From: Bradyrhizobium sp. CCGB01
GTDB taxonomy: Bacteria; Pseudomonadota; Alphaproteobacteria; Rhizobiales; Xanthobacteraceae
Direction: 5' to 3'
NCBI RefSeq assembly: GCF_024199795.1
Contig: NZ_JANADK010000001.1
Location: forward strand, 4,464,001 to 4,528,000
DNA: 64,000 nt
In this document: positions 1 through 64,000 of the stretch, piece by piece
Numbering within the stretch: the stretch's first letter is position 1
How the letters are laid out: each line of letters starts with the position of its first letter
The notes under the pieces: model-generated
Databases searched by the model: none
The model's input: only the letters and a program-made list of their open reading frames with translations
Told to the model about the DNA's origin: nothing
Position numbers and translations under genes: made by a program

Positions 1-153
1 TCGATTCGTTCCGGCCTGATTTCAGCGGAGGGCAAGATCATCAAGCTGGGACGGCAGACCAGCTACACCGAGGGGTTCGTGCGCGACGGCAAGGGCGCGC
101 TCGCAGTCCATGCAACTGCAACCTTTTCAATGATCGGCAATAACTTAACGTGA
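1..153 (+). CDS. PaaI-family acyl-CoA thioesterase, C-terminal end (5' truncated by window)
   Basis: The open frame enters from the left edge in frame 1 and ends at a TGA at 151-153, giving about 50 residues. The stretch GRQTSYTEGFVRDGKGALAV followed by HATATFSMIG is the last two beta strands of a hotdog-fold thioesterase of the PaaI/YbgC type, which hydrolyses acyl-CoA thioesters in the cytoplasm. The catalytic part of the fold lies outside the window, so the substrate cannot be inferred. It is followed after 64 bp by a TetR gene on the same strand, which may regulate it or be unrelated. Confidence 0.75.
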   Translation, partial: SIRSGLISAEGKIIKLGRQTSYTEGFVRDGKGALAVHATATFSMIGNNLT

Positions 154-161
154 ATTAATAC

Positions 162-171
162 ACCGTCCGGT
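162..171. promoter_or_regulatory. Possible small inverted repeat upstream of TetR gene
   Basis: ACCGTCCGGT (4-2-4 inverted repeat) lies 47 bp before the TetR start codon, where an autoregulatory operator would be expected. It is short, and the match to a TetR site is inferred from position only. Confidence 0.25.
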
Positions 172-217
172 CCATTTCTGTGTTATGAGATGATCTCCGA
201 CATTCAATGGGACCCGT

Positions 218-838
218 ATGCGCTATTCCCGGGAACACAAGCAGGAAACCCACGACCGCATCGTGAAGAAAGCCTCGGTGCGGCTGCGCGAAAAGGGTGC
301 CCACGGCATCGGCGTCGCCGACCTCATGAAGGAGGCGGGCCTGACCCATGGCGGCTTCTATGCGCATTTCGACTCGCGCGAGGCGCTGGTGATCGAGGCC
401 TTCGCCTACGCCATGGACCGCTCGATGGAGCATTGGCGCAAGCAATCGGATCAGGTCGCGCCCGAGAAGCAGCTTGGCCAGATCGTCGAGACCTATCTCT
501 CGGCGCTGCACCGGGACAATCCCGGCCATGGCTGCTCGATCCCCGCGCTGGGCGCCGAGATCGCCCGCGAGAGCCCGAAGACGCGCAAGGCGTTCGCCGG
601 CAAGCTCGACGAGATGGTCGAGATGATGGCGGACTTTATCCCCGACGTGCCGCGCAAGGCCGCGCGCAAGCAGGCGATTGCGACGTTGGCCACGATGGCC
701 GGTACCATGCTGCTGGCCCGCATTGCCGGCTCGAGCGAACTGTCGGACGAGGTGCTGAAGGCGGGCAAGGACAGCGCACTCGACGGCACCAAACGTGAGC
801 CGAAGGTGGCAGCGGCGAAGAAGGCGAAGCAGAGCTAG
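218..838 (+). CDS. TetR/AcrR family transcriptional regulator
   Basis: This 206-residue protein has an N-terminal TetR DNA-binding domain (about residues 8-55): a helix starting ETHDRIVKKA, then the helix-turn-helix GIGVADLMKEAGLTHGGFYA and the family hallmark FYAHFDSREAL. The C-terminal ligand domain (about 75-195) resembles the LmrA/YxaF-type group and ends in a Lys-rich tail (AAAKKAKQS). Such proteins repress a nearby gene until a small hydrophobic ligand binds. The ATG at 218 places the domain at the usual distance from the N terminus. The target is not evident; the upstream thioesterase is one candidate. Confidence 0.92.
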   Translation: MRYSREHKQETHDRIVKKASVRLREKGAHGIGVADLMKEAGLTHGGFYAHFDSREALVIEAFAYAMDRSMEHWRKQSDQVAPEKQLGQIVETYLSALHRDNPGHGCSIPALGAEIARESPKTRKAFAGKLDEMVEMMADFIPDVPRKAARKQAIATLATMAGTMLLARIAGSSELSDEVLKAGKDSALDGTKREPKVAAAKKAKQS

Positions 839-852
839 ATGCCGTTGAATGC

Positions 853-940
853 GTAGGGTGGATTAGCGAAGCGTAATCCACCTCGCTGGTTTCCGTGCAA
901 GCAGAAGCGGTGGGTTACGCCTTCGGCTAACCCACCCTAC
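853..940. repeat. Palindromic intergenic repeat (gtagggtgg family)
   Basis: The left arm starts gtagggtggattagcgaagc and the right arm ends gctaacccaccctac, forming an imperfect stem about 88 bp long. It lies between the convergent TetR and LysR genes, and its right arm provides the TAG stop of the LysR gene (937-939). A relative sits at 40920-41006. Such repeats are common in Bradyrhizobium intergenic spaces. Confidence 0.8.
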
Positions 941-1851
941 GAAGTCCGCCCCGCAAACAACGCCCGCTCGCGCTCGACAATCTCCGAGATGTAATCCGCG
1001 ACAGCCCTGATCCGCGCGAGGTCTTTGCTGTCTGCGTGCATCAGCATCCAGAATGTCCGCGTGATCGAGATTTCCTCGGGCAGCACCGCCACGAGCTGCG
1101 GATAATCGCTCGCCATGAAATGCGGCAGCACGGCGATGCCGAAGCCCGCGAGCGTGGCGTTGAGCTGCGCGATCAGATTGGCGCTGCGCAGGCGCGCAGA
1201 GATCCGCGGCGACACCTGCGGCAGATAGTCGAGCTCCGGCGTGAACAGCAGTTCCTCGATATAGCCGACGAAGCGATGCTGCGGCAGCACCTCGCGCGAC
1301 GTGATCTCGGGGAAACGTTCGAGATAGGCCGGCGCCGCATAAAGCCCGAGCCGATAGTCGAGCAGCTTGCGCCCGACGATGCGGCCTTCCTTCGGCATGG
1401 TCAGGCTGATGGCGATATCGGCCTCGCGCTTGGAGAGGCTGAACAGCCGCGCGGTGGCCACAAGTTGCAGGTCGAGATCCGGGTAGCGGTCGGCGAACGG
1501 CGCCAGCCGCGGCGCCAGGAAGGCGGTGCCGAACCCGTCGGGCGCACCGATCCGGACCGTGCCGGTCAGCCGTGCCACGGAGCCGCCGACCTGCTCCTGG
1601 TTGGCGACGATGGTCGATTCCATCGTTTCGGCGCTGTCGGCGACGCGCTGGCCGGCCTCCGTGAGGAGATAGCCGGTCTTGCGCCGGTCAAACAGCTTGG
1701 CCGAAAGGTGCTTCTCCAGCCGGTCCACGCGGCGGATCACCGTGGCATGGTCGACCCCGAGCTGTTTTGCCGCAGCCGACACCGAGCCGCCCCGAACGAT
1801 GGCCAGCACGAAGCGGAAGTCGTCCCAATCGATGTGACCTTGATCCAGCAT
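937..1851 (-). CDS. LysR family transcriptional regulator
   Basis: With the start at 1851 (MLDQGHIDWDDFRF) the protein has 304 residues, normal for LysR. The winged helix-turn-helix covers about residues 8-67 (GSVSAAAKQLGVDHATVIRR, then LFDRRKTGYLLTEAG), followed by a substrate-binding domain beginning GTVRIGAPDGFG. The N terminus (IDWDDFRFVLAI) resembles the subgroup that often lies next to mmsA. An in-frame ATG at 1950 would add 33 residues but would nearly abut mmsA, so I prefer 1851. It is divergent from mmsA and is the obvious candidate regulator of the valine operon. The TAG stop lies inside a palindromic repeat. Confidence 0.9.
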   Translation of the reverse strand: MLDQGHIDWDDFRFVLAIVRGGSVSAAAKQLGVDHATVIRRVDRLEKHLSAKLFDRRKTGYLLTEAGQRVADSAETMESTIVANQEQVGGSVARLTGTVRIGAPDGFGTAFLAPRLAPFADRYPDLDLQLVATARLFSLSKREADIAISLTMPKEGRIVGRKLLDYRLGLYAAPAYLERFPEITSREVLPQHRFVGYIEELLFTPELDYLPQVSPRISARLRSANLIAQLNATLAGFGIAVLPHFMASDYPQLVAVLPEEISITRTFWMLMHADSKDLARIRAVADYISEIVERERALFAGRTS

Positions 1852-1953
1852 TTTCGCACATCTATGGTGCATTATCTCAGACTTGAATCCCAATAAATGC
1901 AGGTCGATAGGATTTGTCAAAGCGTTCAAGCTCGGCCTCAAGGAGATCATTCC

Positions 1954-3450
<1,497 letters not shown>

Positions 3451-3472
3451 TCCTCTCAGGAGCGAGGCCGGG

Positions 3473-4618
3473 ATGCAATTCGCTCTGAACGAGGATCAGG
3501 TCGCGGTTCGCGACATGGCGTTGGCGTTTGCGGCGGAAAAGATCGCGCCGCACGCGTTGCGCTGGGACGAGGAAAAGCATTTCCCCGTCGACGTGATGCG
3601 CGAAGCCGCGACGCTCGGCATGGGCGGCATCTACATCCGCGAGGATGTCGGCGGCTCCGCCATGACGCGGTTCGACGCGGCGCTGATCTTCGAAGCGCTG
3701 GCGACGGGCTGCCCGACGACTTCGGCCTTCATCTCCATCCACAACATGGCGAGCTGGATGATCGATGCCTATGGCAGCGACACCCAGCGCCACACATGGC
3801 TGCCAAAGCTCTGCATCATGGAGCTGATCGCGAGCTACTGCCTGACCGAGCCGGGTGCCGGCTCCGACGCGGCAGCCCTGCGCACCCGCGCCGTGCGCGA
3901 CGGCGATCATTACGTGCTCAACGGCCAGAAGCAGTTCATCTCGGGCGCCGGCGGCACCGACCTTCTGGTCGCGATGGTGCGCACCGGCGGCGATGGCCCG
4001 GGCGGCATTTCGACCCTCGTCATCGATGGCAAGACGCCGGGCGTGTCGTTCGGCGCCAATGAACGCAAGATGGGCTGGAACGCGCAGCCAACCCGCGCCG
4101 TGATCTTCGAGAACGCCCGCGTGCCGGTCGCCAACCGCCTCGGCGAGGAGGGCGTCGGCTTCAAGATCGCGATGGCCGGCCTCGACGGCGGCCGTCTCAA
4201 CATCACGGCGTGCTCGCTCGGCGGCGCACAGACGGCGCTCGACAAGGCGCGTTCCTACATGAAGGAACGCAAGGCGTTTGGAAAACGTCTCGACGAATTC
4301 CAGGCGCTGCAATTCCGCCTGGCCGACATGGCGATCGAGCTGGAGGCCGCGCGCACCTTCCTGTGGCGTGCCGCCGCCGCGCTGGACCGCAAGGATCCTG
4401 ACGCCACCATGCTGTGCGCGATGGCAAAACGCTTCGGCACCGATGTCGGTTTCGAGGTCGCCAACCACGCGCTGCAGCTTCATGGCGGCTACGGTTACCT
4501 CAGTGAATACGGCATCGAGAAGATCGTGCGCGACCTGCGCGTGCACCAGATCCTCGAAGGCACCAATGAAATCATGCGGCTCATCGTGGCGCGCAAACTG
4601 ATCGAGGGCGCGCGATGA
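3473..4618 (+). CDS. Acyl-CoA dehydrogenase, probably isobutyryl-CoA dehydrogenase
   Basis: This 381-residue flavoprotein has the full acyl-CoA dehydrogenase architecture: N-terminal helices, a beta domain with YCLTEPGAGSDAAALRT and NGQKQFISGAG, then the C-terminal helical domain with HGGYGYLSEYGIEKIVRD. The catalytic glutamate is in ILEGTNEIMR near residue 367. FAD-dependent alpha,beta-desaturation of isobutyryl-CoA to methacrylyl-CoA is inferred from its place between mmsA and the 3-hydroxyisobutyryl-CoA hydrolase. Electrons would pass to electron-transfer flavoprotein. It starts 22 bp after mmsA and overlaps the next gene by 4 bp (ATGA), indicating translational coupling. Confidence 0.93.
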   Translation: MQFALNEDQVAVRDMALAFAAEKIAPHALRWDEEKHFPVDVMREAATLGMGGIYIREDVGGSAMTRFDAALIFEALATGCPTTSAFISIHNMASWMIDAYGSDTQRHTWLPKLCIMELIASYCLTEPGAGSDAAALRTRAVRDGDHYVLNGQKQFISGAGGTDLLVAMVRTGGDGPGGISTLVIDGKTPGVSFGANERKMGWNAQPTRAVIFENARVPVANRLGEEGVGFKIAMAGLDGGRLNITACSLGGAQTALDKARSYMKERKAFGKRLDEFQALQFRLADMAIELEAARTFLWRAAAALDRKDPDATMLCAMAKRFGTDVGFEVANHALQLHGGYGYLSEYGIEKIVRDLRVHQILEGTNEIMRLIVARKLIEGAR

Positions 4619-5682
4619 GTTCAGTGGAAGAGGGCGATCTCATCGTCCGCCGCGAGGGCGCGGCGGGCGTAATCCGCCTCAACCGTCCCAAGGCGATCAA
4701 TGCCATGACGCTGGAGATGTCCATCGGCATAGACGCGGCGCTCGATAAGTTCGAGAGCGATCCGGAAGTGGCCGTCATCATCCTGGAAGGCTCCGGCGAA
4801 CGCGGGCTTTGCGCTGGCGGCGATATCCGCGGCCTCTGGGAGAGCTCGCGCGAAGGCGGTGATCTCGGCGCGCGGTTCTGGCGCCAGGAATACATCATGA
4901 ATGCGCGGATCGCGAAGTACCCGAAGCCGTACGTCGCATTCATGGATGGTCTCGTGATGGGGGGCGGCGTAGGGCTATCAGGCCACGCAAGCCATCGTGT
5001 CGTGACGGATCGAACCAAGCTCGCGATGCCCGAGGTCGGGCTGGGCTTTTTCCCTGACGTTGGCGGCACCTGGCTGCTATCGCGCTCGCCCGGCGAGATC
5101 GGCACTTACTTTGGCCTGACCGGCCAGACCATGAACGGCCCCGATGCGATCCACGCGAAATTCGCGGACGCCGTGGTGCCGGCGGCCAAATGGCCCGAGC
5201 TGCGCGAGGCGCTGACCAAGGTTCGTCCCGACGTGACTGCGGCCGAGGTCACCAAGCTCGTCAACGGCTATGCGACGGGCGAGACCGCGGGGCCCGTCGC
5301 CGCAAATGAGCCTGCTATCGACGCATTGTTCGGCTTCGACCGCATGGAGGATATCGTCGCCGCGCTCAAGCGCGACGGCTCCGAATTCGCGCTGGCCACG
5401 CTGAAGACACTCAACGAAAAATCTCCGCGCGGCATGGTGGTGACGCTGAAGCTGTTGCGGCTGGCGCGCACGGCGTCGAGCCTGGAAGAGTGTCTGGTGT
5501 GCGAATATCGCGCCGCGCGGGAAGTCTTCCGCAGCGACGATTTCCGCGAGGGCGTCCGCGCGGCCGTGATCGACAAGGACCGCAATCCGACCTGGTCGCC
5601 GCCACGCATCGAGGATGTCACGCCGGAGATGCTTGCGCCGTATCTCGCCGGGATCGGTACTGATGAGCTGAAGTTCAACTAA
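4615..5682 (+). CDS. Enoyl-CoA hydratase/isomerase family: 3-hydroxyisobutyryl-CoA hydrolase
   Basis: This 355-residue crotonase-fold protein is longer than true enoyl-CoA hydratases and fits the HIBCH group, which hydrolyses 3-hydroxyisobutyryl-CoA in valine breakdown. GSGERGLCAGGDIRGL forms the CoA loop and oxyanion hole, GLVMGGGVGLSGHASHRVVT the second glycine segment, and MPEVGLGFFPDVGGTWLL carries the catalytic Glu and Asp expected of HIBCH. The C-terminal region (about 255-350) with CEYRAAREVFRSDDFREGVR matches the family extension. The ATG overlaps the dehydrogenase stop, and mmsB follows 24 bp downstream. Confidence 0.93.
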   Translation: MSSVEEGDLIVRREGAAGVIRLNRPKAINAMTLEMSIGIDAALDKFESDPEVAVIILEGSGERGLCAGGDIRGLWESSREGGDLGARFWRQEYIMNARIAKYPKPYVAFMDGLVMGGGVGLSGHASHRVVTDRTKLAMPEVGLGFFPDVGGTWLLSRSPGEIGTYFGLTGQTMNGPDAIHAKFADAVVPAAKWPELREALTKVRPDVTAAEVTKLVNGYATGETAGPVAANEPAIDALFGFDRMEDIVAALKRDGSEFALATLKTLNEKSPRGMVVTLKLLRLARTASSLEECLVCEYRAAREVFRSDDFREGVRAAVIDKDRNPTWSPPRIEDVTPEMLAPYLAGIGTDELKFN

Positions 5683-5706
5683 CAACGCCAAGCGGAGGAA
5701 ACGAAG

Positions 5707-6594
5707 ATGGCCACGATCGCATTCATCGGTCTCGGCAACATGGGCGGCCCGATGGCCGCCAACCTGGTCAAGGCCGGCCACAAGGTCGTCGCCTTCGACC
5801 TCGTCGAAGCCTCGCGCGCGCAAGCCAAGGCGGACGGCGCCGGCATTGCCGACAGTGCGCCCGCCGCGGTGAAGGGCGCCGATGTCGTCGTCACCATGCT
5901 CCCCGCAGGCAAGCATGTGCTGGGCGTCTGGAGCGAGGTCGTTCCCGCCATGAGCAAGGGCGCGCTGATCATCGACTCCTCCACCATCGACGTCGAGAGC
6001 GCGCGGCAGGCCCACGCGCTCGCAGCCAAGAACGGCATTCTCTCGGTTGACGCGCCGGTCTCCGGTGGCACCGGCGGCGCCAAGGGCGCGACGCTCACCT
6101 TCATGTGCGGCGGCGAGGAGAACGCGTTCGCGGCGGCCAAGCCCGTGCTGGAGAAGATGGGCAAGAAGATCGTCCATTGCGGCGGCGCCGGCGCGGGGCA
6201 GGCGGCAAAGATCTGCAACAACATGATCCTCGGCATCTCCATGATCGCGGTGAGCGAGGCGTTTGCGCTCGGCGAGAAGCTCGGCCTCTCGCACCAGGCG
6301 CTGTTCGACGTCGCCTCGACCTCATCGGGCCAGTGCTGGTCGCTGACGACCTATTGCCCGGTTCCGGGCCCGGTGCCGACCTCGCCGGCCAACAACGACT
6401 ACAAGCCGGGTTTTGCCTCGGCGCTGATGGTGAAAGATCTGACCCTGGCGCAGGACGCTGCCAAGGCCGCTGGCGCGGCGACGCCGCTCGGCAAGCATGC
6501 GCAGGAGATCTATCAGTCTTTCGACGCAGCCGGGCAGGGCGGGGTGGATTTTTCCGGAATTATCAAGCACGTTCGCGGCCTCGCTGGAAAATAG
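5707..6594 (+). CDS. mmsB: 3-hydroxyisobutyrate dehydrogenase
   Basis: This 295-residue beta-hydroxyacid dehydrogenase oxidises 3-hydroxyisobutyrate to methylmalonate semialdehyde with NAD. The Rossmann motif FIGLGNMGGPMAANL starts at residue 5, the substrate loop is DAPVSGGTGGAKGA near 119, and the catalytic lysine lies in GAGQAAKICNN near 170. A GGAGG-like ribosome site (gcggaggaaacgaag) precedes the ATG. It completes a valine-degradation operon (mmsA, acyl-CoA dehydrogenase, hydrolase, mmsB). A palindromic repeat follows 10 bp after the stop and may end the transcript. Confidence 0.95.
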   Translation: MATIAFIGLGNMGGPMAANLVKAGHKVVAFDLVEASRAQAKADGAGIADSAPAAVKGADVVVTMLPAGKHVLGVWSEVVPAMSKGALIIDSSTIDVESARQAHALAAKNGILSVDAPVSGGTGGAKGATLTFMCGGEENAFAAAKPVLEKMGKKIVHCGGAGAGQAAKICNNMILGISMIAVSEAFALGEKLGLSHQALFDVASTSSGQCWSLTTYCPVPGPVPTSPANNDYKPGFASALMVKDLTLAQDAAKAAGAATPLGKHAQEIYQSFDAAGQGGVDFSGIIKHVRGLAGK

Positions 6595-6603
6595 CGAGGC
6601 TTC

Positions 6604-6693
6604 GTAGCCCGGATGGAGCGAAGCGAAATCCGGGACAGCTTCGTCGAAGGGCGTAGCCGGCTCGGATTGCGCTTCGCTCCATCCGGGCTACGC
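6604..6693. repeat. Palindromic intergenic repeat (gtagcccggatgg family)
   Basis: The arms gtagcccggatggagcgaag and cttcgctccatccgggctac form a near-perfect long stem with a GC-rich centre. It sits between mmsB and the acyl-CoA ligase gene. The same family occurs at 54495-54570. Confidence 0.85.
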
Positions 6694-6721
6694 TCGAAGG
6701 TCAATTCGACGGGCTCTGACC

Positions 6722-8440
<1,719 letters not shown>

Positions 8441-8920
8441 GTGAACGAAGTCTGGAAGAAGCCGCCGATTTCCCTGGAAGCCTATCAGGCCATGGTCGGC
8501 AAGGAGATCGGCGTGTCGTCGTGGCACCTGGTCGATCAGCCCCGCATCGACACCTATGCCGACGTGATCGAGGATCACCAGTTCATCCATGTCGATCCCG
8601 AGCGCGCCAAGAAAGAGACCGCGTTCGGCACCACCATCGCGCACGGCTTTCTCACGATGTCGCTGCTGTCGATCATGTCCTACGAGGTGATGCCGGTGAT
8701 CGCAGGCACCACGATGGGCGTCAATTACGGTTTCGACAAGCTGCGCTTCATCTCGCCGGTGCGCTCGGGAAAACGCGTTCGCGGCCGTTTCGTGCTGGCG
8801 GAAGCCAAGCTGCGCAAGCCCAACGAATTGCAGTCCCGCACCAACGTCACCGTGGAGATCGAAGGCGAGGACAAGCCCGCGCTGGTCGCGGAGTGGCTGG
8901 GCCTGATCTATTTCGCCTGA
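8441..8920 (+). CDS. MaoC family (R)-specific enoyl-CoA hydratase
   Basis: This 159-residue single-hotdog protein would hydrate trans-2-enoyl-CoA to the (R)-3-hydroxyacyl-CoA. The hydratase motif is visible: ADVIEDHQFIHVDPERA with the catalytic Asp and His, followed by TIAHGFLTMSLLS. The GTG start at 8441 directly follows the TAA of the synthetase gene, so the two are translationally coupled. With the upstream ligase and downstream SDR it makes a plausible activation-hydration-dehydrogenation set. Confidence 0.93.
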   Translation: MNEVWKKPPISLEAYQAMVGKEIGVSSWHLVDQPRIDTYADVIEDHQFIHVDPERAKKETAFGTTIAHGFLTMSLLSIMSYEVMPVIAGTTMGVNYGFDKLRFISPVRSGKRVRGRFVLAEAKLRKPNELQSRTNVTVEIEGEDKPALVAEWLGLIYFA

Positions 8921-8929
8921 ACAGGGCCG

Positions 8930-9131
8930 TCATGGCCGGGCTTGACCCGGCCGTTCAGCACTGCTCAAAAGCTGTCCAAATCTCGCGCGGAGCCTTCTCA
9001 CCCTCTCCCCCTGTGGGAGAGGGTGGCTTCGCGGAGCGAAGCCGGGTGAGGGGTCTCTCTCCGCGGACTCGCTCGCAGAGACAACCCCTCATCCGGCGCT
9101 TCGCGCCACCTTCTCCCACAATGGGAGCAGG
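8930..9131. repeat. Intergenic palindromic repeats between MaoC and SDR genes
   Basis: A short stem at about 8930-8955 (gtcatggccgggcttgaccc) is followed by a longer element beginning caccctctccccctgtggga and ending cttctcccacaatgggag. Both are the mobile-looking palindromes typical of Bradyrhizobium spacers. They fill the 234-bp gap, and no gene is seen there. Confidence 0.7.
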
Positions 9132-9154
9132 AAGAAGAAGCAGGAATTTCACTC

Positions 9155-10072
9155 ATGGCAATCAGGTTCGACGGACGCGTCGCCATCGTCACCGGCGCGG
9201 GTAATGGCCTCGGACGCGCGCATGCGCTGGGGCTGGCCAGCCGCGGCGCAAAAGTCGTCGTCAACGATTTCGGAGGCGCGCGTGACGGCAGCGGCGGCTC
9301 GCTGTCGCCGGCCGAAGCCGTGGTCGAGGAGATCCGCAAGGCCGGTGGCACCGCGATGGCCGACGGCGCCGACGTCTCCAATTTCGAACAGGTCACCGCC
9401 ATGGTCGCGCGCGCCACCAAGGAATGGGGCAGCGTCGATCTGATGTGCGCCAATGCCGGCATTTTGCGCGACAAGTCGTTCGGCAAGATGGAAGCGGCCG
9501 ATTTCCAGAAGGTGCTCGACGTGCACCTCGTCGGCACCTTCTATTGCTGCAAGGCGGCCTGGGCCGGCATGCGCGATCGCAATTACGGTCGCATCGTGCT
9601 GACCACGTCGTCCTCCGGCCTCTACGGCAATTTCGGCCAGGCCAATTACGGCGCGGCGAAATCCGGCATGGTCGGTCTGATGAACGTGCTGGCCGAGGAG
9701 GGCCGCAAGAACAACATCCGCGTCAACATCATCTCGCCGACGGCGGCGACCCGCATGACCGAAGAGCTGCTGCCGCCGCAGGCGCTGCAGCTGATGAAGC
9801 CGAACGCGATCACGCCCGCGGTCGAGTACATGCTGAGCGAGGACGCGCCGACCCGCACCATCATGGGCGCCGGTGCAGGATCGTTTGCCGTGATCAAGAT
9901 CCTGGAGAGCGAAGGCATCAACCTGCCGGAAGCTGAGTGGACGCCGGACGCGGTTGCTGCACATTTCGAAGAGATCAGCGACATGTCGAAGGCCAAGGCG
10001 CTGCAAGGCGCGTTCGAGCAGACGCAGAAATACGTGGCCCAGGCCGCGGCACGGGCGGGGATCAAGCTCTGA
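9155..10072 (+). CDS. SDR family 3-hydroxyacyl-CoA dehydrogenase-like oxidoreductase
   Basis: This 305-residue classical short-chain dehydrogenase resembles the dehydrogenase module of peroxisomal multifunctional enzyme 2. It has VAIVTGAGNGLGRAHALGLA (cofactor motif), the acidic NDFGGARDGSG loop, CANAGILRD, the catalytic SSSGLYGNFGQANYGAAKSG (Ser, Tyr, Lys), then INIISPTAATRM-like residues. NAD-dependent oxidation of (R)-3-hydroxyacyl-CoA is likely, which fits the MaoC hydratase upstream. Its stop overlaps the presumed start of the following flavoprotein gene. Confidence 0.93.
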   Translation: MAIRFDGRVAIVTGAGNGLGRAHALGLASRGAKVVVNDFGGARDGSGGSLSPAEAVVEEIRKAGGTAMADGADVSNFEQVTAMVARATKEWGSVDLMCANAGILRDKSFGKMEAADFQKVLDVHLVGTFYCCKAAWAGMRDRNYGRIVLTTSSSGLYGNFGQANYGAAKSGMVGLMNVLAEEGRKNNIRVNIISPTAATRMTEELLPPQALQLMKPNAITPAVEYMLSEDAPTRTIMGAGAGSFAVIKILESEGINLPEAEWTPDAVAAHFEEISDMSKAKALQGAFEQTQKYVAQAAARAGIKL

Positions 10073-11286
10073 CAGCCGTCGCCGTCATCGGCGCCGGTCC
10101 CGCCGGGCTGATGGCGGCGGAGGTGCTGGCGCAGGGCGGTGCCCGCGTCACCGTGTATGACGCCATGCCGTCCGCGGGCCGAAAGTTCCTGATGGCCGGC
10201 CGCGGCGGTCTCAACCTCACCCACAGCGAGCCGCTGCCGCAATTCATGGCGCGCTATCGCGAGGCGGCACCGAAGCTGCAGGCGGCGATCGAGGCCTTTT
10301 CGCCGGACGGCTTGCGGGCCTGGAGCGAGGCCCTTGGCGAGCCGACCTTCGTCGGCACCAGCGGGCGGGTGTTTCCAAAGGCATTCAAGGCCTCGCCCTT
10401 GTTGCGCGCCTGGCTGCGCCGGCTCGATGCCGCCGGGGTGCGCTTTGCCTTCCGTCATCGCTGGACCGGCTGGGACGGCGAGGGGCGGCTTCAGTTTCAA
10501 ACGCCAGATGGCGCGCGGGCCATCGCGGCCGGCGCGACGGTGCTCGCACTTGGCGGCGCAAGCTGGCCGCGGCTCGGCTCGGATGGCGCGTGGGTCGATT
10601 ATCTCGCCGCAAGGGGCGTTGCCATCTCAAAGCTCCGGCCGGCCAATTCCGGCTTCACGGTCGCATGGTCCGATGTGTTACGCGATCGGTTCGAGGGCCA
10701 GCCGCTCAAGGGCGTGGCGCTGACGGTCGGCGCGCACACGGTGCGCGGCGAGGCGATGATTACCCGAAGCGGCATCGAAGGCGGCGCGATCTATGCGCTG
10801 TCGGCGGAGCTGCGCGAGGCGGTGCTGGGGATCGGGCAGGCGCGACTTTCGATCGCGTTGCGGCCCGACCTCGATGCCGCCGCGCTGACCACGCGCCTGT
10901 CGGGCACGCGCGGCAAGCAATCGCTGGCGAATTTTCTGCGCAAGGCGGCGCAATTGTCGCCGGTCGGCATCGGCCTGATGCAGGAAGCGGCCATTGCATC
11001 CGGCCGCACGCTGGCGGCGCTTTCGCCGGCAGAGCTCGCCCAGCTGGTGAACGCCATTCCGGTTCAGCTCACCGGCGTCGCCCCGATCGATCGCGCCATC
11101 TCGACCGCGGGCGGGATTGCCTTCGATGAGCTCGACGCCGACTTCATGATCCGCAAGCTGCCCGGCGTGTTCGCCGCGGGCGAGATGCTGGACTGGGAAG
11201 CGCCGACCGGCGGCTATCTGCTGCAGGCGTCGTTTGCGACGGGGACTGCCGCGGGTCGGGGTGTGGTGAAGTGGCTCAACCGCTAA
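10069..11286 (+). CDS. HI0933/BaiN-type NAD(P)/FAD-dependent flavoprotein
   Basis: The protein begins with an FAD-binding Rossmann motif (VAVIGAGPAGLMAAEVLA), continues with AGRKFLMAGRGGLNLTHSE, the hallmark of the HI0933-like family (the TIGR03862 group), and ends with FAAGEMLDWEAPTGGYLLQA. Enzymatic function is unknown. The start is unusual: the Rossmann strand begins right at the SDR stop, and the only codon just before it is a CTG at 10069 overlapping the TGA (CTGA). The next upstream in-frame start is a GTG at 9937, which would add 44 residues with no family resemblance, entirely inside the SDR gene. The gene is certain; its start is not. Confidence 0.85.
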   Translation: MTAVAVIGAGPAGLMAAEVLAQGGARVTVYDAMPSAGRKFLMAGRGGLNLTHSEPLPQFMARYREAAPKLQAAIEAFSPDGLRAWSEALGEPTFVGTSGRVFPKAFKASPLLRAWLRRLDAAGVRFAFRHRWTGWDGEGRLQFQTPDGARAIAAGATVLALGGASWPRLGSDGAWVDYLAARGVAISKLRPANSGFTVAWSDVLRDRFEGQPLKGVALTVGAHTVRGEAMITRSGIEGGAIYALSAELREAVLGIGQARLSIALRPDLDAAALTTRLSGTRGKQSLANFLRKAAQLSPVGIGLMQEAAIASGRTLAALSPAELAQLVNAIPVQLTGVAPIDRAISTAGGIAFDELDADFMIRKLPGVFAAGEMLDWEAPTGGYLLQASFATGTAAGRGVVKWLNR

Positions 11287-11290
11287 ACAC

Positions 11291-11377
11291 CGTCATTGCG
11301 AGCGCAGCGAAGCAATCCAAGATCCCTCCGCGGAGATAGTCTGGATTGCTTCGTCGCTTTGCTCCTCGCAATGACGG
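11291..11377. repeat. Palindromic repeat (cgtcattgcgag family)
   Basis: The left arm is cgtcattgcgagcgcagcga and the right arm ends tcctcgcaatgacgg, with a central ctccgcggagat. It lies between convergent genes. Close copies occur at 61927-62006 and 63806-63892. Confidence 0.85.
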
Positions 11378-11396
11378 CTGTGGGAGCACCGCGCCC

Positions 11397-12476
11397 CTAC
11401 CTCAACTTCCCGCGTGCCGCGACCGGCAGCGTGCCGATGATCTCCTCGCCGCGCACCATCACCACCTCGTCCATCATGTTGACGACGACGCAGACGTGGT
11501 TGGGCACGATCCGCACCACGTCGCCGACGTTGGGCCGCGTGTTGCTGCGGGAGAGGTCGAGAAAACCGTGTTCCTCGGCGAATTTGGCGATCTTGGCTTC
11601 GGGATGTTCCAGGATCAGGCCGTGGCCGTCGAGCCCGCCGGTGTCGGTCGTCAGCGTCTTCGAGCCTGCATCGAGGATGCCGCGCTCGGGCGCGGCGCGG
11701 CTCACCACCGTCGAATAGATGTGGAGCGCGCAGTCGTCCCAGGTGGCGGAGCCGGCCGCGACCTGCATGCGGTCGTTGTAGATATAGGTGCCGAAGCGAT
11801 GCTCGGTGCCGCCCTTGAGCTTGCCGAGATTCTTCAGGTTCGGCGTGCCGCCGGTCGAGACGATCTTTGCATCGAGCCCGTGCGCGCGTACGCCGGCCAG
11901 CGCTTCATCGTAGAATTTCTGTGCATCCGCCCAGCCGGTTTCGGTCGGGTACATCATGAAGCCCGCGAATTCGAGCCCCTTGGATCCGGCGATCTCACGC
12001 GCCAGCGCAATCGCTTCGGCCGGCGTCTCGACGCCCGCGCGCTTGCGCCCGGTGTCGCATTCGACGACGACCGAGAGCGGACGGCCCGACGCCGCGGCGG
12101 CCTTGGGCAGACCGGCGACGACGGTGGAATTGTCGGCGGCCACCGTCATGTTGGCCTTCGCCTGAAGCGCGCCGAGACGCGCCATCTTCTCTTCGCCCAG
12201 GAGATTGTAGCTGATGAGGATGTCGTCGATGCCGGCATTGGCCATGATCTCGGCTTCGCCGAGCTTCTGGCAGGTGATGCCCTTGGCGCCCGCCGCGACC
12301 TGCATCTTAGCGATGGTCGGGTTCTTGTGCGTCTTGATGTGCGGACGGTTGGCGACGCCGGCATCGTCGCAGGCCTTCTGTATGCGCGCGATGTTGCGTT
12401 CGACCTTGTCCATGTCGATGACGGCGCAGGGCGTGCCGTACTCACGGGCGATCTTTGCGGCGAGGGTGGTTGTCAT
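11397..12476 (-). CDS. D-threonine-aldolase/D-serine-dehydratase-like PLP enzyme
   Basis: This 359-residue fold-type III PLP protein (alanine racemase-like barrel) would act on a beta-hydroxy D-amino acid by aldol cleavage or dehydration. The PLP lysine is K48 in RPHIKTHK, and a metal-binding His-Cys pair is seen in PNHVCVVVN (H327, C329), as in eukaryotic-type D-serine dehydratase and D-threonine aldolase. STGGTPN holds the PLP phosphate. It is followed 3 bp upstream by the ABC-F gene on the same strand. A second, more distant member of the family is encoded at 36027-37322. Confidence 0.9.
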   Translation of the reverse strand: MTTTLAAKIAREYGTPCAVIDMDKVERNIARIQKACDDAGVANRPHIKTHKNPTIAKMQVAAGAKGITCQKLGEAEIMANAGIDDILISYNLLGEEKMARLGALQAKANMTVAADNSTVVAGLPKAAAASGRPLSVVVECDTGRKRAGVETPAEAIALAREIAGSKGLEFAGFMMYPTETGWADAQKFYDEALAGVRAHGLDAKIVSTGGTPNLKNLGKLKGGTEHRFGTYIYNDRMQVAAGSATWDDCALHIYSTVVSRAAPERGILDAGSKTLTTDTGGLDGHGLILEHPEAKIAKFAEEHGFLDLSRSNTRPNVGDVVRIVPNHVCVVVNMMDEVVMVRGEEIIGTLPVAARGKLR

Positions 12477-12479
12477 GGG

Positions 12480-14294
12480 TTATGCCTGTTCAATTTCTTC
12501 GCGGAGCATTTCAAGTTCGAGCCAGCGCTCTTCGGACGCGGACAGTTCCTCGTGCGCCTTGGCGATGGCAGCGGACGTGTCGTCGAATGTCTTGCGGTCC
12601 TTGGCGTAGAGGTTGGGATCGTCGAGCACGCGTTGCAGCTTGGCGATATCGGCATGCAACGTTTCCATCTTCTTCGGCAGCGTTTCCAGCGCGTGCTTCT
12701 CGTTGAAGCTCAGCTTTCGCTTGGAAGCGGACGCGGGCGCCGCGGCGCGCTCCTCTTTCTTCTCCGCCGGGGCGGCTTGCGTCTTCGCCGTCTCACGCTT
12801 CAGGTCGGCACCGCGCTGGGTCAGCATGTCGCTGTAGCCGCCGGCATATTCGGTCCATTTGCCGTTGCCCTCGGGCGCGATCACCGAGGTGACGATACGA
12901 TCGAGGAAGTCGCGGTCATGGCTGATCAGGATGACCGTACCCTCGTAATCGCCGAGCATGTCCTCGAGCACGTCGAGCGTTTCGAGGTCGAGATCGTTGG
13001 TCGGTTCGTCCAGCACGAGGAGGTTCGAGGGCTTTGCCAGCGCGCGCGCCAGCATCAGCCGGCCGCGCTCGCCGCCCGAGAGCACTTCCACCGGCGTACC
13101 GCGCTGCTCCTGCGCGAACAGGAAGTCCTTCATGTAGCCGACGACATGCTTCGGCTTGCCGCCGACCATGATCTGGTCGCCGCGACCGCCGGTCAGCGCT
13201 TCGGCCAGCGTCGATTTGGGATCGAGGCTTTCGCGGTGCTGATCGAGGGTCGCTATCTCCAGATTGGCCCCCAGCCGCACAATGCCGGAATCGGGCTGCG
13301 CGCCGCCGGTGAGCAGATTGACCAGCGTGGTCTTGCCGGCACCGTTCGGTCCGACGATGCCGAGCCGGTCGCCGCGCTGGATGCGGGTCGAGAAATTCTC
13401 GACGATCTTGCGCTCGCCATAGGCCTTGGTGACGCCCTTGGCCTCGATCACCAGCTTGCCGGATTGCTCCGCTTCGGCGGCGGCGAGACTGGCGGTCCCG
13501 GCCGTGCCGCGATAATTGCGCCGCTGGTCGCGCAGCGCATGCAGATTGCCGAGCCGCTTGACGTTGCGCTTGCGACGGCCGGAGACGCCGTGGCGCAGCC
13601 AGTGCTCCTCGTCGACGATCTTGCGGTCGAGCTTGTGCTGGTCGCGCTCTTCTTCCGCGAGCACTTCATCGCGCCAGGTCTCGAACGAGGCAAAGCCGCG
13701 GTCGATCTGCTTGATCTTGCCGCGGTCGAGCCATGCGGTCGAGCGCGAGAGATTGGTCAGGAAGCGGCGGTCGTGGCTGATGATCACGAGCGCACTGCGC
13801 CTGGAGTCGAGCTCCTTTTCCAGCCATTCAATGGTGGAGAGATCGAGATGGTTGGTCGGCTCGTCCAGCAGCAAAATGTCGGGCGAGGGCGCCAGCACCC
13901 GTGCCAGCGCGGCACGGCGGGCCTCGCCGCCGGAGACATTGGCCGGGTTCTCGTTGCCGGTGAGCCCGAGCTGCTCCACCAGATAGCGCGCCTGGTACGG
14001 ATCGTCGCCCGGCGCCAGTCCAGCTTCGACGTAGGCGAGCGTGGTCTTGTGCTCGCCGAAATCCGGCTCCTGCGGCAGATAGCGGACGGTCGCGCCGGGC
14101 TGCACGAACCGCGTGCCGCCGTCGGGCTCGACGAGGCCGGCCGCGATCTTCAGCAGCGTCGACTTGCCGGAGCCGTTGCGGCCGATCAGGCAGACGCGCT
14201 CGGATGGCGCAACGTTGAGCTCGACGCCTGACAGCAGCGGCGTGCCGCCAAAGGTCAGCTTGATGTCTTTCAGTTGGATCAGCGGCGGCGCCAT
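12480..14294 (-). CDS. ABC-F family ATPase (Uup-like)
   Basis: This 604-residue soluble protein contains two ABC domains in tandem with no membrane segments. The first has GRNGSGKST near residue 36 and SGGEARRAALAR with LLLDEPTNHLDL; the second has GPNGAGKTT near residue 322 and LSGGERGRLMLARAL with LVLDEPTNDLDL. A charged linker joins them and the C-terminal ~100 residues form a probable coiled coil, as in Uup. ABC-F proteins act on the ribosome or in DNA processing rather than in transport. It overlaps nothing but lies 2 bp from the DUF188 gene, so the two may be cotranscribed. Confidence 0.94.
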   Translation of the reverse strand: MAPPLIQLKDIKLTFGGTPLLSGVELNVAPSERVCLIGRNGSGKSTLLKIAAGLVEPDGGTRFVQPGATVRYLPQEPDFGEHKTTLAYVEAGLAPGDDPYQARYLVEQLGLTGNENPANVSGGEARRAALARVLAPSPDILLLDEPTNHLDLSTIEWLEKELDSRRSALVIISHDRRFLTNLSRSTAWLDRGKIKQIDRGFASFETWRDEVLAEEERDQHKLDRKIVDEEHWLRHGVSGRRKRNVKRLGNLHALRDQRRNYRGTAGTASLAAAEAEQSGKLVIEAKGVTKAYGERKIVENFSTRIQRGDRLGIVGPNGAGKTTLVNLLTGGAQPDSGIVRLGANLEIATLDQHRESLDPKSTLAEALTGGRGDQIMVGGKPKHVVGYMKDFLFAQEQRGTPVEVLSGGERGRLMLARALAKPSNLLVLDEPTNDLDLETLDVLEDMLGDYEGTVILISHDRDFLDRIVTSVIAPEGNGKWTEYAGGYSDMLTQRGADLKRETAKTQAAPAEKKEERAAAPASASKRKLSFNEKHALETLPKKMETLHADIAKLQRVLDDPNLYAKDRKTFDDTSAAIAKAHEELSASEERWLELEMLREEIEQA

Positions 14295-14296
14295 GG

Positions 14297-14788
14297 TCAG
14301 CCTTGGTTCGTTGCGGGCTGATCTGCGCGGCGGCGCTGGATCCGGCGCAGCGTCTGGTCGAGCGCCGAGAGGAAGGCCGAGCGGTCGCGCGGGGCGAACG
14401 ATCGCGGGCCGCCGGTGACCTCGCCGGCCGAGCGCAGATCCGTCATCAGGTTGCGCACCGCCAGCGTCATCCCGATCGACTCCTCGGTGAACGGTTTGCC
14501 GTTCGGTGCGATCACGTCGGCGCCGGCTTTGACGCAGCGGCTTGCCAGCGGAATGTCGGAGGTTACGACCACGTCGCCGGGCCGGGCGCGCTCGGCGATC
14601 CAGTCGTCAGCGGCGTCCATGCCGCTGCCTGCGGCGATGCGCTCGATCATCGGATCCTGCGGCACGCGGATGAAATTGCCGGCGACCACGCTCACGGGCA
14701 CGCCGTGCCGGAGCGCGACGCGGTAGATCTCGTCCTTCACCGGGCAGGCGTCGGCGTCGACATAGATGCGGGTGGGGGTGTCAGTCAT
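14297..14788 (-). CDS. YaiI/YqxD family protein (DUF188)
   Basis: The protein of 163 residues starts [20 protein letters not shown], the invariant N terminus of the DUF188 family, with further conserved blocks [12 protein letters not shown] and [13 protein letters not shown]. The family has a PIN-like nuclease fold with acidic residues (D10, D12 region) but no established function. I chose the start at 14788 because the conserved domain begins there; an in-frame ATG at 14896 would add an unrelated extension overlapping the divergent gene. Confidence 0.93.
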
Positions 14789-14894
14789 TCGCCGCGTGGT
14801 ACCCCATTCGGGCCGCAAAGGCGAGGGGATTGACCCTGGTTCCTCAGGGCCTACGATCGGCCCGAAACAACAAGAATTTGGGGAAAGCCAAGCC

Positions 14895-15695
14895 ATGCCG
14901 AACCGGCTCGAAACCTGGCGCGTCGAGGCCTACAACACCGCAAAACAATCCGAAAACAAGATGCATGACGACACGGTGGCGCGCCGCTTCGGCTTCTCCG
15001 GCGGGCTGGTCCCGGGCGTCGACGTCTTCGCCTACATGATGCACGTGCCGTTGGCGCGCTGGGGCCGCGATTTCCTGTCCCGCGGGCTGGTCGAGGCCCG
15101 CTTCATCAAGCCGGTTTATGACGGCGAGACCGCCGATATCGACGCGACCGAGCACAACGGCCTGCTGACGATCGAGGTGTTCAGCCGCACCGAGCTCTGC
15201 GCCACGGGGACGGCTGTGCTGCCGACGACCACGCCCGCGGTGTCATTGAGCGACTATGTCGAGGTGCCTGCGGTCGCCGAGCGCAAGCCGGTCAGCCCGG
15301 CGACGTTCGAAATGGGCAAATGGCTGGGCACGACGCCCCGCCGCTGGGCCGGGCAGGACGCGACCGACTATCTCACTGATGTCAGGGAGACCGATCCGAT
15401 CTTCGCGCGCGAGGGGCTCGGCCATCCCGGCCTGATCCAACGCGTGATGAACCGTGTCCTCGTCGACAACACGATTCTTGGTCCATGGATCCATGTCGGC
15501 AGCCGCATGCAGCTGCTGTCGGCCGCGCGCGCCGGCGACGAGATCACCGCGCGGGCAAAGGTCACCGCGAATTACGAGAAGAAGGGCCACCGCTTCGTCG
15601 AGTTCGACGCGCTCGTCGTCGCCAACGGCACGACGCCATTGGCGCATTGCCAGCACACCGCGATCTACCAGCCGCGTGAGCAGGCGGCGGCCTGA
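14895..15695 (+). CDS. Hotdog-fold (MaoC-like) protein
   Basis: This 266-residue protein appears to hold two hotdog segments. The first has [24 protein letters not shown] (about residues 27-50), which mimics the MaoC hydratase loop but lacks the classic D-x4-H spacing; the second (about 160-260) has [24 protein letters not shown] strands, with [12 protein letters not shown] at the end. A thioesterase or hydratase role is possible but not provable here. The ATG at 14895 is preceded by ggggaaagcc. The next gene starts immediately after its stop. Confidence 0.8.
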
Positions 15696-17138
15696 ATGCC
15701 AGTTCAGGCTTCCTTGCGCGCCCTCGTTTGTTTCGGAATAGCAGTCCTTTTGTCGCTCCATGCGCCTTGCGTCGTGCATGCCGCTTCGCCAATACCCGAC
15801 CGCGTGTCGCTTAGCGAGCAGACGACGACATGGAGCACCGTCAAGTTCATCACCGATGCCGAGAATGGCCTTGTCAGCGGATCGCTCGACAAGAACACGA
15901 TCGTCGAGCGCCGTTTCAGGTCCTACGTACTCGAGAACCGATACCTGAAAGTGACGCTCGTGCCCGAATTCGGGGGACGCATCCTCTCCATGATCTACAA
16001 GCCGACCGGCCACGAGCAGCTTTATCGAACGGAGGTCGGGGTGCCCTACGGGATGAAGGCCGGAAATTTCTACTACGACTGGCTGATGGTGTACGGCGGA
16101 ATCTTCCCAACGTTCCCCGATGCCGAGCACGGCAAGACGTGGCTGAAGCCGTGGGCTTTCCGGGTGGTGAAGCAGGTCGCCGACGAAGTCACGGTCGTGA
16201 TGTCGTTCCGGGATGACTTCGACTATTCCGCGCGACCCGGCAAGTTCAGGGCCGCGACCGGCATCGAGGCGAGCTACTACGTCACGCTGAAGGCTGATCG
16301 TGCGGCACTCGATACCCGCGTGGTGCTGAAGAATCCGAACAACAAGGCTGTTCCATACGAGTACTGGACCTGCACGACGCTCGCTCCGGGATCGGAGCCG
16401 AACCATCCGAGGGCAACCGGCGGCGCCGAGATCATCGCGCCGATCCGGACCTACACCACGCCTGCCTGGTCGGCCAATCTGGCAGACGGTGACGAGAGCG
16501 CGGGGATCGGCAGGCGGCGCTTCGAAAGCCTGCGCTACTTCAAGAACTGGCCAAAGATGGGCATCGCCTATGCCGCTCCGGATATGCAGGGCGGGAATTT
16601 CTGGGGCGTCATCAACCATGACAACGCAGAAGGAATCATTCGCATCGCGGACAATAGCCTCACTCGGGGCTTGAAAATGTGGACGTGGGGGTTTGCCTCG
16701 TTCACCGCCGAAACCGACGCCCGGAAGGATCCGAACGAGTGGCGGCCGTATGTCGAATTGTGGGCGGGCGTGTCAGACCAGTTTTTCCACGATGCAGACT
16801 TTCCCGCACGCGGTGAGGTGTCGATTCCGGAAACTTACAGCCCGACCGTCGGCATGAGCAACGTGACGCACGCGAACGAGAAAATCCTGGTCAATCTCTC
16901 GGCCGAGGCGTCTCGCGCTAGTCTCGAGTTCTTCAGCGCTGAGCCGGCCATCCCGTTGCTTGTCACGTTGAAACAGGGCGATACGGCCCTGTTCAGCGAG
17001 TTCGTGCGCGCTGATCCGAACCACGGAAATCGCATTTCGACGGCGCTTGCCGGCGGCCGCGGCGGAGACAAGATACGGCTGACGATCACGACCACGGAGG
17101 GACAAGAGCTGATCGCCGCGGAGACGGCGATCAGGTAA
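15696..17138 (+). CDS. Exported DUF5107-type protein (carbohydrate mutarotase-like)
   Basis: The 480-residue protein begins with a signal peptide (hydrophobic segment LVCFGIAVLLSLHAPCVVHA, cleavage near residue 30), so it is secreted or periplasmic. The body has RSYVLENRYLKVTLVPEFGG, GNFYYDWLMVYGGIFPTFPD and RGLKMWTWGFASF, which resemble the galactose-mutarotase-like beta-sandwich of DUF5107 proteins, usually linked to glycan recognition or processing. Its ATG follows the previous stop directly, but no ribosome site is obvious and its function seems unrelated to the upstream hotdog protein. Codon use is less extreme in GC than its neighbours, so transfer is possible. Confidence 0.75.
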   Translation: MPVQASLRALVCFGIAVLLSLHAPCVVHAASPIPDRVSLSEQTTTWSTVKFITDAENGLVSGSLDKNTIVERRFRSYVLENRYLKVTLVPEFGGRILSMIYKPTGHEQLYRTEVGVPYGMKAGNFYYDWLMVYGGIFPTFPDAEHGKTWLKPWAFRVVKQVADEVTVVMSFRDDFDYSARPGKFRAATGIEASYYVTLKADRAALDTRVVLKNPNNKAVPYEYWTCTTLAPGSEPNHPRATGGAEIIAPIRTYTTPAWSANLADGDESAGIGRRRFESLRYFKNWPKMGIAYAAPDMQGGNFWGVINHDNAEGIIRIADNSLTRGLKMWTWGFASFTAETDARKDPNEWRPYVELWAGVSDQFFHDADFPARGEVSIPETYSPTVGMSNVTHANEKILVNLSAEASRASLEFFSAEPAIPLLVTLKQGDTALFSEFVRADPNHGNRISTALAGGRGGDKIRLTITTTEGQELIAAETAIR

Positions 17139-17158
17139 TCTCGTTCGAAACGGTACCC

Positions 17159-19531
17159 CTACGCGGCCTTGCCCTTTGCGTCCTGGATCGCGCGCCAGAC
17201 CTTTTCCGGGGTCAGAGGCATGTCGATGTGCTTGATGCCGTAGTCGGAGAGGGCGTCGACCACCGCGTTCACCACCGTCGACAGGCTGCCGGCGCAGCCG
17301 GCTTCGCCGCAGCCCTTGCTGCCGAGCGGATTGGTCGTGGCGGGCACCGGGTGATCGCCGACCGTCATGTTCGGCACGTCCTCGGCGCGCGGCAGCGCGT
17401 AGTCCATCAGCGAGCCCGTGATCGGCTGGCCGCTCTCGTCATAGCGGATGTGCTCCATCAGCGCCTGGCCGATGCCCTGGACGACGCCGCCATGAAGCTG
17501 ACCCGCGACCAGCAGCGGGTTGATCACCGTGCCGAAATCGTTGACGGCGCTGTAGCGCACGATCTGCACCACGCCGGTGTCGGGGTCGATCTCGACCTCG
17601 GCGACGTGGCAGCCGTTCGGGAACGCCGAGGGCACCGGCTCGCTGGTATGGTCGACGTCGAGGCTGTCAGGCACGCCCTCCGGCACCTTGCCGTCATGCA
17701 GCTTCTTGGCGAGCTCCATGATGTCGATGCTGCGGTCGGTGCCGGCGATCGTAAAGCTGCCGTCGGCGAACTCGATGTCGGCCTCGGAGGCTTCGAGCAT
17801 ATGCGCGGCGGCGCGCTTGCCTTTCTCGATGACCAGCTTGGCGGCGCCCACGATCGCCATGCCGCTCGCGGTGATCGAGCGCGAACCGCCGGTGCCGTTG
17901 CCGGTGTGGACGATGTCGCTGTCGCCCTGCACCAGCTTGACGCTCTCGAAGGGAACGCCGAGCTGCTCGCACAGCACCTGCGCGAACGGCGTGGCATGGC
18001 CCTGGCCGTAATCGAGCGTGCCGGTGATGAGCTGCACGGAGCCGTCAGCGTCGAACACGATCTTGCCGAGCTCGGGGCTCGGCGGCGCGGTGACCTCGAG
18101 ATAGGAGCCGACGGCGATGCCGCGCAGCTTGCCGGCCTTCTTGCTCTCCTTCTTGCGCTTGGCGAAGTTCTCGTGGTCGGAGATGTCGAGCGCCTTGTTG
18201 AAGACGGCCTGGAAGTCGCCGCTGTCATAGGTGACGCCGGATGAGGCGGCGAACGGCATCTGGTTCTGCTTGATGAAGTTGCGCTTGCGCATCGTCAGCC
18301 GATTGATGCCCATCTCGTCGGCGGCGCGGTCGATCAGGCGCTCCATGTAGTAATTCGCCTCGGGCCGGCCGGCGCCGCGATAGGCGCCCATCAGCGTGGT
18401 GTTGGTGAGCACCGTCTTGATGTCGACCGCCATCAGCGGCGTGCGGTAGACGCTTGAAAAATTCTTGCCGGTGTTGAGCGATAGCGGCCCCGGCGCAACA
18501 CCGGTGATGTAGGCGCCGAGATTGCCATAGCCGGACAGCTTCGCCGCGAGGAAGTGCCCTTCGGCATCGAGCGCCAGCTCGGCATGGATTTTCTGCGCAC
18601 GGCCGTGGCTGTCGGAGAGGAAGGCGGTCGAGCGCTCGTCGAGCCACTTCACCGGGCGCCCCAGTTCCCTGGCCGCGTACAGGATGCACATGTATTCGGG
18701 ATAGTTGACGTTCTTCATGCCGAAGGAGCCGCCGACATTGGCGGTGAGGATACGCACCTTCTCGTTCGGCACTTTCAGGTTTTTGGCGAGGTTGGCGCGG
18801 TTGCCCGCAACGCCCTGCGTCGGCATCTGGATCGTGTAGCGCTCGGTCTTCTTGTCGTAGGAGGCGAGCCCGACGCGCGGCTCCATCGAGACCACGGCGA
18901 CGCGGGTATTCTCGATGTCGACCTTGGTCACATGGGCGGCGCTGGCGAAGGCCGCGTTCACCTTGTCCACGTCGCCATAATGGTAGTCGAGCGCGACGTT
19001 GTTCGGGATGTGGTCGTAAAGCTGCGGCGCGCCGGGCTTGGTGGCGTCCTCGGGATCGGTCACCGCCGGCAGCGGTTCGATGTCGAGCTCGACCGCTTCG
19101 GCCGCATCGCGCGCCTGCGCCAGCGTGTCCGCGACCACGAAGGCCACGGGATCGCCGACGAAGCGGACCTTGTCGGTCGCGAGCGGCTGGCGGTTGGTCT
19201 GGAGCAGGGGCGAGCCGTCGCGGTTCTTCAGCGGCAGGCCGCAGGTGAAGGGGCCGTAGCCGGCGGCATCGAGGTCCTTGCCGGTCCACACCCCCAGCAC
19301 GCCCGGCATCGCCCTGGCGGCATCGGTGCCGACGCCGCGGATGATGCCATGGGCATGGGTGGAACGGACGACCACGGCGTGGGCCTGGCCGGGCAGGTTG
19401 AAATCATCGGTGTAGCGGCCCTTGCCGCGCACCAGCGTGTCGTCTTCCTTGCGGCGGACCGGTTGCCCGACGCCATATTTTTGCAGTGCAATAGCGTTTT
19501 CGAGCGTGGAGGATTTGGTGTGTTCTTGCAT
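17159..19531 (-). CDS. Xanthine dehydrogenase/CO dehydrogenase family molybdopterin-binding large subunit (CoxL form II-like)
   Basis: This 790-residue protein is a complete molybdenum hydroxylase large subunit: the N-terminal a/b hammerhead domain (VGQPVRRKEDDTLVRGKGRY), then the Mo-pterin domains. The active-site loop is AYRGAGRPEA, the form II CoxL signature (form I CO dehydrogenase has AYxCSFR), so true CO oxidation is unlikely. The catalytic glutamate is in GSKGCGEAGCAG near the C terminus. No iron-sulphur or FAD subunit gene lies beside it, so partners must be elsewhere. I take 19531 (MQEHTKSS) as start; an upstream ATG at 19555 is also possible. Confidence 0.93.
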   Translation of the reverse strand: MQEHTKSSTLENAIALQKYGVGQPVRRKEDDTLVRGKGRYTDDFNLPGQAHAVVVRSTHAHGIIRGVGTDAARAMPGVLGVWTGKDLDAAGYGPFTCGLPLKNRDGSPLLQTNRQPLATDKVRFVGDPVAFVVADTLAQARDAAEAVELDIEPLPAVTDPEDATKPGAPQLYDHIPNNVALDYHYGDVDKVNAAFASAAHVTKVDIENTRVAVVSMEPRVGLASYDKKTERYTIQMPTQGVAGNRANLAKNLKVPNEKVRILTANVGGSFGMKNVNYPEYMCILYAARELGRPVKWLDERSTAFLSDSHGRAQKIHAELALDAEGHFLAAKLSGYGNLGAYITGVAPGPLSLNTGKNFSSVYRTPLMAVDIKTVLTNTTLMGAYRGAGRPEANYYMERLIDRAADEMGINRLTMRKRNFIKQNQMPFAASSGVTYDSGDFQAVFNKALDISDHENFAKRKKESKKAGKLRGIAVGSYLEVTAPPSPELGKIVFDADGSVQLITGTLDYGQGHATPFAQVLCEQLGVPFESVKLVQGDSDIVHTGNGTGGSRSITASGMAIVGAAKLVIEKGKRAAAHMLEASEADIEFADGSFTIAGTDRSIDIMELAKKLHDGKVPEGVPDSLDVDHTSEPVPSAFPNGCHVAEVEIDPDTGVVQIVRYSAVNDFGTVINPLLVAGQLHGGVVQGIGQALMEHIRYDESGQPITGSLMDYALPRAEDVPNMTVGDHPVPATTNPLGSKGCGEAGCAGSLSTVVNAVVDALSDYGIKHIDMPLTPEKVWRAIQDAKGKAA

Positions 19532-19740
19532 GGAAATGACCTGAAAAGCCGGCATTTGCGCATTTTCGCGGCAGCGGGGGACCGGACCCCATTGAGATAA
19601 CCCACCACCCCGTTCACGACAACGCACGAATGGGCATGGTCCCATGTGATGCGTTGTTGCGCATACCCGCCGCGCTGCTAATGTTTCAGGCGAAAAATCA
19701 ATTCCAGACCGGCCCGACCGGCCGCGGAAAGACAGTTTGT

Positions 19741-20811
19741 ATGAATGACCACACGCGGCTCCGCGACGGCCATATGCCGCACGGTGAGCTGGAGGGGTCG
19801 ATGGCGGCGGTGGCGTTGGCCCCCGAACCGGCCGTCCCCGCGCAAGCGGGAACCGGCGTCTATGCGGCGCTGGACCTCGGCACCAACAATTGCAGGCTGC
19901 TGATCGCCTGTCCGACCCACGACGGCTTTCGCGTGGTCGATTCCTTCTCGCGCATCATCCGGCTCGGCGAGGGCGTCTCGGCGACGGGCTGCATCAGCGA
20001 GGCCGCGATCGAGCGCGCCATCGCGGCGCTGGGCATCTGCCGCGACAAGATCAATTTGCGCAAAGCCAAGCGCCTGCGGCTGATCGCGACCGAAGCCTGC
20101 CGCGCGGCCTCGAATGCGGAAGGTTTCCGCAGCCGCGTCGCGGCCGAGACCGGCATCGAGCTCGAGGTGATCAACCGCGAGACCGAGGCCGCGCTCGCCG
20201 TGCTCGGCTGCTCGCCGCTGGTGGACCCCAGGGGCAGGGGCGCGATCCTGTTCGACATTGGCGGCGGCTCGACCGAGCTGGTGCGGATCGAGCGCGATCC
20301 CGCGAATCCGGAGCCGCGCATCAAAGCCTGGATGTCGATCCCGCTCGGCGTCGTGACGCTGGCCGAGCAGTTCGGCGGCCGCGACGTCACGCCGGAGATC
20401 TATGCCGCCATGGAGCAGGAGGTCGCCAACCACGTCGCGCCGTTCGCCGAGGAACATGGCCGCGATCTCGCCGACATGCATCTGCTCGGCACGTCGGGCA
20501 CGGTGACGACGCTCGCCGGCATCCATCTCAACCTCGCGCGCTACGACCGCCGCCGCATCGACAGCATCTGGATGAACGATTCCGACATCACCGCGACCAT
20601 CAGCAAGCTGCTCGGCATGAGCTACGAGGAGCGCGCCGGCAACAGCTGCATCAGCGTCGAGCGCGCCGATCTGGTGCTCGCCGGCTGCGCCATCCTCGAT
20701 GCTATCCGCCGCGCCTTTCCGCTGCCGCGCCTGCGCGTCGCCGACCGCGGCCTGCGGGAGGGCATGCTGGTCGAGATGATGCGCGAAGACGGCGCGCTCA
20801 GGAGCTGGTGA
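19741..20811 (+). CDS. Ppx/GppA family exopolyphosphatase
   Basis: With the start at 19741 the protein has 356 residues. It shows both ASKHA phosphatase signatures: [17 protein letters not shown] near residue 42 and [15 protein letters not shown] near residue 170, plus [15 protein letters not shown]. Family members hydrolyse polyphosphate or pppGpp. It lacks the long C-terminal HD-like domain of E. coli Ppx, which is normal for the short alphaproteobacterial form. The frame is open back to 19630, but ATG 19741 leaves the usual short variable N terminus. The rlmE gene begins 1 bp after its stop; this pairing is common in rhizobia. Confidence 0.92.
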
Positions 20812-20812
20812 G

Positions 20813-21499
20813 ATGGCGAAAGACACCACCGGCCGCTTGCACGTCCAGGTCAAGACCGGCGGCAAGCGCAAGCTCTCGTCCAAGCTGTGGCTGGAGCGGC
20901 AGCTCAACGATCCCTACGTCGCCAAGGCCAAGGCGGCGGGCTATCGCTCGCGCGCGGCATTCAAGCTGCTCGAGATCGACGACAAGCACCGGTTTCTGAA
21001 GCCCGGTATGGCCGTGATCGACCTCGGCGCCGCGCCCGGCGGCTGGAGTCAGATCGCCGCCAGGCGCGTCGGCTCCACGGAAGGCAAGGGCAAGGTCGTC
21101 GCCATCGATCTGCTGGAGATGCCGGAGATTCCCGGCGTCGATTTTGCGCAGCTCGATTTCATGGACAATGACGCGCCGGACAAGCTGACGGCGATGCTCG
21201 GGGGCGGCGCCGATGTCGTGATGTCGGACATGGCCGCGAATACCACGGGCCACCGCAAGACCGACCAGCTCCGCATCGTCGGCCTGGTCGAAACGGCGGC
21301 CGCGTTCGCCTGCGACGTGCTCAAGCCCGGCGGTACGTTTCTCGCAAAGACGTTCCAGAGTGGCGCCGACGCAGATCTGCTCGCCCAGCTCAAGCGCGAT
21401 TTTGCAACGGTGCGTCACGTCAAGCCCGCGGCGAGCCGGCAGGACTCGTCGGAGCGCTACGTGCTGGCGACGGGGTTTCGGGGCGAGGCGCAGCAGTAG
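20813..21499 (+). CDS. rlmE: 23S rRNA (uridine-2'-O-)-methyltransferase
   Basis: This 228-residue FtsJ/RrmJ-type enzyme methylates the 2'-O of U2552 (E. coli numbering) in the 23S rRNA A loop. The SAM site [15 protein letters not shown] is at about residue 69. The catalytic K-D-K-E residues are seen in [13 protein letters not shown] (Lys near 48), [11 protein letters not shown] (Asp), FLAKTFQ (Lys) and SSERYVLA (Glu). It is longer than E. coli RlmE by an N-terminal basic segment. It lies directly downstream of ppx and is the last core gene before the AT-richer island. Confidence 0.95.
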
Positions 21500-22020
21500 C
21501 CTCGTCATTCCGGAACTCCTCGAAGAGGCGAGCCCGGAATCCATTGCTCTGTGCACTCCTGCGCCATTTCGCCGTTCAAAATAGGGGGTTCTTAAAAAGT
21601 GCGCCTCGCGCGCCGCGCACCTATCTCTTTGCACACTGCCTTCTTCGTTCAATCTGTATGCACTCTTGTTTCTGCCTGTGCGCCCGGCGCGCAGTCCCCG
21701 GACGCGGTCCAAGCCGAGAACACAAATTCATCCTAAACTAGTGCAGCTCCATCGATGGCCCCTTTGCTTTGGAAGCGACTGAAATATTGCGTTGGCGCAA
21801 GTCAAAGCAGCAGACCAGCTTGGCGATAAAGCCCTGTGTCGGAGATTCGGCTCCCGGCGCCGTTTCAATTGGGTACTGCAAGCTGACCTTTTCGACCGGG
21901 AGGCTGGAGTGCCACATTGCCGAGCAGGCAATGCAGAAATTTTCCCTGTGAGCGCGAAGAGATGGTATCATTCACGCTTTGGTGGCCGTTCTTGTTTTTA
22001 TTTGTTGAGGAGTCGCCAAG
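21500..22020. other. 521-bp intergenic region bordering the AT-richer island
   Basis: It starts with a short palindromic repeat (about 21503-21542: gtcattccgg ... cccggaatcc). The rest is unassigned, with base composition changing to AT-richer towards the right. Small open frames on both strands (for example 21738-21971) lack ribosome sites or recognisable similarity. The promoter of the CHAT cassette must lie in its right half, but I see no convincing -35/-10 pair. Confidence 0.6.
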
Positions 22021-22437
22021 ATGGGTCTGCCAACTGATTTTGACGCTACCCTTTCCAGGATCACTAAGGCGGGGATACTGAAGGAAGATACGGATCGCAT
22101 CGAACATCGGCTCGATCTCGCTGCGCAGGGCGTTGGTGCCGCGGTCGCGGGACAGGACTTGGGGCCAGCGGATTGGGCTAAGGACTCGCTCCATAAGCTA
22201 AAGTTGGCCGTTCACAAGGAGCTTTGCGACCACAAAAAAAAGGAACTCAAAGCCGATTATAAAGGCCTGTTGGACCATGCCCTTACAACGGACGGAATTT
22301 CGGCCCTGTCATCCGTGATTGGCAACATCGTAGCCGCAATCAACCCTGCGTTCTTCGTGTCGACCATCGTCATTTATTTGTCGGTCTGGCTGCTCAAGCG
22401 TGGACTGAATCAGTGGTGCACGGTGAGTTACACTTAG
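22021..22437 (+). CDS. Small tail-anchored membrane protein, first gene of CHAT cassette
   Basis: I do not recognise this 138-residue protein. Residues 1-90 are charged and helical (LSRITKAGILKEDTDRIEHR; HKELCDHKKKELKADYKG), and a hydrophobic stretch at about 94-125 (ISALSSVIGNIVAAINPAFF then VSTIVIYLSVWLL) would anchor it in the membrane with a very short tail. A GAGGAG ribosome site (22008-22013) precedes the ATG. It lies 15 bp before the CHAT protease gene and in an AT-richer segment, so it is probably part of the same module, perhaps the sensor, target or effector. Its function is unknown. Confidence 0.8.
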   Translation: MGLPTDFDATLSRITKAGILKEDTDRIEHRLDLAAQGVGAAVAGQDLGPADWAKDSLHKLKLAVHKELCDHKKKELKADYKGLLDHALTTDGISALSSVIGNIVAAINPAFFVSTIVIYLSVWLLKRGLNQWCTVSYT

Positions 22438-22452
22438 CGGCGGTGACATCAA

Positions 22453-23706
22453 ATGTCGGGGGTCTTTCATCTGTATGTCAGAGACCTTGGAGAGGCGAAT
22501 TTCTCCGTAGGGGTCGACCGAGCGGATGATGTCGGGGAGCCCGTAGCGTGTCCGGACGATGCCGACTTCAGAGAGAAGCTTGCTAGCCTCTACGAGCGCG
22601 GTCTAGGCCGGCTGCAGATCGACTTGCCGAGCCATGACAGGCTGTGTTCGGAGCTCGGCGAGCAGCTGTTCCGATCTTTTATCGGGGCGGCTCCCAATGT
22701 CTATCGGGAATTCAAAAAGATTGCAGTCGCAGGCGGGCCGCGCGTTGCGCTTCATCTACCGCAGCGTCTCTTCAAGCTTCCATGGGAGGTTCTGCGCGAT
22801 CCGGAGAGCCCTGAGAACAATTTCATTGCGACGACGCAAGGTGGGTCCGTATTTCGTTGTGATGGGGATGGCCCCAATCCACGGGTGATCGACTATCCTG
22901 CACTACAGCCGCCGCTGCATTTCATATTCGTGCTTTCTAATCCTAGCGGCAGATTTTTCGGGACGGTCGCACCGCCGAATTCAACCCGTGATGTCAAATT
23001 CGTGATCGTCGATCCGGCTTCGTTTGACAAATATCGAACCACGATACGCAAAGCCAAGGGGGACAATCTCGGATTCATTTTCATCGGACACGGTCAGGTC
23101 TCCGCTGACAGGATCGGGCATATAGTGTTCATCGATCCCATACGGGAGAACATCTTTTTTCACAATTACGCAGAGAACCCGCGTCCTGGATGGAGTGTCG
23201 TTGGAGGCGTCGAGCGAGCACTGCGCCTGGGCTTCTTTTGCGCATGTGAAAGCGCTTGGGTAAATGAAGGTACGGACTTCTCGAACAGTGTCGTCGGCTC
23301 GACGCTGCGACGAAGCAAATCTGTCGGCTACATTATCGGTGCACAGACCCCGATTGATGCGCACGCGGCTCAAATCATGTTGGGGACCACCCTCAGCACC
23401 ATAGCAGATTCAACATTGGATCTCGCCCTTACCGAGGCGAGAAATTACGTTCGGGCAATACCGGTCTCTCGGACGCAACCGTATAGCGCGTTCGACTGGT
23501 GGGTTCCTGTATTATACACGAAAACAACGAACCTGCAGATTCTTGACAGGGCCGAAACATCTTTCGTTGCTGAGGCCGTCGCGCGTGTTCCACCCGCCAC
23601 AGCCCCAGGCATAAGCGTGCCACTGGAGGCGAGACCTCTCGTGCAAGCGATTGCACGGGACGTGACAGACCTGCTGGGGAACGGAAATGATGCAAACATC
23701 ATCTGA
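22453..23706 (+). CDS. CHAT domain (caspase-like) protease
   Basis: This 417-residue protein is a clear CHAT peptidase. The dyad is His213 in FIFIGHGQVS and Cys265 in LGFFCACESAW; further marks are LFKLPWEVLRDPESP (about 106-120), VGYIIGAQTPIDAHAA (291-306) and DWWVPVLYT (348-356). Residues 1-100 form a separate N-terminal region of unknown role; no TPR repeats are present. CHAT proteases are caspase relatives that cut specific partner proteins, for example in type III-E CRISPR. Here it sits between a small membrane protein and a ParA-like ATPase, overlapping the latter by 20 bp, so the three are one operon. The substrate is unknown. Confidence 0.92.
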   Translation: MSGVFHLYVRDLGEANFSVGVDRADDVGEPVACPDDADFREKLASLYERGLGRLQIDLPSHDRLCSELGEQLFRSFIGAAPNVYREFKKIAVAGGPRVALHLPQRLFKLPWEVLRDPESPENNFIATTQGGSVFRCDGDGPNPRVIDYPALQPPLHFIFVLSNPSGRFFGTVAPPNSTRDVKFVIVDPASFDKYRTTIRKAKGDNLGFIFIGHGQVSADRIGHIVFIDPIRENIFFHNYAENPRPGWSVVGGVERALRLGFFCACESAWVNEGTDFSNSVVGSTLRRSKSVGYIIGAQTPIDAHAAQIMLGTTLSTIADSTLDLALTEARNYVRAIPVSRTQPYSAFDWWVPVLYTKTTNLQILDRAETSFVAEAVARVPPATAPGISVPLEARPLVQAIARDVTDLLGNGNDANII

Positions 23707-25204
23707 CGGCCCGCCGCCCGGCACAGAATCCTCGCATCGCGGTACCGTCATTGCTTTCGTGAGCCCCAAGGGAGGGACGGGCAAAACTGTTATGTCGGCT
23801 ACGGCCGCTTATCTTCTCGCGAGAGCCGGCCAAAAGATCATCGCGATCGACGCCGATTTTTCGACGCGCGGTCTGTCTCTATATCTGCTCGGTTCTGTGC
23901 ATGATATCGACGTTCAGGATGAGAACTGTCTAGCCGAGATCGTTCTTAAGAACATTCCCACGTCAAAGATCGATCCTCGGCGCGTTATGCGCGGGTCCGA
24001 AATCAACCTAATCTTGTCCAACCAGGATCTCTGGCGCGGCGGCCGTCCCGACGGCGATTTTACGTCGGCGGACGTGTCGATCGATAAGTATCTTCAGCGC
24101 TTTCGTGAGTTGTGCGACGTGTTCCGCCTCCGGTATGACTACGTGATCATCGACTCGCGTGGGGGATACGACTTCAGCAGTGCGATCCCAGCTGTCATCG
24201 CCGACCGCTACGTCATAGTGCTCGAGGCGGACAAGGTATCGGTCGATCAGGTTCACGGCTTTCAAAAGGCGATTTTGGAATTCGCCTCGTCAAAAAACCT
24301 AAGCGCCAAATTCAGTGGGTTCATCGTCAACAAGGTGACGTTCCCTCCAGAGAACACAACCTTTTCCGACGGACTGAGAGGACTTTTCGGCGGCCGCACG
24401 ATCGGCGTAATCCCCGCCGATTACGATTGCATCAGGGCCTATCAGCTGAAGGAAATACCAAATGAAAAGTACCTTTCCAGCGACTTCGCCTACTATGCCT
24501 TCCGGACCATAGAGCAGCTTGTTGCTCCTGAGGCCAATTGGAAGAAGGAGGCCGTTGACGCTTGGCACAAATTGTACCGGCAAGTGCACTCCGAATGGTC
24601 GGGCCGCGTTTGGCTTCGGCGCCTGCAGAACCTCAGCATCGTCGGCCAGGCGCTCGTGCTGCTGACCTTAATAATCGGCGGATTCTTTCTCTACGACGGA
24701 AGTCCCTGGCTCGGTTACGCAACCTATTTTGGATTTGCCCTGTTGGCCAGCTGGGTCATCGCGGCGGCGGGCCTGCATGTGCAGAACTGGCTGCTACAAA
24801 GTGGGAAGTCCGCCGAATATCGCACGATATCGTTCGCGAGCGGCGGCGTCTGCATGATTCTCTTGGTGGCTTTTCTGGCCTGGGGAGCAAACAAGTTCTC
24901 GAACGCGCCGCTGCTGGCGAGAATATCTGAACAGCAGGAATTGATCGCCAGTTTGACGCAAAGATCGTTGGCCCTCAATGACAATCTTTCCAGGCTGATC
25001 TTCGTTTCACAGGACCTGAGGAGAGCGCAAGAACTCACCCAGGGCGTGAGCGCGCGTTTGGCCTCCGCTCCGCAGGACGACAAGGGCGCGGACTTCCTGC
25101 GCGGGTTGGCAGGTCCGCTCAAGGATGCGGCGAGCACCGTTGGAGACGCGTCTAAAAATCTGGAGCAACTCACGCAAGACTTGCAACAGAACAAGAGAAG
25201 GTGA
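23687..25204 (+). CDS. Membrane-anchored ParA/MinD-like ATPase with C-terminal coiled coil
   Basis: The 505-residue protein has a deviant Walker A (SPKGGTGKTVMSATAAYLL, residues 26-44), DADFSTRG (55-62) and Walker B VIIDSRGG (153-160), all typical of the MinD/ParA/BY-kinase SIMIBI group. Unlike partition ATPases it then has hydrophobic segments at about 318-336, 344-363 and 384-400, and a C-terminal soluble helical region (408-500) with heptad-like spacing. It has no ParB partner. Two ATGs (23687 and 23690) are possible; GGGGAACGGAA upstream may be the ribosome site. It overlaps the CHAT gene by 20 bp. I infer an ATP-driven, membrane-located switch or scaffold for the protease. Confidence 0.9.
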   Translation: MMQTSSDGPPPGTESSHRGTVIAFVSPKGGTGKTVMSATAAYLLARAGQKIIAIDADFSTRGLSLYLLGSVHDIDVQDENCLAEIVLKNIPTSKIDPRRVMRGSEINLILSNQDLWRGGRPDGDFTSADVSIDKYLQRFRELCDVFRLRYDYVIIDSRGGYDFSSAIPAVIADRYVIVLEADKVSVDQVHGFQKAILEFASSKNLSAKFSGFIVNKVTFPPENTTFSDGLRGLFGGRTIGVIPADYDCIRAYQLKEIPNEKYLSSDFAYYAFRTIEQLVAPEANWKKEAVDAWHKLYRQVHSEWSGRVWLRRLQNLSIVGQALVLLTLIIGGFFLYDGSPWLGYATYFGFALLASWVIAAAGLHVQNWLLQSGKSAEYRTISFASGGVCMILLVAFLAWGANKFSNAPLLARISEQQELIASLTQRSLALNDNLSRLIFVSQDLRRAQELTQGVSARLASAPQDDKGADFLRGLAGPLKDAASTVGDASKNLEQLTQDLQQNKRR

Positions 25205-25298
25205 CCGGCCCTTGCGCTGTAGTCGGCGCCTCAGCAGCTGATTGGCCGAATGCTGACATGTCGACGCCAGCCGCGACATGCCCGCTCCTTAATAGCAC

Positions 25299-25341
25299 GA
25301 TGGATTCCGGGCTCGATGCTGCGCATCGCCCCGGAATGACG
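25299..25341. repeat. Short palindromic intergenic repeat
   Basis: gattccgggctcgatgctgc and gcatcgccccggaatgac form an imperfect stem. It marks the right boundary of the AT-richer CHAT segment and lies between convergent genes, where it could act as a bidirectional terminator. Confidence 0.6.
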
Positions 25342-25351
25342 GAGCGGGTAT

Positions 25352-26842
25352 TCACCCGAGCCGCTGGTCCCGCACGTCCTGGGTATCTTCCGTCGCCGTC
25401 TTGACGGCGGCGCTGGCCGCGCTCTTCGCGGCACCCTTGCGGCTGGAAATGTCCACCGCCTTGCGGCCCGAGATCTCGCTGCCGGCGTCAGCGGGCATCT
25501 GCCAGAAGAACCAGCTCGAGGCCGCCGAGGTCAGCGCCACCACGACGAAGGCGGGCGCGAACACGGTGGCGTTGAGCTCGCTGACATGGCTCAGCCACAT
25601 CGTCGTCTCCACCGTGGCCGCGCCGACCGCGACGCCGGCGGAGACCGCGAGCTGCTGGTTGACGCTGACCAGCGTCGTGGCCCGGCTCATTTGCGCGGTC
25701 TCGACGTCGGCATAGGCCACCGTGTTGATCGCGGTGAACTCCAGCGAGCGGAAGAAGCCGCCGACGACCAGAATGACCATGATGATGAGCAGCGGCGTCG
25801 TCACCGTGAACAGCGCGCAGATTCCGAGGAAGAACGCGCTGACGATCGCATTCACCGTCATCAGATTGCGGAAGCCGAAGGTGCGGATGATGCGCGCGGC
25901 CAGCGTCTTCATCCCCATCGCGCCGAGCGAGGAGGCGAAGGTGACGAGGCCGGAATGGAACGGCGACAGGCCGAAGCCGATCTGCATCAACAGCGGCAGC
26001 AGGAACGGCAGCGCGCCGATGCCGAGGCGGAACAGAAAGCCGCCGAGCACGGCCGCGCGCAGCGTCGGCAGCTTCAGCAGCGAGAAGTCCAGCACCGGCG
26101 ATCCCGTCCGCCGCGCGTGCATGACATAGAGCGTCATCGAGATCGCGCCGCCGCCGACCAGGGCCGCAACCGTGCTCCAGGGCAGCAGGTTGAGCCCGGC
26201 CACGGAGAGACCGAACGCAATGCCCGCGAGGCCGATGCCCGCGAGCACCATGCCGTAGAGATCGAACGGCTCCTGCGTCTCGCTCTTGATGGGATCGATG
26301 AAGCGCAAGGCCATGAAGATGCCGAGCAGCCCGATCGGGATGTTGATCAGGAAGATCCAGTGCCATGAGGCGTAGGTCGTGATGAAGCCACCGAGCGGCG
26401 GCCCGATCACCGGGCCTATGAGGGCAGGGACCGTCACCCATGCCATCGCGTTGACCAGCGCGCTCTTGTCGACCGAGCGCAGCAGCACCAGGCGCCCGAC
26501 CGGCGTCATCATCGCGCCGCCCATGCCTTGCAGGATGCGCGCGAACACGAAATCGGTGACCGAGGTCGAGAGCGCGCAGCCGACCGAGCCGACCATGAAC
26601 ACGCCGACCGCGATTGCAAACACCATCCGCGCGCCGAAGCGGTCCGCGGTCCAGCCGCTCGCCGGGATGAACACCGCGAGCGACAGCAGGTAGGAGGTGA
26701 TGGCAAGCTTGAGCGTCAGCGGGCTCGTGCCGATGTCGGCCGCGATGGCCGGCAGCGAGGTGGCGATCACCGTCGAGTCCATGTTCTCCATGAAGAGAGC
26801 GGTGGCCACGATCAGCGGGATGACGCGTTGCTTGTCGACCAT
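25352..26842 (-). CDS. DHA2-family MFS multidrug exporter
   Basis: This 496-residue protein has the roughly 14 hydrophobic segments of the EmrB/QacA (DHA2) group. Motif C-like residues appear in WVTVPALIGPVIGPPLGGFI, the early motif FMENMDSTVIATSLPAIA carries the conserved acidic residue of TM1, and GWTADRFGARMVF is motif A. It would export drugs or lipophilic compounds by proton antiport in the inner membrane. No membrane-fusion partner is adjacent. The C terminus is a charged Ala/Lys-rich tail. The start at 26842 (MVDKQRVIP) places TM1 normally; an ATG at 26899 would add 19 residues. Confidence 0.92.
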   Translation of the reverse strand: MVDKQRVIPLIVATALFMENMDSTVIATSLPAIAADIGTSPLTLKLAITSYLLSLAVFIPASGWTADRFGARMVFAIAVGVFMVGSVGCALSTSVTDFVFARILQGMGGAMMTPVGRLVLLRSVDKSALVNAMAWVTVPALIGPVIGPPLGGFITTYASWHWIFLINIPIGLLGIFMALRFIDPIKSETQEPFDLYGMVLAGIGLAGIAFGLSVAGLNLLPWSTVAALVGGGAISMTLYVMHARRTGSPVLDFSLLKLPTLRAAVLGGFLFRLGIGALPFLLPLLMQIGFGLSPFHSGLVTFASSLGAMGMKTLAARIIRTFGFRNLMTVNAIVSAFFLGICALFTVTTPLLIIMVILVVGGFFRSLEFTAINTVAYADVETAQMSRATTLVSVNQQLAVSAGVAVGAATVETTMWLSHVSELNATVFAPAFVVVALTSAASSWFFWQMPADAGSEISGRKAVDISSRKGAAKSAASAAVKTATEDTQDVRDQRLG

Positions 26843-28748
<1,906 letters not shown>

Positions 28749-28765
28749 TTCGCTCCACACACCGC

Positions 28766-28872
28766 CGTCATGCCCCGCGAAGGCGGGGCATCCAGTACGC
28801 CGCGGCTTCTCGGCTCAATAACGACTGTCTCTGGAATACTGGATCGCCCGATCAAGTCGGGCGATGACAGCG
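28766..28872. repeat. Palindromic intergenic repeat pair
   Basis: The segment begins gtcatgccccgcgaaggcgg and ends atcaagtcgggcgatgacag, with paired short hairpins around cagtacgccgc and ggaatactgga. It belongs to the interspersed repeats of this genome and lies between guaB and the oxidoreductase gene. Confidence 0.7.
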
Positions 28873-28958
28873 AGTGTGAGGCCTCCACCGCTTTTGTATT
28901 GACGCGCATCGCTCCCTCCGCTTCCGTTCGCGTCGAAAGACAATTGGAGGAAGCCATC

Positions 28959-29981
28959 ATGTCCCAAGCAAAACGCATCGTTCTGGCCGCGCGTCCCGTT
29001 GGCGAGCCAAAGCCGTCTGATTTCCGCATCGAGGAATTCGCGATTCCGACGCCCGGCGCAGGTGAAGTTCTGCTGCGCACGGTCTGGCTGTCGCTCGATC
29101 CCTATATGCGCGGGCGCATGAGCGAGGGACCGTCCTACGCCGCGCCGGTGCCGATCGGCGGCGTGATGGAAGGCGAGGCCGTCAGCGAGGTTGCGGCCTC
29201 CAACAATCCTGATTTCGCCAAGGGCGACATCGTGCGGATTCGTTCGGGCTGGCAGTCGCACGCGATCTCGAACGGCAAGGGCTTGATCAAGGTCGATCCG
29301 AAGCTCGGGCCGATCTCGACCTCCATCGGCGTGCTCGGCATGCCCGGCATGACTGCCTATACCGGCCTGCTCGACATCGGCAAGCCGCAGGAAGGCGAGA
29401 CGGTCGTCGTTGCCGGCGCCTCCGGTGCGGTCGGCTCGGCCGTCGGCCAGATCGCGAAGATCAAGGGCGCACGCGCGGTCGGCATCGCCGGCGGCAAGGA
29501 CAAGTGCGACTACGTCGTGAAGGAGCTCGGCTTCGACGAATGTCTCGATCATCGTGAAACCGATTTCGCGGCCAAGCTGAAGTTCGCTTGCCCGAAGGGC
29601 ATCGATGTCTATTTCGAGAATGTCGGCGGCGCCGTGTTCGAGGCGGTGTTCCCGCTGCTCAATCCCTTCGCGCGCGTGCCGGTCTGCGGCCTGATCGCCC
29701 ATTACAACGACACCGAGGCCAAGCCGCCGAAATGGGCGGCGAGCATGATGCGCGCGACCCTGACCAAGCGGCTGACCTTCCGCGGCTTCATCGTCTCCGA
29801 CTTCGCCTCGCGTCACGGCGACTTCCTGCGCGACATGTCCGGCTGGGTGCGGGACGGCAAGGTCAAGTACAAGGAGTTCGTCACCGAGGGCCTCGAGAGC
29901 GCGCCGGGCGCCTTCATGGGGCTCCTGAAGGGCGCCAATTTCGGCAAGCAGCTGGTGCGGGTGGGGCCGGACAAGGCGTAA
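28959..29981 (+). CDS. NADP-dependent oxidoreductase (MDR superfamily, alkenal/curcumin reductase-like)
   Basis: The 340-residue protein belongs to the zinc-free leukotriene B4 12-hydroxydehydrogenase/CurA branch of medium-chain reductases. Visible are SLDPYMRGRMSEGPSYAAPV, GMPGMTAYTGLLDIG, the nucleotide loop VVAGASGAVGSAVGQIAKIK near residue 148, and YFENVGGAVFEAV. It would reduce the double bond of alpha,beta-unsaturated carbonyls with NADPH. The ATG at 28959 has a TGGAGG ribosome site (28945-28950). The upstream in-frame sequence is repeat DNA and is not coding. Confidence 0.93.
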   Translation: MSQAKRIVLAARPVGEPKPSDFRIEEFAIPTPGAGEVLLRTVWLSLDPYMRGRMSEGPSYAAPVPIGGVMEGEAVSEVAASNNPDFAKGDIVRIRSGWQSHAISNGKGLIKVDPKLGPISTSIGVLGMPGMTAYTGLLDIGKPQEGETVVVAGASGAVGSAVGQIAKIKGARAVGIAGGKDKCDYVVKELGFDECLDHRETDFAAKLKFACPKGIDVYFENVGGAVFEAVFPLLNPFARVPVCGLIAHYNDTEAKPPKWAASMMRATLTKRLTFRGFIVSDFASRHGDFLRDMSGWVRDGKVKYKEFVTEGLESAPGAFMGLLKGANFGKQLVRVGPDKA

Positions 29982-30066
29982 AGCGTTTTCAAGCGAAGTG
30001 GGTACCGGTTCGCGTGAAGAAAACGCGCCAAACGAGAATCTAGAGCCCCGGAACGGGGCTCTAGTT
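29980..30066. repeat. Interspersed repeat with terminal hairpin
   Basis: The sequence aaagcgttttcaagcgaagt starts at the stop codon of the oxidoreductase gene and contains the pair gcgttttc / gaaaacgc. It continues to a strong hairpin tagagccccggaacggggct at 30041-30063. The whole unit resembles a widespread rhizobial repeat and probably also ends transcription; there is no clear U tract. Confidence 0.7.
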
Positions 30067-30234
30067 GCAGGCCTGATTGAGGCCTTGTTGCACGGGCGTC
30101 ACACCCCGGACACCGATGGTTAACAAAGAGTCACCGATCGGCCACACTTGCCCGCAAAACCCGCAGGTGTGACCGTCGGTTCATTGACGCCTGGGCGAAG
30201 GCATTGAATCATCGCGCATATTTTAGGTGCTGCG

Positions 30235-30543
30235 ATGTTAGAGATCGGTATTTTCTGCGTAATCCTTTTGGCTGCCGGCTATTGGGCGGCGATGTTCGTC
30301 ATGGGTCGCCATGACGACGTGATCCACGGCAAATTCGTGCATAGCGAAGACGAGGGCGCTTTCACCCAGCCCTTGATGCCGACGCCTCCGCCGCCGTTTC
30401 CGAAGCGTCCGGTCAGGGCTGCGCAGCCCGGTGGTTCGCATGCCAGTGTTCCGCCTGCGAAGACCGAGGCCAAACCGGTCAACAGCGCGGCGCTGGAATC
30501 GTTGCTGGCTGCGATCCAGCAGGATTTGAAGGGCGTTGCCTGA
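30235..30543 (+). CDS. Small membrane-anchored hypothetical protein
   Basis: The 102-residue product has one N-terminal hydrophobic segment (IGIFCVILLAAGYWAAMFVM, about residues 3-22), then a short basic turn (GRHDDVIHGK) and a Pro-rich, probably disordered tail (MPTPPPPFPKRPVRAAQPGG), ending in an amphipathic helix (LESLLAAIQQDLKGVA). I do not recognise a family. It stands alone between a repeat and the convergent LacI gene, so its role is unknown; codon use is ordinary for this genome, which supports it being real. Confidence 0.7.
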   Translation: MLEIGIFCVILLAAGYWAAMFVMGRHDDVIHGKFVHSEDEGAFTQPLMPTPPPPFPKRPVRAAQPGGSHASVPPAKTEAKPVNSAALESLLAAIQQDLKGVA

Positions 30544-30552
30544 GCCGCACGG

Positions 30553-31617
30553 TCAGACGCTGCCGCGCTCGACCATGAACAGCTCGACCGCGAGCCGCTG
30601 TTCGGCGAGCGGGGTGCCGGACAGGCGCGCCAGCAGCAATTCACCCGCGATCCGCCCCACAGCCGCCGCATCGAATGAGATGGTGGTGAGGCCCGGCGTG
30701 ATCTGATCGGCCACATCATTGTCGCCGAAGCCGAGCAGGGCAAGATCGCGCGGCACCGACAGGCCGCGAGCGCGGGCCTCGATCAATGCGCCGGTTGCGA
30801 GCAGATCGTTGGCGCAGAATACGGCGTCAACCTTGTCGCCGCGGTCGAGCAGGGCAGTGAAGGCGGCGCGGCCGTCGACGAGACCCGTGATCTCACTGAG
30901 GCCGATCTCGTGGACGATCTCGAGACCCAGTTGCGCCGCTGCGGCACGAAAGCCATCGCGGCGGAGCGCGCCACGACCGCTGCGTCGTCCGATGAAGGCG
31001 ACGCGGCGATGACCGGCCTCGGCCAGCCGACGCGCCGCCATCGCACCGGCATCCGCATTCGGAAGGCCGACCAGCATGTCGATGGGATCGCGCGGAAACG
31101 CCCAGGTCTCGATCACGGGAATGCCGAGCTCGGCAAGCGCGGCGCGATTCTCCTCGAGCTCGATCACGCCCGTAAACATCACGGCCGCCGGCCGGATGCC
31201 GCGCAGCGACTGGATCATCGCCACTTCCTTGGCATAGGAGTAGGAGGTCTGGCCGACCAGCACCTCGAAGCCCTCAGGCTCCAGCGTGGCGGCGAAGCTG
31301 CGCACCGCCAGCCCAAACTGCTGGCTGAGGATGTTGGAGACGAAGGCCATCACCACGTTGGAGCGGCCCGAGCGCAGCGCGCGCGCATGTGGGTTGGAGG
31401 CGTAGCCGGTCGCCTCAATCACCTCGAGGATGCGCTCGCGCGTCTCGCGATTGACCTTCTCGGGATGGCGCAGCACCCGCGACACCGTGATCGGCGCGAC
31501 GCCGGCGCGCTCCGCCACTTCCTCGATGCGCGGCGGACGCCCGGTCGCGCTGCTGCGGCCGGGCGGCGCCGGAATGCGCACCACGTCGTCATAGGTCGGC
31601 TTTGCCGGATCGGTCAT
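30553..31617 (-). CDS. LacI family transcriptional regulator
   Basis: This 354-residue repressor has an N-terminal LacI headpiece at about residues 26-80 (RIEEVAERAGVAPITVSRVL, then NRETRERILEVIEATGYASN) and a periplasmic-binding-protein-like effector domain (GRSNVVMAFVSNILSQQFG ... FGDNDVADQITPGLTTISFD). The hinge helix region NPHARALRSGRS is standard. It resembles the GntR/IdnR-like subgroup. It is the last gene of a minus-strand cluster with an amino-acid ABC transporter, and a perfect 18-bp palindrome at 37370-37387, upstream of the first gene of that cluster, is a likely operator. Confidence 0.93.
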   Translation of the reverse strand: MTDPAKPTYDDVVRIPAPPGRSSATGRPPRIEEVAERAGVAPITVSRVLRHPEKVNRETRERILEVIEATGYASNPHARALRSGRSNVVMAFVSNILSQQFGLAVRSFAATLEPEGFEVLVGQTSYSYAKEVAMIQSLRGIRPAAVMFTGVIELEENRAALAELGIPVIETWAFPRDPIDMLVGLPNADAGAMAARRLAEAGHRRVAFIGRRSGRGALRRDGFRAAAAQLGLEIVHEIGLSEITGLVDGRAAFTALLDRGDKVDAVFCANDLLATGALIEARARGLSVPRDLALLGFGDNDVADQITPGLTTISFDAAAVGRIAGELLLARLSGTPLAEQRLAVELFMVERGSV

Positions 31618-31658
31618 CGAATCCCGAGAGTAATCGAAGTCGGTCAGCCCTCCAAAGT

Positions 31659-32687
31659 TCAGCGCGCCGGCACCTCGTCGCGCGACAGCGCGCGGCCGAC
31701 CTGGACCAGGCAGTCGCCGCTCTGGCTGTCGGTGTGCAGCCGCTGCGAGATCACGATGCCGTCGGCGGGGAAGCGCAGCACCTCTTCGGCCAGCTCCGGG
31801 CGCTCGAAATCATGATACCAGCCGGCGATGTCGCCGGCCGCAACGCGCGCGCCGACCATGACCGCAGGCTCGAACCAGCCGCGACGGGTCGCGAACACCG
31901 CCTGGGCATGGCTTTGCAACGCCAGCAGCTCGGTGGCGCGCTCGACCGGCGCATGCGGCCCCAGCACGGGCGCCTGGACGAGACCGAGCGCCAGCAACAG
32001 GCGGTCGACGGCGCGTGCGGTGAGCGCCATCGTCTGCGGCGTGACGGTACCGCCGCCGCCAAACTCGCCGGAGAGTCCGATCGCGCCGGCACGTGCGGCC
32101 GCCGCCATCGAGGTCGGCGCAGTGGCGCCGTTCTCGGCGACGAAGGCGAAGGGCATTCCTAACCCTTCCATCAGGCGCAGCGCGTGGCCGAACATCTCGG
32201 GCGGCCCCTGCCGCTCGATCAACGCGCAAGGCACATGCGCCATCGAGGTGCCGCCGGAATGGATGTCGAAGACGACATCGTGCCGCGGGAACAGCTCGTG
32301 CTCCAGGAAGTGCGCCAGGCGGAACGTCGGCGTTCCCGAGGCATCGCCCGGAAAGGCGCGGTTGAGATTGCCCTCGTCGAGCGGCGAGCGGCGCCGCGCC
32401 GCCATCACCGCCGGCAGATTGGCGAAGGGCAGGATGGTGATCTCGCCCGTCACGGCGGCGGCATCGAGTCTGCGATACAGCCGCGTCAGCGTGATCTCGC
32501 CCTCATATTCGTCGCCGTGATTGCCGGCCATCAGGAGAAGTTTTGGGCCCGCGCCGTTCTTGATCCGGAAGATCGGGATCTTGAGCTGGAAGTAGGGCGA
32601 GCGATCGATCGAGAAGGGAATGCCGAGATGGCCGGACCATTTCTGGTCCTTCCCGAAATCGATCTCGTGGAAAAGTCCGGTATGCAT
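31659..32687 (-). CDS. Succinylglutamate desuccinylase/aspartoacylase family deacylase
   Basis: The 342-residue zinc carboxypeptidase-like protein would remove an N-acyl group from an amino-acid derivative. The metal site is recognisable in LMAGNHGDEYEGEITL (His and Glu ligands, about residues 52-60) and VFDIHSGGTS (the third ligand His), with NLNRAFPGD in between. It resembles DoeB-type N-alpha-acetyl-diaminobutyrate deacetylases. The start at 32687 (MHTGLFHEID) gives the normal family length; the frame is open to 32849 but that would overlap ridA. The neighbours (RidA, ABC transporter, PLP enzyme) suggest it processes an imported N-acyl amino acid. Confidence 0.9.
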   Translation of the reverse strand: MHTGLFHEIDFGKDQKWSGHLGIPFSIDRSPYFQLKIPIFRIKNGAGPKLLLMAGNHGDEYEGEITLTRLYRRLDAAAVTGEITILPFANLPAVMAARRRSPLDEGNLNRAFPGDASGTPTFRLAHFLEHELFPRHDVVFDIHSGGTSMAHVPCALIERQGPPEMFGHALRLMEGLGMPFAFVAENGATAPTSMAAAARAGAIGLSGEFGGGGTVTPQTMALTARAVDRLLLALGLVQAPVLGPHAPVERATELLALQSHAQAVFATRRGWFEPAVMVGARVAAGDIAGWYHDFERPELAEEVLRFPADGIVISQRLHTDSQSGDCLVQVGRALSRDEVPAR

Positions 32688-32749
32688 GGCTTGCCTCGGG
32701 GCCGCGCCGTCGCCGGCGCCGGCCGAAGGTTGGAAGAAGAGCGGAGTCT

Positions 32750-33094
32750 TTAGAGCAAGGCGACCGCGGTCATCTCGACACGCAGGTCGGGATCGGCGAG
32801 GCGGGCCTCGACGCAGGCGCGCGCCGGCGGATTGGCCGGATCGATCCACGCGTCGTAGACCGAGTTCATGGTGTCGAAATCGGTGATGTGCGGCAGGAAG
32901 ACGTTGACCGCGATCAGCTTGGAGCGGTCGGAGCCGGCCTCCTTCAGGAGGGCGTCGATCTTGCCGAGCACCTGTTGGGTCTGGGACACGATGCCGGCCT
33001 TGCGGTCGTCCGCGACCTGGCCTGCGATGTGCACCATGCCGCCGGCGGCGACGGCCTGGCTCATGCGTGAACCCACGACGTAACGTTTGATCAT
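32750..33094 (-). CDS. RidA family enamine/imine deaminase
   Basis: This 114-residue trimeric-type protein has the family C-terminal motif NPPARACVEARLADPDLRVE with the conserved Arg, and GGMVHIAGQVADD near the N terminus. RidA hydrolyses reactive enamines or imines released by PLP-dependent dehydratases. That suits its operon, which also encodes a PLP enzyme of the D-serine-dehydratase type. A stem-loop (33116-33140) separates it from the upstream binding-protein gene. Confidence 0.92.
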   Translation of the reverse strand: MIKRYVVGSRMSQAVAAGGMVHIAGQVADDRKAGIVSQTQQVLGKIDALLKEAGSDRSKLIAVNVFLPHITDFDTMNSVYDAWIDPANPPARACVEARLADPDLRVEMTAVALL

Positions 33095-33115
33095 CTCAAT
33101 TCTCCTCGTGAAGGT

Positions 33116-33140
33116 CGGCTCCCGTATGATGCGGGAGCCG
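33116..33140 (-). other. Intercistronic stem-loop downstream of the binding-protein gene
   Basis: CGGCTCCCG, a 7-base loop and CGGGAGCCG form a perfect 9-bp stem between the solute-binding-protein gene and ridA. It has no U tract, so it is more likely an mRNA-stabilising or attenuating hairpin, as often found after binding-protein genes, than a full terminator. Confidence 0.7.
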
Positions 33141-33149
33141 TGTGCGAGC

Positions 33150-33947
33150 TTACAGGGTCGGCAGCGTCTGCTCTTCCTTGAACCATTTCAGCTGAAGTGC
33201 GCCGAGCTTGCCGTTGAGCTTGTTGAAGAAGATGTCGGTGTTGATCCAGTTGAGCAGGTTCTGCTCGCCCTGACGCACGCCGACATGGGCCGGCGACTGG
33301 CGGATGAGGAATTTCAGCTCGACCTCCTTGGTCGGGTTCTGGTCCTGCACCTTCAGCGCGATGGCGCTGTTCTCCGCGAACGTATCTGCCTGTCCCGCGA
33401 GGTAGGCGGCGAGCGCGGCCGGCGTGTCCTCGAAGCGCACCAGCTTCACCTTCGGCGCGTTGTCGGTGAGCCAGACGTCGAGGGTCGAACCCTTGGCGAC
33501 CGCAACGCTGCGGCCGTCGAGATTGTCGGGCTTCTTGCCGGTGGCGGCCGGAATCGATTTGGCGCCGTAGACGCCGAGATTCACCACCGCATATGGCTGC
33601 GAGAACATCACCTGCTGGGCGCGCTCGGGCGTGGCGCCGAGACCCGCGATAAGAATGTCGATCTTGTCCGAGAGCAGGCTCGGGATACGCGCGGCGCCGG
33701 TGACTGGGACCAGTTCGAGCTTCACGCCCATGTCGGCGGCGATCAGCTTGGCGAGGTCGGCGTCGAGACCTGCGATCTCGCCCTTGTCGTCCTTGAAGCC
33801 CCAGGGCGCGGCGTCGGTCAGGATGCCGATGCGCAGCTTGCCGGAGCCGAGCACGTCCTGGAGCTTGTCGGCGTGAGCAAGGTTAGGCGCAGCAATGACG
33901 GCGAGTGCGGTGGCTGCGATCGCAAAGAGGGACTTCAGTTGTCTCAT
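33150..33947 (-). CDS. Amino-acid ABC transporter substrate-binding protein
   Basis: The 265-residue product begins with a clear signal peptide (MRQLKSLFAIAATALAVIAA, cleavage after AHA near residue 26), so it is periplasmic. The mature part is a family 3 solute-binding protein: LRIGILTDAAPWGFKDDKGE, AGLDADLAKLIAADMGVKLE, DILIAGLGATPERAQQVMFS. It would deliver a polar amino acid or derivative to the two permeases encoded next. I chose the start at 33947 because the signal peptide begins there. Confidence 0.94.
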   Translation of the reverse strand: MRQLKSLFAIAATALAVIAAPNLAHADKLQDVLGSGKLRIGILTDAAPWGFKDDKGEIAGLDADLAKLIAADMGVKLELVPVTGAARIPSLLSDKIDILIAGLGATPERAQQVMFSQPYAVVNLGVYGAKSIPAATGKKPDNLDGRSVAVAKGSTLDVWLTDNAPKVKLVRFEDTPAALAAYLAGQADTFAENSAIALKVQDQNPTKEVELKFLIRQSPAHVGVRQGEQNLLNWINTDIFFNKLNGKLGALQLKWFKEEQTLPTL

Positions 33948-33978
33948 GACTCTCTCCTGGTGACGGATGGCTGGTTGA

Positions 33979-34707
33979 TCATTTCGCGGAGGCGATGAAG
34001 CTGGCGAGCTCGGGGGTTTCAGGGTTGGCGAACAGCTTTGCCGGCGGGCCCTGTTCCCAGACGCGGCCCTGATGCATGAAGACGATGCGATTGGCGACGT
34101 TGCGGGCAAAGCCCATCTCGTGAGTGACGAGGATCATGGTCATGCCTTGCTTGGCCATCGCCTCCATCACCTTCAGCACTTCGCCGACGAGCTCGGGGTC
34201 GAGCGCGGAGGTCACCTCGTCGAACAGCATCAGGTGAGGGGCCATGGCGAGGCATCGCGCGATCGCGACGCGCTGCTGCTGGCCGCCGGAGAGCTGCTCC
34301 GGCCAGGCATCGATCTTGTCGGCAAGGCCGACACGGGTGAGCACATCCTCGGCCAGCGCACGTGCTTTCGCTTTGTCGATGCGGCCGGTAAGGAGCGGGG
34401 CCAGCGTGATGTTGCGCTCGACTTTCAGATGCGGAAACAGGTTGAAGGCCTGGAACACAATGCCGACGCGCTGACGGAATTTCTTCAGGTCAGGCATCCT
34501 GGCGTGGACCTTCTGGCCCTCGACGCGGATCTCGCCGGTGTCGACGCTCTCCAGCGCGTTGATGCAGCGAAGCAGCGTCGACTTGCCCGAGCCGGAGCGG
34601 CCGATGATGGTGACGATCTCGCCTTCCTCGACATCGAGCGAGACGCCCTTGAGCACCTCGGTCTTGCCGAATGTCTTGTGCACGTCGCGGATTTCAACGA
34701 GAGCCAT
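33979..34707 (-). CDS. Amino-acid ABC transporter ATP-binding protein
   Basis: This 242-residue ATPase has Walker [10 protein letters not shown] near residue 36, signature [15 protein letters not shown] near 140, and Walker [15 protein letters not shown]. It closely follows the GlnQ/HisP type that pairs with two HisM-like permeases. Its start overlaps the end of the adjacent permease gene by 14 bp, indicating coupled translation in a minus-strand operon. Confidence 0.95.
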
Positions 34708-35344
34708 CGAGGCGGGCCTCCAGAGTACGGGACCAGAGCGTGAGCGGCAGGCACAGCGCGAAATAGATCGCAGCGACCAGCGCGTAGGTGAGCAGCGGCT
34801 GGAACGTCGCCGCGCTCACCACCTGCCCGGCGCGGGCTAGCTCGACGAAGCCGAGGATTGAGGCGAGCGAGGTGCCCTTGATGAGCTGCACCAGGAAGCC
34901 GACGGTCGGCGGCAGCGACAGCCGTAGCGCCTGCGGCGCGATGATGTGGCGGAACTGCTGCCAGGCGGAGAGGCCGAGGCAGGCACCGGCCTCCCATTGC
35001 GCCTGCTTCACGGCTTCCAGGCCGCCGCGCCAGATCTCGCCGAGGAAGGCGGCGGTGTAGAGCGTGTAGGCGACGGTGACGGCGATGATCGCGGGCACCT
35101 GGATGCCGAGGAAAACCGGCATGCCGAAATAGAAGAAGAACAATAGCCCGAGCAGCGGCACGCTCTGGATGGTCTGGATCAGCGCTGCCATGGTCCAGCG
35201 CAGGCCGGCAAAGCGGCTGATGCGGCCCATGGCGAGGCCAAGGGCCAGCGGCGCGCCGAAGGCGAGCGCGAGCACGACCAGCGCGACGGTCCAGCGCATG
35301 GCTTCGACGAGCGAGACGAAATCGATGAGGGAGAAGGATCGCAT
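34694..35344 (-). CDS. Amino-acid ABC transporter permease
   Basis: The 216-residue inner-membrane protein has about five hydrophobic segments and the HisM/GlnP-type EAA loop EAGACLGLSAWQQFRHIIAP near residue 142. GLLFFFYFGMPVFLGIQVPA and FVQLIKGTSLASILGFVEL are typical. It overlaps the ATPase gene and is separated by 9 bp from a second permease gene, so a heterodimeric transporter is likely. Confidence 0.94.
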   Translation of the reverse strand: MRSFSLIDFVSLVEAMRWTVALVVLALAFGAPLALGLAMGRISRFAGLRWTMAALIQTIQSVPLLGLLFFFYFGMPVFLGIQVPAIIAVTVAYTLYTAAFLGEIWRGGLEAVKQAQWEAGACLGLSAWQQFRHIIAPQALRLSLPPTVGFLVQLIKGTSLASILGFVELARAGQVVSAATFQPLLTYALVAAIYFALCLPLTLWSRTLEARLDGSR

Positions 35345-35353
35345 CGTCTGCCC

Positions 35354-36013
35354 TCAGCGCCGCCGCGGCCAGCGGAAGGCGGCCAGACCGATGACGGCGA
35401 ACAGCGCCTTGAACGACATCGCCATGGCGAAATAGACGACGCAGATCACCGCATAGACCTCGAAGCTGCGATAGGTGCGGCTCTCGATGAAGCCGGCGAC
35501 GTGGAACAGCTCGTCGGCTGCGACTTGCGAAGCGAGCGAGGTGCCGAGCAGCAGCAGCACGAACTGGCTGGTCACGGCCGGATAAGCATTGCGCAGCGCC
35601 GGCGGCAGGATGATGTGGCGAAACACCTGCCAGCCCGACAGCCCGAGGCACTGGCCGGCTTCGACCTGGTTGCGCGGGATGGAGTCGAGGCCGGCGCGGA
35701 TGATCTCGATCGAATAGGCACCGAAATAGAGCGACAGGGCCACGCAGGCCGCTTCGAAGGCCGGAATCTTCAATCCGAAGGTCGGCAGCACGAAGAACAC
35801 GATGAAGATCTGGATCAGCGACGGCGTGTTGCGGAACAGCTCGATGTAGCCGCGCACCAGCCAGCGCAGCGGTGTCATGCGCCCCTTGAGCGCGACTGCG
35901 CCGGCAATGCCGATCAGAAGCCCCGCCACCGCCGAGATCACCGTCAGCTCCAGCGTGACGATGGCGCCGTCGATGAGCTGGTTCTGATAGCGCCAGAGCG
36001 GGAGGAAATTCAT
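35354..36013 (-). CDS. Amino-acid ABC transporter permease
   Basis: The second permease (219 residues) has the EAA loop VEAGQCLGLSGWQVFRHIIL near residue 117, and RGYIELFRNTPSLIQIFIVF as the conserved family segment. Its sequence is closer to the usual HisM/HisQ consensus than the first permease. It lies 13 bp downstream of the PLP-enzyme gene, so uptake and metabolism are cotranscribed. Confidence 0.94.
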   Translation of the reverse strand: MNFLPLWRYQNQLIDGAIVTLELTVISAVAGLLIGIAGAVALKGRMTPLRWLVRGYIELFRNTPSLIQIFIVFFVLPTFGLKIPAFEAACVALSLYFGAYSIEIIRAGLDSIPRNQVEAGQCLGLSGWQVFRHIILPPALRNAYPAVTSQFVLLLLGTSLASQVAADELFHVAGFIESRTYRSFEVYAVICVVYFAMAMSFKALFAVIGLAAFRWPRRR

Positions 36014-36026
36014 CGCGTGCCCGCTC

Positions 36027-37322
36027 TCAGCCGAACTGGGTGGGGAGGGCGCGCGCCACCACGCCCGCCTCGTCGAGGCCGAAGATCACGCGCCAGCGGT
36101 CGAGGCAGGTGCAGGGATGCGAGATGCCGAAGGCGATGACGTCGCCGACCGCGAGCGCGCTCTCGGCTGCCACGGACACGAACGCATGCTGGTCGTTGAG
36201 ACGCGTGACTGACAGGCTCTCGGCCAGCCCCTGCTGTTCGACGCCGTCGCGGAAGACGCGCAGCGGTACCGGCAGTCCCTGATCGAAGGAGGCATCGCGC
36301 ATGCCGAAGCCCGCGATGGCAAGATCTGCTTGCGGCCGCGACAGCACTTCGGCCCAGAGTGTCAGCGCCGGGCGGAAACTTTTGGCTGCCGCGTGCAGCG
36401 TGCCGTCGATGAGCAGACCGCCGCGTCGGTCGAGTTCGGCAAAGGCGCGCGCATAGACGCCGTGATCGGCGAAGAACAGCGCGCCGGAGCGGAGGAGGAC
36501 GGTGGCGTTGCCGTCGGCCTGCGCGACCGGTGCAAGCGCGTGCGCCACGATGTCGAAATAGGCGGAGCCCCCGGCGCTGATGATCAGCGGCAGGCCCGGG
36601 GCAGCGGTGCGCACCAGGGCAAAGGCCTCGATGGTGCGCTCCATTAGTGCCGCGATCGCGCGCGCGGTCTCGCCGGCGTCGGGTGTTGCGGCTGCGCCCT
36701 CGTAAGTGGCGACGCCGCCGAGCACGAGCCGGTCGGCCGCGAGCACCGCGGCCATCGTGGCCTCGACGGCCGCGCGGTCGCGTGCGCCGGCCCGGCCCGA
36801 GCCGAGTTCGATCAGCACGGACAATTTGCTCCGGCCAGCAACGCGCGCCGCCTCGGCGAGTGCTACCACCGCCGCCGGTGAATCCGCGAAGGCGTGAAGT
36901 TCGACGTCGGGATAGGCGCTCAGCAGCGCACCGAGCCGCCGGCCGGCCGCGAGCCCGCCGATTTCGTTGGCGAGCAGCAGCCGCCGTTCGCCATGGGCAA
37001 GCAGCACGGCGGCCTGCTGGATAGTCGCAACCGTCGTGCCCCAGGCGCCGGCCTCGCGCAGCGAGCGCGCGAGCTCGGGCGACATTGGCGTCTTGGCGTG
37101 GGGTGCGACAGTGACGCCGGCGCCCTTGCACCAGCGCAGGAAGAGGTCGCGGTTGACGGCGAAGGCGGCTTCATCGAGCGTGAGCGCGGGGAGGGCGAGG
37201 TCGCCCCGGCAAGGCCGCCAATCCTGGCCGGCGATCTCCTCGATCGGCAGGCCATCGACCAGGGGAATGCCCCGAATGGTCGCTGACAGACGTTGGCCAT
37301 CCCTTGGGGATAAGAACTGCAT
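36027..37322 (-). CDS. D-amino-acid deaminase/D-threonine-aldolase-like PLP enzyme
   Basis: This 431-residue fold-type III PLP protein has the lysine in VAPHAKTPMSPE (K77) and a C-terminal metal pair in ISHPCTCLDRW (H402, C404), as in zinc-dependent D-serine dehydratases. It is about 70 residues longer than the paralogue at 11397-12476, mostly at the N terminus. Dehydration or aldol cleavage of a beta-hydroxy D-amino acid is likely; an enamine product would need RidA, encoded in the same operon. It is the first gene after the palindromic operator at 37370-37387. Confidence 0.88.
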   Translation of the reverse strand: MQFLSPRDGQRLSATIRGIPLVDGLPIEEIAGQDWRPCRGDLALPALTLDEAAFAVNRDLFLRWCKGAGVTVAPHAKTPMSPELARSLREAGAWGTTVATIQQAAVLLAHGERRLLLANEIGGLAAGRRLGALLSAYPDVELHAFADSPAAVVALAEAARVAGRSKLSVLIELGSGRAGARDRAAVEATMAAVLAADRLVLGGVATYEGAAATPDAGETARAIAALMERTIEAFALVRTAAPGLPLIISAGGSAYFDIVAHALAPVAQADGNATVLLRSGALFFADHGVYARAFAELDRRGGLLIDGTLHAAAKSFRPALTLWAEVLSRPQADLAIAGFGMRDASFDQGLPVPLRVFRDGVEQQGLAESLSVTRLNDQHAFVSVAAESALAVGDVIAFGISHPCTCLDRWRVIFGLDEAGVVARALPTQFG

Positions 37323-37369
37323 CGTTGCTCCCGCAGCGGCCCCTGACCGCGGAAGGAACGATATGTCGG

Positions 37370-37387
37370 AATGACAACGTTGTCATT
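37370..37387. promoter_or_regulatory. LacI-type operator (perfect 18-bp palindrome)
   Basis: AATGACAACGTTGTCATT is a perfect palindrome with a central CG, the classic form of LacI-family sites. It lies 48 bp upstream of the first gene (start 37322) of the transporter/PLP-enzyme operon, whose last gene encodes a LacI regulator. Binding by that regulator is inferred. Confidence 0.8.
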
Positions 37388-37464
37388 AGGCTCATTTAGC
37401 CATTTGCGAGCCTTTTTTTGAAGCAGCGAGGTAACAAGGTAAGGAGAGGTGCCTGCGGATTGGG

Positions 37465-38307
37465 CTAGTGCTCGCCGCCCATCTGGACGAGCAGCTCTTC
37501 GATATCGACATCGACCTGGCCCGCTGCGCGGACGTGGCGGACCTCAAAGCTGTCCGGCCGGAAGCGGTATTCCACGAGCCCGACTTCCTTGATCGCGATG
37601 CGATCCTGGCGCGAATCGTTGATCTTGAAGCCGGCGGACGGCGCCCAGACGTGGCGGGTGTGGCGCCAGGTGAAGTCGCGCCGCTGGTGCACGTGCCCGC
37701 TGGCGATCAGGCGCAGATCGACCCGCGCAAACATCTCGATCAGCCGCGCGCGTGCCGGCTGCGGCACGTAGCGGATCGAGGTCTCCGGTGTTTCGGGGTC
37801 GTCCGGCAGGTTAAGGAACAGCGGTTTGTGCACGAACAGCGCGACCGGCCTGCCATTGGTGCGCGCGATCTCCTGTGACAGCCAGTCGAACTGCTCAGCC
37901 TCGAAGGCGAGCCCTGAGTTCATCACCAGCGAGTTGAGGCCGATGAAGCGCCAGCCTGCGGCCTCGAACGACCAATGGTCCTCGCCGAAGATCTCGCAGA
38001 ACTGTTTGCGGTGTGCTTCCGCGACCGGCGGTTTCGGCGCAGGCCCGATCGCGGTCGGATTGTCGCCGATGTCGTGATTGCCGGGAATGTAGCGGCAGGC
38101 AACGGGCAGGGCGGCGTGCAGGCCCTTGGCGAATTCGACATCATCGCGGCTGGTCGGGCCGTCGAACGACACGTCGCCGGTGTTGACGACGAGGTCGGGC
38201 CTGTCGGCGTCGATATGCGCGCTGACCGCCTGGAAATTGGCGATCAGGCCGGGGAAGCGCCGGCCGAGATGCGTGTCGGAAATCTGCGTGAGGCGAAATT
38301 CGGACAT
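37465..38307 (-). CDS. Metallophosphoesterase
   Basis: The 280-residue protein contains all calcineurin-like phosphoesterase motifs in order: TQISDTHLG (D-x-H), VVNTGDVSFDGPTSRDD (G-D-x2-x-D-like), IPGNHDIGDN (GNHD), VFVHKP-like ALFVHKPLF, and ASGHVHQRRD (GHxH). It binds two metal ions and hydrolyses a phosphoester, possibly a cyclic nucleotide (cpdA-like), but the substrate is not evident. It is a single gene; the neighbouring operon starts on the other side of the 37370 operator. Confidence 0.92.
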   Translation of the reverse strand: MSEFRLTQISDTHLGRRFPGLIANFQAVSAHIDADRPDLVVNTGDVSFDGPTSRDDVEFAKGLHAALPVACRYIPGNHDIGDNPTAIGPAPKPPVAEAHRKQFCEIFGEDHWSFEAAGWRFIGLNSLVMNSGLAFEAEQFDWLSQEIARTNGRPVALFVHKPLFLNLPDDPETPETSIRYVPQPARARLIEMFARVDLRLIASGHVHQRRDFTWRHTRHVWAPSAGFKINDSRQDRIAIKEVGLVEYRFRPDSFEVRHVRAAGQVDVDIEELLVQMGGEH

Positions 38308-38375
38308 GGGCTGATCATAGGCCCGGCCACGCGTCGGAACGATGACGGCGTGCCCGATCAGCGAGCGAACAAAGT

Positions 38376-38990
38376 TTAAAGCACGCGATAGCGGATCGTG
38401 TAGGCGTCCTGCGGCGCGGCGGTGCCCGTGACGGGCGAGGCGATACGGTCGGCGAGATGCCAGGGGCCGAACTGCTCGGAGCGATGCGGTTCGGCGGGCA
38501 GGCGGAGGCGGAATTCGAACGTGCCCTTGCCGGGCAGGTTCACGACCAGCATGCGGTCCGCGGTGCGGTGGTTCAGCGCCACGGCGCCGCGCAGCACCGA
38601 GCGTCCGTCGCCGAGCTCGCGCACCCCGCCGACCAGCGCCAAGGTCTGGTTGCGGTCGGTGTGCAGCTCGATCTGGGTGTCCGATACGGCCGCCAGCATC
38701 TCCCTGGGCATGCGGATCTCGAATTCCACGGCAGGCCTGGACGGGTTGAGGCCGAGATAGGCCGACGCGGCATGTCGCATGTCGTAGACGGCAAAGGCGA
38801 ACAGGGCGATGGCGGCGAACGTGGCAAGGCCGTGCCTGACGACGTCGCGCCAGCTCCGGTAGCTCAGCCGGAAGTACACCGTCATCGCCAGCGCGACCGC
38901 GAGCGCCGCCGCGATACCCGATAGCGCCGACATCAGGATGCCGAGCTGGTTGTCCGCGGATTCGGTCCAGAGGCTGGACAGGGTGGTCAT
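38376..38990 (-). CDS. Hypothetical membrane protein
   Basis: This 204-residue protein has two N-terminal membrane segments (GIAAALAVALAMTVYFRLSY at about 25-44 and GLATFAAIALFAFAVYDMRH at about 54-73) followed by a 120-residue beta-rich domain facing the periplasm (EFEIRMPREMLAAVSDTQIE; GTFEFRLRLPAEPHRSEQFG). I do not recognise the family. I chose the start at 38990 (MTTLSSLW); the ORF extends to 39077. It is divergent from the MAPEG gene. Confidence 0.75.
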   Translation of the reverse strand: MTTLSSLWTESADNQLGILMSALSGIAAALAVALAMTVYFRLSYRSWRDVVRHGLATFAAIALFAFAVYDMRHAASAYLGLNPSRPAVEFEIRMPREMLAAVSDTQIELHTDRNQTLALVGGVRELGDGRSVLRGAVALNHRTADRMLVVNLPGKGTFEFRLRLPAEPHRSEQFGPWHLADRIASPVTGTAAPQDAYTIRYRVL

Positions 38991-39151
38991 GGCGCTATCT
39001 CGCCTTGCGCCCCGCAGAGGGGGCAAAATCGCTTTAACTGTCGGCAGTTGGTCGCCGGATCGGGAACACCGGTTCAACTGGTTGATTGTCAGGACGAGGA
39101 GCGGCGGCTAATGGACGGGTCCGGCGGCCGCCGCCGGATGGGAAAACGCAG

Positions 39152-39574
39152 ATGTCCGTTCAAATGGTCTTGCTGCCTGTGTTCGTGCAGGTCGGTCTCA
39201 CCTTCGCGCTGCTGATCGGCATGGCGCTGGCGCGCCGGCGCTCGCTCGTCTCCGGCGAGACCAAGAGCCGCGACATTGCGCTCGGCGAGCCGAACTGGCC
39301 GAAGGGCGTCACACAATTCGCCAATTGCTACCGCAACCAGTTCGAATTGCCGGTGCTGTTCTACGCCCTGATCGCGCTTGCGCTCCCCTTGCGCCATGCC
39401 GATCTCTTCATCGTGCTGATGTCTTGGGTGTTCGTGGTGACGCGCTTCGTCCATGCCGGCGTGTTCGTCTCTTCCAACGATTTCGGCCGGCGCTCCACGA
39501 TCTGGCTCGCCGGCGTGCTCGTGCTGCTTGCGATGTGGATCTACTTCGCGTTGAAAATGCTCCTGCTGATCTAG
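39152..39574 (+). CDS. MAPEG family membrane protein
   Basis: The 140-residue protein has four hydrophobic segments and the MAPEG-like motif QFANCYRNQFELPVLFYALI (residues 54-73), with RFVHAGVFVSSNDFGRR after it. MAPEG proteins are glutathione-dependent or related membrane enzymes, but bacterial members of this type mostly lack a defined function. ATG 39152 is preceded by ggaaaacgcag, a weak ribosome site. The methyltransferase gene follows 47 bp downstream. Confidence 0.88.
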   Translation: MSVQMVLLPVFVQVGLTFALLIGMALARRRSLVSGETKSRDIALGEPNWPKGVTQFANCYRNQFELPVLFYALIALALPLRHADLFIVLMSWVFVVTRFVHAGVFVSSNDFGRRSTIWLAGVLVLLAMWIYFALKMLLLI

Positions 39575-39621
39575 GCGGTTACTCGCCGATCCTGATCTGC
39601 AAGATTCACTGAAAGATTCAA

Positions 39622-40923
39622 ATGACTCCCGCTGCCCGGCTGTCCGCAGCCATCGAACTGATCGACACCATCGAGAAGGACCGCGTGCCCGCGGCCAAGG
39701 CGCTGAAGGAGTGGGGCACCGCGCACCGCTTCGCCGGCTCCGGCGACCGCGCCGCGATCGCCGGCCTCGTCTGGGACGTGTTGCGCCGCTATGCCTCGAG
39801 CGCGCATCTGATGGATTCCGACACCGCGCGGGCGCGGCTGATCGGCATGCTCCGGCTGGAGCGCAACATGGACGTGGCCACCATGGGCGCGTTGTTCGAC
39901 GGCAGCCGGTTTGCACCGGCGCCGCTGACCGAGGCCGAGCAGGCCGCGCTGGCCTCGCGTTCGCTGAAGGACGCGCCGGCTGCGATCGTCGGCGATTATC
40001 CGGAATGGCTCGACCCGTATTTCGCAAAAGTGTTTGGTGAGGATCGCGCCGCGGAGGCGGCCGCGATGGCGAGCCGGGCGCCGCTCGATTTGCGCGTCAA
40101 TACGCTAAAATCCAATCGCGACAAGGTGCTGAAGGCGCTTGCTCATCTTCACGCGAAACCGACGCCATGGTCCGCAAACGGCCTGCGCATCGAGCTTTCG
40201 GCCGATGCGCGCAACCCCGGCATCCAGGCGGAGGAGGATTTCATCAAGGGCGGCGTTGAAGTGCAGGATGAGGGATCGCAGCTTGCGGCCAGCTTCACGG
40301 CGGCAAAACCCGGCGAGCAGGTGATCGATCTCTGCGCCGGCGCCGGCGGCAAGACGCTGGCGCTGGCCGCGCTGATGCAGGGCAAGGGCCGGCTGATCGC
40401 GACCGACAGCGACAAGCGGCAACTCGCCCCCATCCACGAACGCCTCTCGCGCGCCGGCGTCCACAATGCCGATGTTCGCACGCCCAAGGGCGAGGCCGAT
40501 CCGCTGGCCGACATCAGCGGCACCGCCGATCTCGTCGTCATCGACGCGCCGTGCACGGGAACCGGAACCTGGCGTCGCAACCCCGACGCCAAATGGCGCA
40601 TGCGGCCGGGCGCGCTGGAGATCCGCCTGCGCGACCAGGCCGAGGTGCTGGAGCGCGCGGTTCCCCTGGTGAAGGCCGGCGGCCGCATCGCCTACATCAC
40701 CTGCTCGGTGCTGGCGGAAGAGAACGGCGAGCAGGTGAGGGCGTTCGTTGGCCGCCATGGCGAATTCGCGGTCGTGCCGCCCGAGCAGACCGCGAGCGTG
40801 CTCTGGGACAAGGCGGAGGATTTTGCAAAGGCCGCGCTGCAGTCGGCGGAAGGCTGGCTGATGACGCCGCGGCGGACGGGCACGGACGGGTTCTTCGTCT
40901 CGGTGTTGAAAAAGGTCTCGTAG
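39622..40923 (+). CDS. RsmB/NOP family class I SAM-dependent RNA methyltransferase
   Basis: The 433-residue protein has an N-terminal NusB-like helical part (about 1-110) and a C-terminal m5C methyltransferase. The SAM motif is VIDLCAGAGGKTLALAALMQ (about 235-254); motif IV is VIDAPCTGTGTWRRNPD with the releasing Cys, and motif VI is YITCSVLAEENGEQV with the catalytic Cys. It would methylate cytosine in rRNA, but it is divergent from E. coli RsmB, so position C967 is not certain. A repeat begins at its stop codon. Confidence 0.93.
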   Translation: MTPAARLSAAIELIDTIEKDRVPAAKALKEWGTAHRFAGSGDRAAIAGLVWDVLRRYASSAHLMDSDTARARLIGMLRLERNMDVATMGALFDGSRFAPAPLTEAEQAALASRSLKDAPAAIVGDYPEWLDPYFAKVFGEDRAAEAAAMASRAPLDLRVNTLKSNRDKVLKALAHLHAKPTPWSANGLRIELSADARNPGIQAEEDFIKGGVEVQDEGSQLAASFTAAKPGEQVIDLCAGAGGKTLALAALMQGKGRLIATDSDKRQLAPIHERLSRAGVHNADVRTPKGEADPLADISGTADLVVIDAPCTGTGTWRRNPDAKWRMRPGALEIRLRDQAEVLERAVPLVKAGGRIAYITCSVLAEENGEQVRAFVGRHGEFAVVPPEQTASVLWDKAEDFAKAALQSAEGWLMTPRRTGTDGFFVSVLKKVS

Positions 40924-41006
40924 GGTGGGCAAAGGCGCGAAGCGCCGTGCCCACCATCTCTGGCCGTGATGGAAGACGTGGGCACGCTTCGCTTTGCCCA
41001 CCCTAC
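40920..41006. repeat. Palindromic intergenic repeat (gtagggtggg family)
   Basis: The arms gtagggtgggcaaaggcgcg and cgcttcgctttgcccaccct bracket a short ccatctctggccgtgatgg hairpin. The left arm begins within the last codons of the rRNA methyltransferase gene and provides its TAG stop. A relative is at 853-940. Confidence 0.8.
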
Positions 41007-41044
41007 GGCACCACTGATCGACGTTGTCATTCCGGCCCAAATAC

Positions 41045-41080
41045 AAAAGCCCCGCGGACCGAATCCCGGTCGCGGGGCCT
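41045..41080 (-). terminator. Rho-independent terminator of the cold-shock gene
   Basis: On the minus strand, ggccccgcgaccggg pairs with cggtccgcggggc, and is followed by TTTTGT. It lies about 60 bp beyond the stop of the minus-strand cold-shock gene, the expected place for an intrinsic terminator. Confidence 0.75.
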
Positions 41081-41138
41081 GTATTAGCGAGCGCTTCTGC
41101 CGGTACGTCCGTGGTCAGAAGCGCCGGTGCGCGGGCGA

Positions 41139-41348
41139 TTAGCCGACGCGGAGATTGTCAGCCGACGACTTGCCGCTGCGACGGTCGGCGACGATGTCGA
41201 ACGAGACCTTCTGACCCTCGTTGAGGGAGGAGAGGCCAGCGCGCTCGACAGCGCTGATGTGCACGAACACGTCCTTCTGGCCGTCGTCCGGCTGGATGAA
41301 ACCATAACCCTTTTGGGTGTTGAACCACTTCACGGTGCCCATAGCCAT
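41139..41348 (-). CDS. cspA: Cold-shock protein
   Basis: The 69-residue single cold-shock domain has RNP1 in [11 protein letters not shown] and RNP2 in [11 protein letters not shown], starting [20 protein letters not shown]. It binds single-stranded RNA and DNA and keeps mRNA unfolded. A GGAA ribosome site (ctaaaggaaattcccatggc on the coding strand) precedes the ATG. An AT-rich leader and a downstream intrinsic terminator (41045-41080) show it is a monocistronic unit. Gene symbol is generic for the family. Confidence 0.95.
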
Positions 41349-41613
41349 GGGAATTTCCTTTAGTTAATTAGAGAGGATACGCACGCAGACCGGTACGCAC
41401 AATTGCGCCCATAGCCCTGATGAGTCGATGTTTTGGAGAGATCATCTGAAGCGTGCGCGCCTGTCTTAGACGAGGCGAAGCGGCCCAGTCGTTCGGCCAA
41501 GTATCGATGATCACAATATAGCGAGCATTTGAGGCCACTTCAAGGCACCACCCGTGAGCCGGGACGTCGCGCGACTTTGCTATTTTGCAGTGCAAATGAA
41601 CTGCTCGCGCAGC

Positions 41614-41946
41614 TCAATCTACGATGAAGAGCGTGGCGCCGGTGACCGTCGAGGACCGGTGCGCGGCGTCGCCGAAATCCGAGACCTGGTAGCTCATTCC
41701 CGCCGTCAGCTTGAACTTGCGCCCGTCGCGCAGCTCGCTGTCGAGCTCGCCTGCGAGCACGTAGAGCACGTGGCCGCGGTCGCACCAATGGTCGGCGAGA
41801 TAGCCCGGCGAATACTCGACCATCCGCACCCTGAGATCGCCGATGTTGAGCGTCCGCCACTTGGCCTGCCCGGTCTCGCCGGGATGCGTGGTGGTCTCGA
41901 CCTTGCTCCAGTCGGTGACGGTGAAGGCGGAGGCGGGGAGTTTCAT
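41614..41946 (-). CDS. Small cupin-fold protein
   Basis: The 110-residue protein folds as a single cupin: RVRMVEYSPGYLADHWCDRG contains the first His cluster, GHVLYVLAGELDSELRDGRK follows, and GMSYQVSDFGDAAHRSSTV has the second His. The ADHWC segment is characteristic of a small DHCW-like cupin group without assigned reaction. ATG at 41946 gives a compact domain; 7 extra residues are possible from 41967. It is divergent from guaA, and the pair may share a promoter region. Confidence 0.85.
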   Translation of the reverse strand: MKLPASAFTVTDWSKVETTTHPGETGQAKWRTLNIGDLRVRMVEYSPGYLADHWCDRGHVLYVLAGELDSELRDGRKFKLTAGMSYQVSDFGDAAHRSSTVTGATLFIVD

Positions 41947-42076
41947 CGGATCATCCGCATTGCGCAAATTGGGTCAATAATATTGACGTATGAGGCCGCT
42001 GTCCATGCCCAAAGAAGGATGTGGGGCGCGCGCCCGCGCGGTTGCGGGCCGTCGCGCCGTCGCGTATCTGCTGGCC

Positions 42077-43675
42077 ATGACAGCAGCACAGAACGACCGC
42101 TCCGCGTCGACGCCCTCGGTGGCCTCGGCGCACGACAAGATTCTCATCGTCGACTTCGGCAGCCAAGTGACGCAGCTGATCGCGCGTCGCGTGCGCGAGG
42201 ACGGCGTCTATTGCGAGATCGTCCCGTTCAACAAGTCCGAGGCGGCCTTCGACGCGATGAAGCCGAAGGCGGTGATCCTCTCCGGCGGCCCCGAGTCGGT
42301 GCATGAGGCCGGCTCGCCCCGCGCCCCGCAAGCGATCTTCGATTCCGGCGTGCCGGTGATGGGCATCTGCTACGGCCAGATGACGATGGCGGCCCAGCTC
42401 GGCGGCACCGTCGAGGGCGGCCATCACCGCGAATTCGGCCGCGCCGATGTCGAGGTGAAGGCGCCGAGCAGGCTGTTCGAGGACGTCTGGTCACCCGGCG
42501 GCAAGAACCAGGTCTGGATGAGCCATGGCGACCGCATCACAAAGATGCCGCCGGGCTTCTCCGTCGCCGGCACCTCGCCGAACGCGCCGTTCGCAATCAT
42601 CCAGGACGAGGCGCGCAAGTACTACGGCCTGATGTTCCACCCCGAAGTGGTGCACACGCCCGACGGCGCGAAACTCATCCGCAATTTCGTGCGCAAGATC
42701 GCCGGCCTCACCGGCGACTGGACCATGCGCGCCTTCCGCGAGGAGGAGATTGCAAAAATCCGCGCGCAGGTCGGCAAGGGCAAGGTGCTCTGCGGGCTCT
42801 CCGGCGGCGTCGATTCAGCGGTTGCGGCCGTGCTGATCCACGAGGCCATCGGCGACCAGCTCACCTGCGTGTTCGTCGATCACGGCATGCTGCGCCTCGA
42901 TGAAGCGAAGACCGTGGTGGATCTGTTCCGCCACCACTACAACATCCCGCTCGTGCACGTGGACGCGTCCAAGCAGTTCCTCGGCGAGCTCGAAGGCGTC
43001 ACCGACCCTGAAACCAAGCGCAAGACCATCGGCCGCCTCTTCATCGAGGTGTTCGAAGCCGAGGCCAAGAAGATCGGCGGCGCCGACTTCCTGGCGCAGG
43101 GCACGCTGTATCCCGACGTGATCGAGAGCGTCTCCTTCACCGGCGGCCCCTCGGTGACGATCAAGTCGCACCACAATGTCGGCGGTCTGCCCGAGCGCAT
43201 GAACATGAAGCTCGTCGAGCCCCTGCGCGAGCTGTTCAAGGACGAGGTGCGCAAGCTCGGCTACGAGCTCGGCCTGCCCGAAATCTTCGTTGGCCGCCAC
43301 CCGTTCCCGGGCCCGGGCCTCGCCATCCGCTGCCCCGGCGACATCACCCGCGACAAGCTCGACATCCTGCGCAAGGCCGATGCCGTCTACATCGACCAGA
43401 TCCGCAAGCACGGCCTCTACGACGACATCTGGCAGGCCTTCGCCGTGCTGCTCCCCGTCAAGACGGTGGGCGTCATGGGCGACGGCCGCACATATGACTA
43501 CGTCGTGGGCCTCCGCGCCGTCACCTCAACCGACGGCATGACCGCGGACTTCTACCAGTTCGACATGAAGTTTTTGGGCGAGACCGCCACGCGCATCATC
43601 AACGAGGTGAAGGGCGTGAACCGGGTGGTGTACGACGTGACCAGCAAGCCGCCGGGGACGATTGAGTGGGAGTAG
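42077..43675 (+). CDS. guaA: GMP synthase (glutamine-hydrolysing)
   Basis: This 532-residue bifunctional enzyme aminates XMP to GMP. The N-terminal class I glutaminase has [18 protein letters not shown], the nucleophile Cys in [11 protein letters not shown], and the His-Glu pair in [14 protein letters not shown]. The ATP pyrophosphatase domain starts with the P-loop [15 protein letters not shown] near residue 235, and the C-terminal dimerisation domain ends [17 protein letters not shown]. The start at 42077 leaves a short poorly conserved leader of about 20 residues before the domain; the longer frame from 41990 lies in the intergenic region. Confidence 0.97.
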
Positions 43676-43738
43676 GCTTGGACAACAAAGCCTGACTTTA
43701 TTAACGGCCTCTAGTCGACGTTTGTTGAGAGAGCGACC

Positions 43739-44728
43739 TTGGCTACAAAGCACAACCTTCGGAAGTACATTGAGTTGCTTGTTCAGCAGGAGTCGGCGAT
43801 CTCCGAGATCTATCTATTCGGATCGCGTGCGTACGGGACAGGAAGCCTTCGGTCGGATTGCGACCTGATTGTTCGCTCAGATCCAAACAAACCAACAAAG
43901 TTGAGTGCGCTGAGGGCATTTGCGATTAAGCGTTGCACGGCCCTGGATTTTTTTCTGTGCACGGAAGCTCGGGCAACAAGCGCAGCTAATGACAGTTCCG
44001 TTCACGCCGCAGACTTCACAGCGTTGGTGGGTAAGCTCGACGCGACGTTACTTTGGACGCGCCCAAGCGGCTTTGTCGATTTTGCCTTTCGCGATACGGG
44101 CGATTGGACCTTTGATGTTGCTAAGGGCATCGACTTCAAAATGACGGTCATGCCAGATGCGTCTTGGACCGACATGGTCTGGTCGACGAAGCGAAAAACG
44201 GTGGAGGACCGAGGCCTCCCGATCCAGCCGTACATCGGTGACACACTTGACAAAGCGGTTGGCCAAATCGTCGATGTGATCCGGCGCATGGCTTTTAAAC
44301 CCTCCGATCTTGGGCAGAAGGGCGTCGCCAAGTCGGGTTGGAGCGTTAACCTTTCGTCCGAGTATGACTGCCAGAATCTCTTCTTCACGGTGGTTAAGCC
44401 CTGGCTGCCCGGTCTTGGCAGAGAAGAGGTCGCCGTGCGCTACGATGGGCAGAGTAAGTCATCTGATTTCAGCCTCTTCGATGGTAAGCTGATCATCGAA
44501 ATGAAGTTTATCGATAGTGTTGGAAAGAAGAGCGATGTTGTAAAGACCTTGGGAGGTCTGTCGAGCTTCTATGCACATAACGCTAATGTTGGAGCGCTTC
44601 TCTTTGTCATTTTTGTCGCCCACGATGTCGCAGTGGATGATCCGAAGTGGGAAAGCGATTTCAGTTTTGAGACTCATAGTCCGTTCGTGAGGACCGTCGT
44701 GGTACGTCTCCCGCAAAAGGGGCCGTAG
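43739..44728 (+). CDS. Nucleotidyltransferase fused to PD-(D/E)xK nuclease-like domain
   Basis: This 329-residue protein starts with TTG. Residues 10-75 are a polymerase-beta-like minimal nucleotidyltransferase: LFGSRAYGTGSLRSDCDLIV (G28-S29, D40, D42) with a possible third Asp at D70. The C-terminal part (about 200-325) has SSEYDCQNLFFTVVKPWLPG, then SDFSLFDGKLIIEMKF, where D243, E254 and K256 fit the PD-(D/E)xK nuclease core found in several defence-associated proteins. The middle (100-195) is unassigned. The composition is AT-richer than guaA upstream, suggesting transfer. An antiviral or toxin role is inferred from domain pairing only. Confidence 0.8.
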   Translation: MATKHNLRKYIELLVQQESAISEIYLFGSRAYGTGSLRSDCDLIVRSDPNKPTKLSALRAFAIKRCTALDFFLCTEARATSAANDSSVHAADFTALVGKLDATLLWTRPSGFVDFAFRDTGDWTFDVAKGIDFKMTVMPDASWTDMVWSTKRKTVEDRGLPIQPYIGDTLDKAVGQIVDVIRRMAFKPSDLGQKGVAKSGWSVNLSSEYDCQNLFFTVVKPWLPGLGREEVAVRYDGQSKSSDFSLFDGKLIIEMKFIDSVGKKSDVVKTLGGLSSFYAHNANVGALLFVIFVAHDVAVDDPKWESDFSFETHSPFVRTVVVRLPQKGP

Positions 44729-44779
44729 CCGGCGTCAAGCGAAGGTGGATCAAAATTCCATTCGCCGGATGCCTTTGTC

Positions 44780-45604
44780 TCAATCACGTCGCGTCATGCG
44801 CTTTGCGGATTGGACGACGTACCGTTTGGGGGTTCCGTCCATCGCTAAAATGCGGGTGTACTTCATGACGATCCGGCCACCAGTCTTATTTGCATACTGA
44901 TCAAGCCCCCACGTAAAAACATTGCTGACTTTACGAAGAACTTCTCGAGACATGCTGATTGGTACAGTTCGACCCAATCTATTATCAAAGACCGAGCCGT
45001 ATCCAGAGTTCACGTTAAATGCTGAGACGCTGAAATCGCTCTCAATTTCCTGATCATCTTCGATGTTTAGTTTGACGTAGTCTCGTGTTCGTTCATCGTA
45101 GGTGTTGATTATGTTGTGCCCACCAAGGATTTGCATCTTTCTGGCGCCATTCCCGATGACGGCATGAGTCTGACGTACTGCGGGTTCAACCTTTGCGACC
45201 AGTGCTTCCACGTCGCCCGCGCGCCTCGCTAGAAGCTGCTTGAACTCGGGCGTCTCGGACAGATTGTGATCTCCGAGGTTCCGTGCGATTACGCGACGCA
45301 CGAGATCGTATAGGAATACTGAGGCGACCGCGCTGCCGATGCCAAGCACCTGCGCAGGATTTTGTTCAAGCCAAACGGCAAAGTCAGCGATTATGCTCCC
45401 CGCGGCCGGCGCGCTTGCCCGGACAGCATTTCGGCCGAGAAATTCACCGCGCTGCCGGATCTTCCCTGTTTCCGCATAATTAGTAACAAGCGCTAAAGTC
45501 CAAGCGAACCCTGCGAGGGCCATATAACCGTCGTAGCCTTGGAACTGATGTCGGTCCGCAGTGTCGCCAGTTAGCCTTAGTCGAAACGGAATTACTTCTG
45601 CCAT
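44780..45604 (-). CDS. Hypothetical protein of the second AT-richer island
   Basis: I do not recognise this 274-residue protein with certainty. The N-terminal 35 residues contain YDGYMALAGFAWTLALVTNY, then about residues 75-105 include a hydrophobic run (VLGIGSAVASVFLYDLVRRV) that may enter the membrane. The C-terminal half is beta-rich (MQILGGHNIINTYDERTRDY; FSVSAFNVNSGYGSVFDNRL; GRIVMKYTRILAMDGTPKRY) and could be an effector or sensor domain. It is convergent with the nucleotidyltransferase-nuclease gene, 51 bp apart. Base composition is AT-richer than the core genome. Confidence 0.75.
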   Translation of the reverse strand: MAEVIPFRLRLTGDTADRHQFQGYDGYMALAGFAWTLALVTNYAETGKIRQRGEFLGRNAVRASAPAAGSIIADFAVWLEQNPAQVLGIGSAVASVFLYDLVRRVIARNLGDHNLSETPEFKQLLARRAGDVEALVAKVEPAVRQTHAVIGNGARKMQILGGHNIINTYDERTRDYVKLNIEDDQEIESDFSVSAFNVNSGYGSVFDNRLGRTVPISMSREVLRKVSNVFTWGLDQYANKTGGRIVMKYTRILAMDGTPKRYVVQSAKRMTRRD

Positions 45605-45710
45605 GCTTTGCTTGAGTCCACGAAATTATTGAGTTTGCCAGGTGCGCGCAGTTCGCTGCGTTCCGATTTGGGAAATGCTAATCGCGATGATGAGCTCTGC
45701 ATGAACTTAT

Positions 45711-46262
45711 TCACGGCCAGAGCGCTCGATATGCTACGAAAAGACCGGCTGCTGCAGAGATTAGAACCACTATCACCGCGAGCCACTTTGCCGCTCTGAA
45801 TGTCCACTCCCCGGATTTCACGCGACGCCATTCGGCTTTAAGTAAAATCTGCGATGACGTCAGAAACTCGTTCTCAACGGCACGAATATTTTCTGCAGTG
45901 AGTTTTGCTTCGTCGGCAGTAAGTTCGTTAAATGCTTCCATTGCACTCAGGAGCTTCTTGGATTTGGGCTCCGCTGGGTTTACGCGCAGCAAAATGTTGA
46001 AAGTCGAGTTATTCAGCGGAATGTACAATGGTCGGAGTGCTTCCACCTTTTTTGCGTGGTCTGCATATCTGACCTTTGTCGCGTCATTGATGGCGTTAAC
46101 TTGCGTGAGATAGGCCGTTAGGTCGGCACGCAGTGCGTCAATCCAAGCCTGTCGAAATTCAGACGTCTTCTGCTCTTTGCTAATAATCAGCCCGAGGAAG
46201 GATATGATCCCTGCAATGAGGGCCGCCGTTATGGCGCCTACGGCTGCATCGGGTACGTGCAC
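45711..46262 (-). CDS. Hypothetical protein with two membrane segments
   Basis: The 183-residue protein begins at a GTG (46262) with a strong GGAGG ribosome site on the minus strand (about 46269-46273). A first membrane segment spans about residues 8-28 (AAVGAITAALIAGIISFLGL), a second about 158-180 (AAKWLAVIVVLISAAAGLFV). Between them lies a long helical region with a coiled-coil look (LRADLTAYLTQVNAINDATK; FNELTADEAKLTAENIRAVE), so both ends are membrane-anchored around a cytoplasmic helical loop. I do not recognise the family. The gene lies in the second AT-richer island. Confidence 0.8.
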   Translation of the reverse strand: MHVPDAAVGAITAALIAGIISFLGLIISKEQKTSEFRQAWIDALRADLTAYLTQVNAINDATKVRYADHAKKVEALRPLYIPLNNSTFNILLRVNPAEPKSKKLLSAMEAFNELTADEAKLTAENIRAVENEFLTSSQILLKAEWRRVKSGEWTFRAAKWLAVIVVLISAAAGLFVAYRALWP

Positions 46263-46581
46263 AAATCGCCTCCAACCAGACCCAAAGGAAAAGCATTAGC
46301 GGGTAAGGTCCAGAACACTCTACTAAATCGCGAGTCGTCAACTCCTCCGCGTCCTTTCGGGAGCTTTCTCCTGAGATATCTGACATTTTGCAGTGCAATG
46401 CAGTTTGAATCGACTGATTGCAGGGTCTTAAGCCCCGGAGATCGGGGCGGGTGTGCACTAGCCGCGATCGCTGGCCCGGCGCGGCTTCTCGTTGACCATC
46501 ATCACTTCAGCACGAACGTGGGCTGCGGGCTATGCTTCCCCGTGATACGAACTCGCGCCGCAGCCTCAGGAGCCCGTCTCG
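46263..46581. other. 319-bp divergent intergenic region
   Basis: This spacer separates the island's membrane protein (minus) from the serine hydrolase (plus). It carries the motif TTTTGCAGTGCAA at 46386-46398, also seen at 19489-19501 and 41583-41595, and returns to GC-rich composition towards the right. No gene is seen. Confidence 0.5.
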
Positions 46582-47835
46582 ATGTCCGTCGTGCCCACCT
46601 CTAGCCAGTCGCCCGCTGCCCAAACTAACCCCGAAACCCTCGGCTGGATGCAGGGCTTCCCTCCGTCCCCCGATCGCACCATCACCTTCCAGGACGGCTC
46701 CTTCCGCAGCTTCCCCGAGCTGCGCTGGGCCTGGAGCAACATCCGCCAGCTGGTGCCGACGGTGAACGTCTGGCGCGGGGCGGGGCCTGCGTCACCTCTT
46801 CCGCGCGCGGACCATGACATCGGCGCGGTCGCCTCGACCACGATGGACGGTCGGCCCATGACCTTCGCAAAAATGCTGGAGGAGACCTACACCGACGGCA
46901 TCGCGGTGCTGCATCGGGGCAAGCTGATCTATGAGCGCTATTTTGGTGCGTTGAAGCCGCACAAGCCGCATATCGCGATGTCGGTGACGAAATCGTTCAC
47001 CGGCACGCTCGCCGGCATTTTGATGGCCGAAGGCAAGATCGATCCGCAGGCGCCGATCACCGACTATGTGCCGGAGCTGAAGGCCAGCGCGTTCGGTGAT
47101 GCGCGCGTGCACGAGGCCATGGATATGACCACGGGGCTCGAATACACCGAGATCTATACCGACAAGAATTCCGCCGTATGGGGCTTGCGGCGCGCCAACG
47201 GCATGGCGCCGATCCCGCCGGACTATGAGGGCGCGACCAATATCTTCGATTTTCTCGTGGCGCAGAAGAAGCAAGGCGAGCACGGCAAGGCGTTTGCCTA
47301 CAAGACCGTCAATTCCGACGTGCTGGCCTGGATCATCAGGCGCGCCAGCGGCATGACGTTGTCCGACCTGCTCTCCGAGCGTATCTGGGCGCCCATGGGC
47401 GCGGAGGAGGACGCGCATTATCACGTCGATCGCATCGGCACCGAGAGCGGCGGTGGCGGCCTCTCCACCACGTTGCGCGATCTCGCCCGCTTCGGCGAGA
47501 TGATCCGCAATCACGGCCGCTTCAACGGCCGCCAGATCGTGCCATCATCGGTGGTCGAGGACATCGCGCGCGGTGGCGACCCCGAAAAGTTCAAGCCGGC
47601 CGGCTACACCACGCTGCCGGGCGCGTCCTACCGCAATCAATGGTGGGTCACGCACAATGCGCACGGCGCCTACATGGCGCGCGGCGTTCACGGCCAGGGC
47701 ATCTACATCGATCCCAGGGCCGAGATGGTGATCGCGCGCTACGCCTCGCATCCGGTCGCGGGCAACGCCGCCAATGATCCCGTGACGCTGCCGGCGTACA
47801 TGGCGGTGGCGAAGGAGCTGATGGCGGGCGGGTAG
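46582..47835 (+). CDS. Beta-lactamase-fold serine hydrolase
   Basis: The 417-residue protein is a class C beta-lactamase/esterase-like hydrolase. The nucleophile motif S-x-x-K is in MSVTKSFTG (about residue 137), and the Tyr motif is in FAYKTVNSDVLAW (Y-x-N-like, about 235). Such enzymes often act as esterases, amidases or 6-aminohexanoate-dimer hydrolases (NylB-like) rather than true beta-lactamases. No signal peptide is visible, so it is probably cytoplasmic. AGGAG at 46568-46572 is the ribosome site. Confidence 0.9.
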   Translation: MSVVPTSSQSPAAQTNPETLGWMQGFPPSPDRTITFQDGSFRSFPELRWAWSNIRQLVPTVNVWRGAGPASPLPRADHDIGAVASTTMDGRPMTFAKMLEETYTDGIAVLHRGKLIYERYFGALKPHKPHIAMSVTKSFTGTLAGILMAEGKIDPQAPITDYVPELKASAFGDARVHEAMDMTTGLEYTEIYTDKNSAVWGLRRANGMAPIPPDYEGATNIFDFLVAQKKQGEHGKAFAYKTVNSDVLAWIIRRASGMTLSDLLSERIWAPMGAEEDAHYHVDRIGTESGGGGLSTTLRDLARFGEMIRNHGRFNGRQIVPSSVVEDIARGGDPEKFKPAGYTTLPGASYRNQWWVTHNAHGAYMARGVHGQGIYIDPRAEMVIARYASHPVAGNAANDPVTLPAYMAVAKELMAGG

Positions 47836-47849
47836 GTCGCGATGATCGC

Positions 47850-47917
47850 GTAGGCGTAATCCGCCATCTCTCGCCAAGTTGCGCTCAAGGTGGCGGATTG
47901 GGCTTCGCCAATCCGCT
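47850..47917. repeat. Palindromic intergenic repeat (ggcggatt family)
   Basis: gcgtaatccgccatctctcg pairs with caaggtggcggattgggctt over a short loop. Similar units appear at 49020-49093 and 50971-51115. Confidence 0.65.
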
Positions 47918-47918
47918 G

Positions 47919-47940
47919 AATATAAGGATTGACTTATATT
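47919..47940. promoter_or_regulatory. ArsR-type operator
   Basis: AATATAAG-GATTGA-CTTATATT is a perfect 8-6-8 inverted repeat 50 bp before the SRPBCC gene. It covers a -35-like TTGACT (47929-47934). This AT-rich palindrome is the kind bound by ArsR-family dimers, and an ArsR gene is second in the operon, so autoregulation is inferred. Confidence 0.75.
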
Positions 47941-47956
47941 AGTCTTGGCCGATATT
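47929..47956 (+). promoter_or_regulatory. Probable promoter of the SRPBCC-ArsR operon
   Basis: TTGACT (47929-47934) and GATATT (47951-47956) are separated by 16 bp, upstream of an AAGGAG ribosome site and the ATG at 47991. The operator palindrome overlaps the -35 box, so a bound repressor would block polymerase. Confidence 0.5.
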
Positions 47957-47990
47957 CATCTTGCGCTCAACGATAAAAAGGAGAAACGCA

Positions 47991-48653
47991 ATGGAGATCG
48001 ACGTGGCCAGGGTTTTGGGGCTTGTGACACGGTCGGTGAAGAACCTTGAGAAAGACGGGAAGGCGGCCAGCGCGGTGACGCTGACACGGCTTTACGAGAC
48101 GAGCGTCGACGATCTCTGGGACGCCGTGACGAGCAAGGAGCGCATTCCGCGCTGGTTTTTGCCGGTCGAGGGAGACCTCCAGATCGGCGGACGATACCAG
48201 CTCAAGGGGAACGCGGGCGGCACCATCACGGCGTGCACGCCTCCGACCCATTTTGCAGCAACGTGGGAATTCGGCGGCGCGGTGACGTGGATCGACGTCC
48301 GGCTGGCCGCTGAACGGGGCCAGGCGCGTTTGACGCTGGAGCACACCGCGATCATCGAGGATCATTGGGATCAGTTCGGCCCGGGTGCGGTGGGTATTGG
48401 CTGGGACCTCGCCATTGCGGGACTGGAGCGATATCTTGCCACCGGGGCATCGGTCGACCATGAGACGGCCGAGGCGTGGATGGGCTCTCCCGCAGGCAAG
48501 GACTTCATGACGACTAGCGGCGAATATTGGCGCGCAGCGCATGTCGCAAGCGGGGTCGATCCCGACACGGCGAAGCAGCGCTCGGATCGCACCATCGCGT
48601 TCTATCGCGGCGAGATGCCGCCCGACGTCGCTCATCCAGGCACAGGAAGCTGA
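47991..48653 (+). CDS. SRPBCC (AHSA1-like) domain protein
   Basis: The 220-residue protein has the START-like fold of the AHSA1 group from about residue 27: VTLTRLYETSVDDLWDAVTS, WFLPVEGDLQIGGRYQLKGN and FAATWEFGGAVTWIDVRLAA. The cavity binds a small hydrophobic ligand; the biological role of this subgroup is not known. A C-terminal extension (about 160-220) follows the domain. The AAGGAG at 47979-47984 supports the ATG at 47991. Its stop overlaps the ATG of the ArsR gene (TGATG), the common arrangement of ArsR/AHSA1 pairs. Confidence 0.9.
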   Translation: MEIDVARVLGLVTRSVKNLEKDGKAASAVTLTRLYETSVDDLWDAVTSKERIPRWFLPVEGDLQIGGRYQLKGNAGGTITACTPPTHFAATWEFGGAVTWIDVRLAAERGQARLTLEHTAIIEDHWDQFGPGAVGIGWDLAIAGLERYLATGASVDHETAEAWMGSPAGKDFMTTSGEYWRAAHVASGVDPDTAKQRSDRTIAFYRGEMPPDVAHPGTGS

Positions 48654-49015
48654 TGCACGTCTTCGAAGTCCTCGCCGATCCCGTGCGCCGTCGTATCCTC
48701 GAGCTGCTGGCGCCTGGCGAAATGACGTCCGGCGAGGTCGTCGAGGTGATCGGGGCCGAGTTCGGGATCACGCAGGCCGCCGTGTCGCAGCACCTCAAGG
48801 TGCTGCGCGAGAGCGGCTTTGCGACGGTTCGGGCGGAGGCGCAGAGACGGCTCTATTCGGTCGATGCTGCCGGGCTTCGGGCGGTGGATGCGTGGATCGG
48901 CCGGTTCCGGAATTTCTGGGAGCCGAAGCTCGAAGCGCTGGCGACGGAAATCGCGCGCGGCAAACGTGAGCGCCGCAACGCCCCAATCACCAAACGGGGC
49001 GGGAAGAGGGCCTGA
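48653..49015 (+). CDS. ArsR family transcriptional regulator
   Basis: This 120-residue winged helix protein starts MHVFEVLADPVRRRILELLA, with the recognition region FGITQAAVSQHLKVLRESGF and wing RAEAQRRLYSVDAAGL. It has no ArsR/SmtB metal-binding cysteines, so it belongs to the SRPBCC-associated type that does not sense metals. It is translationally coupled to the SRPBCC gene (TGATG) and probably binds the palindrome at 47919-47940. The C terminus is highly basic. Confidence 0.93.
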   Translation: MHVFEVLADPVRRRILELLAPGEMTSGEVVEVIGAEFGITQAAVSQHLKVLRESGFATVRAEAQRRLYSVDAAGLRAVDAWIGRFRNFWEPKLEALATEIARGKRERRNAPITKRGGKRA

Positions 49016-49019
49016 GCGC

Positions 49020-49093
49020 TGATGGACGGCGGATTACGCTTCCGCCTTGGCTCTTCGAGCTTCGGCGGACAAGTCGCCAACCCGCCCTACGGA
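49020..49093. repeat. Palindromic intergenic repeat (ggcggattacgc family)
   Basis: gatggacggcggattacgct through caagtcgccaacccgcccta. It lies between convergent genes and overlaps the stop region of the FAD monooxygenase gene. Similar to the unit at 50971-51115. Confidence 0.65.
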
Positions 49094-50220
49094 CTCCGTT
49101 CGCGCATCCCGGTGAAGAACTCCACCAGGCTGAATGGCGCATGCTCGCCAAGGCAGAGCTCCAAAATCTGGTGAGCACCCACCGCGGCCGACTGGCTGCG
49201 AGCGAACATCGCATCCTCGTAAGCCGCAAGCGCGGCTTCGCTATCGTCGGGGCGTGCGGCGATGGCCTTGCCGAGCTCGGCGCCATCGAGCATCGCGAGG
49301 TTCGCGCCGTCGCCGGCCGGCGGCATCAGGTGTGCGGCATCGCCCAGCAGCGTCACGCCGGCCACGCGGTCCCATCGATGGTCATTCGGCAGCGCGTGGA
49401 GCATGCGCAGCACCGGCGGTGTATCGGCGTCGGTGATCAGCGCGGTGAGATCAGGCGCCCAGCCGTCGAACTCGGCCGCGATGCGCGCCGTCGCTGCGGG
49501 GATGTCGGCAAAATCGATGGCGGCGATCCATTCGGCGGAGCGGTTCAGCGCGAGATAGGCGTGAAGCACGCCGTCCGGCTCGCGGTGCGCAAAAATGCCC
49601 TTGCCGGGTGCATTCGCGAACAACGCGCCGCCGCCGACCGCTGCGGCCGCAGCGGCGTGCCGCTGGTCAGCGTCGCGCAGATAAGTTTCGATGAACGACG
49701 TGCCGACATATTCTGGCGTCGCATCCGACACCAGCGGTCGCACCTTCGACCATGCGCCATCCGCGCCCACGAGCAGCTGCGTGCTCACGCTGGACTCGTC
49801 GGCGAATGTCAACTCATGCCGCCCGCCGCGCGTGACGACACGCGCGAGCTTCTTGCCCCATTGGATCATCTCCGGCGGAAGGGATTCCAGGAGGATATTC
49901 CGCAGAGCGCCCCGAGGCACCTCAGGTCGTCCGCCCGTGCCGTCATCGGGTTCATCGAGCAGCACCCTGCCGTTCCGGTCGAGCACACGTGAGGCCTGGC
50001 CGCCCTCGTGGATGAGCCCGCGGAATTCGTCGAACAGGCCTGCTACCTTGAGGGCCAGCTGTCCGCTGTCGTCGTGGATGTCCAGCATCCCGCCCTGCGT
50101 CCGCGCCATTGCCGAAGCCTCGGCTTCGTAGACGGTGGCAGGAATGCCATGAACGTGGAGAACGCGGGCGAGGGTGAGGCCGCCGAGGCCTGCACCGATA
50201 ATCGTGACCGATGGCGTCAT
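49087..50220 (-). CDS. FAD-dependent monooxygenase (TetX-like)
   Basis: This 377-residue group A flavoprotein monooxygenase has the FAD-binding motif IIGAGLGGLTLARVLHVHGI (residues 6-25), the DG motif in LLVGADGAWSKVRPL near 150, and GDAAHLMPPAGDGANLAML near 295. It is close in layout to TetX-type tetracycline hydroxylases, but a natural aromatic substrate is as likely. It is divergent from a TetR gene with two tandem palindromes in the 78-bp gap, so it is probably repressed by that regulator. Confidence 0.93.
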   Translation of the reverse strand: MTPSVTIIGAGLGGLTLARVLHVHGIPATVYEAEASAMARTQGGMLDIHDDSGQLALKVAGLFDEFRGLIHEGGQASRVLDRNGRVLLDEPDDGTGGRPEVPRGALRNILLESLPPEMIQWGKKLARVVTRGGRHELTFADESSVSTQLLVGADGAWSKVRPLVSDATPEYVGTSFIETYLRDADQRHAAAAAAVGGGALFANAPGKGIFAHREPDGVLHAYLALNRSAEWIAAIDFADIPAATARIAAEFDGWAPDLTALITDADTPPVLRMLHALPNDHRWDRVAGVTLLGDAAHLMPPAGDGANLAMLDGAELGKAIAARPDDSEAALAAYEDAMFARSQSAAVGAHQILELCLGEHAPFSLVEFFTGMRERSP

Positions 50221-50242
50221 CGGAGATCCTTCACCAATGCAA

Positions 50243-50278
50243 TGGAACGGTGTTCCAGACTATTGGAGCAGCGTTCCA
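50243..50278. promoter_or_regulatory. Twin TetR operators between monooxygenase and TetR genes
   Basis: Site 1 is TGGAACGGTGTTCCA (50243-50257, perfect 6-3-6); site 2 is TGGAGCAGCGTTCCA (50264-50278, one mismatch). Their centres are 21 bp apart, two helical turns, so two dimers could bind the same DNA face. Both lie within the 78-bp divergent spacer. Confidence 0.8.
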
Positions 50279-50298
50279 TTCGTGTCAAGCTGGCGTCC

Positions 50299-50973
50299 AT
50301 GGCCAAGAAGACCCACCGAATTGAACGGCGCACCGACGCACTCTCCCGGCAGCGGATCATCGCGGCCGCGATCGAGCTCCTCGATGCCGGCGGCGAGGGC
50401 GCGCTGACCGTCCGCGCGCTCGCAGCGCATCTGGCGACAGGGAGCGGGGCGATCTACTGGCACGTCGCCGACAAGAGCGAGCTGCTGGCTGCGGCGACGG
50501 ACGAGGTCATCGCGCGTGTCATGAGCGAGGTGGCCGGTGCCGTAAAGCCGCGCGAGGCGATCCGCACGGTGGCGCTCGGCGTGTTCGACGCGATCGACGC
50601 CCATCCCTGGGTCGGCGCCCAGCTCTTCCGCGAGCCGTGGCGGCCCGCGATGCTGGAGATCATCGAGAGCGTCGGTGGGCGGCTCCAGGCGCTCGGCGTG
50701 CCCGAGGCCGCGCAGTTCGATTCCGCCTCAGCGCTCGTGCATTACATTCTCGGCGTCGCAGGACAGAACGCCGCGAACGCACGCCTTGTTGCCCCCGGAA
50801 CAGACCGATCGGCCTTTCTCGCAGGTGTCGCGGGCAAGTGGGCGGCACTCGACCCCGCGAAATATCCCTTCGTGCGTCAGATGGCGACGCAGCTCCGCGA
50901 CCACGACGACCGCGAGCAGTTTCTTACTGGCATCGATTTGATCCTGGCGGGGATTGCGATCGTCCGAGTGTAG
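50299..50973 (+). CDS. TetR family transcriptional regulator
   Basis: The 224-residue protein has a TetR domain at about residues 14-62 (LSRQRIIAAAIELLDAGGEG, then TVRALAAHLATGSGAIYWHV) and a TetR_C ligand domain. The IYWHVADKSELL variant of the third helix marks the TetR(class A-H)-like C-terminal family, which often controls antibiotic- or aromatic-degrading enzymes. The ATG at 50299 is chosen from the domain start. It is divergent from the FAD monooxygenase, with two tandem operators between them, so mutual control by this protein is likely. Confidence 0.93.
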   Translation: MAKKTHRIERRTDALSRQRIIAAAIELLDAGGEGALTVRALAAHLATGSGAIYWHVADKSELLAAATDEVIARVMSEVAGAVKPREAIRTVALGVFDAIDAHPWVGAQLFREPWRPAMLEIIESVGGRLQALGVPEAAQFDSASALVHYILGVAGQNAANARLVAPGTDRSAFLAGVAGKWAALDPAKYPFVRQMATQLRDHDDREQFLTGIDLILAGIAIVRV

Positions 50974-51115
50974 GGCGGATTAGCCAGCGGCTGCGCGAAG
51001 CCCAGTCCGCAGGCGTAATCCGCCATCTCTCACCACGCCGCGCTCAAGATGGCGGATTACGCTTCCGCCTTCGCTCTTCGAGCTTCGGCGGACAAGTCGC
51101 TAATCCGCTCTACGG
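50971..51115. repeat. Compound palindromic repeat
   Basis: Starts gtagggcggattagccagcg at the TetR stop codon (TAG) and ends aagtcgctaatccgctctac. It contains an internal pair gtaatccgccatc and gatggcggattac. It separates the TetR gene from the deformylase-like gene. Confidence 0.7.
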
Positions 51116-51607
51116 GCGCGATATCTTCTCGTACTTCTTCACAAGCCGCTCGCGCTTCAGCCGCGACAACCGCTGGATCCAGAACATGCCGTTAAGCTGG
51201 TCGATCTCGTGCTGGTGGCAGACGGCGCGCAGGCCGTCGGACTCCTCGCTTTGCATGTTGCCGTCGAGATCCTGATAGCTGATCCGCACGCGGGCGTGGC
51301 GCTGGACCTCGTCGTTGACGCCGGGCATCGAGACGCTGCCTTCCTTGTGCAGGATCATCTCGGGCGAGGCCCATTCGATCTCCGGGTTGACGTAGGTCTG
51401 CGGACCGACTTTGGCATCCAGTTCGAGCACGACGAGCCGCAGGGGCACGCCGATATGCGGCGCCGTGATCCCGATGCCGGGCGCGGCGCGCATGGTCTCG
51501 AGCAGGTCGGCTGCGAGCTCGCGCAAGCCATCGTCGAATGCCGTGACAGGACGGGCAGGGGCTGCGAGGCGGCGGTCGGGATAACGAACGATCGGGCGAA
51601 TGGCCAT
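51110..51607 (-). CDS. Peptide deformylase-like protein (metal ligands altered)
   Basis: This 165-residue protein has the peptide deformylase fold but changed active-site motifs. Motif 1 (GxGxAAxQ) is GIGITAPH (44-51), motif 2 (EGCLS) is EGSVS (89-93) with Ser in place of the Cys metal ligand, and motif 3 (HExDH) is HEIDQ (133-137) with Gln in place of the second His. Only one of the three metal ligands remains, so normal deformylation of fMet-proteins is unlikely. It is probably a paralogue with a changed role, and a bona fide def gene should exist elsewhere. The family assignment is certain; the activity is not. Confidence 0.88.
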   Translation of the reverse strand: MAIRPIVRYPDRRLAAPARPVTAFDDGLRELAADLLETMRAAPGIGITAPHIGVPLRLVVLELDAKVGPQTYVNPEIEWASPEMILHKEGSVSMPGVNDEVQRHARVRISYQDLDGNMQSEESDGLRAVCHQHEIDQLNGMFWIQRLSRLKRERLVKKYEKISRP

Positions 51608-51657
51608 GCACGGCTCCTACCACTCACGGATCGTTGAAGCATCTCATTCTTGACGCC

Positions 51658-51675
51658 CTACCAACTGGAAGGTAG
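51658..51675. promoter_or_regulatory. TetR operator upstream of its own gene
   Basis: CTACCAACTGGAAGGTAG: CTACC and GGTAG arms separated by 8 bp, 10 bp before the TetR start. A near-identical site (CTACCAACTAGTAGGTAA) lies before the downstream membrane-protein gene at 52341-52358, so both are probably bound by the TetR protein encoded between them. Confidence 0.75.
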
Positions 51676-51685
51676 CTAATCGGCC

Positions 51686-52270
51686 ATGACCAACGTCTCC
51701 ACGACCGCCGACGACATCCTGGCCTGCGCGCGCACCCTGATCATCGCGGGCGGCTATAACGGCTTCAGCTACGCCGACGTCGCCGACGTCGTCGGCATCC
51801 GCAAGCCGAGCATCCACCATCATTTCGCGAGCAAGGTCGATCTGGTTCGCACGCTCGTGTCGCGCTATCGCGCGGAAGCCGAGGCGGGACTGGCGGCACT
51901 GGAGCGCAACGTCCCTGATCCGCGCGACCAGCTCAAAAGCTACGTCGCTTACTGGGAGGCGTGCATCGCGGATGCGACGGCTCCATTCTGCGTCGGTGCA
52001 ATGCTGGCCAGCGAGCTTCCGATCCTGCCGGAGGAGGTGGCGCTCGAAGTCCGCGCGCACTTCCGTTCGCTGGCGTCCTGGCTGACATCGGTGATGGAGC
52101 GCGGCAAGCGGAAGGGACGGCTTCAACTCTCGAGCTCAGCCAAGGTCGAAGCTGAAGGATTCATGGCCACCATTCACGGCGCGATGCTGTCGGCGCGCGC
52201 CTATGGCGATCCGAAGATGTTCGGCGTGATTACCGCTCCGCTGCTGGAGCGGCTGTCGACCAGGCACTGA
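51686..52270 (+). CDS. TetR family transcriptional regulator
   Basis: The 194-residue protein has the TetR helix-turn-helix at about residues 8-52 (GYNGFSYADVADVVGIRKPS with IHHHFASKVDLVRTLVSRYR) and a C-terminal domain similar to the AcnR/YxaF-like group (PFCVGAMLASELPILPEEV). The ATG at 51686 follows the operator at 51658-51675. The same palindrome occurs before the membrane-protein gene 100 bp downstream, so that gene is the probable target and this one is autoregulated. Confidence 0.93.
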   Translation: MTNVSTTADDILACARTLIIAGGYNGFSYADVADVVGIRKPSIHHHFASKVDLVRTLVSRYRAEAEAGLAALERNVPDPRDQLKSYVAYWEACIADATAPFCVGAMLASELPILPEEVALEVRAHFRSLASWLTSVMERGKRKGRLQLSSSAKVEAEGFMATIHGAMLSARAYGDPKMFGVITAPLLERLSTRH

Positions 52271-52340
52271 AACATTTCGGCGAGACGACGACACGCCCGC
52301 GGGCAGGCTGCGGGTGAGGGTGATCTGTTGCGTGTATAAA

Positions 52341-52358
52341 CTACCAACTAGTAGGTAA
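52341..52358. promoter_or_regulatory. Second copy of the TetR operator, before the membrane-protein gene
   Basis: CTACCAACTAGTAGGTAA matches the site at 51658-51675 in arm sequence and spacing, and its centre is more symmetric. It ends 12 bp before the ATG at 52370, so a bound repressor would overlap the ribosome-site region and the transcription start. Confidence 0.75.
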
Positions 52359-52369
52359 AGGAGAGCGAA

Positions 52370-52960
52370 GTGGCGCATTATCAACTGGATCTCGTTCGGG
52401 CCGATCGCGAGCGATGGCTGAAGCAGTACTATTTCCTGCGAGCTGCGTTCTCGATCGCCTGGGTCGTTGCTGCGTTCGCCGTCGGACCGTCGTCCCCGGC
52501 GATCGCCGGCGTCTTGCTCGCGCTCTATCCGGCATGGGACGCCGCGGCCAACTTCGTGGATGGCTTGCGCAGCGGCGGGCTCAATCAAAACCGTACGCAG
52601 GTGCTGAACGTCGTGGTCAGCCTTGCGACGACGATCGCCGTCCTCATCGCGTTGCAGATGAGCATGAATTGGGTGCTCGGTGTCTTCGGGATGTGGGCGA
52701 TTCTATCGGGGTTGCTTCAGCTGGGAACGGCGATCCGGCGCTGGAAAAGTTACGGAGCGCAATGGGCCATGGTGCTCAGCGGTGGCCAGTCGGCACTCGC
52801 CGGCGGCTTCTTCATCTTTCAGGCGACGACGCCGATGTCTCCAACGATCGCGACTGTCACGGGCTATGCCGCGGTCGGCGCGGTCTACTTCCTGGTTTCT
52901 GCAGTGTGGCTCACCGTCGGCGAATGGCGTCAGCGCGCCAAGCGAGCTCAGTTGGGATGA
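52370..52960 (+). CDS. HdeD/DUF308-like inner-membrane protein
   Basis: The 196-residue protein has about six hydrophobic segments (YYFLRAAFSIAWVVAAFAVG; AIAGVLLALYPAWDAAANFV; VLNVVVSLATTIAVLIALQM; VLGVFGMWAILSGLLQLGTA; ALAGGFFIFQ; GYAAVGAVYFLVSAVWLTVG) with the SGLLQLGTAIRRWK-type repeat seen in HdeD/DUF308 proteins. Its role is unknown; acid or stress response is suggested for the family. A TAAAGGAG ribosome site precedes the ATG, and a TetR operator overlaps the promoter region. Confidence 0.85.
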   Translation: MAHYQLDLVRADRERWLKQYYFLRAAFSIAWVVAAFAVGPSSPAIAGVLLALYPAWDAAANFVDGLRSGGLNQNRTQVLNVVVSLATTIAVLIALQMSMNWVLGVFGMWAILSGLLQLGTAIRRWKSYGAQWAMVLSGGQSALAGGFFIFQATTPMSPTIATVTGYAAVGAVYFLVSAVWLTVGEWRQRAKRAQLG

Positions 52961-53269
52961 TACGATAGCGGTGGCGGGATCATGACATGATGCCGGTGTT
53001 TTGCCCGACGAGTCAAATCGCGGTCTTGCAGTTGATGCGCATCGTAAGTCATTGATCCCGCAGGGGCCGTCTACTGTGCATGGGGTTGTTTTCGAGATTT
53101 TTGTTTGACGGGCGCGTCGGACTGGCGAATGAGTCCGGATAGGGCGTGCCGTCCTTGTGCACGAAGCGGCCATCGGAATTGATGGCGCGAAAATTAAAGT
53201 ACCGTTGTCTTGTCGGCCTGCGCGGTTCCCATTCGTCTTCCACCCAGACGGACCTGACGGGAGACCAAT
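52961..53269. other. 309-bp intergenic region
   Basis: No gene is supported. It contains tgccggtgttttgcccgacg (about 52991-53010), a motif common in Bradyrhizobium spacers, and a minus-strand frame (53049-53438) with no ribosome site that runs into the MFS gene. A gacgggaga ribosome site for the MFS gene is at 53256-53264. Confidence 0.5.
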
Positions 53270-54490
53270 ATGAACGCTTCCTCCTATCGCTGGGTGATCG
53301 TGGCCGCGGGCGGCTTGCTCGGCTGCGTCGCGATCGGCGGCATGTTTTCGCTCCCGGTGTTCTTGCAGCCGATCGCAAAAGACACCGGATGGTCGGTGAC
53401 AGGCATCTCCAGCGCGATGACGATCGGCTTTCTGGCAATGGCTTTCACCAGCATGGCCTGGGGCACGCTGACGGACAAATTCGGGCCGCTGCCGGTGGTG
53501 CTGACGGGATCAGCGGTGCTGTCGCTCAGCCTGTTCGCCGCGAGCCACGCGACCTCGCTGCTGGCGTTCCAGTTCGTGTTCGGCCTGCTGGTCGGCGCCT
53601 CCTGCGCGGCGATCTTCGCGCCGATGATGGCGACCGTCACCGGCTGGTTCGACACCCATCGCAGCCTTGCGGTGTCGCTGGTGTCGGCCGGCATGGGCAT
53701 GGCGCCGATGACGATGGCGCCGCTCGCGGCCTGGCTCGTCTCCGGCCACGACTGGCGCACCTCGATGCAGATCGTGGCGCTGGTGGTCGGCGCCATCATG
53801 ATCCCGGTCTCGTTCCTGGTGCGCCGTCCGCCCGCGCTCGCGCATGCCGTGGCCGCACCAATGGGCGAGGGCGGGCCGCAAGGGGAGATGTCGATGGGGG
53901 AGGCGCTACGCTCGCCGCAATTCATGATCCTGCTCGCCACCAATTTCTTCTGCTGCGCCACCCATTCCGGCCCGATCATCCACACCGTCAGCTATGCCGT
54001 GAGCTGCGGCATCCCGCTGATCGCGGCGGTGACGATCTACAGCATCGAGGGTTTTGCCGGCATGGGCGGCCGCATCGCCTTCGGGCTGCTCGGCGATCGC
54101 TTCGGCGCCAAGCGTGTGTTGGTGACGGGCCTGTTGTTGCAGGCGTTCGGCGCGCTCGCTTATGTGTTCGCGCAGCAGCTCGCGACGTTCTACGCGGTCG
54201 GCGCCGTGTTCGGATTCATCTATGCCGGCACCATGCCGCTCTATGCCGTGCTGGTGCGCGAAAACTTTCCGCTGCGCATGATGGGCACGGTGATCGGCGG
54301 TACGGCGATGGCCGGCAGCCTCGGCATGGCGACCGGCCCGCTCGCCGGCGGCCTGATCTACGACGCGTTCTCCAGCTACGCCTGGCTCTACATCGCCTCC
54401 TGGGCGATGGGCCTGGGTGCCTTCCTGATGGCGATGAATTTCAGGCCGTTTGCCAAGCCGCAAGGGGAGACGGCGGCGGCGACGGCGTGA
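53270..54490 (+). CDS. MFS transporter (oxalate/formate-antiporter-like group)
   Basis: The 406-residue protein has twelve hydrophobic segments. Motif A-like residues are in WGTLTDKFGPLPVVLTGSAV (after TM2) and in IAFGLLGDRFGAKRVLVTGL (after TM8), placing it in the monocarboxylate/OFA-like branch of the MFS. The substrate is not evident and no catabolic gene is adjacent. The ATG at 53270 has a GGGAGA ribosome site. A palindromic repeat follows 4 bp after its stop. Confidence 0.9.
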   Translation: MNASSYRWVIVAAGGLLGCVAIGGMFSLPVFLQPIAKDTGWSVTGISSAMTIGFLAMAFTSMAWGTLTDKFGPLPVVLTGSAVLSLSLFAASHATSLLAFQFVFGLLVGASCAAIFAPMMATVTGWFDTHRSLAVSLVSAGMGMAPMTMAPLAAWLVSGHDWRTSMQIVALVVGAIMIPVSFLVRRPPALAHAVAAPMGEGGPQGEMSMGEALRSPQFMILLATNFFCCATHSGPIIHTVSYAVSCGIPLIAAVTIYSIEGFAGMGGRIAFGLLGDRFGAKRVLVTGLLLQAFGALAYVFAQQLATFYAVGAVFGFIYAGTMPLYAVLVRENFPLRMMGTVIGGTAMAGSLGMATGPLAGGLIYDAFSSYAWLYIASWAMGLGAFLMAMNFRPFAKPQGETAAATA

Positions 54491-54494
54491 TCTT

Positions 54495-54570
54495 GTAGCC
54501 CGGATGAGCGAAGCGACACCCGGGACAGTGCTCGTGGCATCCCGGATGTCGCTGCGCTCATCCGGGCTAC
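54495..54570. repeat. Palindromic intergenic repeat (gtagcccggatg family)
   Basis: gtagcccggatgagcgaagc pairs with gctgcgctcatccgggctac over a short loop. Its right arm supplies the TAG stop codon of the convergent SnoaL-like gene (54567-54569). Same family as 6604-6693. Confidence 0.85.
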
Positions 54571-54962
54571 GGCACTTTCAGCTGCGCCTCGATCGCGGCC
54601 TTGTCGACCACCGACCACACCTGCCAAATCCTATCCTCGCGAAACTCGTAGAACACGTTCTCGCAGAAGGACACGCGCTTCCCGTTGACGGCAAGTCCCA
54701 GAAATGTCCCGACCGGCGAACAGTCGAACTTCAGCCGGGCAGCAATGTTGGGCGGATCGGAGATCAGCAGCTCGATGTCGAAATGCAGGTCCGGAAGCTC
54801 GCGAAAATCCCGCTCCAGCATCGCGCGATAGCCTGACAGCCCGAGTGGCCGCGCATTGTGGGCGACGTCGTCATGCACGAACTGCCCGAGCGCCGGCCAA
54901 TCCTGCCGGTTCAGGCAGGCGATGTAATCGCGGTAGATGCCGGCGAGGTGGTCTTTGGTCAT
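54567..54962 (-). CDS. SnoaL-like ester cyclase/NTF2-fold protein
   Basis: The 131-residue protein begins MTKDHLAGIYRDYIACLNRQ and has the SnoaL pattern with FVHDDVAHNARPLGLSGYRA, RDFRELPDLHFDIELLISDP and ENVFYEFREDRIWQVWSVVD. The NTF2-like cone fold binds a small hydrophobic substrate; bacterial members of this group are mostly of unknown function. The start at 54962 is chosen by similarity; the frame is open to 55157. The stop codon lies in the adjacent repeat. Confidence 0.87.
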   Translation of the reverse strand: MTKDHLAGIYRDYIACLNRQDWPALGQFVHDDVAHNARPLGLSGYRAMLERDFRELPDLHFDIELLISDPPNIAARLKFDCSPVGTFLGLAVNGKRVSFCENVFYEFREDRIWQVWSVVDKAAIEAQLKVP

Positions 54963-55017
54963 ATCGAAGCTCCCAAGGCTTCGATGATAACGCGGAGGAG
55001 AGGAGGTGTGGCTCAGC

Positions 55018-55410
55018 TCACAGCCGTTTTTCGAAGAATAGATCCGGGTAGGGATCGTCGTTGAAGCGCGGGATCTCGGTCCAGCCCGTGGTGCGGTAGA
55101 GCTGGCCCGCTTCGGGGAGCGCACTGTTGGTGTCGAGCCGCAGCAGCGCGATGCCAAGCTCGCGTGCGGCGTCCTCGGCCGCGTCCATCAGGCGCCGGCC
55201 GAGCCGCAATCCGCGCGCGGCGGGGGCGACCCAGAGACGCTTGATCTCGGCATAGCCGCGATCCGTTCCCTTCAGTCCGACGCAGCCGATCGGGAGCGTG
55301 TCGGACATCGCGACGATGAAGGTGCCGCGCGGCCGGCGCATGTCTTTGGCATCGGGATCGCGCGACAGCGACACGTCAAAACCCTGCTTGAAGCGGGCCG
55401 AGCTCGGCAT
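55018..55410 (-). CDS. GNAT acetyltransferase domain (split from MarR by a frameshift)
   Basis: The 130-residue frame is a GNAT acetyltransferase: TFIVAMSDTLPIGCVGLKG, AEIKRLWVAPAARGLRLGRR (acetyl-CoA loop, motif A) and LYRTTGWTEIPRFNDDPYPD. In many proteobacteria this domain is fused behind a MarR domain (bifunctional MarR/GNAT proteins). Here the MarR frame ends just after ..CLGAYYAELG and the GNAT frame continues in another phase with ARFKQGFDVSLS, so one base in the GGCCCG tract near 55394-55398 separates them. Its own ATG at 55410 could still give a standalone enzyme. Confidence 0.8.
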   Translation of the reverse strand: MPSSARFKQGFDVSLSRDPDAKDMRRPRGTFIVAMSDTLPIGCVGLKGTDRGYAEIKRLWVAPAARGLRLGRRLMDAAEDAARELGIALLRLDTNSALPEAGQLYRTTGWTEIPRFNDDPYPDLFFEKRL

Positions 55411-55888
55411 AGTACGCGCCGAGACAATGGCGGGCCTGTTCGCTTTGCGGATCCATCTCGTCCAGCGTGACCCGCTCGCGCGTCAGCGCTGAGGCGATCA
55501 GGTCCATCGCCGCCAGCAGCGCCTCGCGCTGCGAATGTTGCGACAGGAGGCCTTCGGCCTGCGTATTCGAGAGCGCCTCGTAGGCTGCGAACTCGCGCCG
55601 GCCCGCCCGCGTCAACGTCGCCACACGGCGGCGCGCATCGTTCTCATGCGTCGTGGTTTCGACCAGGCCTTCGTCCTCGAGGCTGCGGAGCAACCGGCTC
55701 ATCAGTCCGGAGTCGAGGCCGAGATAGTCGCGGATCTCGGCGACATCCGAGCGCCCATGCCCGATCGCATTGAGCACGCGCGCTGCACCGAGCGGCCGCC
55801 CGCGTCCCAGGAACGAATTGTCGAGCGCGCCGACGGCGGAGGTCACGGCACGGTTGAAGCGGCGGACGCGGGAGACGGGGTCGAGCAT
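55376..55888 (-). CDS. MarR family regulator (N-terminal part of a MarR-GNAT protein, frameshifted)
   Basis: With the start at 55888 (MLDPVSRVRRFNRAV) the frame has 170 residues: the MarR winged helix with SDVAEIRDYLGLDSGLMSRL, LRSLEDEGLVETTTHENDAR (wing) and a C-terminal dimer helix, ending CLGAYYAELGPLQAGF. In intact relatives the sequence would continue ..AELGARFKQGFDV into a GNAT domain, which here is present in the next frame (55018-55410). A perfect 7-2-7 palindrome (55892-55907) directly upstream fits MarR autoregulation. Regulator function may survive; the bifunctional protein does not. Confidence 0.82.
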   Translation of the reverse strand: MLDPVSRVRRFNRAVTSAVGALDNSFLGRGRPLGAARVLNAIGHGRSDVAEIRDYLGLDSGLMSRLLRSLEDEGLVETTTHENDARRRVATLTRAGRREFAAYEALSNTQAEGLLSQHSQREALLAAMDLIASALTRERVTLDEMDPQSEQARHCLGAYYAELGPLQAGF

Positions 55889-55891
55889 ATA

Positions 55892-55907
55892 TCTGACTTT
55901 AGTCAGA
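55892..55907. promoter_or_regulatory. MarR-type operator
   Basis: TCTGACT-TT-AGTCAGA is a perfect inverted repeat 3 bp upstream of the MarR start codon, between the MarR gene and the upstream cupin gene. The position implies autorepression. Confidence 0.75.
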
Positions 55908-55939
55908 CATCGTGCGGGTGTCAATCGAAACGGCCGGTC

Positions 55940-56353
55940 TCACTTCACCGGCGTCAGCAGCGGCCTGTTCTTCTCGACGATATAGGTCGCAAGCTCGCTC
56001 GCGGTGTCCTGGCCGACGTTCTTCGCCGCATGCACCCTTCCGGCGGGGATGAACAACACGTCGCCCGCCTTCAGCGTCACCGGCGGCTTGCCGTCGACGT
56101 CGTATGCGATGGCGCCCGCCAGCACGTAGATGATCTCTTCGCCGGGATGGGTGTGGCGGCCGAACGCCGCGCCGGGGGCAAGGTCTACGCGCACCTGCAC
56201 GGCCTCGCGCCCGGGCGCGCTGAGATCGTGGCGCTGAAGGTCGGTGCGCGTGACACCGGCCGGCTGCGCCGCTGCCGGCAGCGTGAGAAGGTTGGTGGCG
56301 AGCACGGCTGCGCTGGCGAGAAGGCGCACGGCGTGCAACGAACGGTGGCTCAT
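55940..56353 (-). CDS. Exported cupin domain protein
   Basis: The 137-residue protein has an N-terminal signal peptide (LLASAAVLATNLLTLPAAAQ, cleavage near residue 30), so it is periplasmic. The rest is a single cupin with RHTHPGEEIIYVLAGAIAYD (metal-binding His-His-Glu) and FIPAGRVHAAKN (fourth ligand His). Enzymatic role unknown; similar periplasmic cupins are often listed as stress or quinone-related proteins. It lies between the MarR-GNAT genes and the ohr gene, all on the minus strand. Confidence 0.88.
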   Translation of the reverse strand: MSHRSLHAVRLLASAAVLATNLLTLPAAAQPAGVTRTDLQRHDLSAPGREAVQVRVDLAPGAAFGRHTHPGEEIIYVLAGAIAYDVDGKPPVTLKAGDVLFIPAGRVHAAKNVGQDTASELATYIVEKNRPLLTPVK

Positions 56354-56435
56354 GGTCGACTCCTTGTGAGCTCTCGATTGTCGGCACCGCGCGGGCCCGG
56401 CCGATGTCCGGCCGGTCCGCGTCGGGTGGGAAGGG

Positions 56436-56837
56436 TCAGGCGAGGGTCGTGGTCACCTCGATGTTGCCGTGCACCGCCTTGGAATAGGGGCAGATGCCGT
56501 GGGCGGCCTCGATCAGTTCCTGCGCCACGGCGCGGTCGACACCGGGCACGCTGACGTCGAGCCGGGCGCGGAGGAAGAAGGCGCCATTGGCGTTGTTCAG
56601 GTCGATCGCGGTGTCGACCGAGGGCTCGCTCGGCAGCTTGACCTTGCGCTGGGCCGCGGCGAGTCCGAGCGCGCCGAGATAGCAGGCCGACCATGCGGCG
56701 GCGAACAGGTTTTCGGCGGCCGGATGCGGCTGGGCCAGCTTGATGTCGAGAGAGCCGTCGCTGGAGCGTGCGGCGCCGTCGGCGCCGGAGGTGACGTGGG
56801 TCTTGCCCGTGAAGAGAAGCTTCGCAGCGGATGACAT
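56436..56837 (-). CDS. Organic hydroperoxide reductase Ohr
   Basis: The 133-residue OsmC/Ohr protein has the two reactive cysteines: C52 in WSACYLGALGLA and C116 in AAHGICPYSKAV. It reduces organic hydroperoxides in the cytoplasm using lipoyl-protein electrons. It is divergent from an OhrR-type regulator, with inverted repeats between the genes. The ATG at 56837 gives the standard length of about 135-145 residues. Confidence 0.95.
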   Translation of the reverse strand: MSSAAKLLFTGKTHVTSGADGAARSSDGSLDIKLAQPHPAAENLFAAAWSACYLGALGLAAAQRKVKLPSEPSVDTAIDLNNANGAFFLRARLDVSVPGVDRAVAQELIEAAHGICPYSKAVHGNIEVTTTLA

Positions 56838-56862
56838 GACGATATCCTTTCGAAATTGATTT

Positions 56863-56892
56863 GCATCGTATCCGATCTAATCGGATGCGATG
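56863..56892. promoter_or_regulatory. OhrR operator 1
   Basis: CATCGTATCCGAT-CTA-ATCGGATGCGATG is a 13-3-13 inverted repeat with one mismatch (56864-56892), 26 bp upstream of the ohr start. It shares the core ATCCGAT/ATCGGAT with the second site at 56927-56948, so both are likely OhrR boxes. Confidence 0.8.
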
Positions 56893-56926
56893 TGAAATAA
56901 ACTCGTCTCAGTCGGCGGTCAAGCTC

Positions 56927-56948
56927 TTCCGATTTAATCGGATACGAT
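56927..56948. promoter_or_regulatory. OhrR operator 2
   Basis: TTCCGATTTAATCGGATACG contains the same inverted core (TCCGAT-TTA-ATCGGA) as operator 1. It lies 38 bp before the OhrR start codon, consistent with autorepression. Confidence 0.7.
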
Positions 56949-56986
56949 TTATATCGGTCGGCGGATCACGAATTGCGGAGGTTCCG

Positions 56987-57451
56987 ATGGCCCGTAATGC
57001 CAAAGCTGCCGGCAAAGGCCGAAAACTGTCGAATTTCCTGTGCTTTGCCGTCTATTCGGCCAATCTGGCCTTCGGCCGCGCCTACAAGCCGCTCCTCGAC
57101 AAGGTCGGGCTGACCTACACCCAGTACATCGCCCTGGTGGCGCTGTCGGACGAGGACGAGCTGACGGTCAGCGCGCTGGGCGAGAAGCTGTTCCTGGAAT
57201 CCAACACGCTGACGCCGATCCTGAAGAAGCTCGAGCAGATGGGGTACCTCAAACGCCACCGCGATCCCGCGGACGAGCGGCAGGTGCGGGTGAGCCTGAC
57301 GCCGGCGGGACGAAAACTGATCGAGCAGGACCTCGGCCAATCCGTGATCGAGGCGACCGGCCTCGGCGACGATTTTCCGGTGGTGCAGACGACGGTGAGC
57401 CGACTGCGCGACAATCTTCTGCGCAACACCAGGGCCGGAGAGAAATCTTGA
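56987..57451 (+). CDS. ohrR: OhrR-like MarR family peroxide sensor
   Basis: This 154-residue regulator has the redox cysteine C19 in KLSNFLCFAVYSANLAF, the hallmark of OhrR, then a MarR winged helix (LTVSALGEKLFLESNTLTPI; KRHRDPADERQVRVSLTPAG). Oxidation of C19 by organic hydroperoxides releases it from DNA. It is divergent from ohr and two matching palindromes lie between them. The ATG at 56987 has a GGAGG ribosome site (56977-56981); the open frame upstream covers the operators and is not coding. Confidence 0.94.
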   Translation: MARNAKAAGKGRKLSNFLCFAVYSANLAFGRAYKPLLDKVGLTYTQYIALVALSDEDELTVSALGEKLFLESNTLTPILKKLEQMGYLKRHRDPADERQVRVSLTPAGRKLIEQDLGQSVIEATGLGDDFPVVQTTVSRLRDNLLRNTRAGEKS

Positions 57452-57475
57452 GGCGCGGCGCACCGGCGCTTGCGC

Positions 57476-57829
57476 TCACTCCAGTCCCAACACCTTGCGC
57501 GACTTGCGCGTGAGCTTCGTAACGATCAGCGCGTGCGCCTGAACGAGATAGGCCGTGAGCTCGGCATCGGACAGCGCGCTGTTGCTGACGAGCTGCACCC
57601 ATTTGGCGCGCGCAAGATACGGCGCTGGTCGCGCGATTCCTTGCTCGATCAGCATTCCATAAGCCATGTCCGAGGCCTTGAACATGTAGCCGCCGGAGCC
57701 CGCGGCAAAGCCGCCGCCGAGTGCGAACATCTTGCCGCCGACCTTGAACACGGAGGTGCCTTCCCACTGCACGACCTTGGTGGCGGCGGGAAGGCGCAGG
57801 CAGCGTGCTTCGAATGTCTTGGGTGTCAT
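57476..57829 (-). CDS. MmcQ/YjbR family protein
   Basis: The 117-residue protein has the MmcQ/YjbR-type sequence: VVQWEGTSVFKVGGKMFALG, then AKWVQLVSNSALSDAELTAY and the C-terminal HALIVTKLTRKSRKVLGLE. This double-wing fold is thought to bind DNA or act in conjugation-related regulation, but the function is unproven. It is divergent from the AhpD-like gene with a 68-bp gap. Confidence 0.88.
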   Translation of the reverse strand: MTPKTFEARCLRLPAATKVVQWEGTSVFKVGGKMFALGGGFAAGSGGYMFKASDMAYGMLIEQGIARPAPYLARAKWVQLVSNSALSDAELTAYLVQAHALIVTKLTRKSRKVLGLE

Positions 57830-57897
57830 GCGATCGCGACCGAGACGCGGGACGAGCCTTTATGGCAGCATGCGGGTTCCAACCAGGGATGAAGGCC

Positions 57898-58449
57898 ATG
57901 TCGCGCGTTTCGATCAAGACCAGGGACGATTTGCCGGAGGCGCTGAGACCGCTGTGGGACAAGATGACAACCTACGGTGCGTTCGAGAACCAGGCCGGCG
58001 TCATGGCGCATCGGCTGCCGATCTTCAAGCACATGTGGTCGCTGCTGGTCGACCTCGCCAGCGAAGGCATGGTGTCGAAGCGCCATCTCGAGCTCGCGCT
58101 GGTCACGGTCTCGCTGCTCAACAAATGCGATTATTGCGTCTCGCACCACGCGCCGAAGCTCGCGGTGCAGGGCGTGTCGGAGCAGGGCGCCGCGCGCCTC
58201 GTCGACTACAAGGATCATCCCGAGCTCGATGAGCTGGACAAGCTCGTCGTTGAATACTCCATCGCCGTCACCAACAACTGGAACAAGACCCGCGACGAGA
58301 TCTTCGCCCGCCTGCGTGCACACTTTTCGGAGGCGCAGATCGTCGAGCTGACCTGGCGCATCGCGCTGTGCGGGGCCTTCAACCGCTTCAACGACATTCT
58401 TCAGCTCGAAGTCGAGCAGGGCGTCCCCCACAGCGAAGCCGCCGAGTAG
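57898..58449 (+). CDS. Carboxymuconolactone decarboxylase family (AhpD-like) protein
   Basis: The 183-residue protein has the CxxC-His motif of AhpD-like peroxidases, LLNKCDYCVSHHAPKLAVQG (about residues 77-96), which supports a thiol-dependent peroxidase role rather than decarboxylation. The rest is helical. Two starts are possible: ATG 57889 (MKAM) and ATG 57898; GAAGG just before 57898 favours the second. It lies between divergent YjbR-type and PadR genes, near Ohr/OhrR, so a peroxide theme is likely. Confidence 0.9.
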   Translation: MSRVSIKTRDDLPEALRPLWDKMTTYGAFENQAGVMAHRLPIFKHMWSLLVDLASEGMVSKRHLELALVTVSLLNKCDYCVSHHAPKLAVQGVSEQGAARLVDYKDHPELDELDKLVVEYSIAVTNNWNKTRDEIFARLRAHFSEAQIVELTWRIALCGAFNRFNDILQLEVEQGVPHSEAAE

Positions 58450-58539
58450 CGCCGCGCCGGCGGTGCCGGTCTTTCGCCCTGCGCCGGCGCCAGAGTGCCC
58501 GATCACAGGTTTGTGGGTTGCAGTCGGTCTATCGCAAGC

Positions 58540-58555
58540 TATATCGTAAGATATA
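58540..58555. promoter_or_regulatory. PadR/YqjI-type operator
   Basis: TATATC-GTAA-GATATA is a perfect 6-4-6 inverted repeat 21 bp before the PadR start. A related half, tatcgcaag, lies just upstream (from about 58529) and tacgatatg just downstream at the start codon, so several sites may be clustered. Confidence 0.75.
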
Positions 58556-58576
58556 TTTTACAGAAGGACGTACGAT

Positions 58577-59203
58577 ATGCACCACGGACGCGACCACAGG
58601 GACTTCCATTTTGGGCATTTCGCCCATTTCGCCATGGGCCGGCACGGAGGACGGCACCGCTTCGGCCGCGGCGGACATGGCTTCTTCGGCGGCGGCCCGG
58701 GCGGGGACTTTCCCGGCGCCAGGCGGCTGTCCTCGCAGGACCTCCAGTTGGTGATCCTGGCGTTGCTGACCGAAAAGCCGGCCCATGGCTACGAGCTGAT
58801 CAAGATCATCGAGGAGCGGTCCGACGGCTTCTACACGCCGAGCCCGGGCGTGATCTATCCGGCGCTGACCTATCTCGAAGAGGTCGGCCACAGCAGCGTC
58901 GCGCAGGATGGCGGCCGCAAGCTCTACAGCATCACGCCGCAGGGCGAGGCACATCTCGCCGAGAACCGCGCAACCGCTGACGCGATCCTGCAAGCGCTGT
59001 CGCGGATCGGTCGCCGCATGGACGAGGTGCGCGAGGCCTTTGCCGGTGTCGGCGATCTCGATGCGGGTGCATCCGACGAGTTGCACCGCGCCCGCCACAA
59101 TCTCAAGCGCGCGCTGCGCTCCCGGCACGGCAGCGACTCCGCCGAGGCCCGCCGCATCGCTGCGATCCTGGATCGTGCCGCCGCGGAAATCCTCGGCAAG
59201 TAA
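58577..59203 (+). CDS. PadR family regulator with His-rich N terminus (YqjI-like)
   Basis: The 208-residue protein starts with a flexible His/Gly/Phe-rich tail with nine histidines in the first 34 residues (MHHGRDHRDFHFGHF...), then a PadR winged helix from about residue 53: LVILALLTEKPAHGYELIKI, TPSPGVIYPALTYLEEVGHS and the C-terminal dimer helix. The arrangement matches E. coli YqjI, a nickel/iron-responsive repressor whose His-rich tail binds metal. The matching inverted repeat TATATCGTAAGATATA is just upstream. Metal sensing is inferred from this likeness. Its stop codon lies inside a 15-bp tandem repeat. Confidence 0.93.
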   Translation: MHHGRDHRDFHFGHFAHFAMGRHGGRHRFGRGGHGFFGGGPGGDFPGARRLSSQDLQLVILALLTEKPAHGYELIKIIEERSDGFYTPSPGVIYPALTYLEEVGHSSVAQDGGRKLYSITPQGEAHLAENRATADAILQALSRIGRRMDEVREAFAGVGDLDAGASDELHRARHNLKRALRSRHGSDSAEARRIAAILDRAAAEILGK

Positions 59204-59269
59204 CGGGCCGGCAAGTAACGGGCCGGCAAGTCACCGACCGGCAAGTAACTGACCTGGAAGTGAGACAAC
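59195..59269. repeat. 15-bp tandem repeat array overlapping the PadR stop codon
   Basis: Four consecutive units of ggcaagtaacgggcc (with drift to ggcaagtcaccgacc, ggcaagtaactgacc) run from 59195 to 59254, followed by a degenerate fifth. The first unit contains the last Gly-Lys codons and TAA of the PadR gene, so the array grew by duplication of the gene end. It fills the gap to the next start codon at 59272. Confidence 0.85.
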
Positions 59270-59271
59270 GC

Positions 59272-59916
59272 ATGAATGATCGGCCCCACAGCCCGATTCA
59301 GGATCCCCGCATCAACGCCGTCCTCGCGCGCCTGCAAGGCGCGCGGCAGCGGCCGACCGGCGGCGGCCCGCGCAGCGCCTTCAACAGCCGTGATCCCCAC
59401 GCCTATGCAGAGCAGGGCTTTTCGATTCATCCCGAGCAGGGCGAATTGATCTACCTGCTGTGCCGTGGCCTGCGCGCCACGCGTGTGGCCGAGTTCGCCA
59501 CCTCGATCGGAATGTCCACGCTGTATTTTGCGGCCGCCATCCGCGACAATGGCGGCGGCACCGTGATCGGCTCGGAGATCGTGCCGGCCAAGGTCGAAAC
59601 CGCCAGGCGCAATCTCGCGGAAGCGGGCCTTGCCGACTATGCCGAGATCCGCGAGGGCGATGCGCGGCAGACGCTGCGCGATCTCGGCGGCCCCGTCGAT
59701 TTTGTTCTGATCGACGGCTGGCCGGGCGAGGCGGGCCCGTCGCTGGCACGCGAGGTGATCGAGATCGTCGCGCCGCAGCTGCTGGTCGGCGGCTACGTCA
59801 TGAACGACAACGCCGAGCCCGACTATCTCGCCTTCATCCGCGATCCCCAAAACGGCTTCGTGTCGATGACGCTGCCGCTCAAGGGTGGCACGGAGCTCAG
59901 TCTGAAGGTGAAGTGA
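59272..59916 (+). CDS. O-methyltransferase-like SAM-dependent methyltransferase
   Basis: The 214-residue protein resembles class I methyltransferases of the catechol-O-methyltransferase-like family: RVAEFATSIGMSTLYFAAAI (motif I), GSEIVPAKVETARRNLAEAG (motif II) and GPVDFVLIDGWPGEAG (motif IV, with the metal/acceptor Asp). The substrate is unknown. The PadR gene precedes it on the same strand and it may be its target. The start ATG 59272 follows the tandem repeat. Its 3' end overlaps the convergent tautomerase gene by 20 bp. Confidence 0.88.
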   Translation: MNDRPHSPIQDPRINAVLARLQGARQRPTGGGPRSAFNSRDPHAYAEQGFSIHPEQGELIYLLCRGLRATRVAEFATSIGMSTLYFAAAIRDNGGGTVIGSEIVPAKVETARRNLAEAGLADYAEIREGDARQTLRDLGGPVDFVLIDGWPGEAGPSLAREVIEIVAPQLLVGGYVMNDNAEPDYLAFIRDPQNGFVSMTLPLKGGTELSLKVK

Positions 59917-60139
59917 CCGACGCGCCGGAATCGCTGGCACGATACGCGTCGGGAACGACGAACACCTCGTCGGCGCGGCCATAGCCGCCGTCGCCGACTT
60001 CCTCGATCAGCACCATCGTGTGCGGCCGCGCCGCCTCGCCGAAATAGTCGACGAACAGCGCGGTGAGGCGGTGCACGATCTCGGCCTTTTGGGGCCGCGA
60101 CAGCGCAGCCTGCGGGATCTTGATGTTGGCGAAAGGCAT
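59897..60139 (-). CDS. 4-oxalocrotonate tautomerase-like protein
   Basis: The 80-residue protein begins MPFANIKIPQ, leaving the catalytic Pro at position 2 (Pro1 after Met removal) as in tautomerases, and continues VHRLTALFVDYFGEAARPHT with VLIEEVGDGGYGRADEVFVV. It would catalyse keto-enol tautomerisation of an aromatic-degradation intermediate, but a specific pathway is not indicated. It lies directly upstream (minus strand) of nothing obvious and overlaps the convergent methyltransferase gene by 20 bp. The next minus-strand gene is an SDR, 24 bp away, so both may form an operon. Confidence 0.88.
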   Translation of the reverse strand: MPFANIKIPQAALSRPQKAEIVHRLTALFVDYFGEAARPHTMVLIEEVGDGGYGRADEVFVVPDAYRASDSGASVTSPSD

Positions 60140-60162
60140 GATGGTTCTCCCCGTGTGAGGCG

Positions 60163-60903
60163 TCAGATCACGCCGCCATTGGCGCGGATCACCTGGCCAT
60201 TGACCCAGCCGCTGTCGTGTCCCGCAAGGAAGGCGACGACGCCGGCGATGTCGTCGGGCTGGCCGAGGCGGCCGAACGGGTTCATGGCGGCGGTCGCGCG
60301 CACCTGCTGTTCGCTCTTGCCCTCGAGGAACAGCCGGGTTTCGACCGGCCCGGGCGCGACCGCGTTGACGGTGATGCGGCGGCCGCCAAGCTCCTTGGCG
60401 AGGATGTGCGTCATGGCCTCGACCGCGGCCTTGGTCGCGGCGTAGACGCCGTAGCCGGGCTGATAGAGGCCGATGACGCTGGACGAGAAGCTGACGATAC
60501 GGCCACCGTCGCGCAGCCGCAGCGCCGCCTCGCGCATGGACCGGAACACGCTGTCGAGGTTGATCGACGTCTGTCGCGCGAACGCTTCGTCGGTCACCTC
60601 AGCGAGCGGCCCGAGCTCCATCACGCCGGCATTGTTGACGAGGATGTCGACGCCGCCGAAGCTGCGCTCGGCCGCATCGAACAGCCGCGCCGGCGTTGCC
60701 GGATCGGCCAGATCAGCCTGGACAGCGAGGGCGCGTCCACCGGCGGCTCCGATCTCGGCAACGAGGGTCTCGGCAGCCGCTTGGCCGCTCGCATAGTTGA
60801 TCGCAACCGCGATTCCGTCTTGCGCCAGCCGGCGGGCGATCGCTGCGCCGATGCCGCGGGAGCCGCCGGTGACGATGGCGGCGCGCTGATGTTGGTTGGT
60901 CAT
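60163..60903 (-). CDS. SDR family oxidoreductase
   Basis: The 246-residue classical SDR has RAAIVTGGSRGIGAAIARRL (cofactor loop), DILVNNAGVMELGPL, the catalytic SSSVIGLYQPGYGVYAATKA (Ser, Tyr, Lys) and VNAVAPGPVETRLFL. NADP preference is suggested by the Arg residues after the glycine motif. It resembles glucose/3-oxoacyl-type dehydrogenases of unknown substrate. A LysR gene divergent from it (start 61007, 103 bp gap) is the likely regulator. Confidence 0.93.
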   Translation of the reverse strand: MTNQHQRAAIVTGGSRGIGAAIARRLAQDGIAVAINYASGQAAAETLVAEIGAAGGRALAVQADLADPATPARLFDAAERSFGGVDILVNNAGVMELGPLAEVTDEAFARQTSINLDSVFRSMREAALRLRDGGRIVSFSSSVIGLYQPGYGVYAATKAAVEAMTHILAKELGGRRITVNAVAPGPVETRLFLEGKSEQQVRATAAMNPFGRLGQPDDIAGVVAFLAGHDSGWVNGQVIRANGGVI

Positions 60904-61006
60904 GGCTGATATCCTCGATGTCTGTGCCGGGAGAATAGCCGGTCGCTATGGCCGGATAATCGCGTAGGACTTGCCATCACTTGTCGGCTGTGGTGAACAA
61001 TCGATC

Positions 61007-61900
61007 ATGGATCGCTTTGACGCCATGCGCCTGTTCGTCCGTCTCGTCGAGCGGCAGAGCTTTACGGCTGCGGCGGCTGATCTCGGCATTCCGCGCTCGA
61101 CCGCGAGCGAGGTGTTACGTGGCCTCGAGGCGCGTCTGGGCGCGCGGCTGCTTGAGCGGACGACGCGGCACGTCACGCCGACGCTCGACGGTGAGGACTA
61201 CTACCGCCGCTGCGTTGCCATTTTGGCGGAGGTCGAGGAAGCGGAAGCTGCCATGCGCGATGCGCAACCGCGCGGCCTGCTGCGCATCGATGCGCATCCC
61301 TTGCTGACCCGCACCTTCATCCTGCCGCACCTGCCGGATTTCCTGGCGCGTCATCCGCAACTCGAATTGCAGATCGGGCAGGGGGACCGGCTGGTTGATC
61401 TCGTGCGTGAGGGCATCGATTGCGTGATCCGGTCGGGCGAGCCCGAAGACAGCGGCATGATCCTGCGCCGCCTCGGCACGATCGCGGAGATCACGGTGGC
61501 GAGCCCGGCCTATCTCGCCAGCCATGGCATACCCGCGACGCCTGATACGCTCGACGGGCATCAGATGGTCGCATTCGTCTCCTCGCGTACCGGCGATGTG
61601 CTGCCGCTGGAATTTTCCGTCGCCGGCGCGCTTCGCCACATCGTGTTGCCGAGCCGGGTTCGCGTCAACAATTCCGACACCATGGCCGATCTCGCACGGG
61701 TCGGCTTCGGCCTCGTGCAGGCGCCACGCTATCGCTTCGCGGACGATCTCGCCAGCGGCGCGCTGGTCGAGGTGCTCGCGGATTATCCGCCATCGCCGAC
61801 GCCGCTCTCCGCGCTCTATCCGCAGAACCGCCAGCTCGCGCTGCGCCTGCGCGTCTTCCTCGACTGGATATCCGGTATTTTTTCTTCGGCGAAGCTGTGA
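61007..61900 (+). CDS. LysR family transcriptional regulator
   Basis: This 297-residue regulator has the LysR helix-turn-helix at about residues 5-60 (MRLFVRLVERQSFTAAAADL, GIPRSTASEVLRGLEARLGA, LLERTTRHVTPTLDGEDYYR) and a type 2 periplasmic-binding-like effector domain (LLRIDAHPLLTRTFILPHLP). The ATG at 61007 follows GGTGAAC, and the ORF extends upstream to 60971 without need. It is divergent from the SDR gene, the normal arrangement for a LysR-controlled target. A palindromic repeat lies 25 bp downstream of its stop. Confidence 0.93.
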   Translation: MDRFDAMRLFVRLVERQSFTAAAADLGIPRSTASEVLRGLEARLGARLLERTTRHVTPTLDGEDYYRRCVAILAEVEEAEAAMRDAQPRGLLRIDAHPLLTRTFILPHLPDFLARHPQLELQIGQGDRLVDLVREGIDCVIRSGEPEDSGMILRRLGTIAEITVASPAYLASHGIPATPDTLDGHQMVAFVSSRTGDVLPLEFSVAGALRHIVLPSRVRVNNSDTMADLARVGFGLVQAPRYRFADDLASGALVEVLADYPPSPTPLSALYPQNRQLALRLRVFLDWISGIFSSAKL

Positions 61901-61926
61901 GGGACGCGCGCTATTGCCACTCACTC

Positions 61927-62006
61927 CGTCATTGCGAGCGCAGCGAAGCAATCCAGACTGCTGCCGCGGAAAGACTCTGGATTGCTTCGCTACGCTCGCA
62001 ATGACG
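61927..62006. repeat. Palindromic repeat (cgtcattgcgag family)
   Basis: cgtcattgcgagcgcagcga pairs with tcgctacgctcgcaatgacg around ctgccgcggaaagact. Close copies are at 11291-11377 and 63806-63892; the three units share the central ccgcgga. Confidence 0.85.
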
Positions 62007-62115
62007 ATGTTGAAACGGACGTGCGCTTCTTTGTGAGTTGTGCCCGGGCGGCAGACCGTTACGATGCGCCCGCTTTCGTGGAACACGACGGTACCCATAG
62101 CCATCGGGAGGCGAC

Positions 62116-63780
62116 ATGAGCGGGCAGGAACGCAAAGTCAAAGGATCGGACCTGTTTGTCGCGGCGCTGGAGAATGAAGGCGTCGATCGCATCTTCGGTG
62201 TTCCCGGCGAGGAAAATCTCGACCTTGTCGAATCCTTGCGTACCTCCAAAATCGAACTGGTCCTGACCCGTCACGAGCAGGCTGCCGCCTTCATGGCCGC
62301 CACGCACGGGCGGCTGACCGGAAAACCGGGCGTGTGTCTGTCGACGCTCGGTCCCGGCGCGCTCAACCTGTCCACCGGTGCGGCCTATGCCCATCTCGGC
62401 GCGATGCCGATGATTTTGATCACCGGTCAGAAGCCGATCATGAGCAGCCGGCAGGCGCGCTTCCAGATCGTGGACGTGGTTGCGACCATGAAGCCGCTGA
62501 CGAAGCTCTCGCGGCAGATCGTCAGCGCCTCGAGCATTCCGACCGTGGTCCGCGATGCCTTTCGCGTGGCGATGGAGGAACGGCCGGGGCCGGTGCATCT
62601 CGAGCTGCCCGAGGACATCGCGGGCGATGAAGTGCCCGCCGCCCCCGTGATCCCGGTCCATCCGATTGAAATTCCGGTGGCCCATCGCGCTGCGCTCGAC
62701 CGCGCCGCCGAGATGATCCTGGCCGCAAGGCGTCCATTGGTGATGATGGGAGCTGCGACCAGCCGGCCGAGCTCGACTCACGGCATCGCCAGCTTCGTGC
62801 GGCGAACCGGCATTCCGTTTTTCACGACGCAGATGGGGAAGGGCACGGTGCCCGGCGGCACCAATCTCTACATGGGCACGGCGGCGCTATCCGAGCGCGA
62901 TTACGTCCACGACGCGATCGACGCAGCCGATTTGATCGTCGCGATCGGCCATGACCCGGTCGAGAAGCCGCCCTTCATCATGGGACCGTCGGGGCCGAAG
63001 GTCATTCACGTCAGCTACACGCCGGCGAGCGTCGAGCTGGTCTATTTCCCGGATGCCGAGGTCGTCGGCGACGTCGGCCCGAGCCTGGAGCTCCTTGCCG
63101 ACCGGCTCGAAGGCAAGCTGCCGCAGGCGGCCGCGCTGCTGCCGTTGCGCGAGGAGATCCTCAGGCACATCGCCGACCGCGCCACTGAGGCGCGCTGGCC
63201 GCCGACGCCGCAGCGAATCGTGCACGACATCCGCCAGGTGATTCCGGAGAACGGCATCGTCGCGCTCGACAACGGCATGTACAAGATCTGGTTCGCGCGC
63301 AACTACCGCACCCGCGTCGCCAACACACTCTTGCTCGATAACGCGCTGGCGACCATGGGCGCAGGCCTGCCGTCGGCGATGATGGCCGCCATGCTCTATC
63401 CCGAGCGCCGCGTGCTCGCGGTCGCCGGCGACGGCGGTTTCATGATGAACAGCCAGGAGATGGAGACCGCCGTCCGCCTCAAGCTCAACCTGGTCGTGCT
63501 GGTGCTCGAGGACAACGCCTACGGCATGATCCGCTGGAAGCAGGCTGTCGATCACTTTGCCGATTACGGCATGACCTTTGGCAATCCCGATTTTGTCCTG
63601 TACGCGAAGGCTTATGGTGCCAAGGGGCATCGCATCGAGAAGATCGACAGCTTCGGCCCGACTTTGGATGCCGCGTTCAAAGAGGGTGGCGTGCATCTGG
63701 TCGTGATCCCGATCGACTATTCGGAGAATGTGCGCGTGCTGGTCGACGAGCTGCGGGCGCACGAGAAGTCGAAGGCGTGA
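62116..63780 (+). CDS. Acetolactate synthase large subunit-like ThDP enzyme
   Basis: This 554-residue thiamine-diphosphate enzyme has the three domains of the family: N-terminal Pyr domain with the ThDP Glu in VLTRHEQAAAFMAATHGR (about 55), central Rossmann-like domain, and C-terminal PP domain with the GDG-N motif AVAGDGGFMMNSQEMETAVR (about 435) and metal-binding DNAYGMIRWKQ. The end, VVIPIDYSENVRVLVDEL, matches the catabolic AlsS group rather than biosynthetic IlvB, and no regulatory subunit is adjacent. It would condense two pyruvates to acetolactate; related carboligases are possible. A repeat of the cgtcattgcgag family lies 26 bp after its stop. Confidence 0.92.
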   Translation: MSGQERKVKGSDLFVAALENEGVDRIFGVPGEENLDLVESLRTSKIELVLTRHEQAAAFMAATHGRLTGKPGVCLSTLGPGALNLSTGAAYAHLGAMPMILITGQKPIMSSRQARFQIVDVVATMKPLTKLSRQIVSASSIPTVVRDAFRVAMEERPGPVHLELPEDIAGDEVPAAPVIPVHPIEIPVAHRAALDRAAEMILAARRPLVMMGAATSRPSSTHGIASFVRRTGIPFFTTQMGKGTVPGGTNLYMGTAALSERDYVHDAIDAADLIVAIGHDPVEKPPFIMGPSGPKVIHVSYTPASVELVYFPDAEVVGDVGPSLELLADRLEGKLPQAAALLPLREEILRHIADRATEARWPPTPQRIVHDIRQVIPENGIVALDNGMYKIWFARNYRTRVANTLLLDNALATMGAGLPSAMMAAMLYPERRVLAVAGDGGFMMNSQEMETAVRLKLNLVVLVLEDNAYGMIRWKQAVDHFADYGMTFGNPDFVLYAKAYGAKGHRIEKIDSFGPTLDAAFKEGGVHLVVIPIDYSENVRVLVDELRAHEKSKA

Positions 63781-63805
63781 GTTTGTTCGAGCCTCTCGCC
63801 ACACG

Positions 63806-63892
63806 CGTCATCGCGAGGAGCGTAGCGACGAAGCAATCCAGACCGTCTCCGCGGAAAGATTCTGGATTGCTTCGCTGCGCTCGCAATGACGG
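63806..63892. repeat. Palindromic repeat (cgtcattgcgag family)
   Basis: cgtcatcgcgaggagcgtag through gctgcgctcgcaatgacg, with the shared central core gtctccgcggaaagat. Third copy in the window (others at 11291 and 61927). Confidence 0.85.
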
Positions 63893-63962
63893 AGTATGCC
63901 GATCGGTCCAAATGCGATAACAATTTGCGTCAACATCATCGAACCAATTACGGGAATAAGAC

Positions 63963-64000
63963 ATGGCTCGCGTTCGCTGTATCACCGAGATGGGCATGGG
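63963..64000 (+). CDS. 5' end of a Lin0512-like family gene (cut by the window edge)
   Basis: ATG at 63963, preceded by ggaataagac, opens a frame MARVRCITEMGMG that runs off the right edge. The N-terminal pattern EMGMG is like that of the small Lin0512 family of unknown function. Only 12 codons are visible, so the call is tentative. Confidence 0.4.
   Translation, partial: MARVRCITEMGM

Follow-up and report, generated by a model that had tools for sequence, protein, structure and literature searches.

SAVED filaments act as a switch of CHAT-fold proteases, and the CHAT-fold proteases known to us are switched either by CRISPR complexes, by such filaments or, in the case of separase, by securin. 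The available part of PMC9729208 describes the TPR-CHAT protease of Craspase as autoinhibited, cutting the neighbour-encoded Csx30 only upon binding of non-self RNA, and separase as restrained by securin. Kaur et al. 2020, in the accessible portion of PMC7159879, describe EACC1 systems, in which a small membrane gene is paired with a caspase and for which membrane sensing is proposed, and also MinD/ParA-like domains in VMAP conflict systems, which those authors predict to be inactive. A general parallel is given by LypABC, presented in the available part of PMC13236601 as a lysis system of a peptidase and an ATPase. The gene trio considered here was not found in the accessible portions of PMC10907252, PMC8195603 and PMC13236601, and the open-licence papers searched, the broader sets of them by title and abstract opening, gave no description of a CHAT protease combined with a ParA/MinD-like ATPase, or of the trio. 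Within that literature, therefore, the statement of an earlier note on this DNA that no described system has exactly this trio still holds, and the protease–ATPase pair is undescribed as far as the searches reach.

The locus lies in a window of 64,000 nucleotides (the whole stretch of DNA analysed), which is part of the 9,317,328-base single-contig genome of Bradyrhizobium sp. CCGB01. It consists of three consecutive open reading frames on the + strand (Table 1), with a gap of 15 bp between the first and second and an overlap of 20 bp between the second and third, such that the coordinates and spacing in the earlier note are reproduced. The segment is also AT-richer than its surroundings, as had been claimed, with a GC content of 0.54–0.56 in 1-kb windows in or mostly in it versus 0.61–0.71 in those clear of it. 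This contrast is strongest at third codon positions, where the GC content is 0.60–0.69 in the cassette genes and 0.88–0.92 in four neighbours (Ppx/GppA, rlmE, MFS and guaB). Pfam assigns the flanking genes to Ppx/GppA, FtsJ (rlmE), MFS_1 and IMPDH, confirming the rlmE and MFS flanks named earlier; all four are housekeeping or transport genes, and no CRISPR effector is found among the cassette neighbours. Nor is a defence island visible, as seven of eight flanking genes are without any PADLOC match; the eighth, rlmE, hits mad2 through its methyltransferase part, a match taken as a likeness of fold alone.

Table 1. Coordinates of the cassette features in the window
Feature	Position	Strand	Evidence
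Palindromic REP-like element, left junction	21503-21544	-	42-nt palindrome
Small membrane protein (138 aa); in the model, a bundle of helices ending in a hydrophobic hairpin	22021-22437	+	
Hydrophobic hairpin of small protein, residues 90-127	22288-22401	+	hydropathy; helices 90-107 and 114-127 in best model
CHAT (separase/caspase-fold) protease, 417 aa, no TPR	22453-23706	+	
Codon of presumed catalytic His213	23089-23091	+	invariant in 17/17 aligned; codon checked
Codon of presumed catalytic Cys265	23245-23247	+	invariant in 17/17 aligned; codon checked
MinD/ParA-type ATPase, three membrane segments and C-terminal tail, 505 aa	23687-25204	+	CbiA 1.3e-14
Deviant Walker A KGGTGKT, residues 28-34	23768-23788	+	conserved, 25 aligned
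Three predicted membrane segments (starts 317, 345, 380)	24635-24880	+	
C-terminal coiled-coil-like tail, predicted extracytoplasmic	24881-25201	+	loop charge pattern, 24/24 three-segment sequences
Palindromic REP-like element, right junction	25300-25341	+	42-nt palindrome, inverted relative to left one

An rlmE probe matched 24 other genomes in a 41-genome sample of the same genus, and 20 of these 24 places were compared over 6.0–6.5 kb each. None of the three cassette genes occurs in any of the 20 stretches (tblastn, 1e-10). In six of them rlmE and the MFS gene are just 37–224 bp apart, in two 0.5–0.6 kb, and in eight they are separated by 1.1–5.4 kb of other sequence or genes, the remaining four stretches ending before the MFS gene. 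When the window is aligned to the six empty sites, the match is lost at 21483–21504 and regained from 25317–25356. Palindromes, REP-like in our reading, lie at both junctions; a similar pattern has five further occurrences in the same genome, and neither window copy fits the exact pattern. The cassette is a foreign insert, the insertion probably being recent. The rlmE–MFS interval is variable among the congeners (L079–L098), being either empty or filled with different genes, identified by eye as FG-GAP, autotransporter-like and response regulator genes and that of a caspase-like TPR protein (L097).

The distribution of the cassette was followed by wider searches in which just the best few candidates per genome were scored. 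Among 265 genomes of the genus, a close CHAT protein (579 bits) occurs solely in the genome of the window, and in 27 of the 265 the CHAT match is weaker, at no more than 77 bits, and of another kind. Of 397 genomes of the order, four have a CHAT match at 1e-10, namely the window's own and three with this other kind. Only the own genome was matched among 149 genomes of the family (1e-20) and, for the ATPase, among 299 genomes of the phylum (1e-25). Searches run without a positive control gave no match at 1e-15 in 396 genomes of the Acidobacteriota (the phylum of G647) and none in 188 genomes of the Myxococcota (the phylum of G649). Plasmids gave no CHAT match and eight weak partial ATPase matches, phages gave neither a CHAT nor an ATPase match, and viral contigs gave no CHAT or small-protein match and partial ATPase matches at four loci (23–43%). 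Alignment of the ATPase against genome contigs returned 49 loci, which are taken to be other MinD/ParA proteins because the best identity is 28% over >100 residues; as family members they were rejected, a profile search of nine of their genomes finding 0/9 at 1e-10.

The CHAT protein has the caspase/separase fold, which occupies residues 1–366, and a His–Cys dyad, with His213 lying within GHG and Cys265 within ACESAW. Both residues are unchanged throughout an alignment that left out three of 19 hits (P0001, the own and shorter entry; P0007, frame lost; P0019, a fragment). The earlier claims of a genuine CHAT protease and of an intact dyad are thus supported. Pfam PF12770 is matched by 11 of the 17 aligned members at E 0.01, and the window's own protein gives no match to it even at E 1. 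Indeed, no Pfam family at all, TPR included, is found in the window's CHAT at E 1, which, with the fold filling residues 1–366, rules out a TPR-CHAT with fused repeats and bears out the reported absence of TPR. The C-terminal end comprises ~50 low-confidence residues with one helix. No PADLOC model was matched by any of the 17 members. The own database entry is 360 aa long; the full 417-aa form is favoured because the N terminus is conserved.

For the ATPase, five of 29 hits were left out of the alignment (P0020, the own entry; P0023, P0025, P0027 and P0048). The KGGTGKT motif reported in the earlier note is present, with K28, G29, G30, G32, K33 and T34 invariant in 25/25 sequences and T31 in at least 90%, the family form being KGG[TS]GKT in all 25. 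Also invariant in all 25 are D57 and D156; we take K28 and K33 to include the signature Lys of the deviant Walker A, and the two aspartates to be those of the switch and Walker B motifs. By these motifs and its CbiA match (1.3e-14), the protein is of the SIMIBI (MinD/ParA) class. It is not MinD proper, since NCBIfam TIGR01968 scores 40.4 bits against a cut-off of 212.9. A partition ParA system was likewise rejected, as no ParB partner adjoins and the neighbours are the CHAT protease, the small protein, rlmE and the MFS gene, in keeping with the absence of a partition partner remarked upon before. The B component of PDC-M28 was also discarded, the match spanning just residues 16–69 of 505 (profile 125–178 of 438); the PADLOC match of the ATPase is limited to the P-loop region.

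Three hydrophobic segments, with hydropathy peaks at ~317, 345 and 380, confirm the membrane segments described earlier, and exactly three are found after residue 300 in 24 of the 25 ATPases, the exception, P0035, having two above threshold. The first loop between them carries 0–2 K/R residues (mean 1.1) and the second 2–8 (mean 4.3), the second being the larger in 24/24, counts which do not amount to a significance test because the relatives are not independent. From this charge pattern, and given that the ATPase domain is inside, the tail is placed outside; its own charge is mixed and does not decide the topology. The predicted arrangement points to a receptor whose tail is extracytoplasmic. 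Of the proposal that the ATPase is a membrane-located switch or scaffold, the membrane MinD-like part stands, and the topology suggests more than a scaffold. Tail lengths are 100–348 aa in the 24 three-segment ATPases and 20 aa in P0035, conservation drops from 0.63 in the ATPase part to 0.33 in the tail, and, of ten long-tailed relatives scanned, two give a weak match to the Lamin Tail Domain that falls short of the Pfam cut-off.

The best of five models of the small protein has a pLDDT of 86.5, the other four 45–58, which gives moderate support to a helical bundle with a hairpin; fold comparison of the model gave no meaningful match. Since two neighbouring hydrophobic helices end the protein, a hairpin is as likely as the single tail anchor of the earlier note, of which the C-terminal hydrophobicity is upheld. 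There are 11 database matches, one of them the window's own, from a search of low sensitivity for 138 aa (35 candidates); the alignment left out three (P0049, the own entry; P0057 and P0058). Apart from a close group, the protein was found in a single relative, at 43%. Its seven full-length close relatives are 85–92% identical, above the 76–84% of the close CHATs (one 54%) and the 76–84% of the close ATPases. Such top conservation is unusual for a sensor and alone is no mark of a substrate. Residues 56–136 bear a weak likeness to PDC-M35B, a candidate defence model of PADLOC (20 bits, E 1.4e-4; the profile library gives no cut-off), as do two relatives (E 2.3e-4 and 4.8e-4), and there are hints that this C half may be a mobile membrane module serving different effectors. 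PDC-M35B-like modules were also seen standing alone in another genome of the genus (L072/L113:8626-9120, E 1.6e-13) and, within a different genus of the order, as the C-terminal part of a GDSL-like hydrolase (L073/L114:7460-8920, 1.1e-7), the hydrolase match itself being below the Pfam cut-off. No paper on PDC-M35 in PADLOC turned up in the open-licence literature searched. The small gene contains an 8-A tract (22234–22241), up to which P0057 (5,054-bp contig) is identical to the window before passing into the +1 frame; this homopolymer indel reflects either faulty assembly or natural on/off variation.

Whether the genes belong together was judged from equal contig sizes, not from DNA. Of those CHAT hits with a known contig size, 8/17 lie on contigs equal in size to one of the 28 ATPase hits, against a mean of 0.022 and a maximum of one match when sizes were shifted by up to 500. 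For the window and eight pairs, CHAT distances correlate with those of the first 300 ATPase residues at r 0.961, a value reached in 0/10000 permutations; without the three closest relatives the correlation is 0.966 (13/10000), and common ancestry of the genomes could add to it. Nine CHAT and 20 ATPase hits are without a listed partner, which, with ~8,000 candidates scored per search, does not mean absence. Taken on contig sizes and distances, the protease and the ATPase are a real conserved pair found over a wide distance, the distant pairs being assigned to contigs of 5,388, 10,618, 29,367, 30,206 and 35,921 bp. The small protein shares a contig size with the pair once, at 5,128 bp, where the identities to the window are 90% (small protein), 84% (CHAT) and 84% (ATPase). 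Of the three-gene module put forward earlier, then, the pair holds, and the trio is supported at two places only, the window and this equal-sized contig; membership of the small protein is likely, if thinly supported.

Our preferred reading, held tentatively at a probability of about 0.4, is that of a membrane signalling cassette, in which an ATPase-controlled CHAT protease would act through the small protein to stop the cell. It is built on the protease fold with its intact dyad, the intact ATPase motifs, the three-segment topology, the conservation of the pair and the foreign insertion. The ATPase would be anchored in the inner membrane such that its MinD-type nucleotide switch faces the cytoplasm and its variable tail lies outside, the topology arguing for signal reception outside the cytoplasm. 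An envelope signal would alter its dimer or nucleotide state, and this change would free or position the separase-fold protease, which may dock to the ATPase through a motif at its C-terminal end. The active protease would then cut or unmask the small protein, whose hydrophobic hairpin would act on the membrane such that the cell is stopped. What we infer is the direction of signalling, that the ATPase controls the protease, that the small protein is both its substrate and an effector at the membrane, and that the cassette serves defence or cell death. Craspase and separase are the analogy by which the ATPase is proposed to be the switch, and the small protein to be a substrate or effector. 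No result shows defence, the PADLOC matches being limited to the C half of the small protein and the P-loop region of the ATPase. It is doubtful that the cassette is a bacterial transmembrane death receptor of a new class, in which a variable outside tail would signal through three membrane helices to the MinD-type switch, and this would license the protease to release a hairpin executioner encoded in the same operon.

The main rival, which is itself rather unlikely, is a non-lethal regulated proteolysis, whereby the ATPase reads the state of the envelope, the CHAT protease cuts a host regulator and the small protein anchors or adapts the protease at the membrane. However, no sigma or anti-sigma gene is present among the four flanking genes scanned, and the rarity and foreign composition of the cassette fit an accessory conflict system at least equally well. 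With less likelihood again, the CHAT–ATPase pair may be the whole system and the small gene an accessory or cargo of one lineage, in line with the keeping of the pair over a wide distance and the restriction of the small protein to its close group and one relative; yet the low sensitivity of the small-protein search tempers that restriction, and the gene order and spacing suggest a single operon.

It is improbable that the segment holds foreign genes brought together by chance, or in decay, that have no joint function. Its rarity would agree with this, as would P0007, where the CHAT frame is lost before the His beside an intact ATPase on an equal-sized contig (either an assembly error or a broken gene), but the packed genes, intact motifs and pair conservation speak against it. 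The slightest chance is given to a Get3/TRC40-like ATPase that inserts the small protein as a tail-anchored client, with the protease as quality control: the SIMIBI class is the same and there are weak GET3/ArsA-family matches, but the GET3 match is limited to residues 24–58, in the P-loop region, and the ATPase is itself a membrane protein.

Compared with known systems, the membrane signalling cassette has several partial likenesses. At four loci with the other CHAT kind of the genus (L099, L101, L104 and L108), a CHAT protein of 603–612 aa adjoins a 527-aa protein near a response regulator gene, the partner having several membrane segments by eye and, for L099, no Pfam match at 1e-4. The likeness is that of a CHAT beside a membrane-type protein, the CHAT parts being 24% alike; the L099 CHAT, however, matches CHAT, TPR and SAVED_CHAT, and TPR repeats are absent from that of the window. 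With the EACC1-caspase systems, as far as the available part of PMC7159879 goes, the cassette has in common that a small membrane gene lies 5′ of the gene of a caspase-class protease. There, however, a variable C-terminal effector domain is found, which the window CHAT lacks, its end being the short stretch described above, and membership was rejected for this reason; moreover, the window adds a separate MinD-type ATPase with intact motifs. The 5′ single-TM domain of EACC1 has alpha+beta extensions; for the small protein, the only good model among the five shows helices. The VMAP systems of the same partly available source likewise place a MinD-type domain in a peptidase-containing conflict setting, but the window ATPase has its motifs intact and carries three fused membrane segments. 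Separase differs in that the window CHAT is short, without the long helical superstructure and without securin. Csx29 (TPR-CHAT) of type III-E CRISPR has TPR and a CRISPR complex as regulator, whereas the window CHAT has neither TPR nor a CRISPR effector neighbour and its likely regulator is a membrane MinD-type ATPase, a switch which, if true, would link control of the protease to sensing at the envelope and make a receptor of a MinD-family ATPase.
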